Assembly (NCBI RefSeq): GCF_000328685.1
Contig: NC_019974.1
Coordinates: 124,001 to 188,000 of the forward strand
Source: Natronococcus occultus SP4
GTDB taxonomy: Archaea; Halobacteriota; Halobacteria; Halobacteriales; Natrialbaceae
Direction: 5' to 3'
DNA length: 64,000 bases
Shown here: positions 1 to 64,000 of the stretch, piece after piece
Layout of the letters: each line of letters opens with the position of its first letter
Position numbering within the stretch: the stretch's first letter is position 1
The notes under the pieces: generated by a model
The model's input: the letters and a program-made list of their open reading frames with translations, nothing else
What the model was told of the DNA's origin: nothing
Databases searched by the model: none
Made by a program: the position numbers and the translations under genes

Positions 1-7918: not shown

Positions 7919-9010
7919 TCAAACGCCGCCCTCTTCGAACCGGAAGGTCCCGTCCCGCTGGACGACCTCGCCGTCGATCTCGATGCGGGAGTCCTCGCTC
8001 ATGTCGACGATCATGTCGACGTGGACGGCCGACTCGTTGGCCTCGTTGTCCTCACCGACCGTGTCGTCGTAAGCCCGGCCGACCGCCATGTGGACCGTAT
8101 CGCCCATCTTCTCGTCGAACAGCATGTTGTACGTAAACCGGTCGATGTCGCGGTTCATCCCGATCCCCAGCTCGCCCAGCCGTCGGGCGCCGTCGTCGGT
8201 CTCGAGGACGTTGGTCAGGACGTCCTCGTTTTTCGCTGCCGAGTGGGAGACGACCTCGCCGTCCTCGAACTCCAGATAGACATCGGTGATCTCCCGGCCC
8301 TGGTGGTACAGCGGCATATCGAACAGCACCTCGCCCTCGACGGAGTCGGGCTGGGGTGCGGTGAAGACCTCGCCGCCGGGGAGGTTGTGCTCGCCGTGGT
8401 CGTTGATCGTCGGGTTGCCGTCGATCGACATCGTGACGTCGGTCGTCTCGCCGCTGACGATGCGGATCTCCTCGCCGGCGTCCATCAGTTCGACCATGTT
8501 TTCCTGGTGGTCGCGCTGGGCCTCCCAGTCCTTGTTGACGGCGTCCCAGACGAACCCCTCGTAGGCCTCGGTGCTCATCTCGGCGAGCTGGGCGTTCGCG
8601 GGTGCGGGGAACTGCGTGAGACACCATCGGGTCGACAGACGCTCCTCGAGGATCGGCTGGTGGGCCTGTCGGTGGGCCGCCTGCGTCTCGGGGTCGACGT
8701 CGCTGGTCTGGGTGACGTTGTCGCTGGCTCGAATCGCGATGTAGACGTCGGTGTTTTCGATGAGCGCGAGCTCGTGGTCGGGCGTCTCGAACTCGTCGTC
8801 CGACGCGCGAAGATAGGCCCGTTGCTGGCGTTTTCCGGTTCGCTGGCTGGTCGTCACGGGATTGGCGCCGCGGTCGCCGATCACCTCGTGGAGGGCGACA
8901 GCGAGGTCCTCGGCGACGGGGTGGGCGTCGACGACGACGTTGTCCCCTTCCTGGAGATCGACGGAGTGGTTCGCGATGATCTCGGCGTGTTCGCGGATGC
9001 GCGGGTCCAT
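7919..9010 (-). CDS. M29-family aminopeptidase
   Basis: A 363-residue metalloaminopeptidase of family M29 (aminopeptidase T / AmpS), expected to remove N-terminal residues from peptides in the cytoplasm with two divalent metals. Ligand-bearing segments are recognisable: Glu in LPGGEVF, Glu in LGELGIGMN, His in DTVHMAVG and His/Asp in AVHVDMIVDM. Length matches the family. The start MDPRIREHAEIIANHSV at 9010 is chosen because the alternative upstream extension runs into the next gene. A second, more divergent relative is at 62646-63593. Confidence 0.92.
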   Translation of the reverse strand: MDPRIREHAEIIANHSVDLQEGDNVVVDAHPVAEDLAVALHEVIGDRGANPVTTSQRTGKRQQRAYLRASDDEFETPDHELALIENTDVYIAIRASDNVTQTSDVDPETQAAHRQAHQPILEERLSTRWCLTQFPAPANAQLAEMSTEAYEGFVWDAVNKDWEAQRDHQENMVELMDAGEEIRIVSGETTDVTMSIDGNPTINDHGEHNLPGGEVFTAPQPDSVEGEVLFDMPLYHQGREITDVYLEFEDGEVVSHSAAKNEDVLTNVLETDDGARRLGELGIGMNRDIDRFTYNMLFDEKMGDTVHMAVGRAYDDTVGEDNEANESAVHVDMIVDMSEDSRIEIDGEVVQRDGTFRFEEGGV

Positions 9011-9068
9011 GTGACACAGTGTTGCCACGCGGGCAATACCGTTTTCGAATCGAAATCCCCGACGGCGC

Positions 9069-9266
9069 TCAGTCGCCGCGGTTCGCCAGGAAGACGCCGA
9101 GGTAGATCGAGACGATCGCACAGCCGACACCGGCCAGAAACGCGATCGTGAACGGCGATTCGAGGGAAAACGCCACCCGGTTTCCTGTCGTCCAGCCGAC
9201 GAACCCGGTTACGACGAGGACGACGGCGGCGAGCCGAAGGGCAGTGATGAGCTGTCTGGCGATCAC
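9069..9266 (-). CDS. Small two-helix membrane protein
   Basis: A 65-residue protein from a GTG start at 9266. It has two predicted membrane helices, around residues 8-22 (LAAVVLVVTGFVGW) and 36-60 (IAFLAGVGCAIVSIYLGVFLA). A minus-strand AAAGTATG near 9293-9300, about 28-30 bases upstream, fits a leaderless transcript from this GTG; no ATG is available near it. The gene precedes the M29 aminopeptidase gene in the same direction and could be cotranscribed. Family and function are unknown. Confidence 0.65.
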   Translation of the reverse strand: MIARQLITALRLAAVVLVVTGFVGWTTGNRVAFSLESPFTIAFLAGVGCAIVSIYLGVFLANRGD

Positions 9267-9367
9267 ACCAAACAGTTCTCGGCCGCTGGTACATACTTTA
9301 TCACCAGCCCCGGCAGGATCGTCCCGAGAACGGCGGCTATTTGATTGCCCGTCGGCTACCGGGGTCC

Positions 9368-10396
9368 ATGATCGATCTGCGCTCGGATACCGTGACGAAG
9401 CCCGACGACGAGATGCGAGCGGCCGCCGCTGCGGCCGAGGTCGGGGACGACGTCTACGGCGAGGACCCGACGGTGAACGACCTCGAGGCTCGTGCGGCCG
9501 AACGGGTCGGCATGGAGGCCGCCCTGTACGTGCCGACCGGGACGATGGGGAACCAGATCGCCGCGCGAGTGCACACCGAGCGGGGCCAGGAGGTGCTGGC
9601 GGACCGCAAGAGCCACGTCGTGAAGTACGAACTCGGCGGCTTCGCCCAGCTCGCGGGACTGCAGGTACGGATGCTCGACGCCGATCCGCGAGGCGTGCCG
9701 ACGCCTGCGGAGATCGACGCGAGCTACGTCGAGGAGGACCTGCACCGTCCGGGAACGGGACTCCTCTGTCTCGAGAACACCCACAACGCCCGCGGCGGGC
9801 TCGCGATCGCCCCCGAGAAGATCGACGCCGCGGCCGACGCCGCACACGATCGCGGGGTTCCGGTCCACGTCGACGGCGCGCGGCTGTTCAACGCCGCGAC
9901 GGCGCTTGAGGTCCCCGTCGCCGACCTTACCGACCCCATCGACTCGGTCATGTTCTGTCTCTCGAAGGGTCTTGGTGCCCCCGTCGGCTCGATGCTCGCG
10001 GGCTCCGCGGAGTTTATCGAGCGGGCCCGCCGCGTGCGCAAACTGTTCGGCGGCGGGATGCGCCAGGCCGGAATCGTCGCCGCGCCGGGGCTGCGGGCCC
10101 TCGAGAACGTCCAGGATCTCGAGACGGATCACGAGAACGCGCGCCTGCTGGCCGCGGGACTCGCGGAGATCGACGGCCTCGACGTCCGGGAGCCCGAAAC
10201 CAACATCGTCCTCGTCGACGTCTCGGGACTGGGGCTAACCAGCGAGGACGTCCTCGATCGGCTCGAGGACCGCGGAGTCAGGGCGTCGGCGTTCGGCGAG
10301 ACGACGCTGCGGCTCTGTACCCACCGCTGTGTCTCGCGGGATGAGGTCGACCGGGCGGTCGAACTGGCAGCCGAGGGACTCTCTAGTAACGACTGA
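9368..10396 (+). CDS. ltaE: Low-specificity L-threonine aldolase
   Basis: A 342-residue PLP enzyme of fold type I that cleaves threonine or allo-threonine to glycine and acetaldehyde. The N-terminus MIDLRSDTVTKP is diagnostic. HVDGARLFNAA carries the cofactor-contacting Asp, and FCLSKGLGAPVG contains the Schiff-base lysine (Lys200). Length matches bacterial and archaeal LtaE. The ATG at 9368 aligns with the family; the open frame nine codons upstream does not. Cytoplasmic; likely supplies or recycles glycine. Confidence 0.93.
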   Translation: MIDLRSDTVTKPDDEMRAAAAAAEVGDDVYGEDPTVNDLEARAAERVGMEAALYVPTGTMGNQIAARVHTERGQEVLADRKSHVVKYELGGFAQLAGLQVRMLDADPRGVPTPAEIDASYVEEDLHRPGTGLLCLENTHNARGGLAIAPEKIDAAADAAHDRGVPVHVDGARLFNAATALEVPVADLTDPIDSVMFCLSKGLGAPVGSMLAGSAEFIERARRVRKLFGGGMRQAGIVAAPGLRALENVQDLETDHENARLLAAGLAEIDGLDVREPETNIVLVDVSGLGLTSEDVLDRLEDRGVRASAFGETTLRLCTHRCVSRDEVDRAVELAAEGLSSND

Positions 10397-10464
10397 AGCT
10401 GTTTCTACCGGATCTCAAAGTGTCGTGCGACTCGGTGTGCACTGACTTCCAGTGGCGATTACAG

Positions 10465-10596
10465 TTAGCGCCCCTCCATCCCGTCGCGGAACTCGAGGAT
10501 CGTTCGCCGCAACAGGAGGTAGGTAAAGAAGATCAGCGCGAGCAGGATCAGGACGATCACAATGATAACCGGATCGTCGGGAAGGAAGCTAGTCAT
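10465..10596 (-). CDS. 43-residue single-span membrane protein
   Basis: A short gene encoding a 43-residue protein. After MTSFLPDDP comes one strong membrane helix (VIIVIVLILLALIFFTYLLL), then a basic-acidic tail RRTILEFRDGMEGR. The positive residues after the helix suggest the C-terminus faces the cytoplasm. Composition and the clean start and stop make it a plausible small protein. It is convergent with ltaE. Its family was not recognised. Confidence 0.65.
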   Translation of the reverse strand: MTSFLPDDPVIIVIVLILLALIFFTYLLLRRTILEFRDGMEGR

Positions 10597-10873
10597 ACCC
10601 GAGCGGTACAGCGCGGGCCCGCAAAATCGTTTCGACGTTTTGTTTCCTACACTCTCCCCGTGTAACCCGTCTGGGTGAAATCGATCTTTCAGCTTGCCGG
10701 GCGTATATTACGCGTCGACGCGTAGTTCGAGTCGGCCTCGGCGATCGTCTGCCCGTCGACCGGGGCCGTACGGGACTCGGGCGTCGGCTCGCTGGACCGA
10801 CGGCCGGGTGCGCCGGGACCGCGACCGACTCCCGCTGGCGCCGATCGCTTCGTCGCGGTCCTCACTTCCGTTT
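10597..10873 (+). other. Intergenic region, no supported gene
   Basis: These 277 bases lie between the small membrane protein gene and the phosphodiesterase gene. A 62-codon minus-strand frame (10689-10877) overlaps the phosphodiesterase stop by ATGA, but it is rich in Pro, Arg and Ser and lacks any recognisable feature, so it is not called. Confidence 0.4.
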
Positions 10874-11389
10874 TCACCTCGTCATCCGGACGCTAATCGT
10901 CTCGAGGACGGCCCCGTCTGGCTGGCAGAGCTCGCCGACCAGTTCGTCGCCGTCGCGCTCGAGGACGGCAAAGCCCGGCCGATTGCCACGGGGCTGGGCG
11001 TGGCTGCCGGGGTTCAACAGAACCACGTCGTCGGTTTCGACGACGGTCGGTCGATGGGTGTGTCCCGAGACGACGACGTCGGCGTCCCGCGAGCGGCCGA
11101 ACATCGCCAGCCCGGTCGCGCCACCCTCGCGGCGGTGGGTGACCGCGAAGCGAGCGCCGTCGGCCTCGACGACGCGGGCAGTGGGCAGCCGTTCCCGAAC
11201 CGTCGCGCTGTCGGCGTTGCCGTGGACGGCGAGCAGCCGGTCGCACTCCCTATGAAACGCCTCCAGCGCCGCCGTACTGGTGAAATCGCCGGCGTGGATC
11301 ACGGTGTTGGCCGATCGGGCTGCCTCGAGGGCCTCACCGGTGAGTTCGTGGCCGTCGTTGCTGTGAGTGTCCGAGAAGATCGCGATCAT
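10874..11389 (-). CDS. YfcE/MJ0936-type metallophosphodiesterase
   Basis: A 171-residue calcineurin-like phosphoesterase. All metal motifs are present: SDTHSN at 6-11, GDF near 34, GNAD near 57 and GHTHRP near 109. Small archaeal relatives hydrolyse phosphodiesters with two Mn or Ni ions; the in vivo substrate is not known. Length and start are typical. The gene stands alone, 80 bases from the next minus-strand gene. Confidence 0.92.
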   Translation of the reverse strand: MIAIFSDTHSNDGHELTGEALEAARSANTVIHAGDFTSTAALEAFHRECDRLLAVHGNADSATVRERLPTARVVEADGARFAVTHRREGGATGLAMFGRSRDADVVVSGHTHRPTVVETDDVVLLNPGSHAQPRGNRPGFAVLERDGDELVGELCQPDGAVLETISVRMTR

Positions 11390-11469
11390 AGGGCGGATTC
11401 GGAGAGCGAGGGTAACGTGGGTTTCGACTGCGCGTGCCGCGCGAGCACGCCGATTCGTGGGGTCGACGA

Positions 11470-11883
11470 TCAGACCCCGCCCGCGCTCTCCTCGGTCGAT
11501 TCATAGACCGCCACGATCGTCGACCCCGGCGGCCGATCGCCCAGCGTCGCCGACACCGTCGTCTCCTCGAGGTCGACCGTCGACTCGAGTCGCACCCAGC
11601 CGTCCTCGGTCTCGACGCTGATCGCGACATCGGTCGGACTCGCGCCGGGCGGCAGCGCCGACGGGTCGTAGCCGAGTTCGATCCGGAACGCGTCGACGGC
11701 CCGCAGCTCCTCGAGGCCGACGAGTTCGACCGAATCCGCAAGCGCGGTCGCCGTCGGATCCCGGCTGCTGCGCTCGAGGCCGACCGCGTCAGGAACCACG
11801 CCCGCGACGATCTCGGCACGGGCACCCGCACGGTCGAGTGTTAACTCCACGACGTCACCGGAATCGTAACCGGGAATGGCCAT
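11470..11883 (-). CDS. Conserved-looking haloarchaeal protein, unknown
   Basis: A 137-residue acidic protein starting MAIPGYDSGDVVEL at 11883. A minus-strand CATACTAC near 11906-11913 lies about 27 bases before this ATG and supports it over the 50-codon longer frame. The protein looks all-beta with many Val/Thr strands (VAISVETEDGWVRLEST, TTVSATLG). There is no signal peptide, Cys or membrane helix. No family is recognised. It is divergent from the helicase gene. Confidence 0.65.
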   Translation of the reverse strand: MAIPGYDSGDVVELTLDRAGARAEIVAGVVPDAVGLERSSRDPTATALADSVELVGLEELRAVDAFRIELGYDPSALPPGASPTDVAISVETEDGWVRLESTVDLEETTVSATLGDRPPGSTIVAVYESTEESAGGV

Positions 11884-12041
11884 ACCCGAAGATTTGGCCT
11901 CGAGTAGTATGTCGCTGTAGCGCGCGTACGCCGGGCCGTGAGTGTGATCGCCACGGAATCGGGAGGCCCGCGTCCCGCGATTCCGAAACGGAACCGGTGC
12001 GGAGACGAATCCTTTTATCGTAGCGGGAACCACTCACTACC

Positions 12042-14219
12042 GTGTCCGAGACAGCCGGGTACATGCGATTCTTCCCGTACGAGCAACCCTACGAGAACCA
12101 GCGTGAGGCGATGGACCGCATCTACAACGCGCTGGTTCGGGACCAGGACGTGCTGTTCGAAGGGGCCTGCGGGACCGGCAAGACGCTCTCGTCGCTGGTT
12201 CCAGCCCTGGAGGTCGCCCGCGAGCAGGACAAGACGGTCGTCATCACGACCAACGTCCACCAGCAGATGCGCCAGTTCGTCGCCGAAGCCCGGGCGATCA
12301 CCCGCGAGGAGTCGCTCCGTGCGGTCGTTTTCAAGGGGAAGGGGTCGATGTGTCACATCGACGTCGGCTACGAGGAGTGCCAGACCCTGCGGGACAACAC
12401 CCGGGCCGTGGTCGACGCCGAGCGCGACCGCGAACAGTTAGAGCGGCGCCAGCGGGAGCTGCTCGCCGAGAGCCAGGAAGGCAGTGACGGTGGCTCGGCC
12501 GCGGACGCCCGCAGCGCCGTCATGGACGAGCTCGAGTCGATCGAGGACCGTCTCGAGGACCTCGAGGAGAAGAACGTCTGTGACTACTACCGGAACAACC
12601 TCACGCAGGATACCGACGACTTCTTCGCCTGGCTGTTCGACGACGTCCGCACGCCCGACGAGATCTACGAGTACGCCGAACAGCGGGAGTTCTGTGGCTA
12701 CGAACTCCTGAAGGAGGGGATCGAGGGGGTCGATCTGGTCGTCTGTAACTACCACCACCTGCTGGATTCGACGATCCGCGAGCAGTTCTTCCGGTGGCTC
12801 GGCCGCGATCCCGAGGACGTGATCGCCGTCTTCGACGAGGCTCACAACGTCGAGGACGCCGCCCGCGAGCACGCGACCCGAACCTGCTCGGAGCGGACCT
12901 TCGATTCGGCGCTCGACGAGCTCGCCGACAGCGACGATCCCCGGGCCGAGGACGCGACCAACGTCCTCTCGGCGTTTCACCGCGCGCTGGTCGAGACCTA
13001 CGAGGACTCCTTCGGGTTCGGCGAGCGCGAACGGATCGGTGAAGGCTGGGAGGACGTCCCGATCGCGAACGAGGATCGACGCGACGAGCTCACCCTCGAG
13101 TTCCTGCAGCGCTATTCGGGGCAGGGGATCGACGACGACCTCGAGGCCGCGATGGCGCTGGGCCAGGAGCTCGACGAGGAGTACGAGGAGGCCTACCGGG
13201 AGGGCGAGACGGCTACCCGGACGGAGTGTCAGACGTTGCAGGCGGCGGGCTTCGTCAGCGCGTGGATGGACGAGGGAACCAAGGAGGGACTGTACCCGGT
13301 GGTCTCGGTGACGCGGGACGCCGGCACCGACGAGATCTACGGGCGCGCGGAGCTGTACACCTGTCTCCCCCGTCAGGTCACCGGACGGCTGTTCGAGGAG
13401 GTCTCGGCGACGATCCTGATGAGCGCGACGCTCCAGCCCTTCGACGTCACCGAGGACGTCCTGGGGCTCGAGGACCCGATCACGATGGCCTACGGGCTCG
13501 AGTTCCCCGAGGAACACCGCCGGACCTACGCCGTCGAGACGCCGCCGCTGTTCTCCTCGGACCGGGACGACCCCGACGTCCAGGAGACCGTCGCCGACGC
13601 GCTCGACGACGCGATCCGGATGACCGCCGGTAACACGCTTGCCTTCTTCCCGAACTACGGCGAGGCGAGCCGCTACGCGGAGCGACTCGAGCGCCGCGGG
13701 TCGGCGACGGTCTATCTCGACGAGCCGGGCGTCGCCGTCGAGGAGCTCCGCCAGGAGTTCGTTGCGGACGACGACGGCGTCCTCTGTACCTCGCTGTGGG
13801 GCACCCTCGCGGAGGGAGTGAGCTTCGACGGCGACGACGCTCGGACGGTGCTCGTCGTCGGCGTTCCCTACCCCCATCTCGACGACCGGACCGAGGCAGT
13901 CCAGGAAGCCTACGACGCCGCCTTCGAGGGGACCGACACCGGCTGGCGCTACGCCGTCGAGATTCCGACGGTCCGCAAGACCCGCCAGGCGCTCGGTCGC
14001 GTGCTTCGCTCGCCGGAGGATATCGCGGTGCGTGCGCTGCTGGATCGGCGCTACTCGAAGGACGCGAAGTCCGACCTGGGCAAGTACAGCGTCAACGGAA
14101 CGTTCCCCCACGAGGAGCGCGAGGAGCTACTCGATATCGAGCCCTCGAAGCTCAAGTTCGCGATGCGGAACTTCTACGGCGATCACGGCGCCTACGAGGG
14201 GGATCCGCCGGCGCCCTGA
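12042..14219 (+). CDS. XPD/Rad3-like Fe-S DNA helicase
   Basis: A 725-residue superfamily 2 helicase of the XPD/DinG group. Walker A is GACGTGKT (41-48) and the DEAH box is at 265-268. Four cysteines (C104, C113, C180, C218) sit where the family binds a 4Fe-4S cluster. C-terminal motifs include TSLWGTLAEGVSFDG and the motif VI region QALGRVLRSPED. It should unwind DNA 5'-3' in repair; in archaea XPD is not part of a TFIIH complex. The start is a GTG at 12042, with an in-frame ATG at 12063 as alternative. The stop abuts the stop of the convergent lipoprotein gene. Confidence 0.93.
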   Translation: MSETAGYMRFFPYEQPYENQREAMDRIYNALVRDQDVLFEGACGTGKTLSSLVPALEVAREQDKTVVITTNVHQQMRQFVAEARAITREESLRAVVFKGKGSMCHIDVGYEECQTLRDNTRAVVDAERDREQLERRQRELLAESQEGSDGGSAADARSAVMDELESIEDRLEDLEEKNVCDYYRNNLTQDTDDFFAWLFDDVRTPDEIYEYAEQREFCGYELLKEGIEGVDLVVCNYHHLLDSTIREQFFRWLGRDPEDVIAVFDEAHNVEDAAREHATRTCSERTFDSALDELADSDDPRAEDATNVLSAFHRALVETYEDSFGFGERERIGEGWEDVPIANEDRRDELTLEFLQRYSGQGIDDDLEAAMALGQELDEEYEEAYREGETATRTECQTLQAAGFVSAWMDEGTKEGLYPVVSVTRDAGTDEIYGRAELYTCLPRQVTGRLFEEVSATILMSATLQPFDVTEDVLGLEDPITMAYGLEFPEEHRRTYAVETPPLFSSDRDDPDVQETVADALDDAIRMTAGNTLAFFPNYGEASRYAERLERRGSATVYLDEPGVAVEELRQEFVADDDGVLCTSLWGTLAEGVSFDGDDARTVLVVGVPYPHLDDRTEAVQEAYDAAFEGTDTGWRYAVEIPTVRKTRQALGRVLRSPEDIAVRALLDRRYSKDAKSDLGKYSVNGTFPHEEREELLDIEPSKLKFAMRNFYGDHGAYEGDPPAP

Positions 14220-14564
14220 CTACCGCTTCTCGAGTGTCACGTGAGCGGCGCCGTTGGTCACGGTGACGACGTGGTCACCGCTCTCCTCGATCGTAACGTC
14301 GAAGCTCCCGGTGTCCGAGACCGACCGGGCCTCGAGCGGTCCCTCGCCGATCTTCGCGACCTGAACGCTGACCGCGTCCCCGTTCTCGACCCGTTCGACG
14401 TCGATCTCGGCCACGAACTTCTCGCCTTCCTCGGCGCTGAACTCCGCGGTGTGTTCGTCCTCGAGGGTCTCGTCGACCCCGTCCTCGCCGAACAGATCGC
14501 CGGCGGCAGAACAGCCCGCAAGCGGGACGGCGAGTGTGGCTCCGAGCAGTGATCGTCGGTGCAT
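14220..14564 (-). CDS. Small Tat lipoprotein, unknown function
   Basis: A 114-residue lipoprotein. The signal MHRRSLLGATLAVPLAGC has a twin arginine and a lipobox ending at Cys18. The mature part is acidic and beta-rich (TAEFSAEEGEKFVAEIDVE, DHVVTVTNGAAHVTL), resembling small immunoglobulin-like or PPC-like extracellular domains, though no family is certain. It is convergent with the helicase gene with no intervening base. Confidence 0.75.
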   Translation of the reverse strand: MHRRSLLGATLAVPLAGCSAAGDLFGEDGVDETLEDEHTAEFSAEEGEKFVAEIDVERVENGDAVSVQVAKIGEGPLEARSVSDTGSFDVTIEESGDHVVTVTNGAAHVTLEKR

Positions 14565-14625
14565 GCTCTACTACCTACGTATCGGATTATATGAGTTTTC
14601 TGGATGTGGAAACGTTCGGAACGTC

Positions 14626-15126
14626 TCACGCCGGGAGCGCGACCCGACTCACCGGCAACCCGTCGGATTCGGCCCGGAACTCGAGTTCGCCGACGGTCCA
14701 CTCGACGGGATCGATCTGGCGGTCGGCCAACCGTTTCGCGGTCGCCTCGTCCCCACCTCGAGCGAGGGTGACGTGTGGGACGTAGTCGGCGCCCTCGAGG
14801 CCCGTGACGGTTCCGAACTCCTCGGCAAGTCGGGCATGGACCGATTCGAGACCGGGACTGTCGACGACGAGGTAGACGACGGGTGCCGATCCCAGCGGGG
14901 GGTCGGCGAAGTAGTCGATTCCGGTAACGCGGGCTTCGAGCCGTGCCGTCCCCTCCAGCGCGCGGTGTGTGCGGTGCTGGAGCTGTGCGGCGTGGTCGGG
15001 CTCGCCGAGCCGTTTGAGCAGACAGGAGTGGTCCTCGCGGACGGTGTCGAACCCGACCAGTTCGGGGTAGAGGGCGGTCGCGAGCTCGCGGACGCGCCCG
15101 GGAACTGGAACGGTGACGCTGTACAC
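14626..15126 (-). CDS. 2'-5' RNA ligase-like 2H phosphoesterase
   Basis: A 166-residue protein of the 2H phosphoesterase superfamily (LigT/ThpR group). The two catalytic motifs are HSC at about 33-35 and HVTL in PHVTLARGG near 138-141. Family members open 2',3'-cyclic phosphates or ligate 2'-5' RNA ends. The start is taken as GTG at 15126 (VYSVTVPVPGRV), which begins the domain; a CATACG about 27 bases upstream on this strand could be its TATA box. Longer open frames upstream are Arg/Pro-rich and unlikely. Confidence 0.8.
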   Translation of the reverse strand: MYSVTVPVPGRVRELATALYPELVGFDTVREDHSCLLKRLGEPDHAAQLQHRTHRALEGTARLEARVTGIDYFADPPLGSAPVVYLVVDSPGLESVHARLAEEFGTVTGLEGADYVPHVTLARGGDEATAKRLADRQIDPVEWTVGELEFRAESDGLPVSRVALPA

Positions 15127-15300
15127 GTTCGCTCTGATAGGTGTGGCCGACGTATGAGTGTGGCGTTCGGGCGTCAGGCCGACAGTCCCGATCGTCCGTC
15201 GAGGACGCCGTCGCTCCCCCGTTTCCATCCATCGACCGAACGTGACACCACAAACCGCGGTCGGAAAGACCTATTTAGGCGGCTCTACCAACGTCCTGTA

Positions 15301-16392
15301 ATGGATGTGCGGGGGCTTCGAGCCCTAGTGGTGCTCGTGGTGGTTGGTTGCCTGTTCGTTCCGATGTCTGCCTCGGCCGTGGTGGCGGCCGACGGTGATG
15401 CCGGGACCCAGCAGCCGCTCCAGCAACTCGAGGACGAGGCGCTCCAGTTCGACGACGCCGAGGAGATCCACGTCGACGTCGAGATCCACGAGAACGGGTC
15501 GGCGACGTTCCAGGTCGATTACCGGTTCCCGATCAATCCCGAAAACGAGTCGATCGAGGAGTGGGAACAGCTCCAGAACGATATCGAGTCCAACCCCGAG
15601 GAGTACGTCGAACGGGAGGCCGAGGGATGGGACGACGTCCGTTCCGACGGCGAAAACGTGACCGACCGCGAGATGGAGATCTCGAACTTCACGGTGACAA
15701 CCGACGAAAGCACCGCACCGCGGGATCTGGGCCACGTGAAGTATCAGTTCGAGTGGTCGTCGTTCGCACACGTCGAACTCAATCGTATCGAAGCCGGTGA
15801 CGCGCTCTCGGAGTTTACGCTGGTCGACGACACGACGTTACAGCTCTCCTGGCCTGAGGGGTACTCGGCCTACGAAATCGATCCGGACTCCGACGACAGA
15901 GGCGAGGGATCGGTCTTCTGGGACGGCAGCGGGACCGAGTTCACCGACGACCAGCCCCGCGTCGTGTTGATCGAGGACGCCGAGTCGGCCGAGGGAACCG
16001 AATCCGAGGAGGGACCGGCGATGCCCTGGCTCGCCGCGGGAGCCGCACTCGGCGTCCTCGCGGCCGCCGGCGTTGCCGGCTGGTGGTTCCGGTACGGCCG
16101 GGAATCCGGATCGGCCGATCCAGGTTCGGACGCGCCGACGGAACCGTCCGCCTCCGCCGAGCCGACCGGCCCGCCACCGGAGTTGCTCAGCAACGAGGAA
16201 CGAGTGTTACGCCTGATCGAAGACCGCGGCGGTCGGATCAAACAACAGGAGGTGGTCTCCGAACTCGACTGGACGGAGGCCAAGACCAGCCAGGTCGTCG
16301 GCGGGCTCCGGGAGGACGACGAGATCGAGGTCTTCCGGATCGGTCGGGAGAACGTCCTCGCGCTCCCCGAGGAAGACGTCGACGAGGAGTAG
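15301..16392 (+). CDS. Membrane-anchored protein with cytoplasmic wHTH
   Basis: A 363-residue protein. A Sec-type signal (about 1-30) leads into an acidic extracellular beta domain (about 45-225). One membrane helix follows near 240-262 (PWLAAGAALGVLAAAGVAGWWF), then a Pro/Ser-rich linker and a C-terminal winged helix at about 295-350 (NEERVLRLIEDRGGRIKQQEV, SELDWTEAKTSQVVGGL). This layout, known in haloarchaea, suggests a one-component regulator that senses outside and binds DNA inside. The start ATG has CTATTTAGG about 27 bases upstream. Target genes are unknown; the next gene downstream is argG but there is no direct evidence of a link. Confidence 0.8.
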   Translation: MDVRGLRALVVLVVVGCLFVPMSASAVVAADGDAGTQQPLQQLEDEALQFDDAEEIHVDVEIHENGSATFQVDYRFPINPENESIEEWEQLQNDIESNPEEYVEREAEGWDDVRSDGENVTDREMEISNFTVTTDESTAPRDLGHVKYQFEWSSFAHVELNRIEAGDALSEFTLVDDTTLQLSWPEGYSAYEIDPDSDDRGEGSVFWDGSGTEFTDDQPRVVLIEDAESAEGTESEEGPAMPWLAAGAALGVLAAAGVAGWWFRYGRESGSADPGSDAPTEPSASAEPTGPPPELLSNEERVLRLIEDRGGRIKQQEVVSELDWTEAKTSQVVGGLREDDEIEVFRIGRENVLALPEEDVDEE

Positions 16393-16428
16393 GTCGACCG
16401 GCACAATACTTGCCCGACGAGTAGGGTT

Positions 16429-16448
16429 TAAGAGGTTCCGTCCTCTTA
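16429..16448. promoter_or_regulatory. Hairpin-forming inverted repeat upstream of argG
   Basis: TAAGAGG and CCTCTTA form a perfect 7-bp stem around TTCCGT. It lies 36 bases after the wHTH gene stop and could be a terminator-like hairpin. Its left arm overlaps GGTTTAAG, which could be a TATA box for a transcript starting near 16455. Confidence 0.4.
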
Positions 16449-16458
16449 GGATGTTCTA

Positions 16459-16545
16459 ATGAGCGGTTCCGCCGACAGATCGGTACCCCTTTTCGCTACC
16501 GCCGGAGCCGTTACGCCGCGACGACCCCGACGACCGGGCCTTTGA
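16459..16545 (+). CDS. Possible 28-residue leader peptide, Arg-rich end
   Basis: A short frame starts about 30 bases after the TATA-like GGTTTAAG (16424-16431), the leaderless spacing. It encodes MSGSADRSVPLFATAGAV and then TPRRPRRPGL, with four CGA arginine codons clustered near the end, ahead of argG. A regulatory leader peptide is conceivable, but GC-rich haloarchaeal spacer DNA often contains CGACGACC runs, and the argG promoter lies downstream. This is recorded as a weak candidate only. Confidence 0.2.
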   Translation: MSGSADRSVPLFATAGAVTPRRPRRPGL

Positions 16546-16612
16546 GCCCGCACTATACCTCACCCCCCGTCCGGACCGAATTCGATCCTCCGAAATGGCT
16601 AATTTTCAGACT

Positions 16613-16624
16613 TAGAGCGCTCTA
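16613..16624. promoter_or_regulatory. Palindrome TAGAGCGCTCTA upstream of argG
   Basis: A perfect 12-bp palindrome centred about 40 bases upstream of the argG TATA element. It lies about two helical turns (19.5 bp between centres) from the second palindrome. A candidate operator. Confidence 0.45.
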
Positions 16625-16628
16625 TAAC

Positions 16629-16647
16629 CTTAATTACGCTAATTAAG
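16629..16647. promoter_or_regulatory. Palindrome CTTAATTACGCTAATTAAG upstream of argG
   Basis: Perfect 8-bp arms flank a 3-bp spacer. The AT-rich site ends 7 bases before the argG TATA element, covering the expected BRE, which is a position suited to control of TFB/TBP binding. A related architecture (AGTTA-TTG-TAACT) lies upstream of argW. A candidate operator of an arginine-responsive factor; the protein is unknown. Confidence 0.5.
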
Positions 16648-16654
16648 AACGACG

Positions 16655-16661
16655 AATTTAA
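16655..16661 (+). promoter_or_regulatory. TATA element of argG
   Basis: AATTTAA centred 33 bases before the argG ATG, predicting a leader of only a few bases. Confidence 0.55.
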
Positions 16662-16690
16662 GTCCATCCTCCTGCTCCACTCGAGTAGCT

Positions 16691-17917
16691 ATGACACGCG
16701 TTGCACTTGCGTTCTCGGGGGGACTCGACACGACCGTCTGTGTTCCACTGCTCGAGGAGGAGTACGGCTACGACGAAGTAATCGGGGTCACGGTCGACGT
16801 CGGTCAGCCGGAGTCGGAGTTCGAGGAGGCCGAAGAGACGGCGGAGGCGCTCGGACTCGACCACTACATCGTCGACGCGAAAGCGGAGTTCGCGGACCTC
16901 TGTTTCGAGAGTGTCCGCGCGAACGCGACCTACCAGGGGTATCCGCTCGGCACCGCGCTCGCGCGCCCGGTGATCGCCAGCGCGATCCTCGAGGTCGCCG
17001 AGGAACAGGACTGTACGGGGATCGCCCACGGCTGTACGGGCAAGGGGAACGACCAGCTCCGTTTCGAGGCAGTCTGGCGCGACTCCGACCTCGAAGTGAT
17101 CGCTCCCGTCCGCGAACTCGGGCTCACCCGCGAGTGGGAAAACGAGTACGCCGCAGAGAAAGACCTGCCCGTCGAGGGCGGTAGCGGCGGCAAGTGGTCG
17201 ATTGATACCAACCTCTGGAGCCGTTCGGTCGAGGGCTCCGAGCTCGAGGACCCGAGCTACGTCCCCGGCGAGGAGATCTACGAGTGGACCGAGGCCCCCT
17301 CCGGCGAGACCGAGGAGATCGAGATCGCCTTCGAGGAAGGGTACCCCGTCGCCGTCGACGGCGAGGCCTATGAGCCCGTCGAACTCATCCAGCACCTCAA
17401 CGAGCTCGCAGGCGCCTACGGCGTCGGTCGCACCGACTCGATGGAAGACCGCATGCTCGGACTGAAGGTCCGCGAGAACTACGAACACCCCGCGGCAACG
17501 ACGCTGCTCAACGCCCACGAGGCCCTCGAGAGCCTCGTGCTCACCCAGGAGGAACGCGAGTTCAAACAGCAGATCGACCAGCGCTGGTCGAAGAAGGGCT
17601 ACGAGGGACTCGTCGACGCACCCCTCGTCAGTGCGCTCGAGGGCTTCATCGACGAGACCCAGCAGCGCGTCACCGGAACGGTGACGATCCGCTTCGAGGG
17701 CGGCCAGGCTCGCGCTGTCGGCCGCGACAGCGAGTACGCCGCCTACTCCGCGGAACACGCCTCCTTCAACACGGAGACGGTCGGCAAGATCACCCAGGAG
17801 GACGCCACCGGCGTCGCGAAGTACCACGGGTTCCAGCGCCGCCTCGCCAACGAGTCGATCGCCGCCCAGAACGACGACGAGGAGGTCGAGCTGGCGACCG
17901 ACGGAGGCGAGGAGTAA
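16691..17917 (+). CDS. argG: Argininosuccinate synthase
   Basis: A 408-residue enzyme that ligates citrulline and aspartate with ATP to argininosuccinate, the seventh step to arginine. The N-type PP-loop FSGGLDTTV (residues 8-16) is at the N-terminus. GIAHGCTGKGNDQLRFE and the WSIDTNLWSRS segment are typical. Length agrees with bacterial and archaeal ArgG. The argH start follows after a single base, so the two form one operon. The two palindromes just upstream suggest regulated transcription. Confidence 0.97.
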   Translation: MTRVALAFSGGLDTTVCVPLLEEEYGYDEVIGVTVDVGQPESEFEEAEETAEALGLDHYIVDAKAEFADLCFESVRANATYQGYPLGTALARPVIASAILEVAEEQDCTGIAHGCTGKGNDQLRFEAVWRDSDLEVIAPVRELGLTREWENEYAAEKDLPVEGGSGGKWSIDTNLWSRSVEGSELEDPSYVPGEEIYEWTEAPSGETEEIEIAFEEGYPVAVDGEAYEPVELIQHLNELAGAYGVGRTDSMEDRMLGLKVRENYEHPAATTLLNAHEALESLVLTQEEREFKQQIDQRWSKKGYEGLVDAPLVSALEGFIDETQQRVTGTVTIRFEGGQARAVGRDSEYAAYSAEHASFNTETVGKITQEDATGVAKYHGFQRRLANESIAAQNDDEEVELATDGGEE

Positions 17918-17918
17918 G

Positions 17919-19439
17919 ATGAGCGGAGAGAGAGCTCCAGACGGCGGAGACGAGTCGGGCGTCGTCCGACGGGACCGCTTCAGCGGCGGCCCCGCGCGGA
18001 GCTTTCTCTCCTCGCTTGCGGCCGACGAGCGGATCTTCGAGGCCGACCTCGAGGTCGACCGCGCCCACACGATCATGCTCGCCGAACAGGGGATCGTCGA
18101 CGACGACGTCGCGGGCGAGATTCTGACGGCACTGGACGCCATCGAGGTCGACGGCCACGACTCCCTGCCCGAGGGCGAGGACGTCCACGAGGCTATCGAG
18201 ACGGCCGTCATCGAACAGATCGGCCCGGCGGGCGGGAAGATGCACACCGCCCGCTCGCGCAACGACGAGGTTGCGACCTGCATTCGGTATCGCCTTCGCG
18301 AGGACGTTCTCGAGGCGATCGAGACGACCCTGGCGCTGCGGGAGTCGCTGCTCGAGGTCGCCGAGGAGGGTCGGGAGACGATCATGCCCGGCTACACCCA
18401 CCTCCAGCCCGCCCAGCCGACGACGGTCGCCCACTGGGCGCTGTCCTACGAGGGCGCAGTTCGTCGCGACACCGAGCGTCTGTTCGACGCCTACGGGCGG
18501 ATCAACGAATCCCCGCTGGGCGGGGCGGCCTTCGCCGGCACGACGTTCGCTATCGACCGCGAGCGTACGGCCGATCTACTGGGCTTCAGTGGAATCGTCG
18601 AGAACTCGATGGACGCCTCTTCGAGCCGCGATTTCCTGCTCGAGACCACCCAGGCGCTGTCGACCCACGCGACGACGCTGTCGGGGCTCGCCGAGGACCT
18701 CGTGATCTTCGCGAACCGCGGGTTCGTCGATCTCGCCGACGACTACTCCTCGACGTCCTCGATCATGCCCCAGAAGAAAAATCCCGACACGCTCGAGCTC
18801 GTCCGCGCGGTCGCGGGCGACGCCGCGGGCGGGGTCCAGGGACTGACGACGACACTGAAGGGACTGCCCCGCGCGTACAACCGCGACCTCCAGCGGGCGA
18901 CGACCCACGCCTGGGAGACCGTCGACGCCGTGACGGAGGCCAGCGAGGTCGCCGCGGGCGCGGTCGCGACCGCCGACTGGAACGCGGAGACGCTCGCAGC
19001 GGAGGCCGGCGCGGGGTTCTCGACGGCGACCGGGGTCGCGGACCTGCTGGCGGCGAACGGACTGCCGTTCCGCACCGCACACGAAATAGTCGCCCACGCC
19101 GCAGAGAACGGCGCCGACTACGACGCCCTCGAGGCCGCCGCCGAAGACGTGCTCGGCGAGAGCGAGGCGGCGACGTCGCCTCGAGACGATGAGCAGCGGA
19201 GCCGCGAATCACCCCTCGAGTCGCTCGTCGACCCCGCAGCGGTCGAGAGCGCCCTCGATCCCGAGGCGAGCGTCGCGAGCCGGGACTCGCAGGGAGGACC
19301 CGCCCCCGAGGCGGTCGCCGAGCAGCTCGAGTCGGCTCGCGAGACGCTCGCGGCCGACGAGGGGACACACGCGGCGACCGACGAGGCGCTCGAGGACGCC
19401 CACGCGGCGCTTCGCGAGGAGGTGAACGCGTATGGCTGA
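17919..19439 (+). CDS. argH: Argininosuccinate lyase
   Basis: A 506-residue member of the fumarase/aspartase superfamily that splits argininosuccinate to arginine and fumarate. The signature SSIMPQKKNPD lies near residues 285-295, and GRIxESPLGGAAFAGT-like and HTARSRND segments are present. It is longer than most ArgH proteins because of an acidic Ser/Ala-rich insertion near 410-460 (DVLGESEAATSPRDDEQ, DPEASVASRDSQGG), which is probably a surface loop. It starts one base after argG. Confidence 0.96.
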   Translation: MSGERAPDGGDESGVVRRDRFSGGPARSFLSSLAADERIFEADLEVDRAHTIMLAEQGIVDDDVAGEILTALDAIEVDGHDSLPEGEDVHEAIETAVIEQIGPAGGKMHTARSRNDEVATCIRYRLREDVLEAIETTLALRESLLEVAEEGRETIMPGYTHLQPAQPTTVAHWALSYEGAVRRDTERLFDAYGRINESPLGGAAFAGTTFAIDRERTADLLGFSGIVENSMDASSSRDFLLETTQALSTHATTLSGLAEDLVIFANRGFVDLADDYSSTSSIMPQKKNPDTLELVRAVAGDAAGGVQGLTTTLKGLPRAYNRDLQRATTHAWETVDAVTEASEVAAGAVATADWNAETLAAEAGAGFSTATGVADLLAANGLPFRTAHEIVAHAAENGADYDALEAAAEDVLGESEAATSPRDDEQRSRESPLESLVDPAAVESALDPEASVASRDSQGGPAPEAVAEQLESARETLAADEGTHAATDEALEDAHAALREEVNAYG

Positions 19440-19528
19440 TGTCCTCGCGTGTCCACCAGCTCCGGATCGCACGCCAACCCCGCTCCCGCCGCCGTCCCCA
19501 CGAGGGGACGATACACAATCAAAATGAT

Positions 19529-19573
19529 ATGAAATACAAAATCTGCCGGAAATCGCGAGTCACACACCGTTAG
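19529..19573 (+). CDS. Possible 14-residue basic peptide before argW
   Basis: The frame encodes MKYKICRKSRVTHR, with six Lys/Arg in 14 residues, between argH and argW. That composition is unusual in this acidic proteome and could suit a translated leader in an arginine operon. There is no clear TATA box or ribosome binding site in front of it, and it ends before the palindrome at 19584-19596. It may be chance. Confidence 0.15.
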   Translation: MKYKICRKSRVTHR

Positions 19574-19583
19574 TGGGTAGTGC

Positions 19584-19596
19584 AGTTATTGTAACT
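19584..19596. promoter_or_regulatory. Palindrome AGTTATTGTAACT upstream of argW
   Basis: Perfect 5-bp arms flank a 3-bp spacer, centred 29 bases upstream of the argW TATA element (19616-19622). It shares the TTA-N3-TAA core with the argG palindrome and may bind the same regulator. Confidence 0.4.
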
Positions 19597-19615
19597 TTGC
19601 TGTTAGGTTCGAAGG

Positions 19616-19622
19616 TTTTAAG
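19616..19622 (+). promoter_or_regulatory. TATA element of the argW operon
   Basis: TTTTAAG centred about 31 bases before the argW ATG. It marks a promoter for the seven-gene unit argW to argF, separate from argGH. Confidence 0.6.
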
Positions 19623-19649
19623 GGTACTGCGGTCCCAGTGTGGAGTACA

Positions 19650-19814
19650 ATGACAGAATGCGTCGAGTGTGGGGCAGAAGTGTCCCTGCACGACGATCTG
19701 GAAGTGGGAGAGATCGTTGACTGTACGACCTGCGGAGCCGAGCTGGAAGTCGTCGACACCGAGCCGCCAGTCCTCGAGCGAGCCCCGGAGCTCGAAGAGG
19801 ACTGGGGTGAGTGA
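19650..19814 (+). CDS. argW: LysW/ArgW amino-group carrier protein
   Basis: A 54-residue carrier on whose C-terminal glutamate the arginine (or lysine) intermediates are built. Two zinc-binding CxxC pairs (C4, C7, C25, C28) and the diagnostic C-terminus EDWGE (50-54) are present. The acidic body is typical. ArgX attaches the alpha-amino group of glutamate to Glu54, protecting it during reduction and transamination, and LysK later releases ornithine. The stop overlaps the GTG start of argX, indicating translational coupling. Gene order and the argF end of the operon favour arginine as the main product. Confidence 0.95.
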   Translation: MTECVECGAEVSLHDDLEVGEIVDCTTCGAELEVVDTEPPVLERAPELEEDWGE

Positions 19815-20695
19815 CCTTGAAAGTAGGAATACTCTACTCCCGGATCCGCAAGGACGAGAAGCTCCTCCTCTCGGAGCTGCGCGAGCGCGACCACGAGGTC
19901 GAGAAGATCGACGTCCGCAAGCAGACGTTCGACATCGGCGAGGCCTCCGAGGCGTTTGCCGACCTCGACATCGTCGTCGACCGCTGTCTGGCCACGAGTC
20001 GCAGCCTCTATGCCACGCAGTTCTTCGAGGCCTACGGCATCCCCGTGGTCAACAGCAACGAGACGGCCGAGATCTGCGCCGACAAGGTCAAGAATAGCCT
20101 CGCGCTCGAGAAGGCCGGGGTTCCCACGCCCGCGACGAAGGTCGCGTTCACCAAGGAGACCGCCCTCGAGGCGATCGAGGAGTTTGGCTACCCCTGCGTG
20201 CTCAAACCCGTCGTCGGCTCGTGGGGTCGTCTGATGGCCAAGATCGACTCCCGCGACGCCGCGGAGGCGATCTTGGAGCACAAGGCGACGCTCGGCCACT
20301 ACGAGCACAAGGTGTTCTACGTCCAGGAGTTCGTCGAGAAACCCGGACGGGACATCCGTGTCGTCGCGATCGACGGCGAACCCGTCGCCGGGATGGTCCG
20401 GTCTTCGGATCACTGGATCACAAACGCCGCGAAGGGCGCCGAGACGAACGTCTTCGAGGTCGACGACGAGGCTGCAGAGCTCGTCGAGAAGGCGAGCGAC
20501 GCCGTCGGCGGGGGACTGCTCGGCATCGACCTCATGGAGACGGCAGACGGGTACACCGTCCACGAGGTCAACCACACCGTCGAGTTCAAGGCGCTCAACG
20601 ACGCCGTCGAGACCGACGTCGCCGGCACCGTCGTCGACTGGCTCGAAGAGAAAGCCGCGGAGAACGGCAGCCAGGAAGTCGAGGTGACGTTCTGA
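19811..20695 (+). CDS. argX: Glutamate--LysW ligase ArgX (ATP-grasp)
   Basis: A 294-residue ATP-grasp enzyme of the LysX/ArgX/RimK group that links glutamate (or aminoadipate in lysine synthesis) to the C-terminal Glu of the carrier. Recognisable parts are the N-terminal VGILYSRIRKDEK, the ATP-binding segment YPCVLKPVVGSWGR and the metal-binding HEVNHTVEFK near the C-terminus. The start is a GTG at 19811 overlapping the argW stop by four bases; no better ATG exists. Substrate preference between glutamate and aminoadipate cannot be read with certainty. Confidence 0.93.
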   Translation: MTLKVGILYSRIRKDEKLLLSELRERDHEVEKIDVRKQTFDIGEASEAFADLDIVVDRCLATSRSLYATQFFEAYGIPVVNSNETAEICADKVKNSLALEKAGVPTPATKVAFTKETALEAIEEFGYPCVLKPVVGSWGRLMAKIDSRDAAEAILEHKATLGHYEHKVFYVQEFVEKPGRDIRVVAIDGEPVAGMVRSSDHWITNAAKGAETNVFEVDDEAAELVEKASDAVGGGLLGIDLMETADGYTVHEVNHTVEFKALNDAVETDVAGTVVDWLEEKAAENGSQEVEVTF

Positions 20696-21771
20696 TGGCC
20701 GTCGGCACCGACGCCAGCGCGGACGAATCAGCCGAAACCGTCACTGCGACGGTCGTCGGCGGTAGCGGCTTTACGGGTGGCGAGCTCCTGCGACTGCTCG
20801 CCGGTCACCCCAACTTCGAACTCGCGGAAGTGACGAGTCGCTCGAAGGCCGGCAAGAGCGTCGGCTCGGTCCACCCGCCGCTTCGCGGGACCGACCTGCG
20901 CTTTACCGAACCCGAGGACTTCGAGTCGGTCGACGTCCTCTTTGCGGCGACACCCCACGGCGTCTCGATGGGGCAGATCGACGACTTCTTCGAGATCGCC
21001 GATACCGTCGTCGACCTTTCGGCAGACTTCCGCCTCGACACCGAGGAGCAGTACGAGGAGTGGTACGACGGCCACGACGCGCCCGAATACCTGGAGAAGG
21101 CCGAGTACGCCCTGCCAGAGATCAACCGCGAGAACCTCGCGGGCGCGGAGCTGATCGCCGGCGGGGGCTGTAACGCCACCGCCACCATTCTGGGGCTGTA
21201 TCCGCTGTTCGAACACGATATCCTTGAGGGCGGCGAGCAGGTCGTCGTCGACGTCAAGGTCGGCTCCTCGGAGGGGGGTGCCGGCGGCGGCGAGGCCTCG
21301 AGCCATCCCGAGCGCTCGGGCGTCGTCCGCCCCTACGCGCCGACGGGCCACCGCCACGAGGCCGAGATCGAGCAGTTCCTCGACACCTCGGTCGCCTTCA
21401 CCTGCCACGCCGTAGACATGATCCGCGGCGCCAGCGCGACGGGTCACGTCTTCCCGTCGGGACCGGTCTCGAAGGGCGACCTCTGGCAGGCCTATCGCGG
21501 CTGCTACGAGGACGAGCCGTTCGTCCGCATGGCCGCGGGCGGCTCCGGCGTCTACCGCTATCCGGAACCCAAATCGGTGGCGGGGACGAACCTCGCGGAG
21601 GTCGGCTTCGAGCTCGACCCCTCGAACAAGCGCGTCGTCGTCTTCTCGGCGATCGACAACATGATGAAGGGATCGGCGGGCCAGGCGGTCCACGCCGCCA
21701 ACGTCGCGCTCGGCCTTGAGGAGACGGCCGGACTCGAGTTCACGGGGCTGCACCCCGTGGGGGCACCGTAA
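20695..21771 (+). CDS. argC: [LysW]-glutamyl-phosphate reductase
   Basis: A 358-residue N-acetyl-gamma-glutamyl-phosphate reductase-type dehydrogenase. It reduces the carrier-bound acyl phosphate to the semialdehyde with NADPH. The nucleotide-binding GGSGFTGGELLRLL is near residue 20, and the catalytic cysteine is in GGGCNATATILGL. An acidic N-terminal extension of about 15 residues (MAVGTDASADESAET) precedes the fold; the ATG at 20695 overlaps the argX stop by one base and is taken as the start. Confidence 0.94.
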   Translation: MAVGTDASADESAETVTATVVGGSGFTGGELLRLLAGHPNFELAEVTSRSKAGKSVGSVHPPLRGTDLRFTEPEDFESVDVLFAATPHGVSMGQIDDFFEIADTVVDLSADFRLDTEEQYEEWYDGHDAPEYLEKAEYALPEINRENLAGAELIAGGGCNATATILGLYPLFEHDILEGGEQVVVDVKVGSSEGGAGGGEASSHPERSGVVRPYAPTGHRHEAEIEQFLDTSVAFTCHAVDMIRGASATGHVFPSGPVSKGDLWQAYRGCYEDEPFVRMAAGGSGVYRYPEPKSVAGTNLAEVGFELDPSNKRVVVFSAIDNMMKGSAGQAVHAANVALGLEETAGLEFTGLHPVGAP

Positions 21772-22632
21772 ATGACTACCGTGGTCAAGATCGGCGGCGC
21801 ACGCGCCGTCGATCCCGAAGGTGCGCTCGCGGACGTCGCGAGCCTCGTCGAGGACGGCGAGGACGTCGTCCTCACCCACGGCGGCTCGACGGCCGTCGAC
21901 GAGACCCTCGAGGAGCTCGGGCAGGAGCCCACGTACGTCGAGACACCGGGCGGCGTCGTCGGTCGCTTTACCGATGAGGAGACGATGGACGTCTTCAAGA
22001 TGGTGATGCCCGGCAAGCTCAACACCGACCTCGTCGAGAGCCTCCAGAACGAGGGTGTCGACGCCGTCGGCCTCTCGGGGACGGACGGCAAACTTCTCGA
22101 GGGGAAACGCAAGTCCGCCGTTCGCGTGAAAGAGGACGGCAAGAAGAAGATCAAGCGCGGCGACCACTCGGGGAAAATCGAGTCGGTCAACGCCGACCTC
22201 CTCGAGACGGTGCTCGCGGGCGGCTACACGCCCGTCGTCTCGGTTCCGATGCTGGGTGAGGAGAAATCGGGCGGGTACACCGCCGTCAACGCCGACGCCG
22301 ATCGCGCGGCCGCCGCGATCGCGGGCGCGCTCGAAGCCGACCTGGTCGTGTTGACCGACGTCTCGGGGATCTACGAGGACCCGGACGACGAGTCGACGAA
22401 GATCGACTCCGCGTCGACCCCCGAGGAGTTCGAAGCCGTCGAGGACGCCGCCGAAGGGTTCATGACCAAGAAGGTCATGGCCGCCACGGAGGCCCTCGAA
22501 GGGGGTGCGTCCTCGGTGATCGTCGCCTCGGCTAACGCGGACGCGCCGATAACGAGTGCGCTCGCGGGCGAGGGGACGACCCTCCAGCCCGGCGTCCTCG
22601 ACGACGAAACTACACAGGAGGCCACACGATGA
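21772..22632 (+). CDS. argB: [LysW]-glutamate/aminoadipate kinase
   Basis: A 286-residue amino-acid kinase of the N-acetylglutamate kinase family that phosphorylates the side-chain carboxylate of the carrier-bound amino acid. The glycine-rich VVKIGGARAVDP, LTHGGSTAVDE and LTDVSGIYED segments are typical. A Lys-rich stretch (KEDGKKKIKRGDHSG) near 121-136 stands out in this acidic proteome and may contact the acidic carrier or substrate. It starts directly after the argC stop and overlaps argD by four bases. Confidence 0.94.
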   Translation: MTTVVKIGGARAVDPEGALADVASLVEDGEDVVLTHGGSTAVDETLEELGQEPTYVETPGGVVGRFTDEETMDVFKMVMPGKLNTDLVESLQNEGVDAVGLSGTDGKLLEGKRKSAVRVKEDGKKKIKRGDHSGKIESVNADLLETVLAGGYTPVVSVPMLGEEKSGGYTAVNADADRAAAAIAGALEADLVVLTDVSGIYEDPDDESTKIDSASTPEEFEAVEDAAEGFMTKKVMAATEALEGGASSVIVASANADAPITSALAGEGTTLQPGVLDDETTQEATR

Positions 22633-23783
22633 GCGACCACGACTTCGTCTCCGGCAGCAAGCCGATCGGTATCGAGCGCGGCGAGGGACCGTACCTCTAC
22701 AGCACCGACGGGACGGAGTACCTCGACGCGGGTGCGAGCTTCGCGTGTACGCCGCTGGGTCACTCCCATCCCACAGTCGTCGACGCGGTACAGGAGCAGG
22801 TCGGCGAGCTGACGTTCGTCGACTCCTCGTTTCCCGTCCAATCGCGCGAGGACGCCTACGCGGCGTTCGTCGCGGCGACGCCCGACGGACTCGAGGACGC
22901 CTGGTTCTGTAACTCCGGAACCGAGGCCAACGAGGCCGCCCTGAAGTTCGCCCGCTCGGCGACCGGCGACTCGAAGATCGTCGCGGCGACCCGCTCGTTC
23001 CACGGACGGACGATGGGGTCGCTCGCGGCGACCTGGAAGGACAAGTACAAGGAGCCCTACGAGCCCCTGGCCGGTGACGTCGAGTTCGTTCCCTACGGCG
23101 ACGGCGAGGAGCTCGCGGCGACCGTCGACGACGAGACTGCGGCCGTCATCCTCGAACCGATCCAGGGCGAGGGCGGGATCAACGTCCCGCCCGCGGGCTA
23201 CCTCGAGCGCGCCCGCGAACTGACCGAGGCGGCCGGCGCGGCGCTGGTCTTCGACGAGGTCCAGACCGGGATGGGACGGACGGGCTCGATGTGGGCCTGC
23301 CAGAACGCGGGCGTCACGCCCGACGTCCTCACGACCGCGAAGGGACTCGGAAACGGCCTGCCCATCGGCGGCGTCGCGGTTCAGGACTGGATCGCCGACG
23401 GCGCTGCCTCGCACAACGCCACGTTCAGCGGCGGCCCCGTCGTCACCGCGGCGGTCCACGCGACGATCTCGACGCTGGTCGAGGAGGAGTGGCCCGCCCA
23501 CGCCGCCGCTGTCGGTGACTCCCTCGCAACGGATCTCGAGGACGCCCTCGGCGACGCGGTCCGCGAGGTCCGCGGTGAGGGGCTGCTCGTCGGTATCGAA
23601 CTGAAACGCGGCGCGAACCGGGTCGCCCGCGATCTGGCGATGAACCACCAGGTGCTGGCACTACCAGCGGGCCGGACCGTCCTGCGCCTGCTGCCGCCGC
23701 TCGTGATCGACGAGGACGACACGGACCGACTCGTCGAGGCGCTGACCGAGACCGTCGCCCCCGAAGCCGCGTCCGAATCATGA
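22629..23783 (+). CDS. argD: [LysW]-ornithine/lysine aminotransferase
   Basis: A 384-residue class III PLP aminotransferase that converts the carrier-bound semialdehyde to the ornithine (or lysine) derivative using glutamate. FCNSGTEANEAALKFAR, VFDEVQTGMGRTG and the lysine in TAKGLGNGLPIG (Schiff base) are clear. Length is as in ArgD/LysJ. It overlaps argB upstream and lysK downstream by ATGA. Confidence 0.95.
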   Translation: MSDHDFVSGSKPIGIERGEGPYLYSTDGTEYLDAGASFACTPLGHSHPTVVDAVQEQVGELTFVDSSFPVQSREDAYAAFVAATPDGLEDAWFCNSGTEANEAALKFARSATGDSKIVAATRSFHGRTMGSLAATWKDKYKEPYEPLAGDVEFVPYGDGEELAATVDDETAAVILEPIQGEGGINVPPAGYLERARELTEAAGAALVFDEVQTGMGRTGSMWACQNAGVTPDVLTTAKGLGNGLPIGGVAVQDWIADGAASHNATFSGGPVVTAAVHATISTLVEEEWPAHAAAVGDSLATDLEDALGDAVREVRGEGLLVGIELKRGANRVARDLAMNHQVLALPAGRTVLRLLPPLVIDEDDTDRLVEALTETVAPEAASES

Positions 23784-24892
23784 ACGCGAGTATGACCAAC
23801 GTGGCCGACGTCTCGCAGGAGGACGCCCGGAACCTGCTGGTCGATCTCGTCGGGATCCCCTCGCCGACCGGCGAGGAGCAGGCGGCGGCCGAACGCCTCG
23901 TCGAGTTCTTCTCGGCGAACGGCCGCGAAGCCTGGATCGACGAGGTCGGCAGCGTCCGTGCACCCGCAGACGATGCAGTGTTGCTGACCTCCCACGTCGA
24001 CACCGTTCCCGGCGAGATTCCAGTCGAGGTCCGGCCGGCAGACGCCGAGGACGTCGACGACGAGGTCGCCGAGGAGGAAGGTGAGGACGTCCTCTGGGGG
24101 CGCGGGAGCGTCGACGCTACGGGTCCGCTGGCCGCGATGGCCGTCGCCGCCGTCCGAACGGGCGTCTCCTTCGTTGGCGTCGTCGGCGAGGAGACCAACT
24201 CCCGAGGCGCCCGGCATCTGGTCGTCGACCGCGAGGAGCCCGACGCCGTCGTCAACGGCGAGCCCAGCGGTACAACCGGGATCACGCTGGGCTACCGGGG
24301 CTTTCTCTCCGGGACCTACGTCGCGACAAGCGAGTCGGGCCACACGTCCCGACCCGAACCCAACGCGATCCAGCACGCGACCGAGTGGTGGACCAACGTC
24401 GAGGCCGCCTTCGAACACGACGAGTACACGCCCGTCTTCGAGCGCGTCACGGCGAAACCGGTCGACATCGACGGCGGGATCAGCGAGGACGGCCTCTCGG
24501 TCGAGACGACCCTGCAGGCCCAGCTCCGGATCCCCCCGTCGCTGGACGCCGAATCGGTCCGCGAGACCGCGGAGGCCGAACTCGAGATCGGCACCGTCTC
24601 CTGGGCCGAGCCGATCCCGCCTGTGATGGAGAGCCCGCGAACCGAGGTCGCCCGCGCGTTCCGTGCGGCGATCCGCGAGGCGGGCTGCGATCCGCGCCTC
24701 CTGCGCAAGACCGGCACCAGCGACATGAACCTCTACGCCGGCGCGTGGGACTGTCCGATGATCACGTACGGCCCGGGCAACTCCGAGCTCGACCACGCAC
24801 CCGACGAGCGCCTCTCGCTCGCCGAGTTCGATCGGTCGGTCGAAGTGCTGACGAACGTCGCAACGACGCTTCGCGGAGGCGAGCCCGAATGA
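23780..24892 (+). CDS. lysK: [LysW]-ornithine/lysine hydrolase (M20)
   Basis: A 370-residue M20-family zinc hydrolase that releases ornithine (or lysine) from the carrier. It replaces the usual ArgE/ArgJ step. Metal ligands are seen in LLTSHVDTVPG, GRGSVDATGPLAAM and VVGEETNSRG. The start at 23780 overlaps the argD stop; ATG at 23792 (MTNVADVSQED) is a possible alternative. It overlaps argF by four bases. Confidence 0.93.
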   Translation: MNASMTNVADVSQEDARNLLVDLVGIPSPTGEEQAAAERLVEFFSANGREAWIDEVGSVRAPADDAVLLTSHVDTVPGEIPVEVRPADAEDVDDEVAEEEGEDVLWGRGSVDATGPLAAMAVAAVRTGVSFVGVVGEETNSRGARHLVVDREEPDAVVNGEPSGTTGITLGYRGFLSGTYVATSESGHTSRPEPNAIQHATEWWTNVEAAFEHDEYTPVFERVTAKPVDIDGGISEDGLSVETTLQAQLRIPPSLDAESVRETAEAELEIGTVSWAEPIPPVMESPRTEVARAFRAAIREAGCDPRLLRKTGTSDMNLYAGAWDCPMITYGPGNSELDHAPDERLSLAEFDRSVEVLTNVATTLRGGEPE

Positions 24893-25800
24893 GTGAGCCG
24901 CGACACTTCCTCGAGATCGACGATCTCTCCCGGGAGGAGCTGACCGCCGTCCTCGATCGCGCCGAAACGTACAAACACGCGCAGGCGAACGGCGAGGACC
25001 ACGACGATCTCGCGGGCCAGACCCTGGGGATGATCTTCCAGAAACCCAGCACCCGAACCCGCGTCTCCTTCGAGACGGGGATGACCCAGCTCGGCGGCCA
25101 CGCGATCTTCCTGGGCGCCGACGACATCCAGCTGGGCCGGGGCGAGCCGCTGAAAGACACCTCCCGGACCCTCTCGCGGTACGTCGATATCGTGATGGCC
25201 CGGCTGTTCAAACACGACAACGTCGAGGTGCTGGCCGAACACTCCTCGGTACCGATCGTCAACGGACTCACCGACGACGCACACCCCTGCCAGACGCTCG
25301 CGGACCTGCTGACGATCCGCGAGGAAACCGGCGGATTCGAGGACGTGTCGGCCGCGTGGGTCGGCGACGGCAACAACGTCGCCCAGTCGTTCGTCATCGG
25401 CGCGGCACTGGCCGGTATCGACCTCACCGTCGCCACGCCCGACGGGTACGGGATCGACGACGACGTCCTCGAGCGGGCCCGTGAACTCGGCGGCGATCTG
25501 ACGACCACGACCGAGCCCACCGCGGCGGTCGCGGACGCCGACGTCGTCTACACCGACGTCTGGATTAGCATGGGTCAGGAGGACGAACGCGACGTCCGGA
25601 TGGACGCCTTCGAGGGGTTCCAGGTCAATGCGGACCTGCTCGAGGACGCCCCCGGCGCGTCGGTGATGCACTGTCTGCCCGCCCACCGCGGCGAGGAGAT
25701 CACCGACGAGGTCATCGAGAGCGACCGCTCGATCGTCTTCGATCAGGCCGAAAACCGGCTCCACGCCCAGAAGGCGCTGCTGAGCTGGCTGCTCGAGTAG
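24889..25800 (+). CDS. argF: Ornithine carbamoyltransferase
   Basis: A 303-residue transcarbamylase that makes citrulline from ornithine and carbamoyl phosphate. The carbamoyl-phosphate motif STRTR, HPCQ near 134-137 and HCLPAHRG near 258-265 (ornithine loop) are present. It is the last gene of the argW-argF run. Its presence in the same run as the carrier genes is the main reason to read the pathway as arginine rather than lysine synthesis. Confidence 0.96.
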   Translation: MSEPRHFLEIDDLSREELTAVLDRAETYKHAQANGEDHDDLAGQTLGMIFQKPSTRTRVSFETGMTQLGGHAIFLGADDIQLGRGEPLKDTSRTLSRYVDIVMARLFKHDNVEVLAEHSSVPIVNGLTDDAHPCQTLADLLTIREETGGFEDVSAAWVGDGNNVAQSFVIGAALAGIDLTVATPDGYGIDDDVLERARELGGDLTTTTEPTAAVADADVVYTDVWISMGQEDERDVRMDAFEGFQVNADLLEDAPGASVMHCLPAHRGEEITDEVIESDRSIVFDQAENRLHAQKALLSWLLE

Positions 25801-25823
25801 CGATCGAAACCTTCTGTGGTCGT

Positions 25824-26295
25824 TTATCGTCCGTGGAATCCGTACGTGATCCCGAGGACGACGCCGTACGCCGCGTGTCCCAGCAGACTCCCGACGTCGA
25901 CGTTCGGCAGCGGTGGCGCCATCGGGAAGCCGCCGACCGAAAGCCAGATCGGCATGACGACGACCGCGAGACCGATCCAGACGACGACGCCGTAGGCGAG
26001 GCCGAAGCGCGGTAGTCCGGACGACTCCGCGCCGGGACTGACCCGTGAGCGCGAGCAAGGCGGCGAAGACGACCCCGAGCACCGCGCCGTGGGAGACATG
26101 GAGTACTCAGCCGACGAGTCCGCCTTCGAGACCGTACATGGCCGGGATCCCCATCTCAAGCATCGCGGGCATCTGCACCGCCATCAGCACGCCGAACGCG
26201 ACCGCTCCGGCGATACCGCCCACGACGCCCGCCTGCCAGGATTCGAGTGCGGTTCCGGTCGCCACGTCAGCTTCGGTTCGTTGTTTGGACGCCAT
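25824..26295 (-). pseudogene. Broken haloarchaeal membrane-protein gene
   Basis: The intact start MASKQRTEADVATGTALESW and a first membrane helix run from 26295. At 26107-26109 an in-frame TGA interrupts GLEGGLVG-stop-VLHVSHGAVLG, where a Trp codon (TGG) would make sense. The same frame continues through VVFAALLALTGQ, and then the coherent sequence moves to another frame (FGLAYGVVVWIGLAVVV, PMAPPLPNVDVGSLLGHA) to a stop at 25824. A frameshift therefore lies near 26020-26045. The original would be a roughly 155-residue protein with about four helices. Sequencing error cannot be excluded, but two independent lesions argue for decay. Confidence 0.75.
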
Positions 26296-26421
26296 ACGCT
26301 AGCTCTCGGCGGAAGACGGTGTAGCGCTGTCTCTCTCTCGTGTTGGCCACACACAGTCGTCGGATCGGGACCGACGCACCGAGGCGAACGTTCATCCGTC
26401 GAGCCCTCGCAGTACGTTCCG

Positions 26422-26676
26422 ATGGTGGACCCGTTACGCATCGACGCGGGCGATCTTGGCGCGGACGCGATTCTCGAGGCGATCGAGGACGGCCGTCGCG
26501 TCGTCGTTACGACGACGACCCTCGGCGACGAGCACGAAATCACGCTGCGGTACGACGGCTCAGTGTACTACTGTGACACCCCCACCAGGTTACACCGCCA
26601 CGAGAGCGCACGGGAAATGCGGACCTGCATTCGGAACATGGGGTACGGAGCGTCGTCGACCGCGGACGGGACGTGA
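26422..26676 (+). CDS. Small conserved-looking protein, unknown
   Basis: An 84-residue protein, MVDPLRIDAGDLGADAILEA at the N-terminus. It has a beta-rich middle (RRVVVTTTTLGDEHEITLRY) and two cysteines far apart (YYCDTP, MRTCIRN). There is no signal or membrane helix. It lies 31 bases upstream of the TrmB-like gene in the same direction and may be cotranscribed. The family is not recognised. Confidence 0.6.
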   Translation: MVDPLRIDAGDLGADAILEAIEDGRRVVVTTTTLGDEHEITLRYDGSVYYCDTPTRLHRHESAREMRTCIRNMGYGASSTADGT

Positions 26677-26707
26677 CTCTTTCACTTCCAGGGGTGTAGT
26701 ATCGGCC

Positions 26708-27085
26708 ATGCCGACCGACCCCGAACATCGCCTCGACGAACTGATGGAGACGCCGGACCCCGGGTTCGAAACGGTGATGAGCTGCGTCTTCGGCATCGAA
26801 CCTCACGAGACCAGAACCTATCTCGTGCTCCTCGAGCGACCCGGGAGCACCATCGGCGAGCTAGAAACACCCCTCGAGCGCGACCGGAGTACGATCAACC
26901 GTTCGCTGACGACGCTGTACGAGCGTGGGATCGTCCGCCGGGACCGTCGGCTCCTCGACGGCGGGGGGTACGTCTACCAGTACACCGCCATCGCGCTGCC
27001 GGAGGTCAAACGGATGCTCCACGACGCGCTCGACGCCTGGACGGCGACGGTTCACGGGGTCATCGATGACTTCGACGAGGAGTGA
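26708..27085 (+). CDS. TrmB-like winged-helix regulator
   Basis: A 125-residue DNA-binding protein of the TrmB/MarR type. The winged helix spans about 25-100: FGIEPHETRTYLVLL, TIGELETPLERDRSTINRSL (recognition helix) and the wing around RRDRRLLDGGGYVYQYTA. A C-terminal helix (VKRMLHDALDAWTATVHGVI) probably dimerises. It lacks the sugar-binding domain of full-length TrmB. No target can be named; neighbours are an unknown small gene and thrC. Confidence 0.8.
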   Translation: MPTDPEHRLDELMETPDPGFETVMSCVFGIEPHETRTYLVLLERPGSTIGELETPLERDRSTINRSLTTLYERGIVRRDRRLLDGGGYVYQYTAIALPEVKRMLHDALDAWTATVHGVIDDFDEE

Positions 27086-27161
27086 ACGTCCTCGCCGCCC
27101 GCCGCGGCAGCGTTGGTCCCAATCAGCCCACTTTTCTCCTTTGCCCGCTACGGTCCCGGTA

Positions 27162-28439
27162 ATGAGTCTCAGCCTCTCGGCCGAGAACCCGACCGTTCCA
27201 GAGGACGCGACCGACGGCGCCTGGCTCGAGTGTATCGACTGCGGCGAGACGTTTGCGCCCTTCGCGGACGTCCGCTACACCTGCGACGACTGCGACGGGC
27301 TGCTCGAGGTTCGCTACGCCGACCACCCCTCGTTCGAGGACTTCGAGGGGGAGGGTGTCTGGCGCTACACCGACGCGCTACCGCTCGAGTCGGGCGTCTC
27401 GATTCAGGAGGGAGCCACGCCGCTGTACGAGGTCCCCACCATCGAGGACGAGCTCGGGCTCGAGGCCGTCAGGATCAAACACGAGGGAATGAATCCGACG
27501 GGATCGTTCAAGGACCGCGGGATGACCGTCGGCGTTGCCGTCGCACGGGAGCTCGGGGTCGATCGACTGGCCTGCGCGTCGACGGGTAACACAAGCGCCG
27601 CGCTCGCGGCCTACGGCTCTCGGGGCGGGATGCAGACGCTCGTGCTCCTGCCAGCGGGGAAGGTCGCCGCGGGGAAGGTCGCCCAGGCGAGCCTCCACGG
27701 CGCCCGGATTCTGGAAGTCGACGGCAACTTCGACGCCTGCCTCGATATCGTCCAGGAGCTCGCGGCACAGGGCGAAGCCTACCTGCTGAACTCGCTGAAC
27801 CCCTTCCGGCTGGAGGGTCAGAAGACGATCGGCCTCGAGATCCTCGAGGCCTTCCGCGACGACTACGGGACGCTCCCGGACCGGATCGTGCTCCCGGTCG
27901 GCAACGCGGGCAACACCGCGGCGCTGTACAAGGCGTTCCGCGAACTCCTCCAGGCTGGCGCGATCGACCGCGAGGACGTGCCGAAGCTCACCGGTGTCCA
28001 GGCCGTGGGCGCCGCGCCGATGGTCGAGGCGATCGAGAACGGCGCCGACGAGGTGCGACGCTGGGACGACGTCGAGACCCGCGCGACGGCGATCCGGATC
28101 GGCAACCCGGTCAACGCGCCGAAAGCCCTGCCCGGAATCCGCGAGACCGGTGGGACGGCCATCTCGGTCACCGACGAGGAGATCACCGACGCCCAGCGCA
28201 CGCTCGCGAGCGAAGGGATCGGCGTCGAGCCCGCCTCCGCGGCCTCCGTCGCCGGGCTTCGCAAACTCCGCGCCGAGGGGATCGTCGAGAGCGACGAACG
28301 GGTTGCCTGCCTGACGACGGGCCACCTGCTCAAGGATCCCGACGCAGCCGCCGCCGCCGGTAACGATTCCGAACCCGTTCCGGCAGACACCGACGGCGTC
28401 CTTGAGCATCTCGCGGGCGGGTCCGCGTCGGACCGATAG
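27162..28439 (+). CDS. thrC: Threonine synthase
   Basis: A 425-residue PLP enzyme (fold type II) converting O-phosphohomoserine to threonine. An N-terminal zinc-ribbon-like segment (C24, C27, C41, C44) precedes the catalytic fold. Lys117 in NPTGSFKDRG binds PLP, and LPVGNAGNTAALYKAF contains the phosphate-binding loop. The acidic C-terminal tail is typical for halophiles. The start at 27162 aligns with the family. Confidence 0.92.
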   Translation: MSLSLSAENPTVPEDATDGAWLECIDCGETFAPFADVRYTCDDCDGLLEVRYADHPSFEDFEGEGVWRYTDALPLESGVSIQEGATPLYEVPTIEDELGLEAVRIKHEGMNPTGSFKDRGMTVGVAVARELGVDRLACASTGNTSAALAAYGSRGGMQTLVLLPAGKVAAGKVAQASLHGARILEVDGNFDACLDIVQELAAQGEAYLLNSLNPFRLEGQKTIGLEILEAFRDDYGTLPDRIVLPVGNAGNTAALYKAFRELLQAGAIDREDVPKLTGVQAVGAAPMVEAIENGADEVRRWDDVETRATAIRIGNPVNAPKALPGIRETGGTAISVTDEEITDAQRTLASEGIGVEPASAASVAGLRKLRAEGIVESDERVACLTTGHLLKDPDAAAAAGNDSEPVPADTDGVLEHLAGGSASDR

Positions 28440-28569
28440 CGACGACGACGTCCTCGAGCTTCGACCGGTGCGGTCCATCCAGACCTTATTTCCAGATAAT
28501 TCTAGAAGATATCTTATACTTTAAGTAGGAAGAGGGAGCACAGGTACACATAGCTGGTGATAATTACCG
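28440..28569 (+). promoter_or_regulatory. AT-rich promoter region of tfb
   Basis: A marked AT-rich patch (about 28483-28535) within GC-rich DNA contains TTCTAGAA and ATCTTATACTTTAAG. The latter could supply the TATA box for a tfb transcript with a 5' leader, since it lies more than 30 bases before the ATG at 28570. Confidence 0.4.
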
Positions 28570-29478
28570 ATGGCTGTAGACGATTCGACCGGAAGCTGCT
28601 CAGAGTGTGGTGGACGACTGCGGACGACGGAAACCGAACTGATCTGTGAGAACTGCGGGCTCGTCTCCGACGAGGACGCGATCGACCGCGGCCCCGAGTG
28701 GCGGTCGTTCGACGACGGCCCGGACCGCCGTCGGACCGGCGCCCCGCTGACGCGCTCGCGACACGACCGCGGGCTCTCGACGGAGATCGGTTACGGAAGT
28801 GGTTCGGGATCCTACACCCGTCTGAGCGGGCGAAAGCGACGCCAGATCGCCCGCCTTAGACGAGAACACAATCGAGCTCGAATCTCGACGAAGGCAGACC
28901 GCAACCAGGTGTACGGGTTCACGGAGATCAAACGCGTCAACGGCTTGTTGTCACTCCCCGACTCCGTGCGGGAACAGGCCTGTACGCTCTTCGAGTCGGC
29001 TCAGTCCGAGGGGTTGTTACAGGGGCGGTCGCTGGAGGGGTTTGCCGCGGCCGCGATCTACGCGACCTGTCGGACGAACTCGCTGGCCAGAACGATCGAC
29101 GAAATCGTCGCGGTCGCCCGCGCCGACGCCGACGAGCTCAAGGCCGCCTACGACGCGCTGAACCGCGAACTCGAACTCCCCACCGGACCGATCGATCCGA
29201 CCCAGTACCTGCCGCGGTACGCCTCGAAACTCGAGCTCGAACCCGCGATCGAGAACCGGGCGCGCGAATACGTGACGACGCTCCTCGAGGACGGCGCTAT
29301 CGGGGGACGGAATCCGAGCGGCGTCGCCGCGGCCTGTCTGTACGCGGCCGCCGGCGAACGCGAGAACTGGCCCTCGATCACCCAGACCGCCGCGGCCGAC
29401 GTCGCCGACGTCGCACCCGCGACGATCCGGTCGACGGCCGTCGCGCTCGAGGAACTGAACCCGTCGTCGAACGGCTAG
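28570..29478 (+). CDS. tfb: Transcription initiation factor IIB (TFB)
   Basis: A 302-residue TFB. It bridges TBP at the TATA box and RNA polymerase. The N-terminal zinc ribbon uses C10, C13, C27 and C30; the B-reader region follows (RGPEWRSFDDG to LSTEIGYG). Two cyclin-like repeats occupy about 110-200 and 205-298. Haloarchaea carry many TFB paralogues, so this is one of a set. Its stop shares a CTAG with the stop of the convergent mcm gene. Confidence 0.95.
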   Translation: MAVDDSTGSCSECGGRLRTTETELICENCGLVSDEDAIDRGPEWRSFDDGPDRRRTGAPLTRSRHDRGLSTEIGYGSGSGSYTRLSGRKRRQIARLRREHNRARISTKADRNQVYGFTEIKRVNGLLSLPDSVREQACTLFESAQSEGLLQGRSLEGFAAAAIYATCRTNSLARTIDEIVAVARADADELKAAYDALNRELELPTGPIDPTQYLPRYASKLELEPAIENRAREYVTTLLEDGAIGGRNPSGVAAACLYAAAGERENWPSITQTAAADVADVAPATIRSTAVALEELNPSSNG

Positions 29479-32400
29479 GTCGTTCGGAGCGTATCGGTGC
29501 TTGGCTCGTAGACCTCGCCTTTCTGTTTGAGCTTGTCGATCTCGTGTTCGGCCTTCGACTCGTCCATCCCGATCTCGTCGGCCCGCTCGAGAACGATATC
29601 GACCGGCGCGCCCTCGTCGTACTCCTCCTCGATGTCGCTGATCAGCCCCTTGATGTTCTTGATCCGATCCCGCTGGGACTTCGAGGTGCCGGCCTCGACG
29701 ATGTCCGCGTCGAACTCGCCGGTTTCGGGGTCGACGCCGATATCCTGCAGACACGAGCGGACGATCTCGACGACCCGCTCGGCGTCGCGTTGCTCGACCG
29801 TATCCGAAAGTCGCACCCGGGCGCTTGCCTCCGAGAGCCGCACCAGCGCCTCGAGCTTTCGTGCGGTGACCGGGACGGGGGCGTCCTCGTCGGTGCCTTT
29901 CGCGCGCAGGTCGACGTAGAAGTCCCGGATCGTCTCGCGGGCGTCCTCGGTCATCCGTGGGTGGCAGTTCTGCTTCGCGTAGGCGATGTACTTTCGGAGG
30001 AGTTCGGCGTCGATCACGGGATCGACCTGTTCGGTCATCTCCTCGATCTCCTCCTCGCTGACCTCGAGACTGGTCATCTCCTCGCGCTGGGTGGTCAGCT
30101 CCCCTGCGTAGTTGGTCGTGAGAATGTGCTCGGCGAGATTCTTGTCTTTCTCCTCGTCGGGCTGGTCGGTGACCGTGAAGATCAGATCGAACCGCGAGAT
30201 CAGGGCCGGTTCGAGGTCGATCTGCTCGCCGATGGGCTCGTACTGGTCGAACCGACCGTACTTGGGGTTCGCGGCGCCCAGTAGCGAACAGCGGGACTTG
30301 AGCGTGGCGTTGATGCCGGCCTTCGAAACCGAGATCTTCTGTTGCTCGAGGGCCTCGTGCATGGCCGAGCGGTCCTCGGAGTTGTGAACGACCATGCCGT
30401 TGGCGATGAAGTTGTGGGTCCCTTCAACTGTGAGGTCGTAGACGTAGTCCCACTCATCGCCATCGATCCGGTGGATTTTGACGATTTCCGAGGGTTCGAC
30501 ATCATGAAGACTCGAGCGTGCTGACTGGTCGGTCATTACAGCACCGCCATCTGTGACGATTGATGACTCGTTACAGGGGACGAGCGTTCGATCACCGACC
30601 TCGAGATTTGTTGCGCTTCGTTCGATTGTCGATCCGTCTTGTCGGATGAAGAACGGATGGTCTGGTGTCGAGCGGAGCTTCTCACCGTCTTCGGTGATGA
30701 CTTCGATCAGTTCCGATGGGGTCTCGTACTGATGTACGGCAGTGACCGGTCGTTCGACGATCGCTCCGGAGTCGGTCATCGTCCGAACACTCACGTCGAC
30801 GTTCCGCATCGTTCGTCCGTTTTCTAGCGGTTCGATTTCACCCGCTTTTGCAGCCTGTTGCGCTATCTCTTCGATGGCGATAGACGATCCGTTGGATAAT
30901 TCGACGAGGCTTTCCCCCGTCACGCACCGCATTTTGTCGAGTTCGTCGACCGCCGCGATCCCCTGATCGGCGAGGACGAGCGCGCCGGCCTCAAGGGTCC
31001 ACTGCTGGCCGTCGCCGAAGTCGTCGCGGACCGCCGCAGCCGTGTTGTGGGTGACGACCCCGTTCGCGAGGAAGTTGTGCGTCTCCGGGACGGTGAGGTC
31101 GAACACCTCCTTCTCGCCGGTGTCGACCGCGGCGACGACCTCGTCCCAGCACAGGTCGGCCTCGACTGCCTCCTCGACGATCGGTTCGGCGTCTCCGAGA
31201 TCGACCTCCTCGAGCATCCGTCGAGCCCGTCCACGGCCGGGATTGTCGCCACGGTTGAGATTCATATAGTATTCCCCACCAGCAGCATCGACGGTTGCGA
31301 GTGTGGTTCCGACCGGAATCTTCTCCTCCCGGCGTGTGGCATCCCCGACGATTTCCTCGAGCGCAGCCCGTTTTGTCGGGTAGCCGAATCCGATCGCGTC
31401 CGCGTACCGTTCGATGTTGCGACCGTAACACTCCAAGTGATACTGGACGTGATTCGATTCGATCTCGTAGCCGTTCTCGAGGACGGACACACCGCGACGG
31501 TCGCGCTCGCGAACGCGGGATCGAACGCCGTAGGTTTCGAGCATCAGCTGCACCTGTTCGGCGAACTCCTGGCTGATCGTCGAAAAGTGGATGCTCGAGC
31601 CCCCGTCAGTTCGGGACGAAACGGATCCATCGGCGTCCATCAGTCCGCGGAGGAACGCATCGGCGTGCTCGGCGGTCGTCAGTGCAGGATCGAGCTTCAG
31701 ATCCTCCTTCGGCGTCTCCATCCCGGCGTTAGAGAACAACTGCGCGATAGTAGCGCTGTGAACGCGAATACACGGAACTCGATCGTCCTGATACTCGATT
31801 TCGGGCCGCTTGTCGAACGTATCGTCGACGATCTCGACCGCCCGCTCGAGAATCGTTTCGTCGCTGTTAGAAATTCGAACGAGACCGCGGTTTCCGTCGC
31901 GGCGCGAGAGCCTGATATCTCCGTCTCCGAAGACGAGGCCGAGCAGATAACAGAGGTCCTCGTCGAACTCGTCGGGGATACGGACGCCGTCCCCGTGACG
32001 AAGCATCGCGCGTTCGACCGAGAGCTGGTCCAACTCGAGGTCGATCCCCTCGAGCACTCGTTCGAGCTTTGCTATGGGAATATGTCGGTTCCGAATCGTA
32101 TCGTAGACGAAGTCCTCCGAGAGGTCGAGCTCCGCCGCTGCGTCACGGAGCGTTCCGTACGTTTCACAGAGCTGCCGGCGGATCTGAACGATCGACTCGT
32201 CGGCGAGTTTCAGCTTCTCGTTCGTGAACTCGAGGTAGTCCTCGATCGGCGGCGTCGAGCGGTCGACCTCGTCGTACTTCGGTACCGCGACGTAATCACC
32301 TGCTTCGACGTTCGATATCTGCGTCCATTCGAGCCCGTCCTCGCCACAGGTCAACACTGGCGTGCTCTGTGACGCTTCGAGTTCCTTACCTCGTGCCGTC

Positions 32401-34235
32401 TCTATCCGTCGACACTCCTTTGGCGGCATTCGCCAGACGTGTGACGTCGATCGTGTCTCGAGGGCTCCCGAGTCCCGATCAAACGTGTAGAGGCCGATTT
32501 CGTCTTCGACTGCAGTTTCGGTGTCGACTGGATCGGGGAGCCGAGTAGTGGCGACGTCCTTGGCCTGTCGGAACCCGTCTTCGGTATGGATCAGCGTCTC
32601 CCCCGTGACACAGAGGCCAGCCGAGGACGACCCCTTCCCGGAGGTGTAGACGGAGCGAGGGGCGATGTTCTGAATGTAGCCCAGCATCTGGGAGTTATGG
32701 GAGATGATCCCGTTCGAAACGTAGTTGTGAGTCCCCTCTATCTCGAGGTCGTACACCCAGTCGTAGTCGGGATCGACCGTTTCAATAGAGTTGATCTGAT
32801 CAGCTACAGCGCTCGTAGACGCGACTGTTCCTCCGTCAGCGAGGACGGGCACTTCGTTTACCGTCGGCTGATCGACCGTGTTCGCACTTCCCGTTGTCAC
32901 GGCGATCGAATCTCCAACTGAGAGTTCGTCGGCACGGATTGCCCGATAGCCGTCAGCAACACCGACGAACAGCGGATGCGACGGCGTCACCTCGAGTTCA
33001 CGCCCGCTCGAAGTCCGAATCTGATACATCTGATCAGGTGCCTCACGCTTCCAGACCTTCGTCGCCCGCTGTGGAGCGATCGAACCGTCGTCCTGCAGCG
33101 ACGGCACCTCGAGATCGATCTCGTCGTACCACCCGTCGTCGATCGGTTTCGGGTCCTCGATGTTCGCCTCGACGAGGTCACGGATCGGGACATTGCGTCC
33201 GTCTGCGAGTGTCACCTTCGTGTCTCCGCGGACGCACTTTCCAGTACCCGGGTCCCCGATCAGCAGCATATGGAGGTCGCCGCGGATCCGCGAGCCGTCC
33301 GGCAACTGCTTCGTCACCCCCGAAAAGAGTTGGAGGATCATCGCGAGTTTCTCCTGTTCGTAGCCGTAGATGGATGGAGCGATCGAGCCGACCATCTGCT
33401 CGTAGATGTCATCGCTCGAGGACAGCCGGACGATCTCCTCTTTGTCCTCCTCGGTGATGTCCATGTCCTCGAACTGCTCTTCGTCGATGTCGACGGCCAT
33501 CCCCTCCATGTAGAAGTCGAAGACGGGCGATTTGTCCTGGCCGTCGCCCTGCTGTTCGAGTCGGAGCACGCCCGTCGCGGAGACGTGGTCACCGGGCGTC
33601 ACTTCGCCGGTGATGTCGTCCTCGACGTGGACGTCGAGTGATTGCGGGGTCTCCCCACCTCTGAGACCCTCGGGACTCTCCTGGATGCGCAGTTTCTGAG
33701 AGTCGACGAACTCCGACTGGTCGAAGTTCACGCGGAACGGGCCCTGACGTTCACACCCCTGGCATTCGTGGGGTTCCTGAAAGTCACCGCTGGACTGGGG
33801 GACTCTAGTGAGGGTGCCACAGAGCTGACACTCGAAGGCAGCCTCTTCGATCTTCGGACGGACGTCGGTCGCCTTGCGGACGATCCCCCGGACCTGTACG
33901 AGGGAGTTCATGTCGCGGGCGCGGATGTCCCGAATTTCGGGCGACTCGGTTTCGGGAAGGTTGTGGACCCGAACGTGGGCCTGGCCGAGGCTGACGTCGA
34001 TCGGCAGATCGTACAGCCGGAGCGCCTCTTCGGCGTAGCGCTGGAGCTGTTCGGGCTGGGCGAGGAAGTCGTCGGCGAGGTTCGGATCGTATCGGTAGAG
34101 ATCCTGCCAGTCGACGTGAAGCGACCGCTGCTCGTTGGGGTACTGCTGCGCAAGCTGCTTGATCTCGTTGTCGTAGTAGTTACGGAAGAACTGCTCGAAC
34201 GAGTCGACGAGTTCAGAATTGCCCGCTTGCGCCAT
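29475..34235 (-). CDS. mcm: MCM replicative helicase with three inteins
   Basis: A 1586-residue precursor that would splice to about 700 residues, the usual haloarchaeal MCM length. The hexamer unwinds DNA at the replication fork. The N-terminal domain (1-270) has a zinc motif C136/C139/C158/C161. The AAA+ core has Walker A GDPGTGK at 327-333 completed by Ser515 after intein 1, Walker B VDELDKM at 1096-1102 broken by intein 3 right after Arg1103, sensor GAANP near 1320 and the arginine-finger segment SRFD near 1347. A C-terminal winged helix lies around 1520-1580. Inteins cover 334-514, 542-1064 and 1104-1285, so activity depends on three splicing events. The stop overlaps the convergent tfb stop. 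Confidence 0.97.
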   Translation of the reverse strand: MAQAGNSELVDSFEQFFRNYYDNEIKQLAQQYPNEQRSLHVDWQDLYRYDPNLADDFLAQPEQLQRYAEEALRLYDLPIDVSLGQAHVRVHNLPETESPEIRDIRARDMNSLVQVRGIVRKATDVRPKIEEAAFECQLCGTLTRVPQSSGDFQEPHECQGCERQGPFRVNFDQSEFVDSQKLRIQESPEGLRGGETPQSLDVHVEDDITGEVTPGDHVSATGVLRLEQQGDGQDKSPVFDFYMEGMAVDIDEEQFEDMDITEEDKEEIVRLSSSDDIYEQMVGSIAPSIYGYEQEKLAMILQLFSGVTKQLPDGSRIRGDLHMLLIGDPGTGKCVRGDTKVTLADGRNVPIRDLVEANIEDPKPIDDGWYDEIDLEVPSLQDDGSIAPQRATKVWKREAPDQMYQIRTSSGRELEVTPSHPLFVGVADGYRAIRADELSVGDSIAVTTGSANTVDQPTVNEVPVLADGGTVASTSAVADQINSIETVDPDYDWVYDLEIEGTHNYVSNGIISHNSQMLGYIQNIAPRSVYTSGKGSSSAGLCVTGETLIHTEDGFRQAKDVATTRLPDPVDTETAVEDEIGLYTFDRDSGALETRSTSHVWRMPPKECRRIETARGKELEASQSTPVLTCGEDGLEWTQISNVEAGDYVAVPKYDEVDRSTPPIEDYLEFTNEKLKLADESIVQIRRQLCETYGTLRDAAAELDLSEDFVYDTIRNRHIPIAKLERVLEGIDLELDQLSVERAMLRHGDGVRIPDEFDEDLCYLLGLVFGDGDIRLSRRDGNRGLVRISNSDETILERAVEIVDDTFDKRPEIEYQDDRVPCIRVHSATIAQLFSNAGMETPKEDLKLDPALTTAEHADAFLRGLMDADGSVSSRTDGGSSIHFSTISQEFAEQVQLMLETYGVRSRVRERDRRGVSVLENGYEIESNHVQYHLECYGRNIERYADAIGFGYPTKRAALEEIVGDATRREEKIPVGTTLATVDAAGGEYYMNLNRGDNPGRGRARRMLEEVDLGDAEPIVEEAVEADLCWDEVVAAVDTGEKEVFDLTVPETHNFLANGVVTHNTAAAVRDDFGDGQQWTLEAGALVLADQGIAAVDELDKMRCVTGESLVELSNGSSIAIEEIAQQAAKAGEIEPLENGRTMRNVDVSVRTMTDSGAIVERPVTAVHQYETPSELIEVITEDGEKLRSTPDHPFFIRQDGSTIERSATNLEVGDRTLVPCNESSIVTDGGAVMTDQSARSSLHDVEPSEIVKIHRIDGDEWDYVYDLTVEGTHNFIANGMVVHNSEDRSAMHEALEQQKISVSKAGINATLKSRCSLLGAANPKYGRFDQYEPIGEQIDLEPALISRFDLIFTVTDQPDEEKDKNLAEHILTTNYAGELTTQREEMTSLEVSEEEIEEMTEQVDPVIDAELLRKYIAYAKQNCHPRMTEDARETIRDFYVDLRAKGTDEDAPVPVTARKLEALVRLSEASARVRLSDTVEQRDAERVVEIVRSCLQDIGVDPETGEFDADIVEAGTSKSQRDRIKNIKGLISDIEEEYDEGAPVDIVLERADEIGMDESKAEHEIDKLKQKGEVYEPSTDTLRTT
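30381..30926 (-). other. Mcm intein 3 (mini-intein, 182 aa)
   Basis: Residues 1104-1285, inserted at the Walker B region after VDELDKMR. Block A is CVTGESLVELSNG, block B is RSTPDHPFFIR with TxxH, block F is DYVYDLTVEGTHNFIANG and block G ends VVHN before Ser1286. There is no endonuclease domain. Splicing residues are intact. Its length and block layout resemble intein 1. Confidence 0.93.
31044..32612 (-). other. Mcm intein 2 with homing endonuclease (523 aa)
   Basis: Residues 542-1064, inserted between GKGSSSAGL and Thr1065. Block A is CVTGETLIHTEDG and block G ends VTHN before Thr. Two LAGLIDADG-type motifs are seen, LLGLVFGDGD at 764-773 and LRGLMDADGS at 862-871, so the endonuclease may be active. 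An extra helical segment near 690-735 (TLRDAAAELDLS, VYDTIRNRHIP) looks like a helix-turn-helix. Block B reads ASQSTPVLT: Thr625 stands where the usual TxxH histidine would be. Confidence 0.92.
32694..33236 (-). other. Mcm intein 1 (mini-intein, 181 aa)
   Basis: Residues 334-514 of the precursor, inserted in the P-loop between GDPGTGK and Ser515. Block A is CVRGDTKVTLADG, block B is EVTPSHPLFV with the TxxH motif, block F is DWVYDLEIEGTHNYVSNG and block G ends ISHN before Ser. No LAGLIDADG endonuclease is present; about 60 residues of acidic linker (ANTVDQPTVNEVPVLADGGT) occupy its usual place. All splicing residues (Cys1, block B His, penultimate His, Asn, +1 Ser) are intact. Confidence 0.93.
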
Positions 34236-34322
34236 TGCACGTCCGTAGGGTCGCCACCGTGTATAAATGGTCGCAAAGCGGAGCGAAACTGATCGTGGGC
34301 GATCGCCGATCGGTCGTGGCGC

Positions 34323-35018
34323 TCACTCCCGGCGCGGATCGAACGGGGCGTTCTCGACGGCCTCTTTGTTCGCGTCGTCGGGTCCCTCTTTGCCGAGTTC
34401 GTCGACCGCGACGCCGAGCGTCGCGATCGAGCGAACGGCTTCCTCGACGGTGACGTCGACGTCGTAGACGTTTTCGGTGGGAACGTGCATGACGTACCCG
34501 TTGGTCGTCGGGTTCGGGCCGAGCGGAACCATGAGCGTCATCATCTCGTCGCCGTCGACGGTCCGTTCGATCGTCACTGGGGTGTCCGCGGTCAGAAATC
34601 CGAACATATACGCGTCGTCGTGAGGGAACTCGACGAGTTTCACCTCCTTGAACTGGTCGGTCTCGTCGTTGACGAGGATGTCACTGGCCCGCCGGACGCT
34701 CTCGTAGAGGACGCTCACGCCTGGAATCGTTTCTATCGTCGCGTGGACCCGTTCCGAGACGCGCTTTCCGGGCGTGTGTTCGGCGGCGAACCCGATCACC
34801 AGAAAGAATCCGATCAGCGACGCCAGGGTCGTCAGCTGAATGACGATCCGAGGCGGTTCGTTCGGCCAGACGTACTGCACGCCGGCGACGATCGGCGAGA
34901 GGATTCCGAGGACGAAATCGATCACGACCAGCAGTACGAGCAGCGTCACGACGAGCGGGATCGTCAGAATAATTCCGTTGACGAGCCACCGTTTCGGCTG
35001 CTCCGAGACCGCATCCAT
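34323..35018 (-). CDS. DUF502 family membrane protein
   Basis: A 231-residue protein with two N-terminal membrane helices, about 12-42 (LVNGIILTIPLVVTLLVLLV) and 60-80 (IQLTTLASLIGFFLVIGFAA). A cytoplasmic domain follows with the DUF502 pattern IPGVSVLYESVRRASDI and VPLGPNPTTNGYV. Function of the family is not established. The start MDAVSEQPKRW at 35018 is chosen over a longer low-quality extension. It is divergent from the zinc-ribbon gene at 35198. Confidence 0.88.
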   Translation of the reverse strand: MDAVSEQPKRWLVNGIILTIPLVVTLLVLLVVIDFVLGILSPIVAGVQYVWPNEPPRIVIQLTTLASLIGFFLVIGFAAEHTPGKRVSERVHATIETIPGVSVLYESVRRASDILVNDETDQFKEVKLVEFPHDDAYMFGFLTADTPVTIERTVDGDEMMTLMVPLGPNPTTNGYVMHVPTENVYDVDVTVEEAVRSIATLGVAVDELGKEGPDDANKEAVENAPFDPRRE

Positions 35019-35197
35019 ACGATCAGTTGTCGAACAGTCGGTAGAAAGCGTTCGGGTTGCGCTTGCGCCTTCACACTCCAGGCGGTCGATCCCGTCGACC
35101 CGAGTCGCAGCACAGTCGTCTCGAGCGGTCGTTCCGAGCCTGTTTCGATCGGCGGTCGCCTCGGCGTGCTTATCTCCGTCGGGTGCGTACAGACCGC

Positions 35198-35446
35198 ATG
35201 ATACCACGACCCTCTCGCTCGAAACCCGCCGACCAACAGACGGTGATCGACCACCTCGAGGCGGCGACAAAACGTCTCGAGACGATCGAGGATCGCCAGC
35301 GCCAGCTCGAACGGACGGTCGCCGCGCTGGCCAGAGAGAACGGAACCTCGCTCGGCTGTCCGTGTACTCGGTGTCACCGGAGCTACACGCTTGCGAAATC
35401 CGGAGTCATCTACTGTCCGGAATGCGGGTACAGACACACCCTCTGA
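35198..35446 (+). CDS. Small coiled-coil zinc-ribbon protein
   Basis: An 82-residue protein. A helical coiled-coil-like N-terminal part (about 12-48, QQTVIDHLEAATKRLETIED) leads into a zinc ribbon with C54, C56, C59 and C73/C76 (GCPCTRCHRSYT, YCPECGYRHTL). CTTATCTCC near 35169-35177 is about 27 bases before the ATG and supports the start. A nucleic-acid or protein-binding role is plausible; the specific function is unknown. Confidence 0.75.
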   Translation: MIPRPSRSKPADQQTVIDHLEAATKRLETIEDRQRQLERTVAALARENGTSLGCPCTRCHRSYTLAKSGVIYCPECGYRHTL

Positions 35447-35606
35447 CCGTCCGTGACCGGACGAGATCTCTCTCGACAGTCGGTAGTGATCGGCAACGCT
35501 ACAGCGATGTCGTCACTGTGTCGGTGAAAATACGTCGATCGTACGTGATCGTACGATCGGTGTAGAAGTCGATATGATCGCCGTTCGGCGACCGACTATC
35601 GCCTTG

Positions 35607-35801
35607 TTAGACGCGCTCGACGTTCGTTGCGCGCGGACCCTTGGGGGCCTGCTCGATGTCGAACTCGATCTCGGTACCCTCAGTCAGGTCCTCGCCGCCG
35701 ACGTCCTCCATGTGGAAGAAAACGTCCTCGTCCGCGTCCTCAGTGTCGATGAAACCGTAGCCGCCAGTGTCGTTGAAGAAGTCAACCTTACCGTTTGCCA
35801 T
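35607..35801 (-). CDS. cspA: Cold-shock domain protein
   Basis: A 64-residue single cold-shock domain that binds single-stranded RNA or DNA. The RNP1-like GGYGFIDTED and RNP2-like DVFFHMED motifs are intact. Such proteins act as RNA chaperones. A TATA-like CCTTATCC on this strand near 35827-35835 is about 28 bases before the ATG. A paralogue at 44835-45029 differs at 10 of 64 positions. Confidence 0.95.
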   Translation of the reverse strand: MANGKVDFFNDTGGYGFIDTEDADEDVFFHMEDVGGEDLTEGTEIEFDIEQAPKGPRATNVERV

Positions 35802-36107
35802 TACAACCAAACAGTGCCCCGCTGTACGGATAAGGGTTGGCATTTGTGTTCCCAACCCCGAATCCTGAGGACGAATGTCTATAGTTATCGGAGATTCGGG
35901 AAATATGTGATCGAAGGGTCGGTTATTCATGGTAAAGCCACCCGACCTGTCGCCCCTAACCGAGACGAGCGAGGGACCCACAGTTCTCCGCCCGGGCCGT
36001 GACGGACTCGAACGAGCCGGCGGGTCGGAAACGGACCCGTCCGCCGTCCGTCTCGTTGTCGCTGCGTTTCGGCGAGTGCTTTTGCTCTGCTGTACCGTAC
36101 CATACTT
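35802..36107 (+). other. Intergenic region between divergent small genes
   Basis: These 306 bases hold no supported gene. The left end has the csp promoter (minus strand). GTGCTTTTGC near 36077-36086 could be a weak TATA-containing element for the small gene at 36108. Confidence 0.4.
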
Positions 36108-36266
36108 ATGACTTCCCGATCGCCGGTGTTCTGTCAGGTGTGCAATGAGACGATCGACACACAGGACTCCATCGAACCTTACCTCGTCTACGAGCACAGG
36201 CCTCGCGAGCTAGCCAGTCGGCTCGTCTCCGAATGGGAGGCCGAGGGACTCGGTTCCGAGGCGTAA
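36108..36266 (+). CDS. 52-residue CxxC protein
   Basis: A 52-residue acidic protein, MTSRSPVFCQVCNETIDTQ at the N-terminus. It has one CxxC knuckle (C9, C12) and a helical C-terminus (ELASRLVSEWEAEGL). Haloarchaea encode many such single-knuckle or zinc-finger microproteins. A second metal ligand pair is not evident, so metal binding might need dimerisation. It is convergent with tRNA-Pro. Confidence 0.6.
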   Translation: MTSRSPVFCQVCNETIDTQDSIEPYLVYEHRPRELASRLVSEWEAEGLGSEA

Positions 36267-36324
36267 CGACGGTGGTCGACGAGTGATATCTCTGGCGCTC
36301 GTGGAGTTGCTCGCAGCAGAAGTA

Positions 36325-36397
36325 TGGGATCGCCCGGATTTGAACCGGGGTCACGGGCACCCAAGGCCCGAAGTATACCAAGCTAACCCACGATCCC
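36325..36397 (-). tRNA. tRNA-Pro (anticodon UGG)
   Basis: A 73-base cloverleaf on the minus strand. The acceptor stem GGGATCG pairs with CGATCCC with discriminator A. The anticodon arm CGGGC-CTTGGGT-GCCCG gives anticodon UGG, and the T arm is CCCGG-TTCAAAT-CCGGG. No intron; CCA is not encoded. A TATA element within CGCTTAAAGCG at 36420-36430 lies about 28 bases ahead. Confidence 0.95.
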
Positions 36398-36480
36398 GTA
36401 TCATCCTTTCTGGGCGAACCGCTTAAAGCGTTTCGTTCCGGACCGAACGGTTTTCCCCGCTTCGCTCGCTACGCCCGGGT

Positions 36481-36738
36481 ATGGTTACAGGACTCGAGAT
36501 TCTCCTCCTGGTGATCGTCCTCGTCGCCGTCCTCGGCGCCACGACGATCATCCAGACCGTTCGTCCCTTCATCGTCAACGCGGTCGTCGGACTACTCGTG
36601 TTGTTTCTCGCCCAGGCAGTCTTCGGCGTCTCCGTTGCGATCACGCCGATCGCGCTCCTGATCGTCGCCCTCGGCGGACTGCCGGGTTCGCTGCTGGTGT
36701 TGTTGCTCTCGCTGTTCGGCGTCGCCTTCGTCCCCTGA
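36481..36738 (+). CDS. BofA-like small membrane protein
   Basis: An 85-residue very hydrophobic protein with three predicted helices (about 5-25, 28-50 and 55-83). VRPFIVNAVVGLLVLFL and TPIALLIVALGGLPGSLLVLLL resemble the pro-sigmaK-processing inhibitor BofA domain. In bacteria BofA holds a membrane protease; haloarchaea have no sporulation sigma factor, so the role here must differ and could involve an intramembrane protease. It sits between tRNA-Pro and the convergent helicase gene. Confidence 0.8.
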   Translation: MVTGLEILLLVIVLVAVLGATTIIQTVRPFIVNAVVGLLVLFLAQAVFGVSVAITPIALLIVALGGLPGSLLVLLLSLFGVAFVP

Positions 36739-36788
36739 CTGCCGTTTCGATCGCTCGCTTTCGCTCGTACTGCGTTCCGAAAAGGGCA

Positions 36789-38855
36789 CTACAGTTCTTC
36801 GTCCCGAAGCTCGATGTCGGCGATCAGATCGTAGGGGTGGGCCTCCTTGCGGATCCCGTCGACGAGCGCGAACGCCTCGCCGGGCGAGAGGAAGTGTCGG
36901 GTGACGACCTCGCCGAGCGGCGTCGGTTCGAAGCCGTCGATAAAGCCGTACTCGAGGAGTTTGCCGATCGCGTGTTTAGTCGGGACCTCCCCGAGCATCC
37001 GGTCGTTGAGACCTTTGGCGGCCTTGCCGCCGACCACGATGTTCGCCAGCGTCTCCTCGACGGCGGCGTCCTCGTCGTAGTGGGTCATCACCGACTCCAT
37101 CTCCCCTTTCAGGAGTTTAAACGCGACCTCGTCCTCGGTCATCTCCATGGAGTTGTGGTAGGTGCAGTCGGGTTCGACCAGCACGTACACCTTCCCCTCG
37201 TCGTGGTAGTCCGGCCGACCCGCGCGGCCGAGCATCTGGTGGAACTCCTGGACCGAGAGCCACTCGATCCCCATCGCCAGCGAGTCGAAGATCACCTGCG
37301 AGGCCGGGAAGTCGACCCCCGCCGCGAGGGCGGCGGTCGTTACGACCGCGGAGAGCTCCTGGTCGCCGAACTGGCGTTCGACCTGCTTGCGACGACCGTA
37401 GTCGAGCCCGGCGTGGTACGGCGCCGCCGAGTACTCGAGTTTCCGCGAGATCTCGTGACACCGCCTGCGGGAGTTCGTGAAGATGATCGTCTGTCCGCGA
37501 TACCCCTTCGAGGACTCGGTGTCGAACTCGCGTTTGACGAGCTTGTTCTCGATGCGGACCTTCTCCTGACCGTCGGCGAAGGTGACGTGGCGCTCGATCG
37601 GAACGGGTCGCTCCTCGAACTCGATGAGTTTTGATTCGAGGACGTCGGCGAGCTGTTCGGTGTTGCCGACCGTCGCCGAGAGGTAGATCCACTGGGCGCC
37701 TCCGTAGTCGTCCCGCCGGGTGGCCCGCTGCTCGGTGGTGTGTTTGAGCCGCGAGATGAGGCCGTCGAGTCGGTGGCCCCGTTCCTCTTCTTTCAGGGTG
37801 TGGACCTCGTCGATGACGACGGTGCCGATGTCGCCGAGGTCCTTGCCCGTCCGCAGTGCGTGGTCGATCCCCTCGTAGGTGCCGACGATGACGTCGGCGT
37901 TGGGATCGAACCGGTTGCCATCGTCGGTGATCCGGCTCGCTCCCACTCTGAGGGAGACGTCGACGAGATGGCCGTACTCGTCCTCGAAGTCCTCGTGTTT
38001 CTGGTTGGCCAGCGCCACGAGAGGAACCAGAAACAGCATCTTTCCTTTTCCGTTGAGCACGCGGTTGAGGCCGGCCATCTCGCCGACCAGCGTTTTCCCT
38101 GTCGCGGTCGCCGAAACGACGAGCTGGTCGTCGCCGTCGAAGAGGCCGTTCTCGACCGAGAGGCTCTGGACCGGCAGCAGGGTCTCGAATCGGTCCTCGA
38201 GCAGTCCCTGGAGTCCGGGATGCAGGTTCAGCGAATCGAGCCGGACGGGGTCGACCTCGTCGGTCGTCGCCGAGATCGTGTCGAACTGGGTGAGGTCGGG
38301 ATCGAGCTGGCCCTGCAGCAGGTTGACGATCCGGTCCAGATCCTGAACCTCGAGCATCAGCTCCTCGAGCCGTTCCTTCGCGGCGCCGGTGACGGAGCCA
38401 CCTCCCGAGTAGGAGAGCTGACGCTCGAGTTCCTGGCGGGCGCAGTCCCGACAGATCCAGTCCGCGTCGTCCTTGACGGCGGTTTCGGTCGTCACCGGCG
38501 AGTACCGCCCCGCGGAGGCACAGTAGCGGCAGGTCCGGACGGCCTTGGCCTTGTCCTCGAGCTGGTAGCCCGACAGCATCTCGGTGAGCTCGCGGCGTTT
38601 CTCGGCGGCGGTCTGCTCGGAGATACGGATACGCTTCGCTCGACGGGCGAGTTCGACGAACTCGTCGGGCTGGCGCGGTTCTTCGCTCGAACCCTGCTTC
38701 AACCGGAACTTGGCGGGCCGGGGGCCAGCCGCGGTCTCGGAGAGTGCGAGTTTCGCCCGAAACAGTCGGGTACCGTCCCGCTGGACGACGACGAGGTAGT
38801 CGTCGCCCGTCTGGTGACAGAAGATCGTCTCGACGTCCTGGACCTGCTGCGACAC
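36789..38855 (-). CDS. SKI2-like DEAD/DEAH helicase (DUF5814 type)
   Basis: A 688-residue superfamily 2 helicase specific to haloarchaea by architecture. The N-terminal region (1-150), resembling DUF5814, has a possible zinc site C109/C112/C135/C138. The motor has Walker A SATATGKTL, DEVH, SATVGN and motif VI QMLGRAGRPDY. The C-terminus is helical and lacks the full Hel308 extension. The start is a GTG at 38855 (VSQQVQDVETIF); the frame stays open upstream but becomes Arg-rich and implausible. Substrate (DNA or RNA) is not known. Confidence 0.88.
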   Translation of the reverse strand: MSQQVQDVETIFCHQTGDDYLVVVQRDGTRLFRAKLALSETAAGPRPAKFRLKQGSSEEPRQPDEFVELARRAKRIRISEQTAAEKRRELTEMLSGYQLEDKAKAVRTCRYCASAGRYSPVTTETAVKDDADWICRDCARQELERQLSYSGGGSVTGAAKERLEELMLEVQDLDRIVNLLQGQLDPDLTQFDTISATTDEVDPVRLDSLNLHPGLQGLLEDRFETLLPVQSLSVENGLFDGDDQLVVSATATGKTLVGEMAGLNRVLNGKGKMLFLVPLVALANQKHEDFEDEYGHLVDVSLRVGASRITDDGNRFDPNADVIVGTYEGIDHALRTGKDLGDIGTVVIDEVHTLKEEERGHRLDGLISRLKHTTEQRATRRDDYGGAQWIYLSATVGNTEQLADVLESKLIEFEERPVPIERHVTFADGQEKVRIENKLVKREFDTESSKGYRGQTIIFTNSRRRCHEISRKLEYSAAPYHAGLDYGRRKQVERQFGDQELSAVVTTAALAAGVDFPASQVIFDSLAMGIEWLSVQEFHQMLGRAGRPDYHDEGKVYVLVEPDCTYHNSMEMTEDEVAFKLLKGEMESVMTHYDEDAAVEETLANIVVGGKAAKGLNDRMLGEVPTKHAIGKLLEYGFIDGFEPTPLGEVVTRHFLSPGEAFALVDGIRKEAHPYDLIADIELRDEEL

Positions 38856-38944
38856 GGTACAGTGTACTCGGTTGGCGTACTTGAGCGGTTCGGACTCGCT
38901 TTCGATCGATCGTCGTTCCGTTCCGGAGCGGCGCTGGATCGGTT

Positions 38945-40462
38945 TCAGAGCAGGCCGACCAGCGGGACGACGCCGAACCAGGCGATGTAGCTCAGCGAGG
39001 CGATCAGCAGCAGGTCGATCCGCTGGGCGCCCGCCTCGGCCTCGAGGCGCTCGCGGAGCAGCCAGACCAGTCCCAGCGCGTGGACGAGCGCGAGGTAGAT
39101 CGCGGGTCTGTAGCCGGGAACGATGTCGAACAGCTGGAAGAGCGTGCCCAACACCGCGGCGAGGACGGCCGTCGCCGCGGCCACCATCGCGGCGCCGTCG
39201 ACGCCGAACCGGACGGCGATCGTTCGTTTGTCCGCGCTCCGATCGGCGTCGACGTCCGGGACGCCGGCCAGTGTGATCGCGGGAAGCACCGACAGCAGGA
39301 AAGGTACCCCTAGCAGCCACGGGAGCGGATCGTGCCACGAACCACCGAGGACGACGAATCCAAGCAGGAGAACGCCGACGCTGTGAGTGATGGCGACGTC
39401 GAGCTCACCCAGCGTTCGGTAGGCAAGTTTCGGTGGCGGGAGCGTGTAGCCAAGCGCCAGCACCGTCAACACCCCCATCGTGCCGGCCGTCGCTGCCGTC
39501 GAGCCCGCTCCGACGAATAGCGTTGCTCCGCCGAGGACGGCGGCCGCCGTGAGAAAGGCGCCGATCCCGGCCCGTAGCTGCTCGAAGGAGAGCTCGCCGT
39601 CGACCAGGACACGTGAGCCGCCGGTGAACGGGCCCGCGAAGGTGTTCTCGCGGTCGGTCTCGTAATCAGCGTACTCGTTGCTCAACACCGTCGCGGCCTC
39701 GAGGACGAACAGAAACGCAAGCCCCAGCCAGTAGGCGCCCGTCGCGAACACGTCCGAGCCGGCCGCCGCCAGCGCGCCGACGGTGTAGGCGATCCAGGCC
39801 ATCGGGTAGAACTGCAGGCGCAGCGCCCGCAGCCAGCTCGTCGCCGTCCGCGTCACCCGTCCCAGCTGCGAGTCGGGACCGGTCTCGAGGCGTCGGCCCA
39901 GCTCCCGTGCCTCCTCGAGCCACGCCTCGCGTTGCTCGAGGTCGGAGTCCTCGATCGGCCCCAAGTTCGTCACCCGCGTGGTCCGGACCCCGGCGTACCC
40001 CAGGGTCGCGCGCTTGAGCGCGTGGTTTCCGGGTTGGCGGAGGAGCCACCGGTAGATCCGCGGTGGCACGTCCATCGTAACGAGCAACTCGGCGGTCTTG
40101 TCGTTGAGCAGCTCCTCTTTGCCGGCGCCCTCGCCCTCCTCGTAAAACGAGAAGGCGAAGCCGGGTCTGAACACCCGGTCGAAAAACCCCTTGAGTCGGG
40201 CGGGCATCGTCCCCCACCAGTTCGGGTAGACGAAGACGAGGTGGTCGGCCCACTCGATCTCGCGCTCGGCCGCTTGCAGATCCGGCTCGAGGGGCTGGTC
40301 GCTCGGACAGTCGGCGTGGACGTCGGGGTCGAACTCGAGATCGGCGACGGCGAGTTCGCGCACGTCGACGCCGGCCTCGCTGGCGCCGTTCCGGTAGGCC
40401 TCGGCTAACGCGGCACAGTAACTGTCCGTCCGCGGATGTCCCAGGATGAGTAGTACGTTCAC
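38945..40462 (-). CDS. Quinone reductase-UbiA prenyltransferase fusion
   Basis: A 505-residue protein in one uninterrupted frame. Residues 1-195 are a flavodoxin-2/NQO-type NAD(P)H:quinone oxidoreductase (LLILGHPRTDSYCAALAEAY, VFVYPNWWGTMPARLKGFFDR). Residues 215-505 are a UbiA-type membrane prenyltransferase with about eight helices, the first Asp motif NEYADYETD (262-270) and the second DVDADRSAD (403-411). The first part would reduce an aromatic or quinone; the second attaches a polyprenyl chain, as in menaquinone or related lipid synthesis. A cupin gene lies 47 bases upstream. The junction (about 195-212) is a short polar linker with no stop or frameshift. Confidence 0.88.
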   Translation of the reverse strand: MNVLLILGHPRTDSYCAALAEAYRNGASEAGVDVRELAVADLEFDPDVHADCPSDQPLEPDLQAAEREIEWADHLVFVYPNWWGTMPARLKGFFDRVFRPGFAFSFYEEGEGAGKEELLNDKTAELLVTMDVPPRIYRWLLRQPGNHALKRATLGYAGVRTTRVTNLGPIEDSDLEQREAWLEEARELGRRLETGPDSQLGRVTRTATSWLRALRLQFYPMAWIAYTVGALAAAGSDVFATGAYWLGLAFLFVLEAATVLSNEYADYETDRENTFAGPFTGGSRVLVDGELSFEQLRAGIGAFLTAAAVLGGATLFVGAGSTAATAGTMGVLTVLALGYTLPPPKLAYRTLGELDVAITHSVGVLLLGFVVLGGSWHDPLPWLLGVPFLLSVLPAITLAGVPDVDADRSADKRTIAVRFGVDGAAMVAAATAVLAAVLGTLFQLFDIVPGYRPAIYLALVHALGLVWLLRERLEAEAGAQRIDLLLIASLSYIAWFGVVPLVGLL

Positions 40463-40509
40463 ACCTGTCCCGAGGGTTCGGGCGTCGTCGGTATAGAAGT
40501 GCTCGACCG

Positions 40510-40875
40510 CTACTCGACGAGTTCGATCTCGTCGTCGCCGTTGGGGACCGCACAGAGGAAGGCCCCGTCCTCGTCGCCCTCGTTGCGGTACCAGTGGACG
40601 GTTCCTGCGGGGAGCAACAGCGAGTCGCCGGCTTCGACCTCGTGTTCCTCGTCTCCGATGCCGACCGTGTACTCGCCCTCGAGGACGTACTGCTCGTGTT
40701 CGACCGCGTTCGTGTGTTCGGGGACTGTGGCACCGGCTTCGAGAACGAATCGACGAATTGCGAAGTTCGGCGCGCCGTCGCTCTCGTCGATCAGGACGCC
40801 CTTTTCGAGGCCGTCGGCGGCATCGACGGACTCGTACTCGATCTCGTCGCTGCGACGGAGCAGTGGTTCGGACAT
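40510..40875 (-). CDS. Cupin-domain protein
   Basis: A 121-residue single cupin. Motif 1 is PEHTNAVEHEQYVLEGEY (His/His/Glu ligands) and motif 2 is AGDSLLLPAGTVHWYRN. A mononuclear metal site is likely; the reaction is unknown. The start at 40875 gives the family length; an upstream extension would be Arg-rich. It precedes the NQO-UbiA fusion by 47 bases in the same direction and may be cotranscribed. Confidence 0.88.
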   Translation of the reverse strand: MSEPLLRRSDEIEYESVDAADGLEKGVLIDESDGAPNFAIRRFVLEAGATVPEHTNAVEHEQYVLEGEYTVGIGDEEHEVEAGDSLLLPAGTVHWYRNEGDEDGAFLCAVPNGDDEIELVE

Positions 40876-41052
40876 ACCCACGGGTCGGCGTCGCACGTAC
40901 AAAATCGTCCGGGTCTCCACGATCGGAATCGGGCGCCGACGCTCGTCCGCGCTCGGCGTCGGGGACGGCGGCGATCGGATCGTGTTGTCACGCCGTGTAA
41001 CACCCGATAGCTCTAGCCGGGCTGCGTGTGCAGGCCGACGGCTTCTTAGTAA

Positions 41053-41072
41053 CTATCTATAATGATTGATAG
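41053..41072. promoter_or_regulatory. Inverted repeat upstream of the ABC operon
   Basis: CTATC and GATAG are separated by ten AT-rich bases (TATAATGATT), about 60 bases before the substrate-binding protein gene. It may contain the promoter TATA box and an operator. Arms are short. Confidence 0.3.
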
Positions 41073-41132
41073 CGGTGTGACAGGGCCGATCGAATCCAGA
41101 ACGAGATATCCCGCGAAAAACCGGAGTGATCC

Positions 41133-42290
41133 ATGAATTCGAAACGTCGAGAGACAGACGGCCGAACGGGAGAGACGAACGACGGAAGGGGGGTGAGCAG
41201 ACGGCGGTTACTCCAGACTTCCAGCGTACTCGGCGCGAGCGCACTCGCCGGCTGCGCCGAGAGCGAAATCCTCGGCGGTGCGCTCGCAGGATTCGACGAT
41301 CAGTCGTTCATCGTCGGCTATCAACCGTTTTACACCGAATCCTGGTCGGCGCTCGTGATTCGACACGCCGACCTCGCCGAGAAACACCTTCCCGAGGAGT
41401 ATTCGGTCGCGAGCTGGGAAGTCGCCCTGCAGGGTGCCGTGATCGGGAACAAGATGATCTCGGAACAGAACGATATCGGCTACACGGGCGACATGCCGAC
41501 GATCACGGCGATCGCGAACGAGGAGACGCCGATCGACATGGTCGGAATCGCCGGCTTCTCCGAAGGACAGCAGTGTAACCTCGGCTTCGTCGCCAAGGAC
41601 AGCGGAATCGAGGACGCACAGGACCTCGACGGCCGCGAGGTCGGGGTTACGACCGGAACCTGTACCCACCGGTTCCTCCTCGAGGCGGTCCAGGAAGAGG
41701 GGATCGACATCGAGATCTCCGACATGGGGATGGAGACGATCGCAACGAACATCCGGGAAGGAAACCTCGATGCCGGGGCCGGCTTCGAACCTACGGTGTC
41801 GCGCTCGGTCGTACAGGCCGACGCGGCGGAGTTTCTCTTCTCGGGTGCCGACTACGGTATGCACGACGCCGCCGGTATCCTGATGCTCGACTCGCTGGTC
41901 GCGGAGCACCCGGAGGCCGCGGTCGGCTGGATGAAAGCCGAACTCGAGGCGAAACACATCATGGCGAACGATCCCGAGCGGACGCTGGATCTCGTCCAGG
42001 AGGAAGGCCAGCTGCGAGATTACGAGCGCGAGACGCTGCGCGCGACGCTGTACGAGACGCCGGACGCCAGCCCGGACGTCGAACGGATGCTGTTTTACAC
42101 CGACTTCGAGGCGGTCGACGAGGCCGAGGAGCTGATGAAGCGGGAGGCCCCGGAGTTTCTCTACGAGGACCAGGAGGTCATCTCGCACGTGCCGCCGGAG
42201 GAACGGTACCGGACCGACCCCCTCCGGACCGCCGTCGACGAACTCGAGGACGACGCCGACTGGGATCCGCTTCGGGGGGCCGAACGATGA
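41133..42290 (+). CDS. NitT/TauT-type ABC substrate-binding lipoprotein
   Basis: A 385-residue extracellular binding protein. The Tat signal (SRRRLLQTSSVLGASALAG) ends in a lipobox at a cysteine near residue 41. The mature part is an NMT1/THI5/SsuA-like fold (VGYQPFYTESWSALVIRHAD, GREVGVTTGTCTHRFLLEAV). Ligands of the family include nitrate, sulfonates, taurine and thiamine precursors; the true ligand cannot be read here. It is the first gene of a four-gene importer and overlaps the first permease gene by ATGA. Confidence 0.9.
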   Translation: MNSKRRETDGRTGETNDGRGVSRRRLLQTSSVLGASALAGCAESEILGGALAGFDDQSFIVGYQPFYTESWSALVIRHADLAEKHLPEEYSVASWEVALQGAVIGNKMISEQNDIGYTGDMPTITAIANEETPIDMVGIAGFSEGQQCNLGFVAKDSGIEDAQDLDGREVGVTTGTCTHRFLLEAVQEEGIDIEISDMGMETIATNIREGNLDAGAGFEPTVSRSVVQADAAEFLFSGADYGMHDAAGILMLDSLVAEHPEAAVGWMKAELEAKHIMANDPERTLDLVQEEGQLRDYERETLRATLYETPDASPDVERMLFYTDFEAVDEAEELMKREAPEFLYEDQEVISHVPPEERYRTDPLRTAVDELEDDADWDPLRGAER

Positions 42291-43117
42291 GTACGACCAC
42301 GATCGAACGGATTCAGCGGCGGTTCGAGGGAGGCACCGTTCCGATACTCACCAAGCGCGTTCGGCAGCTGCTGTCGATCGTCCTGTTTCTCGGCCTCTGG
42401 TCGGCGCTGGTCCGCTTCGGCGTGCTCGGATTCGACACGTTCGTCGGCCCGGAGACGACGCTCGCGGCACTGCTCGAGGCACTTTCGGGCACGGCGATGA
42501 CCGAAGGCGGAGAGACGATCTACGAACACGCGGCGTTCTCGGCGTTTCGCGTCCTCGTCGCGGTTACCATCGCGGTGCTCGTTGCTATCCCGCTCGGACT
42601 GACGATCGGGACGAGCCGCCGCTGGGAGGACGCGCTGTTCCCGGCGCTCGAGGTGTTCCGACCCGTTCCGCCGGTCGCCTGGGTCCCGATCGCGCTGCTC
42701 CTGTTGCCGACGTTCCGCAGCGGCGTGATCTTCGTGGTGTTCGTCGGCGCGTTCTTCCCGATCCTCGTCAACACCATCGAGGGCGTCAAGACCGTCGAGG
42801 CGGAGTACGTCCAGGCGGCAGCGAGCCTGGGTGCCGGGTCACGCGACATCTTCCGACACGTTATCGTCCCCGCGACGCTGCCGTCGATCATCACTGGGGT
42901 CTCGCTGGGCGTCGGGCTGGCGTGGATTACGGTCGTCGCTGCCGAGATGATCGCCGGCGGCGTCGGCATCGGCTACATCATCTTCCAGGCCTACCGGCTG
43001 CTCCAGACCGAGGTCATCGCGGTCGGCATGATCGCGATCGGCTTCCTGGGGTACATCTCGGCTGCGGCGGTCCACCGGACCGGCCACTACCTCACCCGCT
43101 GGCAGGAGACCAACTGA
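42287..43117 (+). CDS. ABC permease, NitT/TauT type (first)
   Basis: A 276-residue inner-membrane permease with about six helices. The EAA loop for ATPase contact is EAEYVQAAASLGAGSRDIFRHVIVP (the key part is EAEYVQAAASLGA). Its gene overlaps that of the binding protein and is followed after 18 bases by the ATPase gene. A second permease gene follows the ATPase, so the channel may be a heterodimer. Confidence 0.92.
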   Translation: MSTTTIERIQRRFEGGTVPILTKRVRQLLSIVLFLGLWSALVRFGVLGFDTFVGPETTLAALLEALSGTAMTEGGETIYEHAAFSAFRVLVAVTIAVLVAIPLGLTIGTSRRWEDALFPALEVFRPVPPVAWVPIALLLLPTFRSGVIFVVFVGAFFPILVNTIEGVKTVEAEYVQAAASLGAGSRDIFRHVIVPATLPSIITGVSLGVGLAWITVVAAEMIAGGVGIGYIIFQAYRLLQTEVIAVGMIAIGFLGYISAAAVHRTGHYLTRWQETN

Positions 43118-43135
43118 CGACCGTTTCACCCAACT

Positions 43136-43984
43136 ATGAGCAAACACGACGCACCCACCGACGATTCCCCGACCGCCGAACCGACTCCCGATACGACGGG
43201 CAAGACCGGCGCGATTTCGCTCGATAACCTGAACAAGACGTACGATCCCGAGGGCGAACACGTCGTCGCCGTCGAAGACATGGACCTCGACGTGGCGGCC
43301 GAGGAGTTCGTCGCGTTACTCGGCCCGTCCGGCTGCGGAAAGAGTACCGTCCTCGAGTGTATCGCCGGCTACCTCGAGCCCACCGAAGGCGAGGTCGTCG
43401 TCGACGGCACGCCAGTCACGAACCCGGATCCGAAACGCGGCGTGGTCTTCCAGGAGAACCGGCTGTTTCCCTGGAAGACGATCAAGGAGAACGTCGAGTT
43501 CGGCCCGCGGATGCACGAGGGCGTCGAAGAGGGACGCGCGGAGTCGATACTCGACGAGATGGGTCTCGACGGCTTCGAGGACGCCTACCCCTCGGAGCTC
43601 TCCGGCGGGATGCAACAGCGAGCCGAACTCGCCCGCCTGCTGGCGAACGATCCCGCGATCATGCTGATGGACGAGCCGTTCAGTGCGCTCGACGCGCTGA
43701 CGAAAGAGATCATGCAGAAAAAGCTCCTCGAGGTGTGGGAACGCGACAACCGCACGGTGTTGTTCATCACCCACGACGTCGAGGAAGCGATCCTGCTGGC
43801 TGACCGCGTTGCGATAATGACCGCCCGTCCGGGGCAGATCAAAGACGTTATCGACGTCGATATCGACCGGCCGCGCGATCCCGAGGTCGTCACCACTGAC
43901 CGGTTCACCGAACTGCGCGAACGGGCGCTCTCGGTCATCCGCGAGGAGGCCGAGCGCGCGCTCGAACAGGAGGACGGTGCCTGA
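43136..43984 (+). CDS. ABC ATPase, NitT/TauT type
   Basis: A 282-residue nucleotide-binding subunit. Walker A is GPSGCGKST, the signature is LSGGMQQRAELAR, Walker B is IMLMDEPFSALD and the H-loop is FITHDVEEA. The first 25 residues are an acidic/polar extension (SKHDAPTDDSPTAEPTPD). It overlaps the second permease gene by one base. Confidence 0.95.
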   Translation: MSKHDAPTDDSPTAEPTPDTTGKTGAISLDNLNKTYDPEGEHVVAVEDMDLDVAAEEFVALLGPSGCGKSTVLECIAGYLEPTEGEVVVDGTPVTNPDPKRGVVFQENRLFPWKTIKENVEFGPRMHEGVEEGRAESILDEMGLDGFEDAYPSELSGGMQQRAELARLLANDPAIMLMDEPFSALDALTKEIMQKKLLEVWERDNRTVLFITHDVEEAILLADRVAIMTARPGQIKDVIDVDIDRPRDPEVVTTDRFTELRERALSVIREEAERALEQEDGA

Positions 43985-44739
43985 TGGAGTCGCGGCGCCG
44001 ACTCGTCCGGCTGGGGTCGATCCTCGCGGTGCCGGTGCTCTGGTTCGTCGCCAGCCGGTTCGGGCTGATCGCCGGACTGCCGACCCCCGTCGAGGTAGCC
44101 GACGCGTACGTGGCCGAGCTGTACCGGGACGACTTCTGGATCTCGACGATACGGAGCACGATCCGCGTGCTCGCCTCGTTCGTCGTCGCGGCGGCGGTCG
44201 CGGTCCCGCTGGGGCTGCTGATCGGACGGTACACGATCTTCGCCGATCTCACGTTCCCCGCACTCGAGATGCTGCGACCGATTCCGCCGATCGCGTGGAT
44301 CCCCTTTACAATCCTCGTGTTGCCGGCGGCCGAACTCTCGATCATGTTCATCACGTTCCTCGGGGCGTTCTTCCCGATCCTGTTAAACACGATCCAGGGG
44401 GCACGCGGCGTCGAGGTTGAGTATCCACGCGCCGCCCAGTCGCTCGGGGCGAACTCCTACCAGACGTTCCGTCACGTCATTTTTCCCGGCGCGTTGCCCG
44501 CGATTCACGCCGGCATGATCGTCGGGATGGGGCTCGCGTGGGTCAACCTCATCGCCGCCGAGATGGTCGCCGGCGGCACCGGGCTCGGATTCCTGACCTG
44601 GTCGGCCTACACGAGTGGCTCGTACCCCACGATCATCGTCGGGGTCATCACGATCGGCCTCCTCGGAGCGATTTCCTCTGCGCTGGTTCGGCTCCTCGGC
44701 GACTGGCAGATCGGGTGGACCGAGCCACGGCCGAACTGA
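43984..44739 (+). CDS. ABC permease, NitT/TauT type (second)
   Basis: A 251-residue permease with about six helices, related to the first permease. The ATPase-contact loop is VEVEYPRAAQSLGANSYQTF. It is the last gene of the importer unit. Two dissimilar permeases with one ATPase and one binding protein is the full set for import. Confidence 0.92.
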   Translation: MESRRRLVRLGSILAVPVLWFVASRFGLIAGLPTPVEVADAYVAELYRDDFWISTIRSTIRVLASFVVAAAVAVPLGLLIGRYTIFADLTFPALEMLRPIPPIAWIPFTILVLPAAELSIMFITFLGAFFPILLNTIQGARGVEVEYPRAAQSLGANSYQTFRHVIFPGALPAIHAGMIVGMGLAWVNLIAAEMVAGGTGLGFLTWSAYTSGSYPTIIVGVITIGLLGAISSALVRLLGDWQIGWTEPRPN

Positions 44740-44834
44740 GCCGTCGACGCTTTCGACCGGCGAGGTCGACGGCGCTGTCGCTCAAAAGTACGTAAAATAC
44801 TGCAGTCAAGAGCCGATACCGTTACGAATCCGCC

Positions 44835-45029
44835 TTACAGGCGCTCGACGTTCGTTGCGCGCGGGCCCTTGGGGGCCTGCTCGATCTCGAACTCGAGTTC
44901 CTGACCTTCTTCGAGGTCCGGGCCGCCGATGTCTTCCATGTGGAAGAAGACGTCCTCGTCCGCGTCCTCAGTCTCGATGAATCCGTAGCCGCCAGTGTCG
45001 TTGAAGAAATCAACGGTTCCTTTCGCCAT
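44835..45029 (-). CDS. cspA: Cold-shock domain protein (second copy)
   Basis: A 64-residue cold-shock domain with [10 protein letters not shown] and DVFFHMED intact. Ten substitutions, mostly conservative, separate it from the copy at 35607-35801, and they lie at surface or linker positions. It is divergent from the Lrp-type gene. Confidence 0.95.
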
Positions 45030-45217
45030 TGCTTCTGAACAGAAGAGTGCGGGACGTATAAACCCTGCGACTCGTAGCCCATCGTGCGTTCCGCTCGCAC
45101 GCTCATCGGACGACAGCAACGCGGCTACCGGACGCTTTGCCGCTTCGTCATTTCCATCAGTGTCTCGGGAGTTCTGATGGCCGAAGTCCCTTATATTTCC
45201 CGCGGAAAACGCTACGT

Positions 45218-45682
45218 ATGACCGAGTACGATCTCGACGCGACCGACCGGGAGATCTTGTATGCGCTTCAAAAAGAAGCCCGAAACCTCTCCTCAAGCGA
45301 GATGGCCGAGCGTACCGACGCTTCCTCAAGTACGGTCCGAAAGCGAATTCAGCGCCTGGAAGCGGAGGGGATAATCAAGGGATACAGCGCCGACATCGAC
45401 TACACGAAGTCCGGCTACCCGATCCGGATGCTGTTGTTTTGTACGGCTCCGATCCCCGATCGGGGGGACTACATCGAAGAGATACTCGCCATTCCGGCGG
45501 TCATCTCGGTCCAGGAACTCGTCACTGGCGAGGAGAACCTCCTCGTCACGGCCGTCGGGGAGACCGATCGGGACATCACGCCGGTCGCACAGGAACTGGC
45601 GGACATCGGCTTAACGATCACGGACGAGGTACTCGTCCGCAGTCACGAATCGACCTCGTTCGACGAGCTTTCCGGGGAGTGA
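45218..45682 (+). CDS. Lrp/AsnC-type transcriptional regulator
   Basis: A 154-residue regulator. The N-terminal winged helix (about 1-60: [40 protein letters not shown]) is followed by an Asp/ligand-binding alpha-beta domain (about 65-140). CTTATATTTCC near 45190-45200 is the TATA box, about 24 bases before the ATG. Ligand and targets are unknown; the DAB genes lie downstream and are a candidate target, but this is inference from position only. Confidence 0.9.
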
Positions 45683-45979
45683 CGTTCTTTGTGCCGTGAA
45701 CAGCGGTCTTTCCTCACTCTCCGAAGCGGTATCGGCGCGTTCGTTTTGCATCCGACCGTGTTAGCGTACGGACGGTTGTGGCGAATCGTTCGATTCGGAC
45801 CGCCTATCCGGACAGGTCGTTCGTGATCGGATGAATTATACAGGGTCAACTCGTATCGGTAGCCAGATGCGGGTGGCTCGTGCGGACGGTGCCGCCGATC
45901 CCGTTCGACCTTTCTCGGCGAGCGGCCCCAGAAGCGAGACTCCCCAGATGACCGGACCGATCTGTGGGTCCCGTTGACA

Positions 45980-45994
45980 CGAACAATTTGTTCG
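45980..45994. promoter_or_regulatory. Palindrome CGAACAATTTGTTCG upstream of dabB
   Basis: Perfect 7-bp arms around one base. Its centre is 21 bp, two helical turns, from the centre of the next palindrome. A candidate operator or activator site for the DAB operon. Confidence 0.55.
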
Positions 45995-45999
45995 AACCA

Positions 46000-46016
46000 G
46001 TGGTTATAATAACCAC
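46000..46016. promoter_or_regulatory. Palindrome GTGGTTATAATAACCAC over the dab TATA box
   Basis: Perfect 8-bp arms around one base; the core TTATAATAA is a plausible TATA element. A protein bound here would compete with TBP. It predicts transcription from about 46035 and an 85-base leader, consistent with the ribosome binding site at 46102-46106. Confidence 0.55.
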
Positions 46017-46101
46017 CATGTTCAAAATAACTCTGAATACGACCGGCCCGGTAAGTATTGCCTGTGATCGTGGTGCGGTGTTCGGGATGTCCGAGCTGGT
46101 C

Positions 46102-46106
46102 GGAGG
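46102..46106 (+). promoter_or_regulatory. Ribosome binding site GGAGG of dabB
   Basis: GGAGG lies 12 bases before the dabB ATG. Leadered genes are the minority here, so this supports a promoter well upstream, at the palindromes. Confidence 0.45.
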
Positions 46107-46118
46107 ATACATCGAAGA

Positions 46119-47621
46119 ATGTCTAAGGACACGCGACCATCCGATGCTGGAACACTCGCCGAAACGACGACCCAACGGACCCCCACGATTCCGCGAGCGT
46201 CGACCTGGGCGGTCTGGACGCTCTTTCTGTGTAGCGTTGGCGTTCTCGTATTGACCGCCCTGCGTGGGTACGAATGGGGGCACCCCGACCTCGTCGTCAT
46301 CGACGGGTTGACCGCGGTCATGTGGGTCGTGGTCACCTTCTTCAGTGGGATCGTCCACAGCTACTCGCGCCGGTACATGACCGGCGACAGCGGCGTTGAC
46401 CGATTTTTCGGCCAGATACTGGCCTTCACGGTCGTGGTCATGACGCTGACCGCGGCGGATCACGTCGCGCTGTTCGCGACGATGTGGCTAGCGATGGGTC
46501 TGTTGATGGCATCACTGATCGGTCACGACCGCGACTGGAAACAGGCCCGCGCTGCTGGCGTGCTTGCCGTCAAGTACTTTCTCGCCAGCAGCGCGCTGCT
46601 TTCGACCGGGCTCGTCGCTCTCGTCTGGGCGACGGGCGCTACCTCCGTTTCGGGCATTGTCGCCGACATCGACGGGATTTCGACGACCGTTGTGATCGTC
46701 GCCGTCGCCGCTATCTTCCTCGCAGCGATCGTCCAGTCGGCACTGTTCCCGTTTCACGGCTGGCTGCTATCGTCGATGACCGCGCCAACGCCGGCCTCCG
46801 CGCTGATGCACGCCGGTTTCGTCAACGCGGGCGGCATCCTGCTGACCAGGTTCGCTCCGCTGGTCGGCGAGTACCTGTACGTCATGTCAGTCGTCGTCCT
46901 CGTCGGTGCGTTCAGTGCCCTTCTGGGACAGGCCATGCTGCTCGTCCAGACCGACGTGAAACGCGAACTTGGCAGTTCGACGATCGCGCAGATGGGCTTT
47001 ATGATTATGCAGTGTGGCCTCGGTTTCTTCGGGGCTGCGATCGCCCACCTCATCTTGCACGGCTGCTACAAGGCCTATCTCTTCCTCTCGTCCGGAGCTC
47101 CCGTCGAGCACACGGTTCCAACGGACAAGGACCGCACCCATCTAGGCTTTTCCGGCGTCGCGGTCAGCCTCCTCACGGCCGTCGGCGGCGGCGTGATCTT
47201 CATGCTGCTCACCGGAAAGCTGTCGGGACTGAGCGTGACTCTCAACAGCGGTATCGTGTTGACCCTCGTCGTGGTGCTGACGACGCTCACCGCCGCACGG
47301 GATATTCTCCACCGGACGACGCTCCCGTCGTCGATCAGGCTCGTTAGCGTCCCGCTGGTCGTGCTGACCGCAATCAGCGCATACGCGGTGACATTCAACG
47401 CCGTTTCGACGATGCTCGCAGCGGACGTCCCGATGACCTACGCGCCAACCGAACTAACCGTCGTTCACTACCTCGTCGTCGCCGGCTTCGTCGGCGCCTA
47501 TCTCGCGACGGAGCTTGGCTGGCACCGCTCCAGCGAGCGGCTCTACGTTGCCTTACTGAACGTCTCGCAACCGGCCCCCTCTACCGTGCTCACCAGCAAG
47601 GAGGACTACGATGACGCCTAA
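46119..47621 (+). CDS. dabB: DabB, membrane subunit of DAB bicarbonate transporter
   Basis: A 500-residue membrane protein of the NuoL/MrpA proton-channel family with about 13 helices. Key segments are HSYSRRYM, FPFHGWLLSSMTAPTPASALMH (the conserved core is PFHGWL and PTPASALMH) and a Lys in the trans-membrane GVLAVKYFLA. In DAB complexes DabB is thought to pass cations that drive CO2 hydration by DabA. It overlaps dabA by 11 bases, and no other Nuo or Mrp genes are nearby, which supports DabB over complex I. Confidence 0.9.
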   Translation: MSKDTRPSDAGTLAETTTQRTPTIPRASTWAVWTLFLCSVGVLVLTALRGYEWGHPDLVVIDGLTAVMWVVVTFFSGIVHSYSRRYMTGDSGVDRFFGQILAFTVVVMTLTAADHVALFATMWLAMGLLMASLIGHDRDWKQARAAGVLAVKYFLASSALLSTGLVALVWATGATSVSGIVADIDGISTTVVIVAVAAIFLAAIVQSALFPFHGWLLSSMTAPTPASALMHAGFVNAGGILLTRFAPLVGEYLYVMSVVVLVGAFSALLGQAMLLVQTDVKRELGSSTIAQMGFMIMQCGLGFFGAAIAHLILHGCYKAYLFLSSGAPVEHTVPTDKDRTHLGFSGVAVSLLTAVGGGVIFMLLTGKLSGLSVTLNSGIVLTLVVVLTTLTAARDILHRTTLPSSIRLVSVPLVVLTAISAYAVTFNAVSTMLAADVPMTYAPTELTVVHYLVVAGFVGAYLATELGWHRSSERLYVALLNVSQPAPSTVLTSKEDYDDA

Positions 47622-50040
47622 GGAAACTCAAACCCAGACTCGAACCGCGACCCAGGACCGCATCGTCAAAAGTATCGACCGTGTCGCCGACCGAATCGGC
47701 TCGGTCTGGCCGCTCCACTCCTTCGTCACCGCGAACCCGCTCTCGGGGTTCGAAGACCGGCCGTTTCACGAAGCCGTCGCCGAAGGCGAGCGGCTGTTCG
47801 GCGGCCGCGGCTACCCGCGTCCCGAAATCTTTCGTCGGGCCTGGGAGGACGGTCGGATCGATCCCGAAATACTGCGCGCAGAACTCGCCGCCCACGAACT
47901 CGACGACGATCCCGAGACGCACCTCGAGACGTTGGCCGAGCGCGAAACAGAGCGGGGCAACGAGACCGACGACGCAACGGAAACCGTCGACCGCGTGCTC
48001 GCAAAGTGGCTCGCCGCGTTTCTCGACCAGGACCACGCGAACTGGTCGATGCCCAACCGCGAGGAGGGATTCTACGCCGCTTGGCGCGAACTCGCTCCCC
48101 ATGACGGCGACGTGCCCGGCTGCGACGATCCCGATGACCTCCCCGAGACGGCGATGGCGGTGCTGGAGGACGCACTCGGCGAACTCCCCGACCCGCGCTG
48201 GGATGACGTTCTCGAGTTCCACCTCGCCGCGCTGCCCGGCTGGACGGGGTTCATCAAGCAACGCACCGAGGACGATTCGGATCCGTGGCAGTCGGAGTAC
48301 CCGATCACGCTGTCCGAATACCTGGCCGTGCGGCTGGCGCTTTGTGACCTGCTGGATGCCCCGATCGAGCCCGCCGATGCGAGCGGCGACGATCCCGCTG
48401 CAACCGCCGACGAGGACGCCCCCCTCGAGGAGATCTGGCTGTCGGCCTGGGAGCAGAGCTATCGTCGTCGTCTCCTCGAAGACGTCGACGACTCCGTCAC
48501 CGAGTCGTCCCACGGCGACGACGAGCGCCCGGACGCACAGCTCGTCTTCTGTATCGACACGCGCTCGGAGATCATCCGCCGCCACATCGAAGCACAGGGC
48601 AGTTACGAGACTCACGGCTACGCAGGGTTTTTCGGCATCCCGATGCAGTACAAGGAACACGATTCGGAGGTCGTCGCCGACGCCTGCCCGCCGATCGTCG
48701 AGCCACAACACCTGATCGCCGACGAACCCGAGACCGACCGCGGTGAAAAGACGACGACCCACGACCAGTGGCACGGGCTGGTGAGCGCGACTCGGAAACA
48801 CTTCAAGCGTCTCAAGACCAACGCCGTCGCCGCCTTCCCGTTCGTCGAAGGAGGCGGCGGCGCCTACGGGTCGGTGATGGTGGCACGGACGCTCGCCCCG
48901 TCGGCCCTCTACAAACTCGATACCGCCGTCGACGAGCGCGTCCCGAGCACCCACGAGTTCTGTTCTCCCACGCTCGAGTACCCGCGGATGAGCGACGACG
49001 AGAAAGTCGAGTACGCACAGACTGCCTTCGAACTCATGGGCTGGACGGAGTTTTCTCGCCTGGTCGTCTTCGCAGGTCACGCGAGTCACACGACGAACAA
49101 CCCGTTCGACTCGAGCCTCGACTGTGGGGCCTGTGCCGGCAACCCCGGCGGCCCGAACGCGCGTATACTCGCAAAGATCTGCAACGACGAAAGCGTCAAA
49201 GCCGAGCTCCGCCAGCGCGACTTCTCGATCCCGGAGGACACGGTGTTCGTCGGGGCCGAACACAACACGACGACCGACGAGATCACCCTCTTCGACGGCG
49301 ACGTTCCCGAGAGCCACCACGAGGACATAGAGGAGTTGCGCGACGACCTCGAGCAAGCACGTCGCGCTGCAGCCGCCGAGCGCAGCGAATCGCTGACGAA
49401 CGCCGACCCCAGCGATCCCATCCGCGAGACGGCACGCCGCGCGGTCGACTGGGGCGAAACCCGACCCGAGTGGGGTCTGGCCGGCAACGCCTCGTTCGTC
49501 ATTGGCCCTCGCGGACTGACCGACGACGAGGACCTCGATGGCCGCGCGTTCCTTCACTCCTACGACTGGTCGACCGACCCCGACGGTGACGCACTCGAGT
49601 TGATCATGGCGGGACCGCTCGTCGTGACACAATGGATCAACAACCAATACTACTTTGCGACCGTCGACAACGACGTCTACGGCAGCGGCTCGAAGGTCAC
49701 GCAAAACCCGGTTGGTAACGTCGGCGTCGTCCAGGGCAACGGCGGCGATCTGATGACCGGCCTCCCGCTACAGTCGCTGAAGGCCGCCGACGACGAGCCC
49801 TACCACCAGCCGCTCCGCCTGACCGCGGTGATCCACGCGCCAGTCGAGCGCGTCACCGAGATTCTCCGCGAACACGAGAACGTCGAACGGCTGGTGGCAA
49901 ACGGCTGGATCGCCAACCTGACCGTCATCGATCCTACCCAGGACAACCGGGTCTTCCACTATCAGGGGGGCCTCGAGTGGGAACGCCCGGCGCCAGAACC
50001 GACCCCACAGCAGGCCAGCGCACCCGCAAGTTCGGACTGA
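47611..50040 (+). CDS. dabA: DabA, CO2-hydrating subunit (DUF2309)
   Basis: An 809-residue DUF2309 protein, the soluble partner of DabB, thought to act as a vectorial carbonic anhydrase that makes bicarbonate from CO2. The zinc-site residues of the family are present: Cys314 and Asp316 in VFCIDTRSE, His490 in FAGHASHT and Cys505 in LDCGACAG. The N-terminus PLHSFVTANPLSGF is characteristic. Acidic insertions near 255-275 and 590-610 fit a halophile. The gene is coupled to dabB, and a beta-carbonic anhydrase gene faces it downstream. Confidence 0.94.
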   Translation: MTPKETQTQTRTATQDRIVKSIDRVADRIGSVWPLHSFVTANPLSGFEDRPFHEAVAEGERLFGGRGYPRPEIFRRAWEDGRIDPEILRAELAAHELDDDPETHLETLAERETERGNETDDATETVDRVLAKWLAAFLDQDHANWSMPNREEGFYAAWRELAPHDGDVPGCDDPDDLPETAMAVLEDALGELPDPRWDDVLEFHLAALPGWTGFIKQRTEDDSDPWQSEYPITLSEYLAVRLALCDLLDAPIEPADASGDDPAATADEDAPLEEIWLSAWEQSYRRRLLEDVDDSVTESSHGDDERPDAQLVFCIDTRSEIIRRHIEAQGSYETHGYAGFFGIPMQYKEHDSEVVADACPPIVEPQHLIADEPETDRGEKTTTHDQWHGLVSATRKHFKRLKTNAVAAFPFVEGGGGAYGSVMVARTLAPSALYKLDTAVDERVPSTHEFCSPTLEYPRMSDDEKVEYAQTAFELMGWTEFSRLVVFAGHASHTTNNPFDSSLDCGACAGNPGGPNARILAKICNDESVKAELRQRDFSIPEDTVFVGAEHNTTTDEITLFDGDVPESHHEDIEELRDDLEQARRAAAAERSESLTNADPSDPIRETARRAVDWGETRPEWGLAGNASFVIGPRGLTDDEDLDGRAFLHSYDWSTDPDGDALELIMAGPLVVTQWINNQYYFATVDNDVYGSGSKVTQNPVGNVGVVQGNGGDLMTGLPLQSLKAADDEPYHQPLRLTAVIHAPVERVTEILREHENVERLVANGWIANLTVIDPTQDNRVFHYQGGLEWERPAPEPTPQQASAPASSD

Positions 50041-50101
50041 CCCAACGAAACTGGCCCGCATCGAGCGGAGCGCGGAACGTCTCGTCGGTTCACCCGCGAG
50101 T

Positions 50102-50320
50102 TCACAGCTCTTCTAGGTCCTCGAGCTGGTGTACCGTCACGGAGACGAAGTACACTATCATGAACAGCGCGAAGCCGACCACGAGGCCGCCGAGTTCCCG
50201 GGTACCGATGCCGGCCGGTGTGATTACGGCGAGTGCCGCTAGGGCGACGACGAAGACTGCGGTCGTGAAGGCCCCCACGGTGTAGTAGAAGCCGATGTCG
50301 GACTCGAGATATGCCCGCAT
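50102..50320 (-). CDS. Small two-helix membrane protein
   Basis: A 72-residue protein, MRAYLESDIGFYYTVGAF at the N-terminus, with two helices about 11-34 and 45-63 (VVGFALFMIVYFVSVTVHQL), then an acidic tail (EDLEEL). A TTTTG about 27 bases upstream on this strand is a weak TATA candidate. It lies between dabA and the carbonic anhydrase gene, in the same direction as the latter with 79 bases between. A link to carbon transport is possible but unproven. Confidence 0.65.
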   Translation of the reverse strand: MRAYLESDIGFYYTVGAFTTAVFVVALAALAVITPAGIGTRELGGLVVGFALFMIVYFVSVTVHQLEDLEEL

Positions 50321-50399
50321 GACCGATCGTTTCACCACAAGTGGCAAAACAGTACCGACCTCGGGGTTCGTGGGCGGACCGTCGGGCTGATCCGTCGAA

Positions 50400-51101
50400 T
50401 CAGTACAGCAAACTCTGGGTCGACGTCGCGAACTCGTCGGGGATCAACTCGGTGATCCGTCCGGAGTCGGTCTCGCCGTTGACGTTGACCAGATACGCCC
50501 GTCCGTACGCGTTGCCGTAGACGCCTTGGAAGTCGTAGACGAAGCCGTAGACGCCGACGTCATCGGGAACGTCGTCGGACTCCCGGAGAAACCCTGCCTG
50601 GTAGTCGACGTTGTACTCGACGAGCTGGTTGATCACCGTCGACTCGTTCATCTCGCGGTCGATCAGGTCGCTCTCGAGACCCTCCTCGATGACCGGTACC
50701 AGCATCTCGACCCACTTATCGACGCCTTTCGGTCCGGGAAAGTCGCCGCCGGTCGCGACCTGGTACGCGGCGGTGATGGCCCCACAGCCGGTGTGGCCAA
50801 CGACGACGGCGACATCGGTGTCCGTGTGGTGAATCGGGTAAAGCACTCCGCCGTCGACGATCCGATCGCCGTCGTCGTCATCCCAGACCTGGTTACCGAT
50901 GTTGCTCGGCGTAAAGATCACTCCCGGATGGTCGAACCCCCACATGTGCTCCTGTGGCACCCGTGAGTCGGAACAGCAGATCGCGACAGTATCGGGATGC
51001 TGGTCCGTCTGGACCTCGGCGAAGTAATTCTCCGGGAGCGACTCGACGTGGCGCTGGTTGCCGGCGAGCAGCTCCTCAAGGAACTTCCGAGTCGATCCCA
51101 T
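50400..51101 (-). CDS. Beta-type carbonic anhydrase
   Basis: A 233-residue enzyme interconverting CO2 and bicarbonate. The Zn site C43/D45/R47 (CCSDSRVP) and H103/C106 (GHTGCGA) is complete. A GTG four codons upstream is possible, but a TTTTTG TATA-like element near 51125-51130 fits the ATG at 51101. No signal peptide, so it acts in the cytoplasm. Its position, facing the DAB operon across one small gene, suggests a shared role in inorganic-carbon supply. Confidence 0.93.
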   Translation of the reverse strand: MGSTRKFLEELLAGNQRHVESLPENYFAEVQTDQHPDTVAICCSDSRVPQEHMWGFDHPGVIFTPSNIGNQVWDDDDGDRIVDGGVLYPIHHTDTDVAVVVGHTGCGAITAAYQVATGGDFPGPKGVDKWVEMLVPVIEEGLESDLIDREMNESTVINQLVEYNVDYQAGFLRESDDVPDDVGVYGFVYDFQGVYGNAYGRAYLVNVNGETDSGRITELIPDEFATSTQSLLY

Positions 51102-51259
51102 AGCACAACTCACACGGACAGGGTCAAAAAGGTTTGATGCGGTCTCGAGGTCTGTGAGCGTCGGTCCGCGACCGTTCGGCCGACGCCGAAGCCAGTCTTG
51201 CGGACGAGCGGGCTGCCGGGAAGCGGACCTTCACTTTTCGGCGTGTACATGGGGTCGGT

Positions 51260-52276
51260 ATGGCAGAGACCAGGCAGTGGCGACTGGCGAGCCGCCCGTC
51301 CGGCGAACCGACCCGCGAGAACTTCGAACTCGTGACCGTCGCGCGACCCACTCCCGGAGACGGCGAGGTGCTCGTTCGGACGCTGTACCAGTCGGTCGAC
51401 CCATACATGCGCGGGCGGATGCGCGACGCCGACTCCTACGCGGAGCCGTGGGACGTCGGCGAGCCGATGCGGGCGGGCGTCGTCGGCGAAGTGATCGAAT
51501 CCAACGACGACGGCTTCGAGTCCGGCGACGTCGTGACGGGCGAGCTTCCCTGGGCCGAGCACGCGGTCGCGGACGGCGAGGAGCTGCGTCGCGTCGATCC
51601 CGATCGGGGTCCGATCTCGACGGCGCTCGGCGTCCTCGGGATGCCCGGCGTGACGGCGTACTTCGGGATGACCGACGTCGCCGAGCCGAAGCCGGGCGAC
51701 ACGGTCGTCGTCTCGGCGGCAGCCGGTGCCGTGGGATCGGTTGCGGGGCAGCTCGCTCGACTGAGCGGCGCCCGCGTCGTCGGCACGGCCGGTAGCGACG
51801 AGAAGATCGACTGGCTGACCGACGAGCTCGGGTTCGACGCCGCGATCAACTACCGGACGACCGACGACCTGCCCGGCGCGGTGGCCGAGGCCTGTCCGGA
51901 CGGCGTCGACGTCTACTTCGACAACGTCGGCGGGCCGATCACCGACGCGGTCTGGCCCCTGCTGAACGTCCGTTCCCGCGTCGCCGTCTGCGGACAGATC
52001 GCCCTCTATAATGCGACCGAGATCCCGACGGGGCCGCGAAAGCTCGCCAAGCTAATCGAGTCTCGTGCACGCGTGGAGGGACTGCTGGTCCGGGACTACG
52101 AGGACCGACGGAGCGAGGCGCTCGAACGGCTCTCGACGTTCATCGCCGACGACGAACTGCGCTACCGCCAACACGCCGTCGAGGGGTTCGAGAACGCGCC
52201 CGACGCGTTCATGGGGCTGTTCGAGGGCGAGAACGTCGGCAAACAGCTAGTACAAGTCGCGGATCGGAACGACTGA
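51260..52276 (+). CDS. NADP-dependent MDR oxidoreductase (CurA-like)
   Basis: A 338-residue medium-chain dehydrogenase/reductase of the zinc-free leukotriene B4 12-hydroxydehydrogenase / CurA group. The start RQWRLASRPSGEPTRENFEL is typical. The Rossmann motif is AAAGAVGSVAGQLAR, and FDNVGGPITDAVWPLLN is the substrate-loop region. It probably reduces alpha,beta-unsaturated carbonyls. Cytoplasmic; convergent with the ABC-2 gene pair. Confidence 0.92.
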   Translation: MAETRQWRLASRPSGEPTRENFELVTVARPTPGDGEVLVRTLYQSVDPYMRGRMRDADSYAEPWDVGEPMRAGVVGEVIESNDDGFESGDVVTGELPWAEHAVADGEELRRVDPDRGPISTALGVLGMPGVTAYFGMTDVAEPKPGDTVVVSAAAGAVGSVAGQLARLSGARVVGTAGSDEKIDWLTDELGFDAAINYRTTDDLPGAVAEACPDGVDVYFDNVGGPITDAVWPLLNVRSRVAVCGQIALYNATEIPTGPRKLAKLIESRARVEGLLVRDYEDRRSEALERLSTFIADDELRYRQHAVEGFENAPDAFMGLFEGENVGKQLVQVADRND

Positions 52277-52298
52277 GCGAACGGTCGGCCGTCGCGGC

Positions 52299-53096
52299 TC
52301 AGTCGGTCAGTCCGTAGCCGATCTTGAAGAGGTAGACGTCGAGCGCGATGACCCCGACGGTAAGGAGCGTGAGCACGCCCAGCGACGCGTACGGGGCGAG
52401 TTCGGCGTAGGCTGCCGGCGCGATCTCCAGCATGTCCGAGTAGCCGAGCAATCCGTACCGGACGCTGTCGACCATGTACACCATCGGGTTCAGCAGGGAG
52501 ACGGTCTGCCAGGTCGCCGGCAGCATTGTCAGCGAGTAGAAGACGGCCCCGAAGAACACCAGCGGCCGCAGGATGAACTGGTTCATCACGGTGAGGTCGT
52601 CGAAGTCCCGCGCGACGAGCCCGCCGATGATTCCGAAGGCGGCAAACAGCGCGGCGATCACGACCATCGTCGCCACCAGAAAGATGCCGTTCTCGATCGA
52701 GATCGGAACGAACAGCCGGCCGACGACGGCGATGATGACCCCGACGATCAGCCCGCGGACGGCGCTGGCGCCGACGTAGGCGACGACCATCTCGGCGTAG
52801 GAAAGCGGCGAGGTCAGCGTCTCGTGGATGTACTCGTTCCAGCGCCCGTGGAAGATCGAGAACGAGGCGTTCTCGAAGGCGTTCGAGATCGTCCCGAGGA
52901 CGACCAGCCCCGGAACGAGAAAGAGGATGTAGCCGATCCCCGCGACGGGTTCGTCGATGCGGCCGCCCAGGATGATCCCGAAGACGGCGAAGTACAGCAC
53001 GTTCGTGATCGCCGGCGGCATGAACGTGTTCTTGGGTCGGCGGATGAACCGGAGGAGTTCCCGTCGAAAGAGCGCACGAAAGCCGACCGACAGCAT
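52299..53096 (-). CDS. ABC-2 type exporter permease
   Basis: A 265-residue membrane protein with six predicted helices of the ABC-2 family (drug or lipid export). An N-terminal FRRELLRFIRRPKNTF amphipathic segment and GLVVLGTISNAFENAS are typical. Its ATG overlaps the ATPase stop by one base (TGATG). The exported substrate is unknown. Confidence 0.92.
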   Translation of the reverse strand: MLSVGFRALFRRELLRFIRRPKNTFMPPAITNVLYFAVFGIILGGRIDEPVAGIGYILFLVPGLVVLGTISNAFENASFSIFHGRWNEYIHETLTSPLSYAEMVVAYVGASAVRGLIVGVIIAVVGRLFVPISIENGIFLVATMVVIAALFAAFGIIGGLVARDFDDLTVMNQFILRPLVFFGAVFYSLTMLPATWQTVSLLNPMVYMVDSVRYGLLGYSDMLEIAPAAYAELAPYASLGVLTLLTVGVIALDVYLFKIGYGLTD

Positions 53097-54115
53097 CAGG
53101 CGACCCCCTCCTGCTCCCGCGTCGGCGTCCCGTCGTCCTCGGCCGTCTCGTCCTCCGTTGCCCCCTCGTTGGTCGGCGCGTCGGATCGGGTCGTCGTCCG
53201 ATCGTCCTGTCGCGTCAGGTCGACGAAGATCTCCTCGAGAGAGGTCCGAGTGATCTCGAGGTCGGCGATCTCGTGGCCTGCGGCCTCGAGGTCGTTCAAC
53301 AGCCGCGGTGCGGTCGAGCCGCCGTCGTCGACTCGGACCTCGAGGCGGCCGTCCTCGAGAGTCGCCTCGTGGGCGTAGCCGCCGACCGAGGGCGTGACCG
53401 ACGGTGCGTCCTCGAGCCGAACCGAGATCGTGTCCGTCCCCCGGGTCTTGAGCTCGTCAGGGGTGGCGACGGTCACCTTGTGGCCCTCGTTCATGATCGC
53501 GACGCGGTCACAGAGGCGTTCGGCCTCCTCGATGTAGTGGGTCGTCAGCAGTATCGTCGTTCCCTCCTCGTTGAGTTCGGTCACCAGCTCCCAGAGGTCG
53601 TGGCGCAGCTGGACGTCGACGCCGGCGGTCGGCTCGTCGAGAATCAGGAGGTCGGGGTCGGTCACGAGCGCCCGCGCGAGCAGCAGTCGACGCTTCATCC
53701 CCCCGGAGAGCCAGTCGAAGCGCTCGTTTCGCTTGTCGTAGATTCCGACCCGCTTGAGTACCTCGTCGGCCCGCTTTCCGGCCTCGTCTTCCGGAATCCC
53801 GTGGTAACCGGCCTTGTGCATCAGGACCTCGCGGATGGGGAAGAAACGATCGACGTTGAACTCCTGGGGAGCCAGCCCGATCGCGTTTCGGGCCTGTCGG
53901 TAGTCGTCCTCAACGTCGTGGCCGAAGACCCGCGCCTCGCCGCCGGTCTTTCGGACGAGACCGACCAGCGTATTGATAAACGTCGTCTTCCCGGCCCCGT
54001 TCGGACCGAGCAGCCCGAAGAACTCGCCCTCCTCAACGGTGAGCGAGAGCTCCTGGAGCGCGCGCAAGTCGCCGTACTCCTTCACGAGATCCGTCGTCTC
54101 GATGGCCGGTGGCAT
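53096..54115 (-). CDS. ABC-2 type exporter ATPase
   Basis: A 339-residue DrrA-like ATPase. Walker A is GPNGAGKTT, signature LSGGMKRRLLLAR, Walker B LLILDEPTAGVD and H-loop LLTTHYIEEAERL. The C-terminus (about 305-339) is an acidic low-complexity tail (DAPTNEGATEDETAEDDG) beyond the regulatory domain. It is cotranscribed with the permease gene. Confidence 0.94.
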   Translation of the reverse strand: MPPAIETTDLVKEYGDLRALQELSLTVEEGEFFGLLGPNGAGKTTFINTLVGLVRKTGGEARVFGHDVEDDYRQARNAIGLAPQEFNVDRFFPIREVLMHKAGYHGIPEDEAGKRADEVLKRVGIYDKRNERFDWLSGGMKRRLLLARALVTDPDLLILDEPTAGVDVQLRHDLWELVTELNEEGTTILLTTHYIEEAERLCDRVAIMNEGHKVTVATPDELKTRGTDTISVRLEDAPSVTPSVGGYAHEATLEDGRLEVRVDDGGSTAPRLLNDLEAAGHEIADLEITRTSLEEIFVDLTRQDDRTTTRSDAPTNEGATEDETAEDDGTPTREQEGVA

Positions 54116-54175
54116 CGGTGAGCCCTCGGCTATGCCCGCGGTTAAGAATGTTGGATCCGGTTCCCGAGGTCCCGA

Positions 54176-55408
54176 TCAGTCGCCCGCTCGGGGCTGGTTC
54201 GAGGGATCGACGGTGCCGCTCTTTTGCACGATATCGAAGGCCGTCATCACGTCGGACCGCGAGATCAGCCCGACCAGGTCGCCGTTCGTTCGCGAGGCTG
54301 GCTCGCCGACTGCGTCCTCGGAACCCCACTCGTTCTGGCTCTCGACGACGAGGAGCCGTCCGATGTTGTTTTCGCGCATCCGCTCGATCGCGCTCATCGC
54401 GTCCGAACTCGGCTCGATCGTCTTCAGATCGGTGGTCATTACGTCGGCAACGGTGTAGGCGTCGCGCTCGACGGGGTTGATGTCGCGGGCGTCCGACAAC
54501 GTGACGAGTCCCACGAGCCGTTCGCCGCCGAAGGCGTCGGTTTCGACGACCGGGTAACCGGTGTGGCGCTCGGTGAACATTCGCTGGATCAGGTCCGCGA
54601 CCGACGTATCCGGCTCGACGGTGTGGAGATCGCCCGCCGGCGTCATGATATCCTGGACCGTCACGTCCTGGAAGGCGGCTTTCATTGTCACCTGCTGGGC
54701 CTCGCTCGAGGCGGCGATGTAGACGAAGAAGGCGACGCCGATGAGAATAATGTTGAAGGCGACCAGTCCGAACAGTCCCATCGCGATCGCGAACATCTTG
54801 CCGATGCTTGCGGCCTGCTGGGTCGCCTGTGCGTAGGAGCGCCCGCGAGCGAGCAACGCACGCAGAATGCGACCCCCGTCCATCGGGAACGCGGGAATCA
54901 TATTGAAAATGGCGAGTGCGACGTTGAGCACGGCGAGATAGCCAAGGACGAACCGAGCCTCGCCGAAGGCCTCGGGCGTGAGGACGAACAGCACGTACGA
55001 CCCGACGCCGACGAGCACGGAGACGATCGGCCCGGCGATGGCGATGTTGAACTCCTGGCGCCAGTCCTCGGGCATCTCCGAGAGCGCGGCGATCCCGCCG
55101 AACAGCCAGAGCGTGATCGAGTCGATGGGGAAGCCGTACCGCTGGGCGGTCAGCGAGTGGCCGAGTTCGTGAAGCACGACTCCGACGAACAGTCCGACTG
55201 CGGCGACGAAACCGAGTATCCAGGGGGTGAAGCCGTCGGTAACAGCGGCCGTCTCGATCCCGGCGTCGAGAGCGATGTTCAGAATACCCGTAACCTCTCC
55301 GATCTGGATGCCGATGAGATACGCGAACAACGGCAACACCAGTAAGAACGTCAGATCGAGTTTGATCGGAATCCCGAACAGGGACCCGATCCGAAAGCTC
55401 CTCAGCAT
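54176..55408 (-). CDS. Site-2 protease (M50) with CBS pair
   Basis: A 410-residue membrane zinc protease. The catalytic HELGH is near 95, and NMIPAFPMDGGR supplies the third ligand near 185. A pair of CBS domains (about 255-390) follows in the cytoplasm, suggesting control by an adenosine ligand. Targets may be membrane-bound regulators. A TTTAAG about 27 bases before the ATG at 55408 supports that start over the 11-codon longer form. Confidence 0.93.
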   Translation of the reverse strand: MLRSFRIGSLFGIPIKLDLTFLLVLPLFAYLIGIQIGEVTGILNIALDAGIETAAVTDGFTPWILGFVAAVGLFVGVVLHELGHSLTAQRYGFPIDSITLWLFGGIAALSEMPEDWRQEFNIAIAGPIVSVLVGVGSYVLFVLTPEAFGEARFVLGYLAVLNVALAIFNMIPAFPMDGGRILRALLARGRSYAQATQQAASIGKMFAIAMGLFGLVAFNIILIGVAFFVYIAASSEAQQVTMKAAFQDVTVQDIMTPAGDLHTVEPDTSVADLIQRMFTERHTGYPVVETDAFGGERLVGLVTLSDARDINPVERDAYTVADVMTTDLKTIEPSSDAMSAIERMRENNIGRLLVVESQNEWGSEDAVGEPASRTNGDLVGLISRSDVMTAFDIVQKSGTVDPSNQPRAGD

Positions 55409-55839
55409 GGGGAGAGATTCCGGTGGCAGACCCTTAAACACGCCGCCGACAGCGGATGCCGATCAGCGTCGCGCGCTCCCGCCGTAGTCTCGACCCGTGA
55501 CAAACATGTTGTGTTGCGAAGTATTACTATCCTTATACGGACTGTCGATTGGGATCACGTCTCGATAGCCCGCTCGTTATTGAACCGTGGCTTTCAGCGA
55601 GTTGAACGAAAGAAACGATATCCGAGGAATATTTACCGGTGGTAAGCGATCGCCGTAATTCATAGTTCGGTCGATATTAGTGGCAGAGAGGTGGCAAAAG
55701 ACTCTATCCTGTTACCTAGGTTCGTCTTAGCTGGACAATAGAAAGAATAAGAATAGTATTAGGTCCATTATACTGTTTCCACAATATTGCTCGCATGCAC
55801 CATAGACTTATATAGATAGTCGGTGTGGCTCGTAGTACG
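55409..55839 (+). other. AT-rich intergenic island
   Basis: Within 431 gene-free bases, 55500-55830 is clearly poorer in GC than the rest of the window, with runs like AGAAAGAATAAGAATAGTATT. CTTATATAG at 55808-55816 is the TATA box of the wHTH gene. The composition suggests a long regulatory region or foreign DNA. No RNA gene or good ORF is recognised in it. Confidence 0.5.
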
Positions 55840-56073
55840 ATGATGGAACAACAACTTTCCACCACGACCCAGCTCGATCCGCTTCCCGACGAAATCGCCT
55901 CCTCGCAGGCCAAGCTCGTTTACCTCTACCTCGAGGCCAGCGGCGGTGCGACGGCGACGGATCTGAACGAGATTCTCGCGATGAAAAAGATCGACGTCCT
56001 CTCGGTTCTGAACTGTCTCACCGGTGAGGACCTCGTCGAGAAGACCGGCACCGAGTACGTCATCTGTAACTGA
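55840..56073 (+). CDS. Small winged-helix DNA-binding protein
   Basis: A 77-residue protein. Its single winged helix reads SSQAKLVYLYLEASGGATAT, DLNEILAMKKIDVLSVLNCL, then a short wing (TGTEYVICN). It belongs to the TrmB/MarR-like small regulators of haloarchaea. The TATA box at 55808-55816 sits about 28 bases before the ATG at 55840; a second ATG follows directly at 55843. Target unknown; autoregulation through the AT-rich upstream region is plausible. Confidence 0.8.
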   Translation: MMEQQLSTTTQLDPLPDEIASSQAKLVYLYLEASGGATATDLNEILAMKKIDVLSVLNCLTGEDLVEKTGTEYVICN

Positions 56074-56228
56074 GTGACGAGTTTTGCCGCGCTGTCTCCC
56101 GACTGGATAGTCCCAACTGAAACGATTCGCGCCGCTTGCCTCGGCGACACCGGTAGTCGACTCCGGACGTAGCGGTTCGAAGGCTTTATCCCCACGGTAG
56201 GCTTCCCTTTTCGTAAGTAACTACAACC

Positions 56229-56759
56229 ATGTCGGACAAACCCGCCTCAATGTACCGGGAGATCAGTAAGCCGGCGTACACCCGCCGCGAGTACATTACT
56301 GGAATCCCCGGATCGAAGATCGCACAGCACAAGATGGGCAATGTCAGTGCCGGTCCCGAGGACTACCCCGTCCAGATCAGCCTCGTCACCGAGGAGGAGG
56401 TTCAGATCCGCCACGGGAGTCTCGAGGCCTCGCGTCTGTCGGCCAACCGCCACATGCTCAAAAACGCCGGCGAGAACAACTACAAGATGATCCTCCGGAA
56501 GTTCCCCCACCACGTTATCCGAGAGAACAAGCAGGCGACGGGTGCGGGTGCGGACCGTGTTTCCGACGGGATGCGCCAGTCGTTCGGGAAGATCGTCGGT
56601 ACCGCCGCACGGATCGACGCCGGCGAGCGCATCTTCACGGTCTGGTGTGACGTCGACGACGCCGACCACGCCAAGGAAGCGTTCCGCCGCGCGTACAACA
56701 AGATCTCGCCGCCGTGTCGCGTCGTCGTCGAGAAGGGCGAAGAGAAGCTGATCTCGTAA
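56229..56759 (+). CDS. rpl10e: 50S ribosomal protein L10e (uL16)
   Basis: A 176-residue L10e/uL16 protein of the large subunit, placed near the tRNA path of the ribosome. The start [20 protein letters not shown] and the segment [20 protein letters not shown] are diagnostic. Length is standard. The RimK-like gene follows 161 bases later. Confidence 0.97.
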
Positions 56760-56920
56760 CCCGCCCGTTTTCTCTGCGCTCGCGTCGTGCCGTGAGCCGC
56801 GGTGCCGTTTTGCGGATCGCCGCCGACACAGAGGGACGGCGGTCTCTCGTCGCTGCTCCCGCGAGTCGCCCTACCCGCCGTCTCGAGCAGCTTTTTGTCT
56901 CGCTGCGTTCGAGCTCTGGT

Positions 56921-57805
56921 ATGATCGATCTCGCGGTTGCAAACGCCGAGGAGACGTTCGAACGGATGCGAAAGCCACTCGCCGAGCGCGGTATCCGTGC
57001 CCGTCACATCCCCGTAAGTGAACGGATCGTCCCGCTTGGCACCGACGCGCCGTGGTCGGCCGGGGAGTACGATGTGGGATTCGTCCATCCCGGTCGGCTG
57101 ATGGAAGGCGGCGTGGCTGACGCAATCCTCGACGTGCCGTGGCTCAACGACCGCGAAGCGGTGCTTACCTCGCGGAACAAGGCCGAGGTGATCGCCCGAC
57201 TCGAACGAGCCGAGCTGCCGGTCCCAACGTCGGCATACGTCTCGAACGACGTCGCCGAGGACGAACTGATCGACGTCTTCGATCGCTTCGATCCCCCGGT
57301 CGTAGTGAAACCCAACTCGACGACCCGGGGTGTCGGGGTCGCGAAGGCCCACGACCTCGATTCGTTTCTGGGGATCTGTGACTACCTCTCCCTCGTCCAC
57401 GACTACCGGGCGACGGGGGATCGCTCCTTTCTGGTTCAGGAGTATCTCCCCGAGGCGACCGACTACCGGGTGATGGTCGTCGACGGGGAGTACGTCGGTG
57501 CCGTCGAACGCCGACTCCCCGACGAGGCGGTCCGGGAGGGCCAGTGGAAACACAACGTCCACCGCGGCGCAGTGGCGCGGGGGGTCGAGCTCCCCGCGGA
57601 GTGGCGTCGACTGGCCGAATCGGTCGCCGACGTCCTCGGCATTCCGTTTCTGGGCGTCGACCTCCTCGAGACGGGGGATCGGCTCGTGATCAACGAAACG
57701 AACGCCCGGCCGACTATCGACGAGGCGACGAAGTACGAACCGTCGTTTTACGACCGTCTGGCGGGCGTAATTTCGGATTATGTGAGCGAAACGACGACTG
57801 TTTAA
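56921..57805 (+). CDS. RimK-family ATP-grasp ligase
   Basis: A 294-residue ATP-grasp enzyme of the RimK/LysX class. The ATP site segments PPVVVKPNSTTRGVGVAKAH and LVQEYLPEATDYRVMVV and the metal-binding INETNARPTIDEATK are present. Such enzymes add glutamate to a protein or cofactor. Its position behind rpl10e raises ribosomal protein modification as an option, but a cofactor ligase role (as in F420 or pterin glutamylation) is equally open. Confidence 0.85.
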   Translation: MIDLAVANAEETFERMRKPLAERGIRARHIPVSERIVPLGTDAPWSAGEYDVGFVHPGRLMEGGVADAILDVPWLNDREAVLTSRNKAEVIARLERAELPVPTSAYVSNDVAEDELIDVFDRFDPPVVVKPNSTTRGVGVAKAHDLDSFLGICDYLSLVHDYRATGDRSFLVQEYLPEATDYRVMVVDGEYVGAVERRLPDEAVREGQWKHNVHRGAVARGVELPAEWRRLAESVADVLGIPFLGVDLLETGDRLVINETNARPTIDEATKYEPSFYDRLAGVISDYVSETTTV

Positions 57806-57966
57806 CGACCGGACGGTCACCGTTTCAGCAACTTGGCCGAGACTGATCGGACGGAACGATCGAAAACCGGGCCCGGTAACCGACATTGATCGCGTAACGA
57901 TTGGTCCGGTTAATACGGAACCCCGGAATTGGCTGGGAATGAGCCACGATGGCTCGAGGACTACCA

Positions 57967-58392
57967 ATGACTGAAGACAACGGGAGTACACGACGCGGTG
58001 TTCTTCGACTCGCTGGAACGGCAGGTATCGGTCTCGTCGGACTCTCCGGCGCGGCTTCGGCGGGCGGAAAAAAGAACGGCAACGACCGGCACAGCCGAAA
58101 GAAGAACGGCGATCGTCGACGCGGAAAGAAGGACGACGGTCCCAAAAAGAAGGACGACGGCCATGCAAAGAAGGAAAACGACCACAAACGTGACCACGAT
58201 CCCAAACACGGTCGCAGGGACAAAAGAAAGGGCCACGGTCACGGCGGAAAGCGCGGTCGACACGGAAAGCGCGGTCGACACGGAAAGCACGGCGCTCCGG
58301 ACCCTGTGACCGACACGCGGGGATTCATCAAGCACACGATGAACAAAGCGCTGGGTCGCTCGGGTGGGCACCGACGACGCTCCAAGAAGTAG
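57967..58392 (+). CDS. Exported Lys/Arg/His-rich protein
   Basis: A 141-residue protein with a Tat signal (STRRGVLRLAGTAGIGLVG, cleavage likely after GAASA). The mature part of about 105 residues is dominated by Lys, Arg, His, Gly and Asp (GGKKNGNDRHSRKKNG, KRGRHGKRGRHGKHG). This is a striking exception to the acidic haloarchaeal proteome, and it has no cysteine or recognised domain. It could bind polyanions such as extracellular DNA, acidic glycans or the acidic cell surface. The upstream ATG at 57949 (MARGLPMTED) is an alternative start. Confidence 0.75.
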   Translation: MTEDNGSTRRGVLRLAGTAGIGLVGLSGAASAGGKKNGNDRHSRKKNGDRRRGKKDDGPKKKDDGHAKKENDHKRDHDPKHGRRDKRKGHGHGGKRGRHGKRGRHGKHGAPDPVTDTRGFIKHTMNKALGRSGGHRRRSKK

Positions 58393-58497
58393 CGACGCCG
58401 CCGTCTCAACGGGCAGCTTCCCTTTTTGATCGGACCAACCCGATAGTCCCGGAACCGAAAATCGGTGCCGAACGCGACTCGACTCCGCGCGCGTTGG

Positions 58498-58893
58498 TTA
58501 CTCGAGACTGATTCCCGAGGAACGCTCGGCGGGTTCGAAGACGACCTCGAGGACGCCGTTGTTGTACGTCGCCGAGGCACTGTGTTCGTTGACCCGCTGG
58601 GGCAGCGAGACGCGCTCGTCGTACTGGCGGTGGTCGCTCTGGGCCGAGATAGTGAGCGTCTTCCCGTCACACTCGAGGTCGATGTTGTCTTTTTCGACGC
58701 CAGGCAGGTCGGCGACGACGCGGATCTCGTCGTCGGTTTCGTGGATGTCGACGTGGGTGTCCATGCCGAAACCGCTGTCGACAGCGCTCGAGGAGTCGAA
58801 ATCGACGTCGGCACCGTTCATCATCTCGTTCATCATCCGCTCGATTTCCCGAAAGAGATCGTCGAAGGGTTCGTCGCGGTCGTCTCGTCGCAT
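58498..58893 (-). CDS. hsp20: Hsp20/alpha-crystallin small heat-shock protein
   Basis: A 131-residue small heat-shock protein that binds unfolding proteins without ATP. The alpha-crystallin domain covers about 45-125 (VDIHETDDEIRVVADLPGV, GVLEVVFEPAE). The N-terminus has a Met-rich helix (FREIERMMNEMMNG). A CTTTTGG about 27 bases upstream fits the ATG at 58893. Confidence 0.93.
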   Translation of the reverse strand: MRRDDRDEPFDDLFREIERMMNEMMNGADVDFDSSSAVDSGFGMDTHVDIHETDDEIRVVADLPGVEKDNIDLECDGKTLTISAQSDHRQYDERVSLPQRVNEHSASATYNNGVLEVVFEPAERSSGISLE

Positions 58894-58937
58894 AGCTGGT
58901 GATAAGGAAGGGACGGCCAAAAGCTTTCCCCGACGCC

Positions 58938-60005
58938 TCAGTCGGCGGTCTGTCGGTCCACGGCGCGTTCCGTCTCGTTGTCAAGGCGGCCGAGGCCGAT
59001 TCCCAGCGTCTCGTCGGTGAGTGTGCGACTCTCCGGCCCGTCGAGCAGTCCCGTCACCGAGCGGATCGCGTCGATATTCTCCGGGACGACGTCGGACTCC
59101 TGGTGGATCGCCTGCATGCAGTAGAGGTCCTTCCCCTCGAGGGTGAGCGACTCCTCCCAGATGCAGTTCTCCCAGATGTCTCCCCGCGGACGGCCCGCGT
59201 CGAGCGCGAGGTCCTTGAGGGTCCCGGCGCCGTCGATGCCGGCGTAGTCGGGGATCAGGAGAAGGCGGTTCTCCTCGCGGAGCCGTTCCCGAACCGCCTC
59301 GACGCTGTCGGGCTCCTCCTCGAGGGTGATGTTGACCGCGTGGACGTGCATCATCGTCGTGGGGACCTTGAGCCCGATCGTATCGATGTCGAGCTCGGGG
59401 AAGACGGTCTGGACGTCCGGCCCGTGGTGGGAGGGAATCGAGACGGGGTCCGGCAGGGCGTCGTTGATCGGGCCGCGCCCGGTCTGGTTCGGGTCACCGC
59501 CGCGTCGAACCAGGGTTGTCCGTACCTTCTCGATGCCGTAGTCCTCGTGGATGGGTGCGACGAGCCGGGAGAGTCCGGTCGTGTTACAGGAGACGACGCG
59601 AACGTAGTCGGCGTCGGCGGCCTCCTCGTAGTTCGCGCGGGCGTTGAAACTAACCTCCGCGACGGTCGCGTCCTCGCCGCCCTGGAAGAGCGCCGGGGTG
59701 TCGTGGCGCTCGTAGAGCGGTCGATTCTGTTCGCCGATTCCGGAGGGTGTGGCGTCGACGACGACGTCGCTGTCGGCGACGAGCTCGTCGACGGTGCCGG
59801 CGAGCTCGATGCCGGCCTCGTGGAACCCATCGATGCGGTCCTCGTCGACCGCGTAGAGCGGGTACTCCGCCTCGGCCGCCCCGAGGGCGACGTAATCGGG
59901 ACTGACCTTGGCGACGCCGGCAACCTCCATGTCAGGCTGCGATCGCACGGCGTCCGCGACGCGTTTGCCGATGGTTCCATAACCGTTGATTCCGACGCGG
60001 AGCAT
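58938..60005 (-). CDS. gapB: Type II (archaeal) glyceraldehyde-3-phosphate dehydrogenase
   Basis: A 355-residue archaeal-type phosphorylating GAPDH. The Rossmann start [20 protein letters not shown] and the catalytic Cys140 in [11 protein letters not shown] are clear, and [11 protein letters not shown] is typical of the archaeal class. In Haloferax the type II enzyme acts in gluconeogenesis. An ATG at 60017 is excluded because the TATA-like AGTTATG at 60032-60038 predicts transcription from about 60008. An ACTC-N6-GAGT site lies upstream of that TATA box. Confidence 0.95.
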
Positions 60006-60031
60006 ACGCGTCGACATCCACCGTCGACCAG

Positions 60032-60038
60032 CATAACT
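60032..60038 (-). promoter_or_regulatory. TATA element of gapB
   Basis: AGTTATG on the minus strand, centred about 30 bases before the gapB ATG. Confidence 0.45.
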
Positions 60039-60064
60039 GTTTTGCAAGAATCTGATAGATGTTA

Positions 60065-60078
60065 ACTCGAAATCGAGT
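60065..60078. promoter_or_regulatory. ACTC-N6-GAGT site upstream of gapB
   Basis: ACTCGAAATCGAGT forms the core of the 16-bp inverted repeat AACTCGAAATCGAGTT. It lies about 36 bp upstream of the gapB TATA element, a position usual for activators. It resembles the TrmB motif of Halobacterium (TACT-N7/8-GAGTA) with two mismatches. Confidence 0.55.
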
Positions 60079-60161
60079 TTTCCGACGACATTCGACAGAG
60101 TGGTACGTCCTAGCGTGTATATCCACCTAATATATAATATGTCGAGACTGTTCCATGATGT

Positions 60162-60189
60162 GTGGTACCACGGCAGCCACGCACGTGGC
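60162..60189. promoter_or_regulatory. Two adjacent palindromes between the GAPDH genes
   Basis: GTGGTACCAC at 60162-60171 is followed after four bases by GCCACG-CA-CGTGGC at 60176-60189. Both are built from GTGG/CCAC half-sites. They lie 70-80 bases upstream of the gapA TATA element and could bind a second regulator. Confidence 0.35.
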
Positions 60190-60242
60190 GAGTGGCCCGA
60201 AATCTCTCCTTATCGTCAATCAACGTTGTGGAAGGGGCAAGT

Positions 60243-60250
60243 GATTTAAT
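60243..60250 (+). promoter_or_regulatory. TATA element of gapA
   Basis: GATTTAAT centred about 28 bases before the gapA ATG, predicting a leaderless transcript. Confidence 0.55.
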
Positions 60251-60265
60251 CGTGGACCGCGTACT

Positions 60266-60279
60266 ACTCAGATATGAGT
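60266..60279. promoter_or_regulatory. ACTC-N6-GAGT site over the gapA start
   Basis: ACTCAGATATGAGT overlaps the predicted transcription start and the ATG at 60274. Extended, it reads TACT-N7-GAGTG, one mismatch from the TrmB motif. The position suits repression. Confidence 0.55.
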
Positions 60280-61344
60280 GAAAATTCGCACACGGAGAAC
60301 GAGTTCGAGGGGACCCTCCGGATCGGCCTCAACGGATTCGGCCGCATCGGACGGAACGTCCTGCGTGCGTCGCTCGAGTACGATGACGTCGAGATCGTCG
60401 GGATCAACGACGTTATGGACAACGACGACATGCGGTATCTCGTCAAGCACGACTCCGTTCATGGTCGGCTCGAGGACGTAACTCTCGAGGACGACGTCCT
60501 CACCGTCGAGGGCCAGGAGATCCAGCTCTGCTCCGAACGCGATCCGACCCAGCTCCCCTGGGGCGAGCTCGACGTCGACGTCGCCTTCGAGGCGACGGGC
60601 ATCTTCCGTACGTACGACGAGGCGGCCCAGCATCTTGAAGCCGGCGCCGAGAAGGTATTGATCTCGGCCCCACCGAAAGGCGAGAAGGAGGTCCAGACGA
60701 TCGTCTACGGCGTCAACCACGACGACTACGACGGCGAGGACGTCCTCTCGAACGCCTCCTGTACGACGAACTCGGTTGCGCCGGTCGTGCAGGTCCTCGA
60801 CGAGGAGTTCGGCATCGAGTCCGGACTGTTGACGACGGTCCACGCCTACACCGGAAGCCAGAACCTGATCGACGGCCCGCTCAGCAAGCGCCGTCGCGGG
60901 CGCGCCGCCGCCGAGAACATCATTCCGACTTCGACCGGCGCTGCGATCGCTACCACCGAGGTGCTGCCCCAGCTCGAGGGCAAGCTCGACGGGATGGCGA
61001 TGCGGGTCCCCGTTCCGAACGGTTCGATCACCGACCTCACCGTCGACCTTGAGGAAGACGTCACCGAGGAGGAACTCGCCGACGCCTTCCGCAACGCGGC
61101 CGACGACGAGCTCGCCGGCGTGCTCGGCTACACCGACGAGGAGATCGTCTCCCAGGACATCGTCGGGCTCCCGTTCTCCTCGTACGTCGACCTCGAGTCG
61201 ATGATGTCCCTCGAGGACGGCCTCGTCAAGGTGCTGGCCTGGTACGACAACGAGTACGGCTTCTCGAACCGGATGCTCGACCTCGCGACGTACGTCGCCG
61301 CCGAGGCCGAAGCCGACGAGGCCGACGAGGCCGTCGCCCGCTGA
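60274..61344 (+). CDS. gapA: Type I (bacterial-like) glyceraldehyde-3-phosphate dehydrogenase
   Basis: A 356-residue bacterial/eukaryal-type GAPDH. LRIGLNGFGRIGRNVLRAS opens the Rossmann fold; Cys163 in NASCTTNSVAPV is catalytic; WYDNEYGFSNRM closes the C-terminal domain. INDV near 44-47 fits NAD specificity. In Haloferax the type I enzyme is glycolytic. The acidic N- and C-terminal extensions fit a halophile. pgk follows 47 bases later with its own TATA box. Confidence 0.97.
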   Translation: MSENSHTENEFEGTLRIGLNGFGRIGRNVLRASLEYDDVEIVGINDVMDNDDMRYLVKHDSVHGRLEDVTLEDDVLTVEGQEIQLCSERDPTQLPWGELDVDVAFEATGIFRTYDEAAQHLEAGAEKVLISAPPKGEKEVQTIVYGVNHDDYDGEDVLSNASCTTNSVAPVVQVLDEEFGIESGLLTTVHAYTGSQNLIDGPLSKRRRGRAAAENIIPTSTGAAIATTEVLPQLEGKLDGMAMRVPVPNGSITDLTVDLEEDVTEEELADAFRNAADDELAGVLGYTDEEIVSQDIVGLPFSSYVDLESMMSLEDGLVKVLAWYDNEYGFSNRMLDLATYVAAEAEADEADEAVAR

Positions 61345-61391
61345 GCAGCTGCCACTTTAACCTTTAAGCGGGTTCGACACGCCCTCTCCGT

Positions 61392-62597
61392 ATGTTCAAG
61401 ACGATCGACGATCTCGACACCGAGCAGCAACTGCTGGTCCGTCTCGACCTCAACGCCCCCGTCGAGGACGACGTCGTCCAGGACAACCGCCGATTCGCGC
61501 GCCACGCCGAGACGCTCCGGGAACTGCTGGCGGACGGCCACGCCGTTGCCGTGCTGGCCCACCAGGGCCGACCTGGCCGCGACACGTTCGTCTCGCTCGA
61601 ACAACACGCCGCGATCCTCGCCGACCACCTCGATCGGGACGTCGACTTCGTCGCCGACACCTTCGGCGAGGACGCGCTGGCGGCGATCGACGACCTCGAG
61701 GGCGGCGAGGCGCTCGTCCTCGAGAACGCCCGGATGTGCGACGAGGAGCTTCCCGAGGAAGCGCCCGAGGTCAAAGCCGACACCGAGTTCGTCCGGACGC
61801 TCGCCCCGGAGTTCGACGCCTATGTCAACGACGCCTACTCGGCGGCCCACCGCTCCCACGCCTCGCTGGTCGGCTTCCCACGGGTGATGGACGCCTACGC
61901 AGGACGCGTGATGGAACAGGAGTACACGGCGAACTCGTCGATCCAGGAGCGGGAGTTCGACGGCACCGTCACGATGGCGCTTGGCGGGACGAAAGCCGAG
62001 GACCTCATCCCCGTCATCGAGAGCGTCGACGGCGTCGATCAGTTCTGTCTGGGCGGGATCGTCGGCGAACTCTTCCTGCGGGCGGCGGGCCACGACGTCG
62101 GCTACGACGTCGAGGGAACCGACTTCTTCGACGACCAGTGGGACGACCAGCGCGAGACGATCGAGCGCATCCTCGAGGAGTACGAAGACTCCCTGTACCT
62201 CGCGACGGACCTCGCCTACGAGGGAGCGGACGACGAGCGCGCCGAGGTCGACGTCGAGGGACTCGAGAAGGAAACGTCCTACCTCGACGTCGGCTCTGAC
62301 ACCGCCGAGACGTACGCCGACCTCGTCCGCGAGTCCGAAGCCGTCTTCGTGAAGGGCGCGCTGGGGGTCTTCGAGGACGAGCGCTTCGCCGACGGCACCG
62401 TGACGGTGCTCGAGGCGATCGCCGAAACCGACTGCTTCTCGGTCGTCGGCGGCGGCGACACCTCCCGGGCGATCGGGATGTACGGTCTCGACGAGGACGA
62501 CTTCGGTCACGTCTCGATCGCCGGCGGCGCCTACGTCCGCGCGCTCACCGGCGAGCCGCTGGTCGCGGTCGAAGCGCTGGAAGCGGCCGCCGAGTAG
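61392..62597 (+). CDS. pgk: Phosphoglycerate kinase
   Basis: A 401-residue enzyme that makes ATP from 1,3-bisphosphoglycerate and works in both directions. The N-terminal LVRLDLNAPVEDD, substrate-binding HQGRPGR and the C-terminal GGGDTSRAIGMYG are characteristic. A CTTTAAG element about 29 bases upstream marks a separate promoter. It is the functional partner of both GAPDHs. Confidence 0.96.
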   Translation: MFKTIDDLDTEQQLLVRLDLNAPVEDDVVQDNRRFARHAETLRELLADGHAVAVLAHQGRPGRDTFVSLEQHAAILADHLDRDVDFVADTFGEDALAAIDDLEGGEALVLENARMCDEELPEEAPEVKADTEFVRTLAPEFDAYVNDAYSAAHRSHASLVGFPRVMDAYAGRVMEQEYTANSSIQEREFDGTVTMALGGTKAEDLIPVIESVDGVDQFCLGGIVGELFLRAAGHDVGYDVEGTDFFDDQWDDQRETIERILEEYEDSLYLATDLAYEGADDERAEVDVEGLEKETSYLDVGSDTAETYADLVRESEAVFVKGALGVFEDERFADGTVTVLEAIAETDCFSVVGGGDTSRAIGMYGLDEDDFGHVSIAGGAYVRALTGEPLVAVEALEAAAE

Positions 62598-62645
62598 GGG
62601 CCGCTGATAGCAAGACCTTTCGGCTCGCTACCTCCATTATCGAGT

Positions 62646-63593
62646 ATGTCTGACCTCAGTGCGGCCGCAGAGACGGCCGTCCGGCAGTGTCTCGCACTCG
62701 AGTCCTCTGAGCGCTGCGCCGTCGTCACCGACGACGAGCGCGAACCGATCGGCGAGGCGATCTACGAGGTCGCGAGCGCGGTTACCGACGACGCCGTCAT
62801 CGTCCGGTACCCGCCCGGCGAGACCCACGGCGCCGAACCCCCATCCCCGGTCGCGGCCGCGATGGCCGGCGCCGACGTCGTCCTCGCGCCGACGACCAAG
62901 AGCCTGAGCCACACTCGCGCCCGCGGCGAGGCCAACGAGGCCGGCGCTCGCGTCGCGACGCTGCCCGGGATCACCGAGGAAGTGTTTACGACGGGACTGG
63001 ACGCCGACTACGAGGCGATCGCCGACCACTCCGCCGACGTCCTCGAGCAGGTCGCCGACGCCGAGGAGATCCGGGTCACCGCACCCGCGGGGACCGACAT
63101 CACGTTCGGGATCGGGGATCGGGAGTTCCTCTCGGACACCGGGATCGTCCACGAGCCCGGCGAGATGTCGAACCTCCCAGCGGGCGAGGTGTTCGTCAGC
63201 CCCGAGACGGCGGAGGGCACGTTCGTCGTCGACGGGACGATGCGTCCTCACGGGCTGCTTGAGGACGGCCAGGAGCTTCGCTTCGAGGTCGAGGACGGCC
63301 TCGTCACCGACATCTCGGACGACGAAATTCGAGAAACGGTCGAAACCGCAGCCGAGGAGGTCGGCGACGCCGCGTACAACCTCGCGGAGCTGGGGATCGG
63401 CACGAACGTCGCGGTCACCGACCTCGTCGGCTCGGTCCTGCTCGACGAGAAAGCCGGCGGCACGGTCCACATCGCGATCGGCGACGACGCGGGGATCGGC
63501 GGCGACGTCGAGGCACCGATCCACCTCGACGGAATCGTCCGGGAGCCGACAGTGTGGGCGGATGACGAGGAAGTGGAACTTCCTCGAGCGTAG
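62646..63593 (+). CDS. M29-like aminopeptidase, shorter paralogue
   Basis: A 315-residue protein related to M29 aminopeptidases. Metal-ligand segments are kept: LPAGEVF, LAELGIGTN, GTVHIAIG and IHLDGIV. It is about 50 residues shorter than the copy at 7919-9010, mainly in the N-terminal half. It is probably a peptidase; the substrate is unknown. It follows pgk by 48 bases. Confidence 0.85.
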   Translation: MSDLSAAAETAVRQCLALESSERCAVVTDDEREPIGEAIYEVASAVTDDAVIVRYPPGETHGAEPPSPVAAAMAGADVVLAPTTKSLSHTRARGEANEAGARVATLPGITEEVFTTGLDADYEAIADHSADVLEQVADAEEIRVTAPAGTDITFGIGDREFLSDTGIVHEPGEMSNLPAGEVFVSPETAEGTFVVDGTMRPHGLLEDGQELRFEVEDGLVTDISDDEIRETVETAAEEVGDAAYNLAELGIGTNVAVTDLVGSVLLDEKAGGTVHIAIGDDAGIGGDVEAPIHLDGIVREPTVWADDEEVELPRA

Positions 63594-63781
63594 CCAGCGA
63601 GGGAACCGCGAGGCGGGGAAGCCGTGCGGTTTCCAGTGGCGAACGGCGACGAGCCGTGAGCGACCGGAAGTGGAGTGTTCGCGAGGCGAGTGAGGGTCGA
63701 CGCGATGGTGCCGATGCGAGCGAATATCGGGCTCGCGCGCGGTCCAATCGCCTTTTAGGTGCGTGGCGTCTACGGCGTGTT
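63594..63781 (+). other. GC-rich degenerate spacer
   Basis: 188 bases with short degenerate repeats such as GCGAGGCGGGG and GCGAGGCGAGTGAGG, a kind of spacer often seen after haloarchaeal genes. No gene is visible. CCTTTTAGG near 63751-63759 may be the TATA box of the next gene. Confidence 0.4.
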
Positions 63782-64000
63782 ATGAACGACGTTCCAGACC
63801 GGATCCCGACGCCCTGTCCGTCGTGCTCGCCGGACCTCGAGACGGTCCACGAGGTACTAACGGAAGGCGGCGGAGCGCTGACGGTTCGTTGTAGCGAGTG
63901 CAGTCACGTCCACAAGGTACAGCCCGATCCCGACCGCGAGATCACCCTCGACGTCGTCGTCTCCCAGGAGGGCGAGTCGTTCACCGCGAACGTCACCGCG
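63782..64000 (+). CDS. HVO_0476-family zinc-finger protein, partial
   Basis: The first 73 codons are present; the gene runs off the right edge. MNDVPDRIPTPCPSCSPDLE and VRCSECSHVHKVQ provide two CxxC pairs (C12/C15 and C37/C40) for zinc, followed by an acidic beta region. The synteny with GAPDH and pgk matches the Haloferax locus where this family was named. Function is unknown. Confidence 0.8.
   Translation, partial: MNDVPDRIPTPCPSCSPDLETVHEVLTEGGGALTVRCSECSHVHKVQPDPDREITLDVVVSQEGESFTANVTA

Follow-up and report, generated by a model that had tools for sequence, protein, structure and literature searches.

What does the promoter of the dab operon, at which two perfect palindromes lie side by side, contain in the way of control elements? 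The question arises from a window of 64 kb (the whole stretch of DNA that was analysed), in which the dab genes, the palindromes and a gene for a regulator are arranged as follows.

45218-45682, + strand: Lrp/AsnC-type gene encoding 154 aa, the proposed dab regulator (HTH/AsnC-type Pfam and PDB profile matches)
45980-45994, + strand: palindrome 1, CGAACAATTTGTTCG, with arms of 7 bp and 1 nt between them
46000-46016, + strand: palindrome 2, GTGGTTATAATAACCAC, with arms of 8 bp and 1 nt between them
46119-47621, + strand: dabB, Proton_antipo_M family
47611-50040, + strand: dabA, PF10070 (Pfam name DabA), E 1.2e-269

An earlier note had described both palindromes with these arms and with their centres (45987 and 46008) 21 bp apart, all of which we confirmed, and it had proposed two regulators or an activator-repressor pair. 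The genes dabA and dabB lie side by side, and dabBA would be an inorganic-carbon uptake operon if the family name is taken as a guide to function. The dabAB genes of Haloferax volcanii, a gene pair identical in kind to that in the window, have been predicted to encode a CO2 transporter (PMC8305020); as far as the text of that paper on dabAB goes, the function is predicted only and neither a regulator nor an operator is given. Beyond dabA, a beta-type carbonic anhydrase gene (50400-51113, − strand) is found, which recurs near dab in most loci of the family. Upstream of dab there is an ABC transporter cluster (41133-44739) with an SsuA-like binding protein, two permease-like genes and a nitrate/taurine-type ATPase, and the binding protein and the ATPase also recur in the closest relative.

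Fate of the two palindromes in related dab promoters

The 37-mer spanning both palindromes occurs once in the 4.31-Mb genome. The window contains 33 perfect palindromes (arms ≥7 bp, spacer ≤1 nt) versus 22.6 ± 4.5 in first-order Markov simulations, and 2 pairs of palindromes no more than 30 bp apart (the second near 21860-21900) versus a simulated mean of 0.22. At least one such close pair arose in 18% of the simulated windows; an 80-nt segment with the base composition of this AT-rich locality would contain a close pair by chance with a probability of about 1e-4. The pair by itself hints at function and is not decisive, and it is the comparative data that decide. Palindrome 1 was also considered as a site with many targets, a reading that was set aside. 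Elsewhere in the genome, CGAACNNTTTGTTCG is found exactly once (G000:C1:2698850-2698864) and with one mismatch in 13 places; the one-mismatch scan gave 15 rows, a count that includes the window site on both strands, with forward/reverse numbers of 7/8, an excess over the 1/0 of the reversed pattern.

DabA is present in 50 of the 125 genomes of the window's family; for the order (Halobacteriales), 392 genomes were sampled and 218 have it. The comparison drew on 49 dab regions of the family and 60 of other families (59 genomes), spread over genera. These make 110 loci including the window, one of which (L167, truncated and without upstream DNA) was dropped, leaving 109 promoters; at one locus (L115) the start codon was moved upstream by eye. 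The set includes a genome of the same genus (G005) whose DabA is 96% identical to that of the window.

Palindrome 2 is perfect in only 1 of the 109 promoters, that of the window, and at least 7 of its 8 pairs are kept in 7 promoters. Its arms agree on average at 4.98 positions in the family set, where 4.84 are expected from independent columns. Palindrome 2 as an operator is rejected on this poor conservation together with arms that match like independent columns, and the proposal of two regulators for two different palindromes is not supported. The conserved portion is its right part, TATAATAACC, in which the TATA box is joined to the left half of a downstream box (box 3, below). It is evident that palindrome 2 covers the TATA box, as had been supposed (TATAATA at 46005-46011 lies inside 46000-46016); judged by this comparison, palindrome 2 is a chance symmetry that arose around TATAATAACC with the conserved TATA box.

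Full symmetry of palindrome 1 is seen in 5 of the 109 promoters; within the family of the window, 33 of 50 promoters keep at least 6 of its 7 pairs, but in other families only 3 of 59 do so. The expectation that the palindromes are kept in related dab promoters therefore holds for palindrome 1 within the family and fails for palindrome 2. The right half of palindrome 1 is GTTCG in 46 of the 109 promoters; outside the window's clade, this half reads GGTAA, GTGAA, GGGAA or GGTCG, and its variety makes the symmetry weak there. By the same comparison, palindrome 1 is a real element with a lineage-dependent symmetry.

Three boxes around the TATA box and a linked Lrp-type gene

Upstream of dab, pairs of GAAC and GTTC give 108 matches at exactly 39 bp and 1-8 matches at each of the other spacings between 34 and 44 bp. 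The promoters were aligned on the GAAC half of palindrome 1, which is found in 109 of 109 aligned promoters by construction, as it is the alignment anchor. GTTC stands at +39 from the anchor in 100 of the 109, also by construction where the anchor was chosen on the pair, and the remaining nine, for which anchors were set by hand, depart by one or two bases or by one inserted nucleotide. The score for GAAC-N5-GTTC across offsets peaks at −31/−30, 0 and +30 (+29 with N6) in both promoter sets, and these peaks correspond to three boxes.

45950-45962, + strand: box 1, GACCGGACCGATC, offset −31, degenerate in the window (match to 6 of the 8 consensus letters)
45980-45994, + strand: box 2, the same as palindrome 1, with the core GAACAATTTGTTC at 45981-45993, 8 of 8
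46005-46011, + strand: TATA box TATAATA, a conserved column block between boxes 2 and 3
46010-46023, + strand: box 3, TAACCACCATGTTC, 7 of 8, whose left half shares 2 bp with the TATA box and which ends in GTTC at 46020-46023

A score of at least 6/8 is reached by box 1 in 73, by box 2 in 99 and by box 3 in 85 of the 109 promoters, and by 5 of 327 background positions. Box 1 scores below 6/8 in 36 of the 109, and box 3 is found in 64 when the stricter threshold of at least 7/8 is applied. As boxes 2 and 3 are partly anchored, the unanchored box 1 provides the cleanest test, and the overlap of the left half of box 3 with the TATA box gives a second possible cause for the conservation of box 3. 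In the window, the distances between neighbouring box centres are 31 and 29.5 bp, or roughly three helical turns; across promoters, the spacing is 29-31 bp. The 21 bp between the two palindromes is thus not a meaningful spacing; what is conserved is a distance of 30-31 bp from box to box and of 39 bp between GAAC and the GTTC downstream of it. TATAATA, which falls between boxes 2 and 3, has the sequence of an archaeal TATA box and presumably acts as one. Column information drops to near zero beyond box 1, yet the boxes, the TATA box and the spacing are kept across eight families, with DabB identity down to 49%. The conserved layout across related dab promoters bears out the view that the site is a regulatory promoter element.

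To see how widely the layout is distributed, one may turn to a composite pattern (GAAC, TG, the TATA core and GTTC at fixed distances), with the reversed pattern as control. It has 150 matches in 149 of 384 genomes, whereas the reversed pattern has 0. All 150 matches are tied to dab: 70 lie 1508-1677 bp ahead of dabA and in its orientation, another 79 come from genomes that contributed an aligned dab upstream region, and the last stands before a dabB truncated at the end of a contig (G365). Moreover, a genome with two dab operons (G402) has two matches. Because the pattern misses dab promoters that are one base off, 149 is a lower bound. In the window it occurs once, even with two mismatches allowed. 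Two genomes bear a second, more distant DabA copy of 53% identity (G360:C2:154536-156893 and G411:C1:1397875-1400232), and in both of them the pattern matches only at the other DabA copy. Among the 80 matches listed from the named genome collection, 55 are haloarchaeal and each adjoin dab and/or an Lrp gene, and the remaining 25 adjoin neither; Haloferax species carry the same operator among the matches listed.

The product of the Lrp/AsnC-type gene has an N-terminal AsnC-type HTH (HTH_24, E 8.2e-15; HTH_AsnC-type, E 6.5e-10; both above the curated cut-off), and a profile search matched Lrp/AsnC PDB chains over residues 4-116. No Pfam AsnC C-terminal domain was found in it at E 0.001. The order of elements in the predicted structure, E69-76 H79-90 E95-100 E108-114 H121-129 E133-140 (pLDDT 72, moderate confidence), is the beta-alpha-beta-beta-alpha-beta order of a RAM domain, so a RAM-like C-terminal part is predicted, and the top Foldseek matches are Lrp/AsnC proteins (E 8.9e-9), in a superposition that is loose over the whole chain (TM about 0.5, rmsd 12-15). 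It scores 52.2 bits with NCBIfam LrpA1_Halo (cut-off 250) and 43.5 bits with Lrp_Halo (cut-off 190), and by these scores it belongs to neither named haloarchaeal equivalog.

An orthologue of the regulator (at least 67% identity) is present in exactly the same 50 of 125 family genomes as DabA, and the next-best Lrp matches show at most 53% identity. All 50 family loci, that of the window among them, have the Lrp gene upstream in the same orientation, as do 58 of the 60 loci from other families (108 of 110 in total), and the two loci without it (L156 and L167) are short or truncated stretches. The mean column identity of the regulator is 80% (48 sequences), with S38-T39, R41-I44 and R46-E48 invariant in the HTH region. 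It is also evident that the promoter type, A (TATAATA-like) or B (TTTAATA-like), follows Lrp identity with no overlap (in 56 cases the identity is 74.3% or higher, in 53 it is 73.2% or lower), which indicates that regulator and operator travel together. The suggestion that the neighbouring Lrp-type gene is a candidate regulator is supported by this shared distribution and position, and no better candidate is seen. If this protein binds the boxes, the peaks at −31/−30, 0 and +30/+29 are a case of Lrp sites clustered two or three turns apart. No autoregulation box was found ahead of the Lrp gene, where upstream regions score no better than random segments. A cold-shock-domain gene (44835-45029, − strand) is divergent from the Lrp gene and adjacent to it in most family loci; that its product serves as an RNA-binding partner is speculation.

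The predicted 5′ leader of dabB

The position of the TATA box would place the transcription start at about 46032-46035, and the leader of 85 nt with a GGAGG site (46102-46106) that had been described before is present.

46032-46118, + strand: predicted dabB 5′ leader, from its position relative to the TATA box
46040-46046, + strand: 5′ arm of the leader helix, CGACCGG
46096-46102, + strand: 3′ arm of the leader helix, CTGGTCG, touching GGAGG at 46102-46106

Most relatives have a short helix with CGACC / GGTCG-like arms and a variable apical part; it lies near the predicted 5′ end, with some 10-18 nt between it and the start codon. In a duplex comparison of 102 leaders (leaders shorter than 60 nt were dropped), the 5′ arm pairs with its own 3′ arm at a mean of −14.2 kcal/mol versus −12.4 kcal/mol with the 3′ arms of other species, and none of 20,000 permutations was as low, a preference to which relatedness among species can add. 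For the 19 non-consensus arms, the values are −15.1 (own) versus −11.1 (others'). In two leader alignments, A1 and A2 (87 of the 109 leaders were aligned; seven very short leaders, near-duplicates and a few divergent ones were left out), 77% and 93% of the helix cells are paired, versus 20-48% and 7-46% when the helix is slid. The cells changed on both sides number 21 and 7 versus shuffled means of 13.4 and 2.6, which is modestly favourable.

The leaders also tend to be stable (mean z = −1.39; leaders shorter than 45 nt dropped), with z below −2 in 36 of 108 versus 3 of 108 segments at the start of dabB coding and 9 of 108 upstream of box 1, the latter control being used as a count as its mean is undefined owing to one degenerate segment. 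The window's own leader is unremarkable in stability (z = −0.24), and its top-scoring helix in single-leader folds differs from the conserved one; in many cases the best helix of a single leader does not score clearly higher than that of shuffled leaders. RNAalifold gave no structure in either of two MAFFT leader alignments, so that the evidence for the hairpin comes from duplex comparisons, folds of single sequences and counts of pairs. An Rfam search of 44500-46700 gave three weak matches up to E 5, all below the gathering score and none in the leader. Taken together, a leader hairpin is kept in many relatives (leaders L062-L170), with moderate and partial support from covariation. In Haloferax volcanii, 72% of protein-coding transcripts are reported to be leaderless, and structured leaders are called untypical in the text of that report (PMC4983044). 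With leaderless transcripts the rule there, the dab leader is noteworthy, and we claim no function for it.

Proposed control of dabBA and its relation to known Lrp systems

It is probable that the region is the dabBA operator together with the core promoter, and that one Lrp-type protein, the candidate binder of all three boxes, acts there as a switch. The arrangement of the boxes, its conservation, its occurrence once for each dab operon and the shared distribution of the regulator gene are shown by the comparison, whereas binding by this protein, its dimeric state, the sign of its effect and its signal are inferred. Three Lrp dimers would sit on one face of the DNA, one at each GAAC-N5/6-GTTC box, with intervals of about 30 bp; box 2 lies immediately before BRE/TATA, and box 3 borders TATA on its downstream side. 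Boxes 1 and 2 would assist the recruitment of TBP/TFB, an occupied box 3 would hinder RNA polymerase, and a small-molecule effector may shift the balance between the boxes with the need for carbon. Archaeal Lrp proteins are described as binding aligned sites two or three turns apart; activators are said to position a dimer upstream of BRE at a distance of a few bp, and P. furiosus LrpA to repress from a site bordering TATA downstream (all in the relevant text of PMC2995911). Because the same box occupies both the activator and the repressor position, a single regulator with a double effect is favoured. The activator-repressor arrangement of the earlier note may hold in the form of one protein at two sites, but is not supported in the form of two different palindromes.

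The sign of regulation is the weakest step, and the main alternative is a pure repressor, in which the same three boxes and the same Lrp regulator would wrap the promoter or block the polymerase until a carbon-linked effector releases it. The boxes cover the whole core promoter, and box 3 borders TATA downstream as in the repression reported for P. furiosus LrpA (PMC2995911); however, box 2 lies at the position reported for archaeal Lrp activators in the same source. We regard a pure repressor as possible, with the chances somewhat against it. It is rather doubtful that dab is under a double control, conserved and serving this operon only, in which a dedicated Lrp protein that brackets the TBP/TFB site with boxes of one sequence at activator and repressor positions and a cis-regulatory leader RNA, with its basal helix by the start region, would jointly read inorganic-carbon status. 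That the boxes serve another DNA-binding protein, the linked Lrp gene regulating something else, is unlikely: Lrp paralogues are many (7-19 matches in most of the complete genomes listed), but only the linked orthologue shares the exact dab distribution and location, and the promoter type follows the clade of the linked Lrp protein. Two regulators, or an activator-repressor pair, at two palindromes on one face 21 bp apart would account for palindromes that are both perfect in the window and, as a close pair in AT-rich DNA, rare by chance; the imperfect state of palindrome 2 in all promoters but one, its independent arms and the conserved spacings of 39 and about 30 bp make this very unlikely. 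Chance symmetry with recent common descent and no regulation, to which the close pairs in simulated 64-kb windows and the apparent chance origin of palindrome 2 would lend themselves, is extremely improbable in view of a layout kept across eight families next to near-zero information beyond box 1, and of a reversed pattern without a match in 384 genomes.

The proposed switch by one Lrp-type protein at three boxes has a close counterpart in Ss-LrpB of Sulfolobus solfataricus, which is likewise an Lrp-family, local regulator with three neighbouring, regularly spaced dimer sites of about 15 bp, and which activates a neighbouring operon, with a switch between activation and repression reported at its own gene (as described in the text of PMC4046817 and PMC2995911). 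The dab promoter likewise has three regularly spaced palindromic boxes, box 1 being degenerate in the window. The consensus differs, however (TTGCAAAATTTGCAA for Ss-LrpB and CGAACnnnnnGTTCG, GAAC-N5/6-GTTC, for dab), and the dab boxes, unlike those of Ss-LrpB, lie at the target operon with TATA between boxes 2 and 3, none being seen at the regulator gene. Box 3 resembles the P. furiosus LrpA site that borders TATA downstream, and box 2 resembles the site of Ptr2 (Methanocaldococcus jannaschii) just upstream of BRE; one mode each is described for LrpA and Ptr2 in the text of PMC2995911, whereas the dab promoter has the same box at both positions.

Similarly, CsmR of Haloferax volcanii is a haloarchaeal Lrp/AsnC-type protein that binds beside BRE/TATA and co-occurs with its target genes, features in which we liken it to the dab regulator; it differs in its motif TATCA(N4)TGATA, its 65 ChIP peaks and its divergent C-terminal part (from the relevant text of PMC13286277). 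BarR of Sulfolobus acidocaldarius can be compared as an Lrp-type activator that is dedicated and acts mainly locally, with several sites at regular intervals close to its own gene; it is described as responding to beta-alanine, with 21 binding loci and other targets, whereas one target is predicted for the dab regulator (from the relevant text of PMC4977709). Our literature search found no paper on a haloarchaeal dab regulator or operator, nor on a dab leader hairpin. Lrp-type local regulators with multi-site operators are already known, and the specific regulator, the operator and their link to dab were not found in the literature searched.

The locus thus offers a testable set of regulator, operator and genes for an inorganic-carbon pump whose control is undescribed as far as the literature was searched. 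The exact bases to mutate are fixed, and the operator is also present in Haloferax, a tractable genus. With its TBP/TFB site flanked on either side by one and the same box, the dab promoter may serve as a model for how a bacterial-type regulator would help or block a eukaryote-like transcription machinery.

Follow-up and report, generated by a model that had tools for sequence, protein, structure and literature searches.

The window analysed is a 64,000-base stretch (contig 1, 124001–188000) of the 4,314,118-base genome of Natronococcus occultus SP4. Near its right end, a gene for a small, strongly cationic and probably Tat-exported protein (P0001) lies between genes for a RimK-type ligase and a small heat-shock protein. 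The reading frame runs from an ATG at 57967 to a TAG at 58392, is open throughout, and reproduces the translation of an earlier sequence-only reading. The features of the locus, in window positions, are:

56921–57805, forward: upstream neighbour, a RimK-type ATP-grasp ligase (Pfam PF08443)
57885–57918, forward: conserved upstream block ATTGATCnCGTAACGAT..GGTTAATACGG, about 49–82 bases before the ATG, conserved in all five orthologues
57967–58392, forward: gene for the predicted Tat-exported cationic protein, 141 amino acids, stop included, with orthologues and signs of purifying selection
57967–58062, forward: predicted Tat-type signal peptide, residues 1–32, with putative cleavage after ASA; assigned from sequence and pN/pS, and better conserved than any other part of the family alignment
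58063–58296, forward: hypervariable hydrophilic spacer, residues 33–110, net +20, 2.6% hydrophobic, AlphaFold pLDDT about 45–50
58125–58188, forward: degenerate tandem repeat, 21-bp unit, 3.0 copies, KKDDGxx-type
58245–58292, forward: tandem repeat, 18-bp unit, 2.7 copies, 96% match, GKRGRH units, lying over a semi-conserved basic patch
58297–58389, forward: C-terminal module PDPVTDTRGFIKHTMNKALG plus basic tail, with a helix modelled by AlphaFold at residues 117–129; common to ten proteins in three genera
58498–58920, reverse: downstream neighbour and locus landmark, an Hsp20-type small heat-shock protein (Pfam PF00011/PF17886)

The mature chain of 109 residues contains 22 Lys, 18 Arg, 12 His, 12 Asp and a single Glu, giving a net charge of +27 (His not counted) and a pI of 11.5. 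Haloarchaeal proteomes are taken to be uniformly acidic, and the 57 ORFs of the window that were chosen by codon-position composition as a background have a median pI of 4.4, bearing out the original description of a Lys/Arg/His-rich chain in an acidic setting. None of these ORFs comes near the charge density of the protein: its spacer carries +0.26 net charges per residue, against +0.05 for the most basic ORF of the window and −0.10 for the median one. The calculated charge stays at about +21 to +24 over the soda-lake range of pH 9.5–10 (about +24 at pH 9.5). Searches of Pfam, NCBIfam, PHROGs and PDB sequences gave no match to the protein, nor did plasmid and phage records.

The gene occupies the same position, between the RimK-type and Hsp20 genes, in five of nine Natronococcus genomes, the other four carriers being Natronococcus amylolyticus (G003), N. 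jeotgali (G007), N. sp. A-GB7 (G002) and a Natrialbaceae MAG (G006); the genes of relatives were taken as ORFs rather than from annotations. The RimK-type ligase is found in all nine genomes, whether or not they carry the cationic gene, and serves as a fixed landmark. It was rejected as a functional partner, being present regardless, and the cationic gene has a conserved upstream block of its own. This block (ATTGATCnCGTAACGAT..GGTTAATACGG), which includes a TATA-like TTAATA, is probably the promoter; a regulon with a common upstream motif was also considered and dropped, as only one site was found in the genome. Where the cationic gene is missing (G001, G004, G005 and G008), the RimK–Hsp20 distance is 20–63 bp. 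A tree built from the flanking genes places G005 as the sister of the carrier G003, and what remains between the two flanking genes in G005 matches the sequence that follows the cationic gene in G003, so that G005 most likely lost the gene by a clean deletion; given this deletion, the gene is dispensable. Beyond the Hsp20 gene lie two different ORFs, close together (58938–60047, reverse, and 60274–61344, forward), which we take to be glyceraldehyde-3-phosphate dehydrogenase-like, and the second is adjoined by a presumed phosphoglycerate kinase-like ORF (61392–62597).

The five Natronococcus proteins can be aligned at both ends, over signal and C-terminus, while the middle part varies in length, and the lengths differ by multiples of three. 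In the first 37 codons, nine of the ten orthologue pairs have a pN/pS of 0.13–0.45, the exception (G002–G003) being a very close pair with few changes, and Fisher tests for purifying selection gave P values of 0.0002–0.008 in the pairs tested. The C-terminal 21 codons are under weaker constraint within the genus (pN/pS 0.3–1, not significant taken alone). Purifying selection on the signal, together with the retention of frame in all orthologues despite the length changes, indicates that the ORF is a real, maintained gene. The frame, whose maintenance had been put in question at the outset, is thus kept at a single locus in five genomes. Codon usage is atypical, with a third-codon G+C of 0.64 compared to a median of 0.85. 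An upstream start (ATG at 57949) is unsupported, since in the relatives it does not stay in frame with 57967. Two long ORFs on the opposite strand (57825–58223 and 57961–58371) overlap the gene, and such ORFs occur in a relative also; coding on that strand is unsupported, as substitutions in the signal region are mainly synonymous on the sense strand, and the antisense frames are judged to be a by-product of composition.

The signal peptide (MTEDNGSTRRGVLRLAGTAGIGLVGLSGAASA, followed by GGKK) has twin arginines at positions 9–10 within the motif STRRGVLR, an uncharged core of about 20 residues, and an Ala-X-Ala site, ASA, before GG. The assignment to Tat was made by motif rather than with a trained predictor. 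Among the ten members of the wider family R9, R10, L13 and R14 are invariant. The 141 residues contain no cysteine, and with it no lipobox of the kind that marks haloarchaeal lipoproteins. From these features we infer Tat export, signal cleavage and a disordered spacer. An AlphaFold model based on the ten-sequence alignment is confident only for the helix at residues 117–129, where the block pLDDT is 79–85; the remaining blocks do not exceed 54, the whole-model mean is 52, and pTM is 0.24. Such a result is expected of a chain that is disordered apart from a short helix at its end.

A profile of the five orthologues recovered further Tat proteins across the Natrialbaceae, three of them with a C-terminal motif PDP(V/I)TD(T/P)xGF. 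With a profile of the C-terminal 26 residues, searched against 391 genomes of the class and 125 Natrialbaceae genomes, the family comprises ten clear members, has no name, and occurs in 10 of the 125 Natrialbaceae genomes; no clear member outside the Natrialbaceae was seen among the 391. Two of the ten (in G074 and G079) had been left out of profile building. The look at homologues and neighbours that had been recommended therefore yields a Natrialbaceae family, with its Natronococcus locus between the RimK-type and Hsp20 genes. Five members belong to Natronococcus, four to one other genus (g7), where they sit at another fixed locus, and one to Haloterrigena sp. KLK7 (G079), where it lies on a 186-kb plasmid and is annotated as a hypothetical protein. 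All ten are without frameshift or stop. The C-terminal motif of the family is PDPVT[D/E]T-x-GF, with P111, P113 and F120 invariant, and the constants of the family are the predicted Tat signal and the C-terminal helix module.

Between these constants the spacer ranges from 54 to 163 residues and varies also in repeats and charge, its composition running from K/R-rich to G/N-rich, with 4–20% His and 0–6% hydrophobic residues. Repeated 5-mers exceed those of shuffled sequences in nine of ten spacers, and the family spacer is probably repetitive, poor in hydrophobic residues, and disordered. In Natronococcus occultus it has 40% Lys plus Arg and 13% His, and the GKRGRH-type units that had been noticed from the sequence alone correspond to the 18-bp tandem repeat; a basic patch related to these units, GGKR(G/D)RHG(K/R)HG, is found ahead of the C-terminal module in three of the four orthologues. 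The Natronococcus spacers have net charges of +20 to +31, those of g7 range from +4 to +47, and the Haloterrigena spacer has +1; the values outside Natronococcus include +1, +4 and +9. The mature chains of all five Natronococcus orthologues carry +22 to +36 (calculated at +15 to +27 at pH 10), while their spacers differ in sequence and length. Strong calculated positive charge is thus kept within Natronococcus and not family-wide, by an informal comparison of five orthologues from nine genus genomes.

The reading that we favour, tentatively and with somewhat less than even confidence, is that of an accessory, dispensable polycation of the envelope or matrix, equipped with a docking helix and held by charge to acidic polymers. 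The protein would be exported via Tat and cleaved to the 109-residue chain, of which about 78 residues would form a disordered, repeat-built hydrophilic spacer ahead of the conserved C-terminal helix module. Once outside, the cationic chain could meet anionic polymers and stay in the envelope or extracellular matrix by charge, and the helix may contact a conserved partner; retention in the envelope, the identity of the partner and a role in the matrix are purely conjectural. In Natronococcus occultus the acidic polymer might be the glycosylated polyglutamine wall or an exopolysaccharide. The wall of this species is a glutaminylglycan, that is, glycosylated polyglutamine, and not the usual S-layer (PMC4243693), so an acidic S-layer, which had been suggested as the target, fits poorly. 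It is this wall, together with a charge that persists at soda-lake pH, that favours an envelope polycation. Export of an unfolded chain also seems plausible: according to PMC6708511, E. coli Tat passes unstructured hydrophilic stretches of about 100–120 residues and stops at a short hydrophobic stretch, and the near absence of hydrophobic residues from the spacers fits such a route.

The best case for a role of charge is that five Natronococcus spacers have kept it while diverging. The presence of orthologues at one locus in five of nine genomes, selection on the signal, the recurrence of the C-terminal module in two further genera (including a Haloterrigena plasmid), and the single confident helix are consistent with the same reading, as is the one case of an analogous polycation encoded beside glycosyltransferase genes in Natronorubrum daqingense (see below). 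Against it, the strongest argument is the existence of near-neutral homologues (spacers of +1 to +47). Furthermore, the four Natronococcus genomes without the gene indicate that the wall does not need the protein, purely electrostatic binding would be screened by high salt, and third-codon G+C is low with atypical codon usage. Across the family the cationic gene shows no co-occurrence with CapC, the poly-gamma-glutamate gene, which is absent from all nine Natronococcus genomes, so that a poly-gamma-glutamate capsule was rejected as a general partner. The sequence-only reading had proposed an exported polycation, which the sequence and the charge kept in five Natronococcus members support; its further claim, that such a protein has to be of use as a polycation, goes too far, given near-neutral spacers elsewhere and the deletion in one Natronococcus genome. 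An ORF at 3013–3507 (forward) resembles an acidic lipoprotein, with DDALDDDDDAMDDDE repeats and a lipobox AGC, and has strong matches in several Natronococcus genomes. Its suggested role as electrostatic counterpart is not supported: G005 has a strong match to the lipoprotein (E 8e-31) yet lacks the cationic gene.

Near-neutral spacers could also mean that the spacer is a mere hydrophilic, disordered distance-keeper (a bristle or stalk) whose charge drifts, the conserved function residing in the C-terminal helix module. Such a role is possible though doubtful: it agrees with the constancy of signal and module, and with repeat-built spacers of widely varying charge and composition, but free drift predicts that some of the five Natronococcus spacers would be near neutral, whereas all remain at +20 to +31 despite turnover, and within the genus the module is under less constraint than the signal. 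The composition of the spacer is like that of a nucleic-acid-binding tail, and the protein might bind extracellular DNA, as a biofilm matrix or nutrient store; this is improbable, as no DNA-binding domain or family match was found for it, no DNA-uptake or biofilm gene was seen as a common neighbour, and contacts of this kind are weakened in 3–4 M salt. A His-rich metal-binding or buffering protein, suggested by the His content of the spacers and by the RH-type patch recurring before the module in several members, is still less to be expected, since no metal-transport neighbours were seen, His content is uneven, and strict conservation of the patch is lacking. Very improbable, too, is a secreted, halocin-like antimicrobial peptide or precursor. 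Small size, predicted export, cationic charge and patchy distribution would suit it, but the loci differ between genera, near-neutral homologues exist, and an amphipathic C-terminal helix was rejected, being not significant in nine of ten members (the exception is G079). The killing of competitors that had been envisaged accordingly finds no supporting feature: there is no shared neighbour and no immunity-like partner, and charge is not kept. Least credible is a weakly expressed, decaying gene of no present role, since low third-codon G+C, loss in G005 and absence from three further Natronococcus genomes are set against ten intact members, a signal under purifying selection and an upstream block conserved in five of five.

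Other, unrelated Tat-exported Lys/Arg-rich proteins are present in the Natrialbaceae. The five-orthologue profile also found two groups with Tat signals, charged low-complexity tails and different C-termini, and a further protein of this kind is encoded on a Natronorubrum daqingense plasmid (G133):

L072, L073, L074 and L070, near 5.6–6.4 kb, and L076, 5676–6068: second group, net up to +55 in 139 amino acids
L078, 5901–6353; L080, 5843–6307; L050, 1492 on; L053, 1501 on: third group
L142, 4835–5482, reverse: Natronorubrum daqingense Tat protein with KNGRNGK repeats, beside a glycosyltransferase/O-antigen-ligase cluster

In the second group a Tat signal MTEDKKTSDRRGILR precedes GKGKKKGH-type repeats, and the loci are similar in five genomes (G035, G076, G077, G078 and G131), with net charges of +38 to +55, but +11 in G131; the neighbours are presumably shikimate kinase- and chorismate mutase-like genes, as named from our reading of the sequences. 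Members of the third group (G019, G024, G029 and G086) have charged repeats and, in most cases, a conserved C-terminus ETSNxxxExYxDGTxxxTSxVxxDTR; their net charge ranges from −26 to +18, changing sign between members, and they neighbour what we take, again from reading, to be an acyl-CoA dehydrogenase-like gene. The Natronorubrum daqingense protein is built of Gly/Asn/Lys/Arg repeats, has a net charge of +58, and is annotated as hypothetical. A wider proposal, unlikely at present, is that Natrialbaceae have repeatedly and independently evolved Tat-exported polycations that would cross-link acidic wall or exopolymers ionically, the acidic-protein rule being broken outside the cell. It would take in the PDPVTDT family described above, the GKGKKKGH-repeat family (net charges reaching +55) and an AEPEGKPK group that has a C-terminus of its own. 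A recurrent exported class with 35–55% Lys plus Arg, cationic within a genus despite sequence turnover, would show that extracellular charge can be selected for in itself, and would open a way into the organization of the unusual Natronococcus wall.

Among known systems, halocins are similarly small, secreted haloarchaeal proteins (secretion being predicted for P0001), but P0001 has no Pfam or NCBIfam match (libraries of families rather than of single halocins), no immunity partner was found, and charge is not conserved. Two or three family members give weak matches to the collagen-like repeats of Scl-type adhesins (NF038329, PF01391), a similarity of composition only; P0001 itself has no match, no Gly-X-Y periodicity and no LPXTG anchor. 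Hydrophilins are a physicochemical class defined by more than 6% Gly and a mean hydrophilicity greater than 1. The mature chain of P0001 (G000) exceeds both values (Gly 19%, Hopp-Woods mean 1.31), while three of ten family members fall short, G071 and G073 on Gly and G079 on hydrophilicity; P0001 differs in its predicted export, and the class implies no homology. Comparable, too, are the unstructured hydrophilic Tat substrates studied in E. coli (Richter et al. 2007, as summarised in PMC6708511), where a Tat signal is likewise followed by a short unstructured hydrophilic stretch with nearly no hydrophobic residues. Those are engineered constructs, whereas P0001 is encoded naturally in a haloarchaeon, has a conserved helix at the C-terminus and carries a high positive charge, and its family offers natural, presumably disordered Tat substrates.
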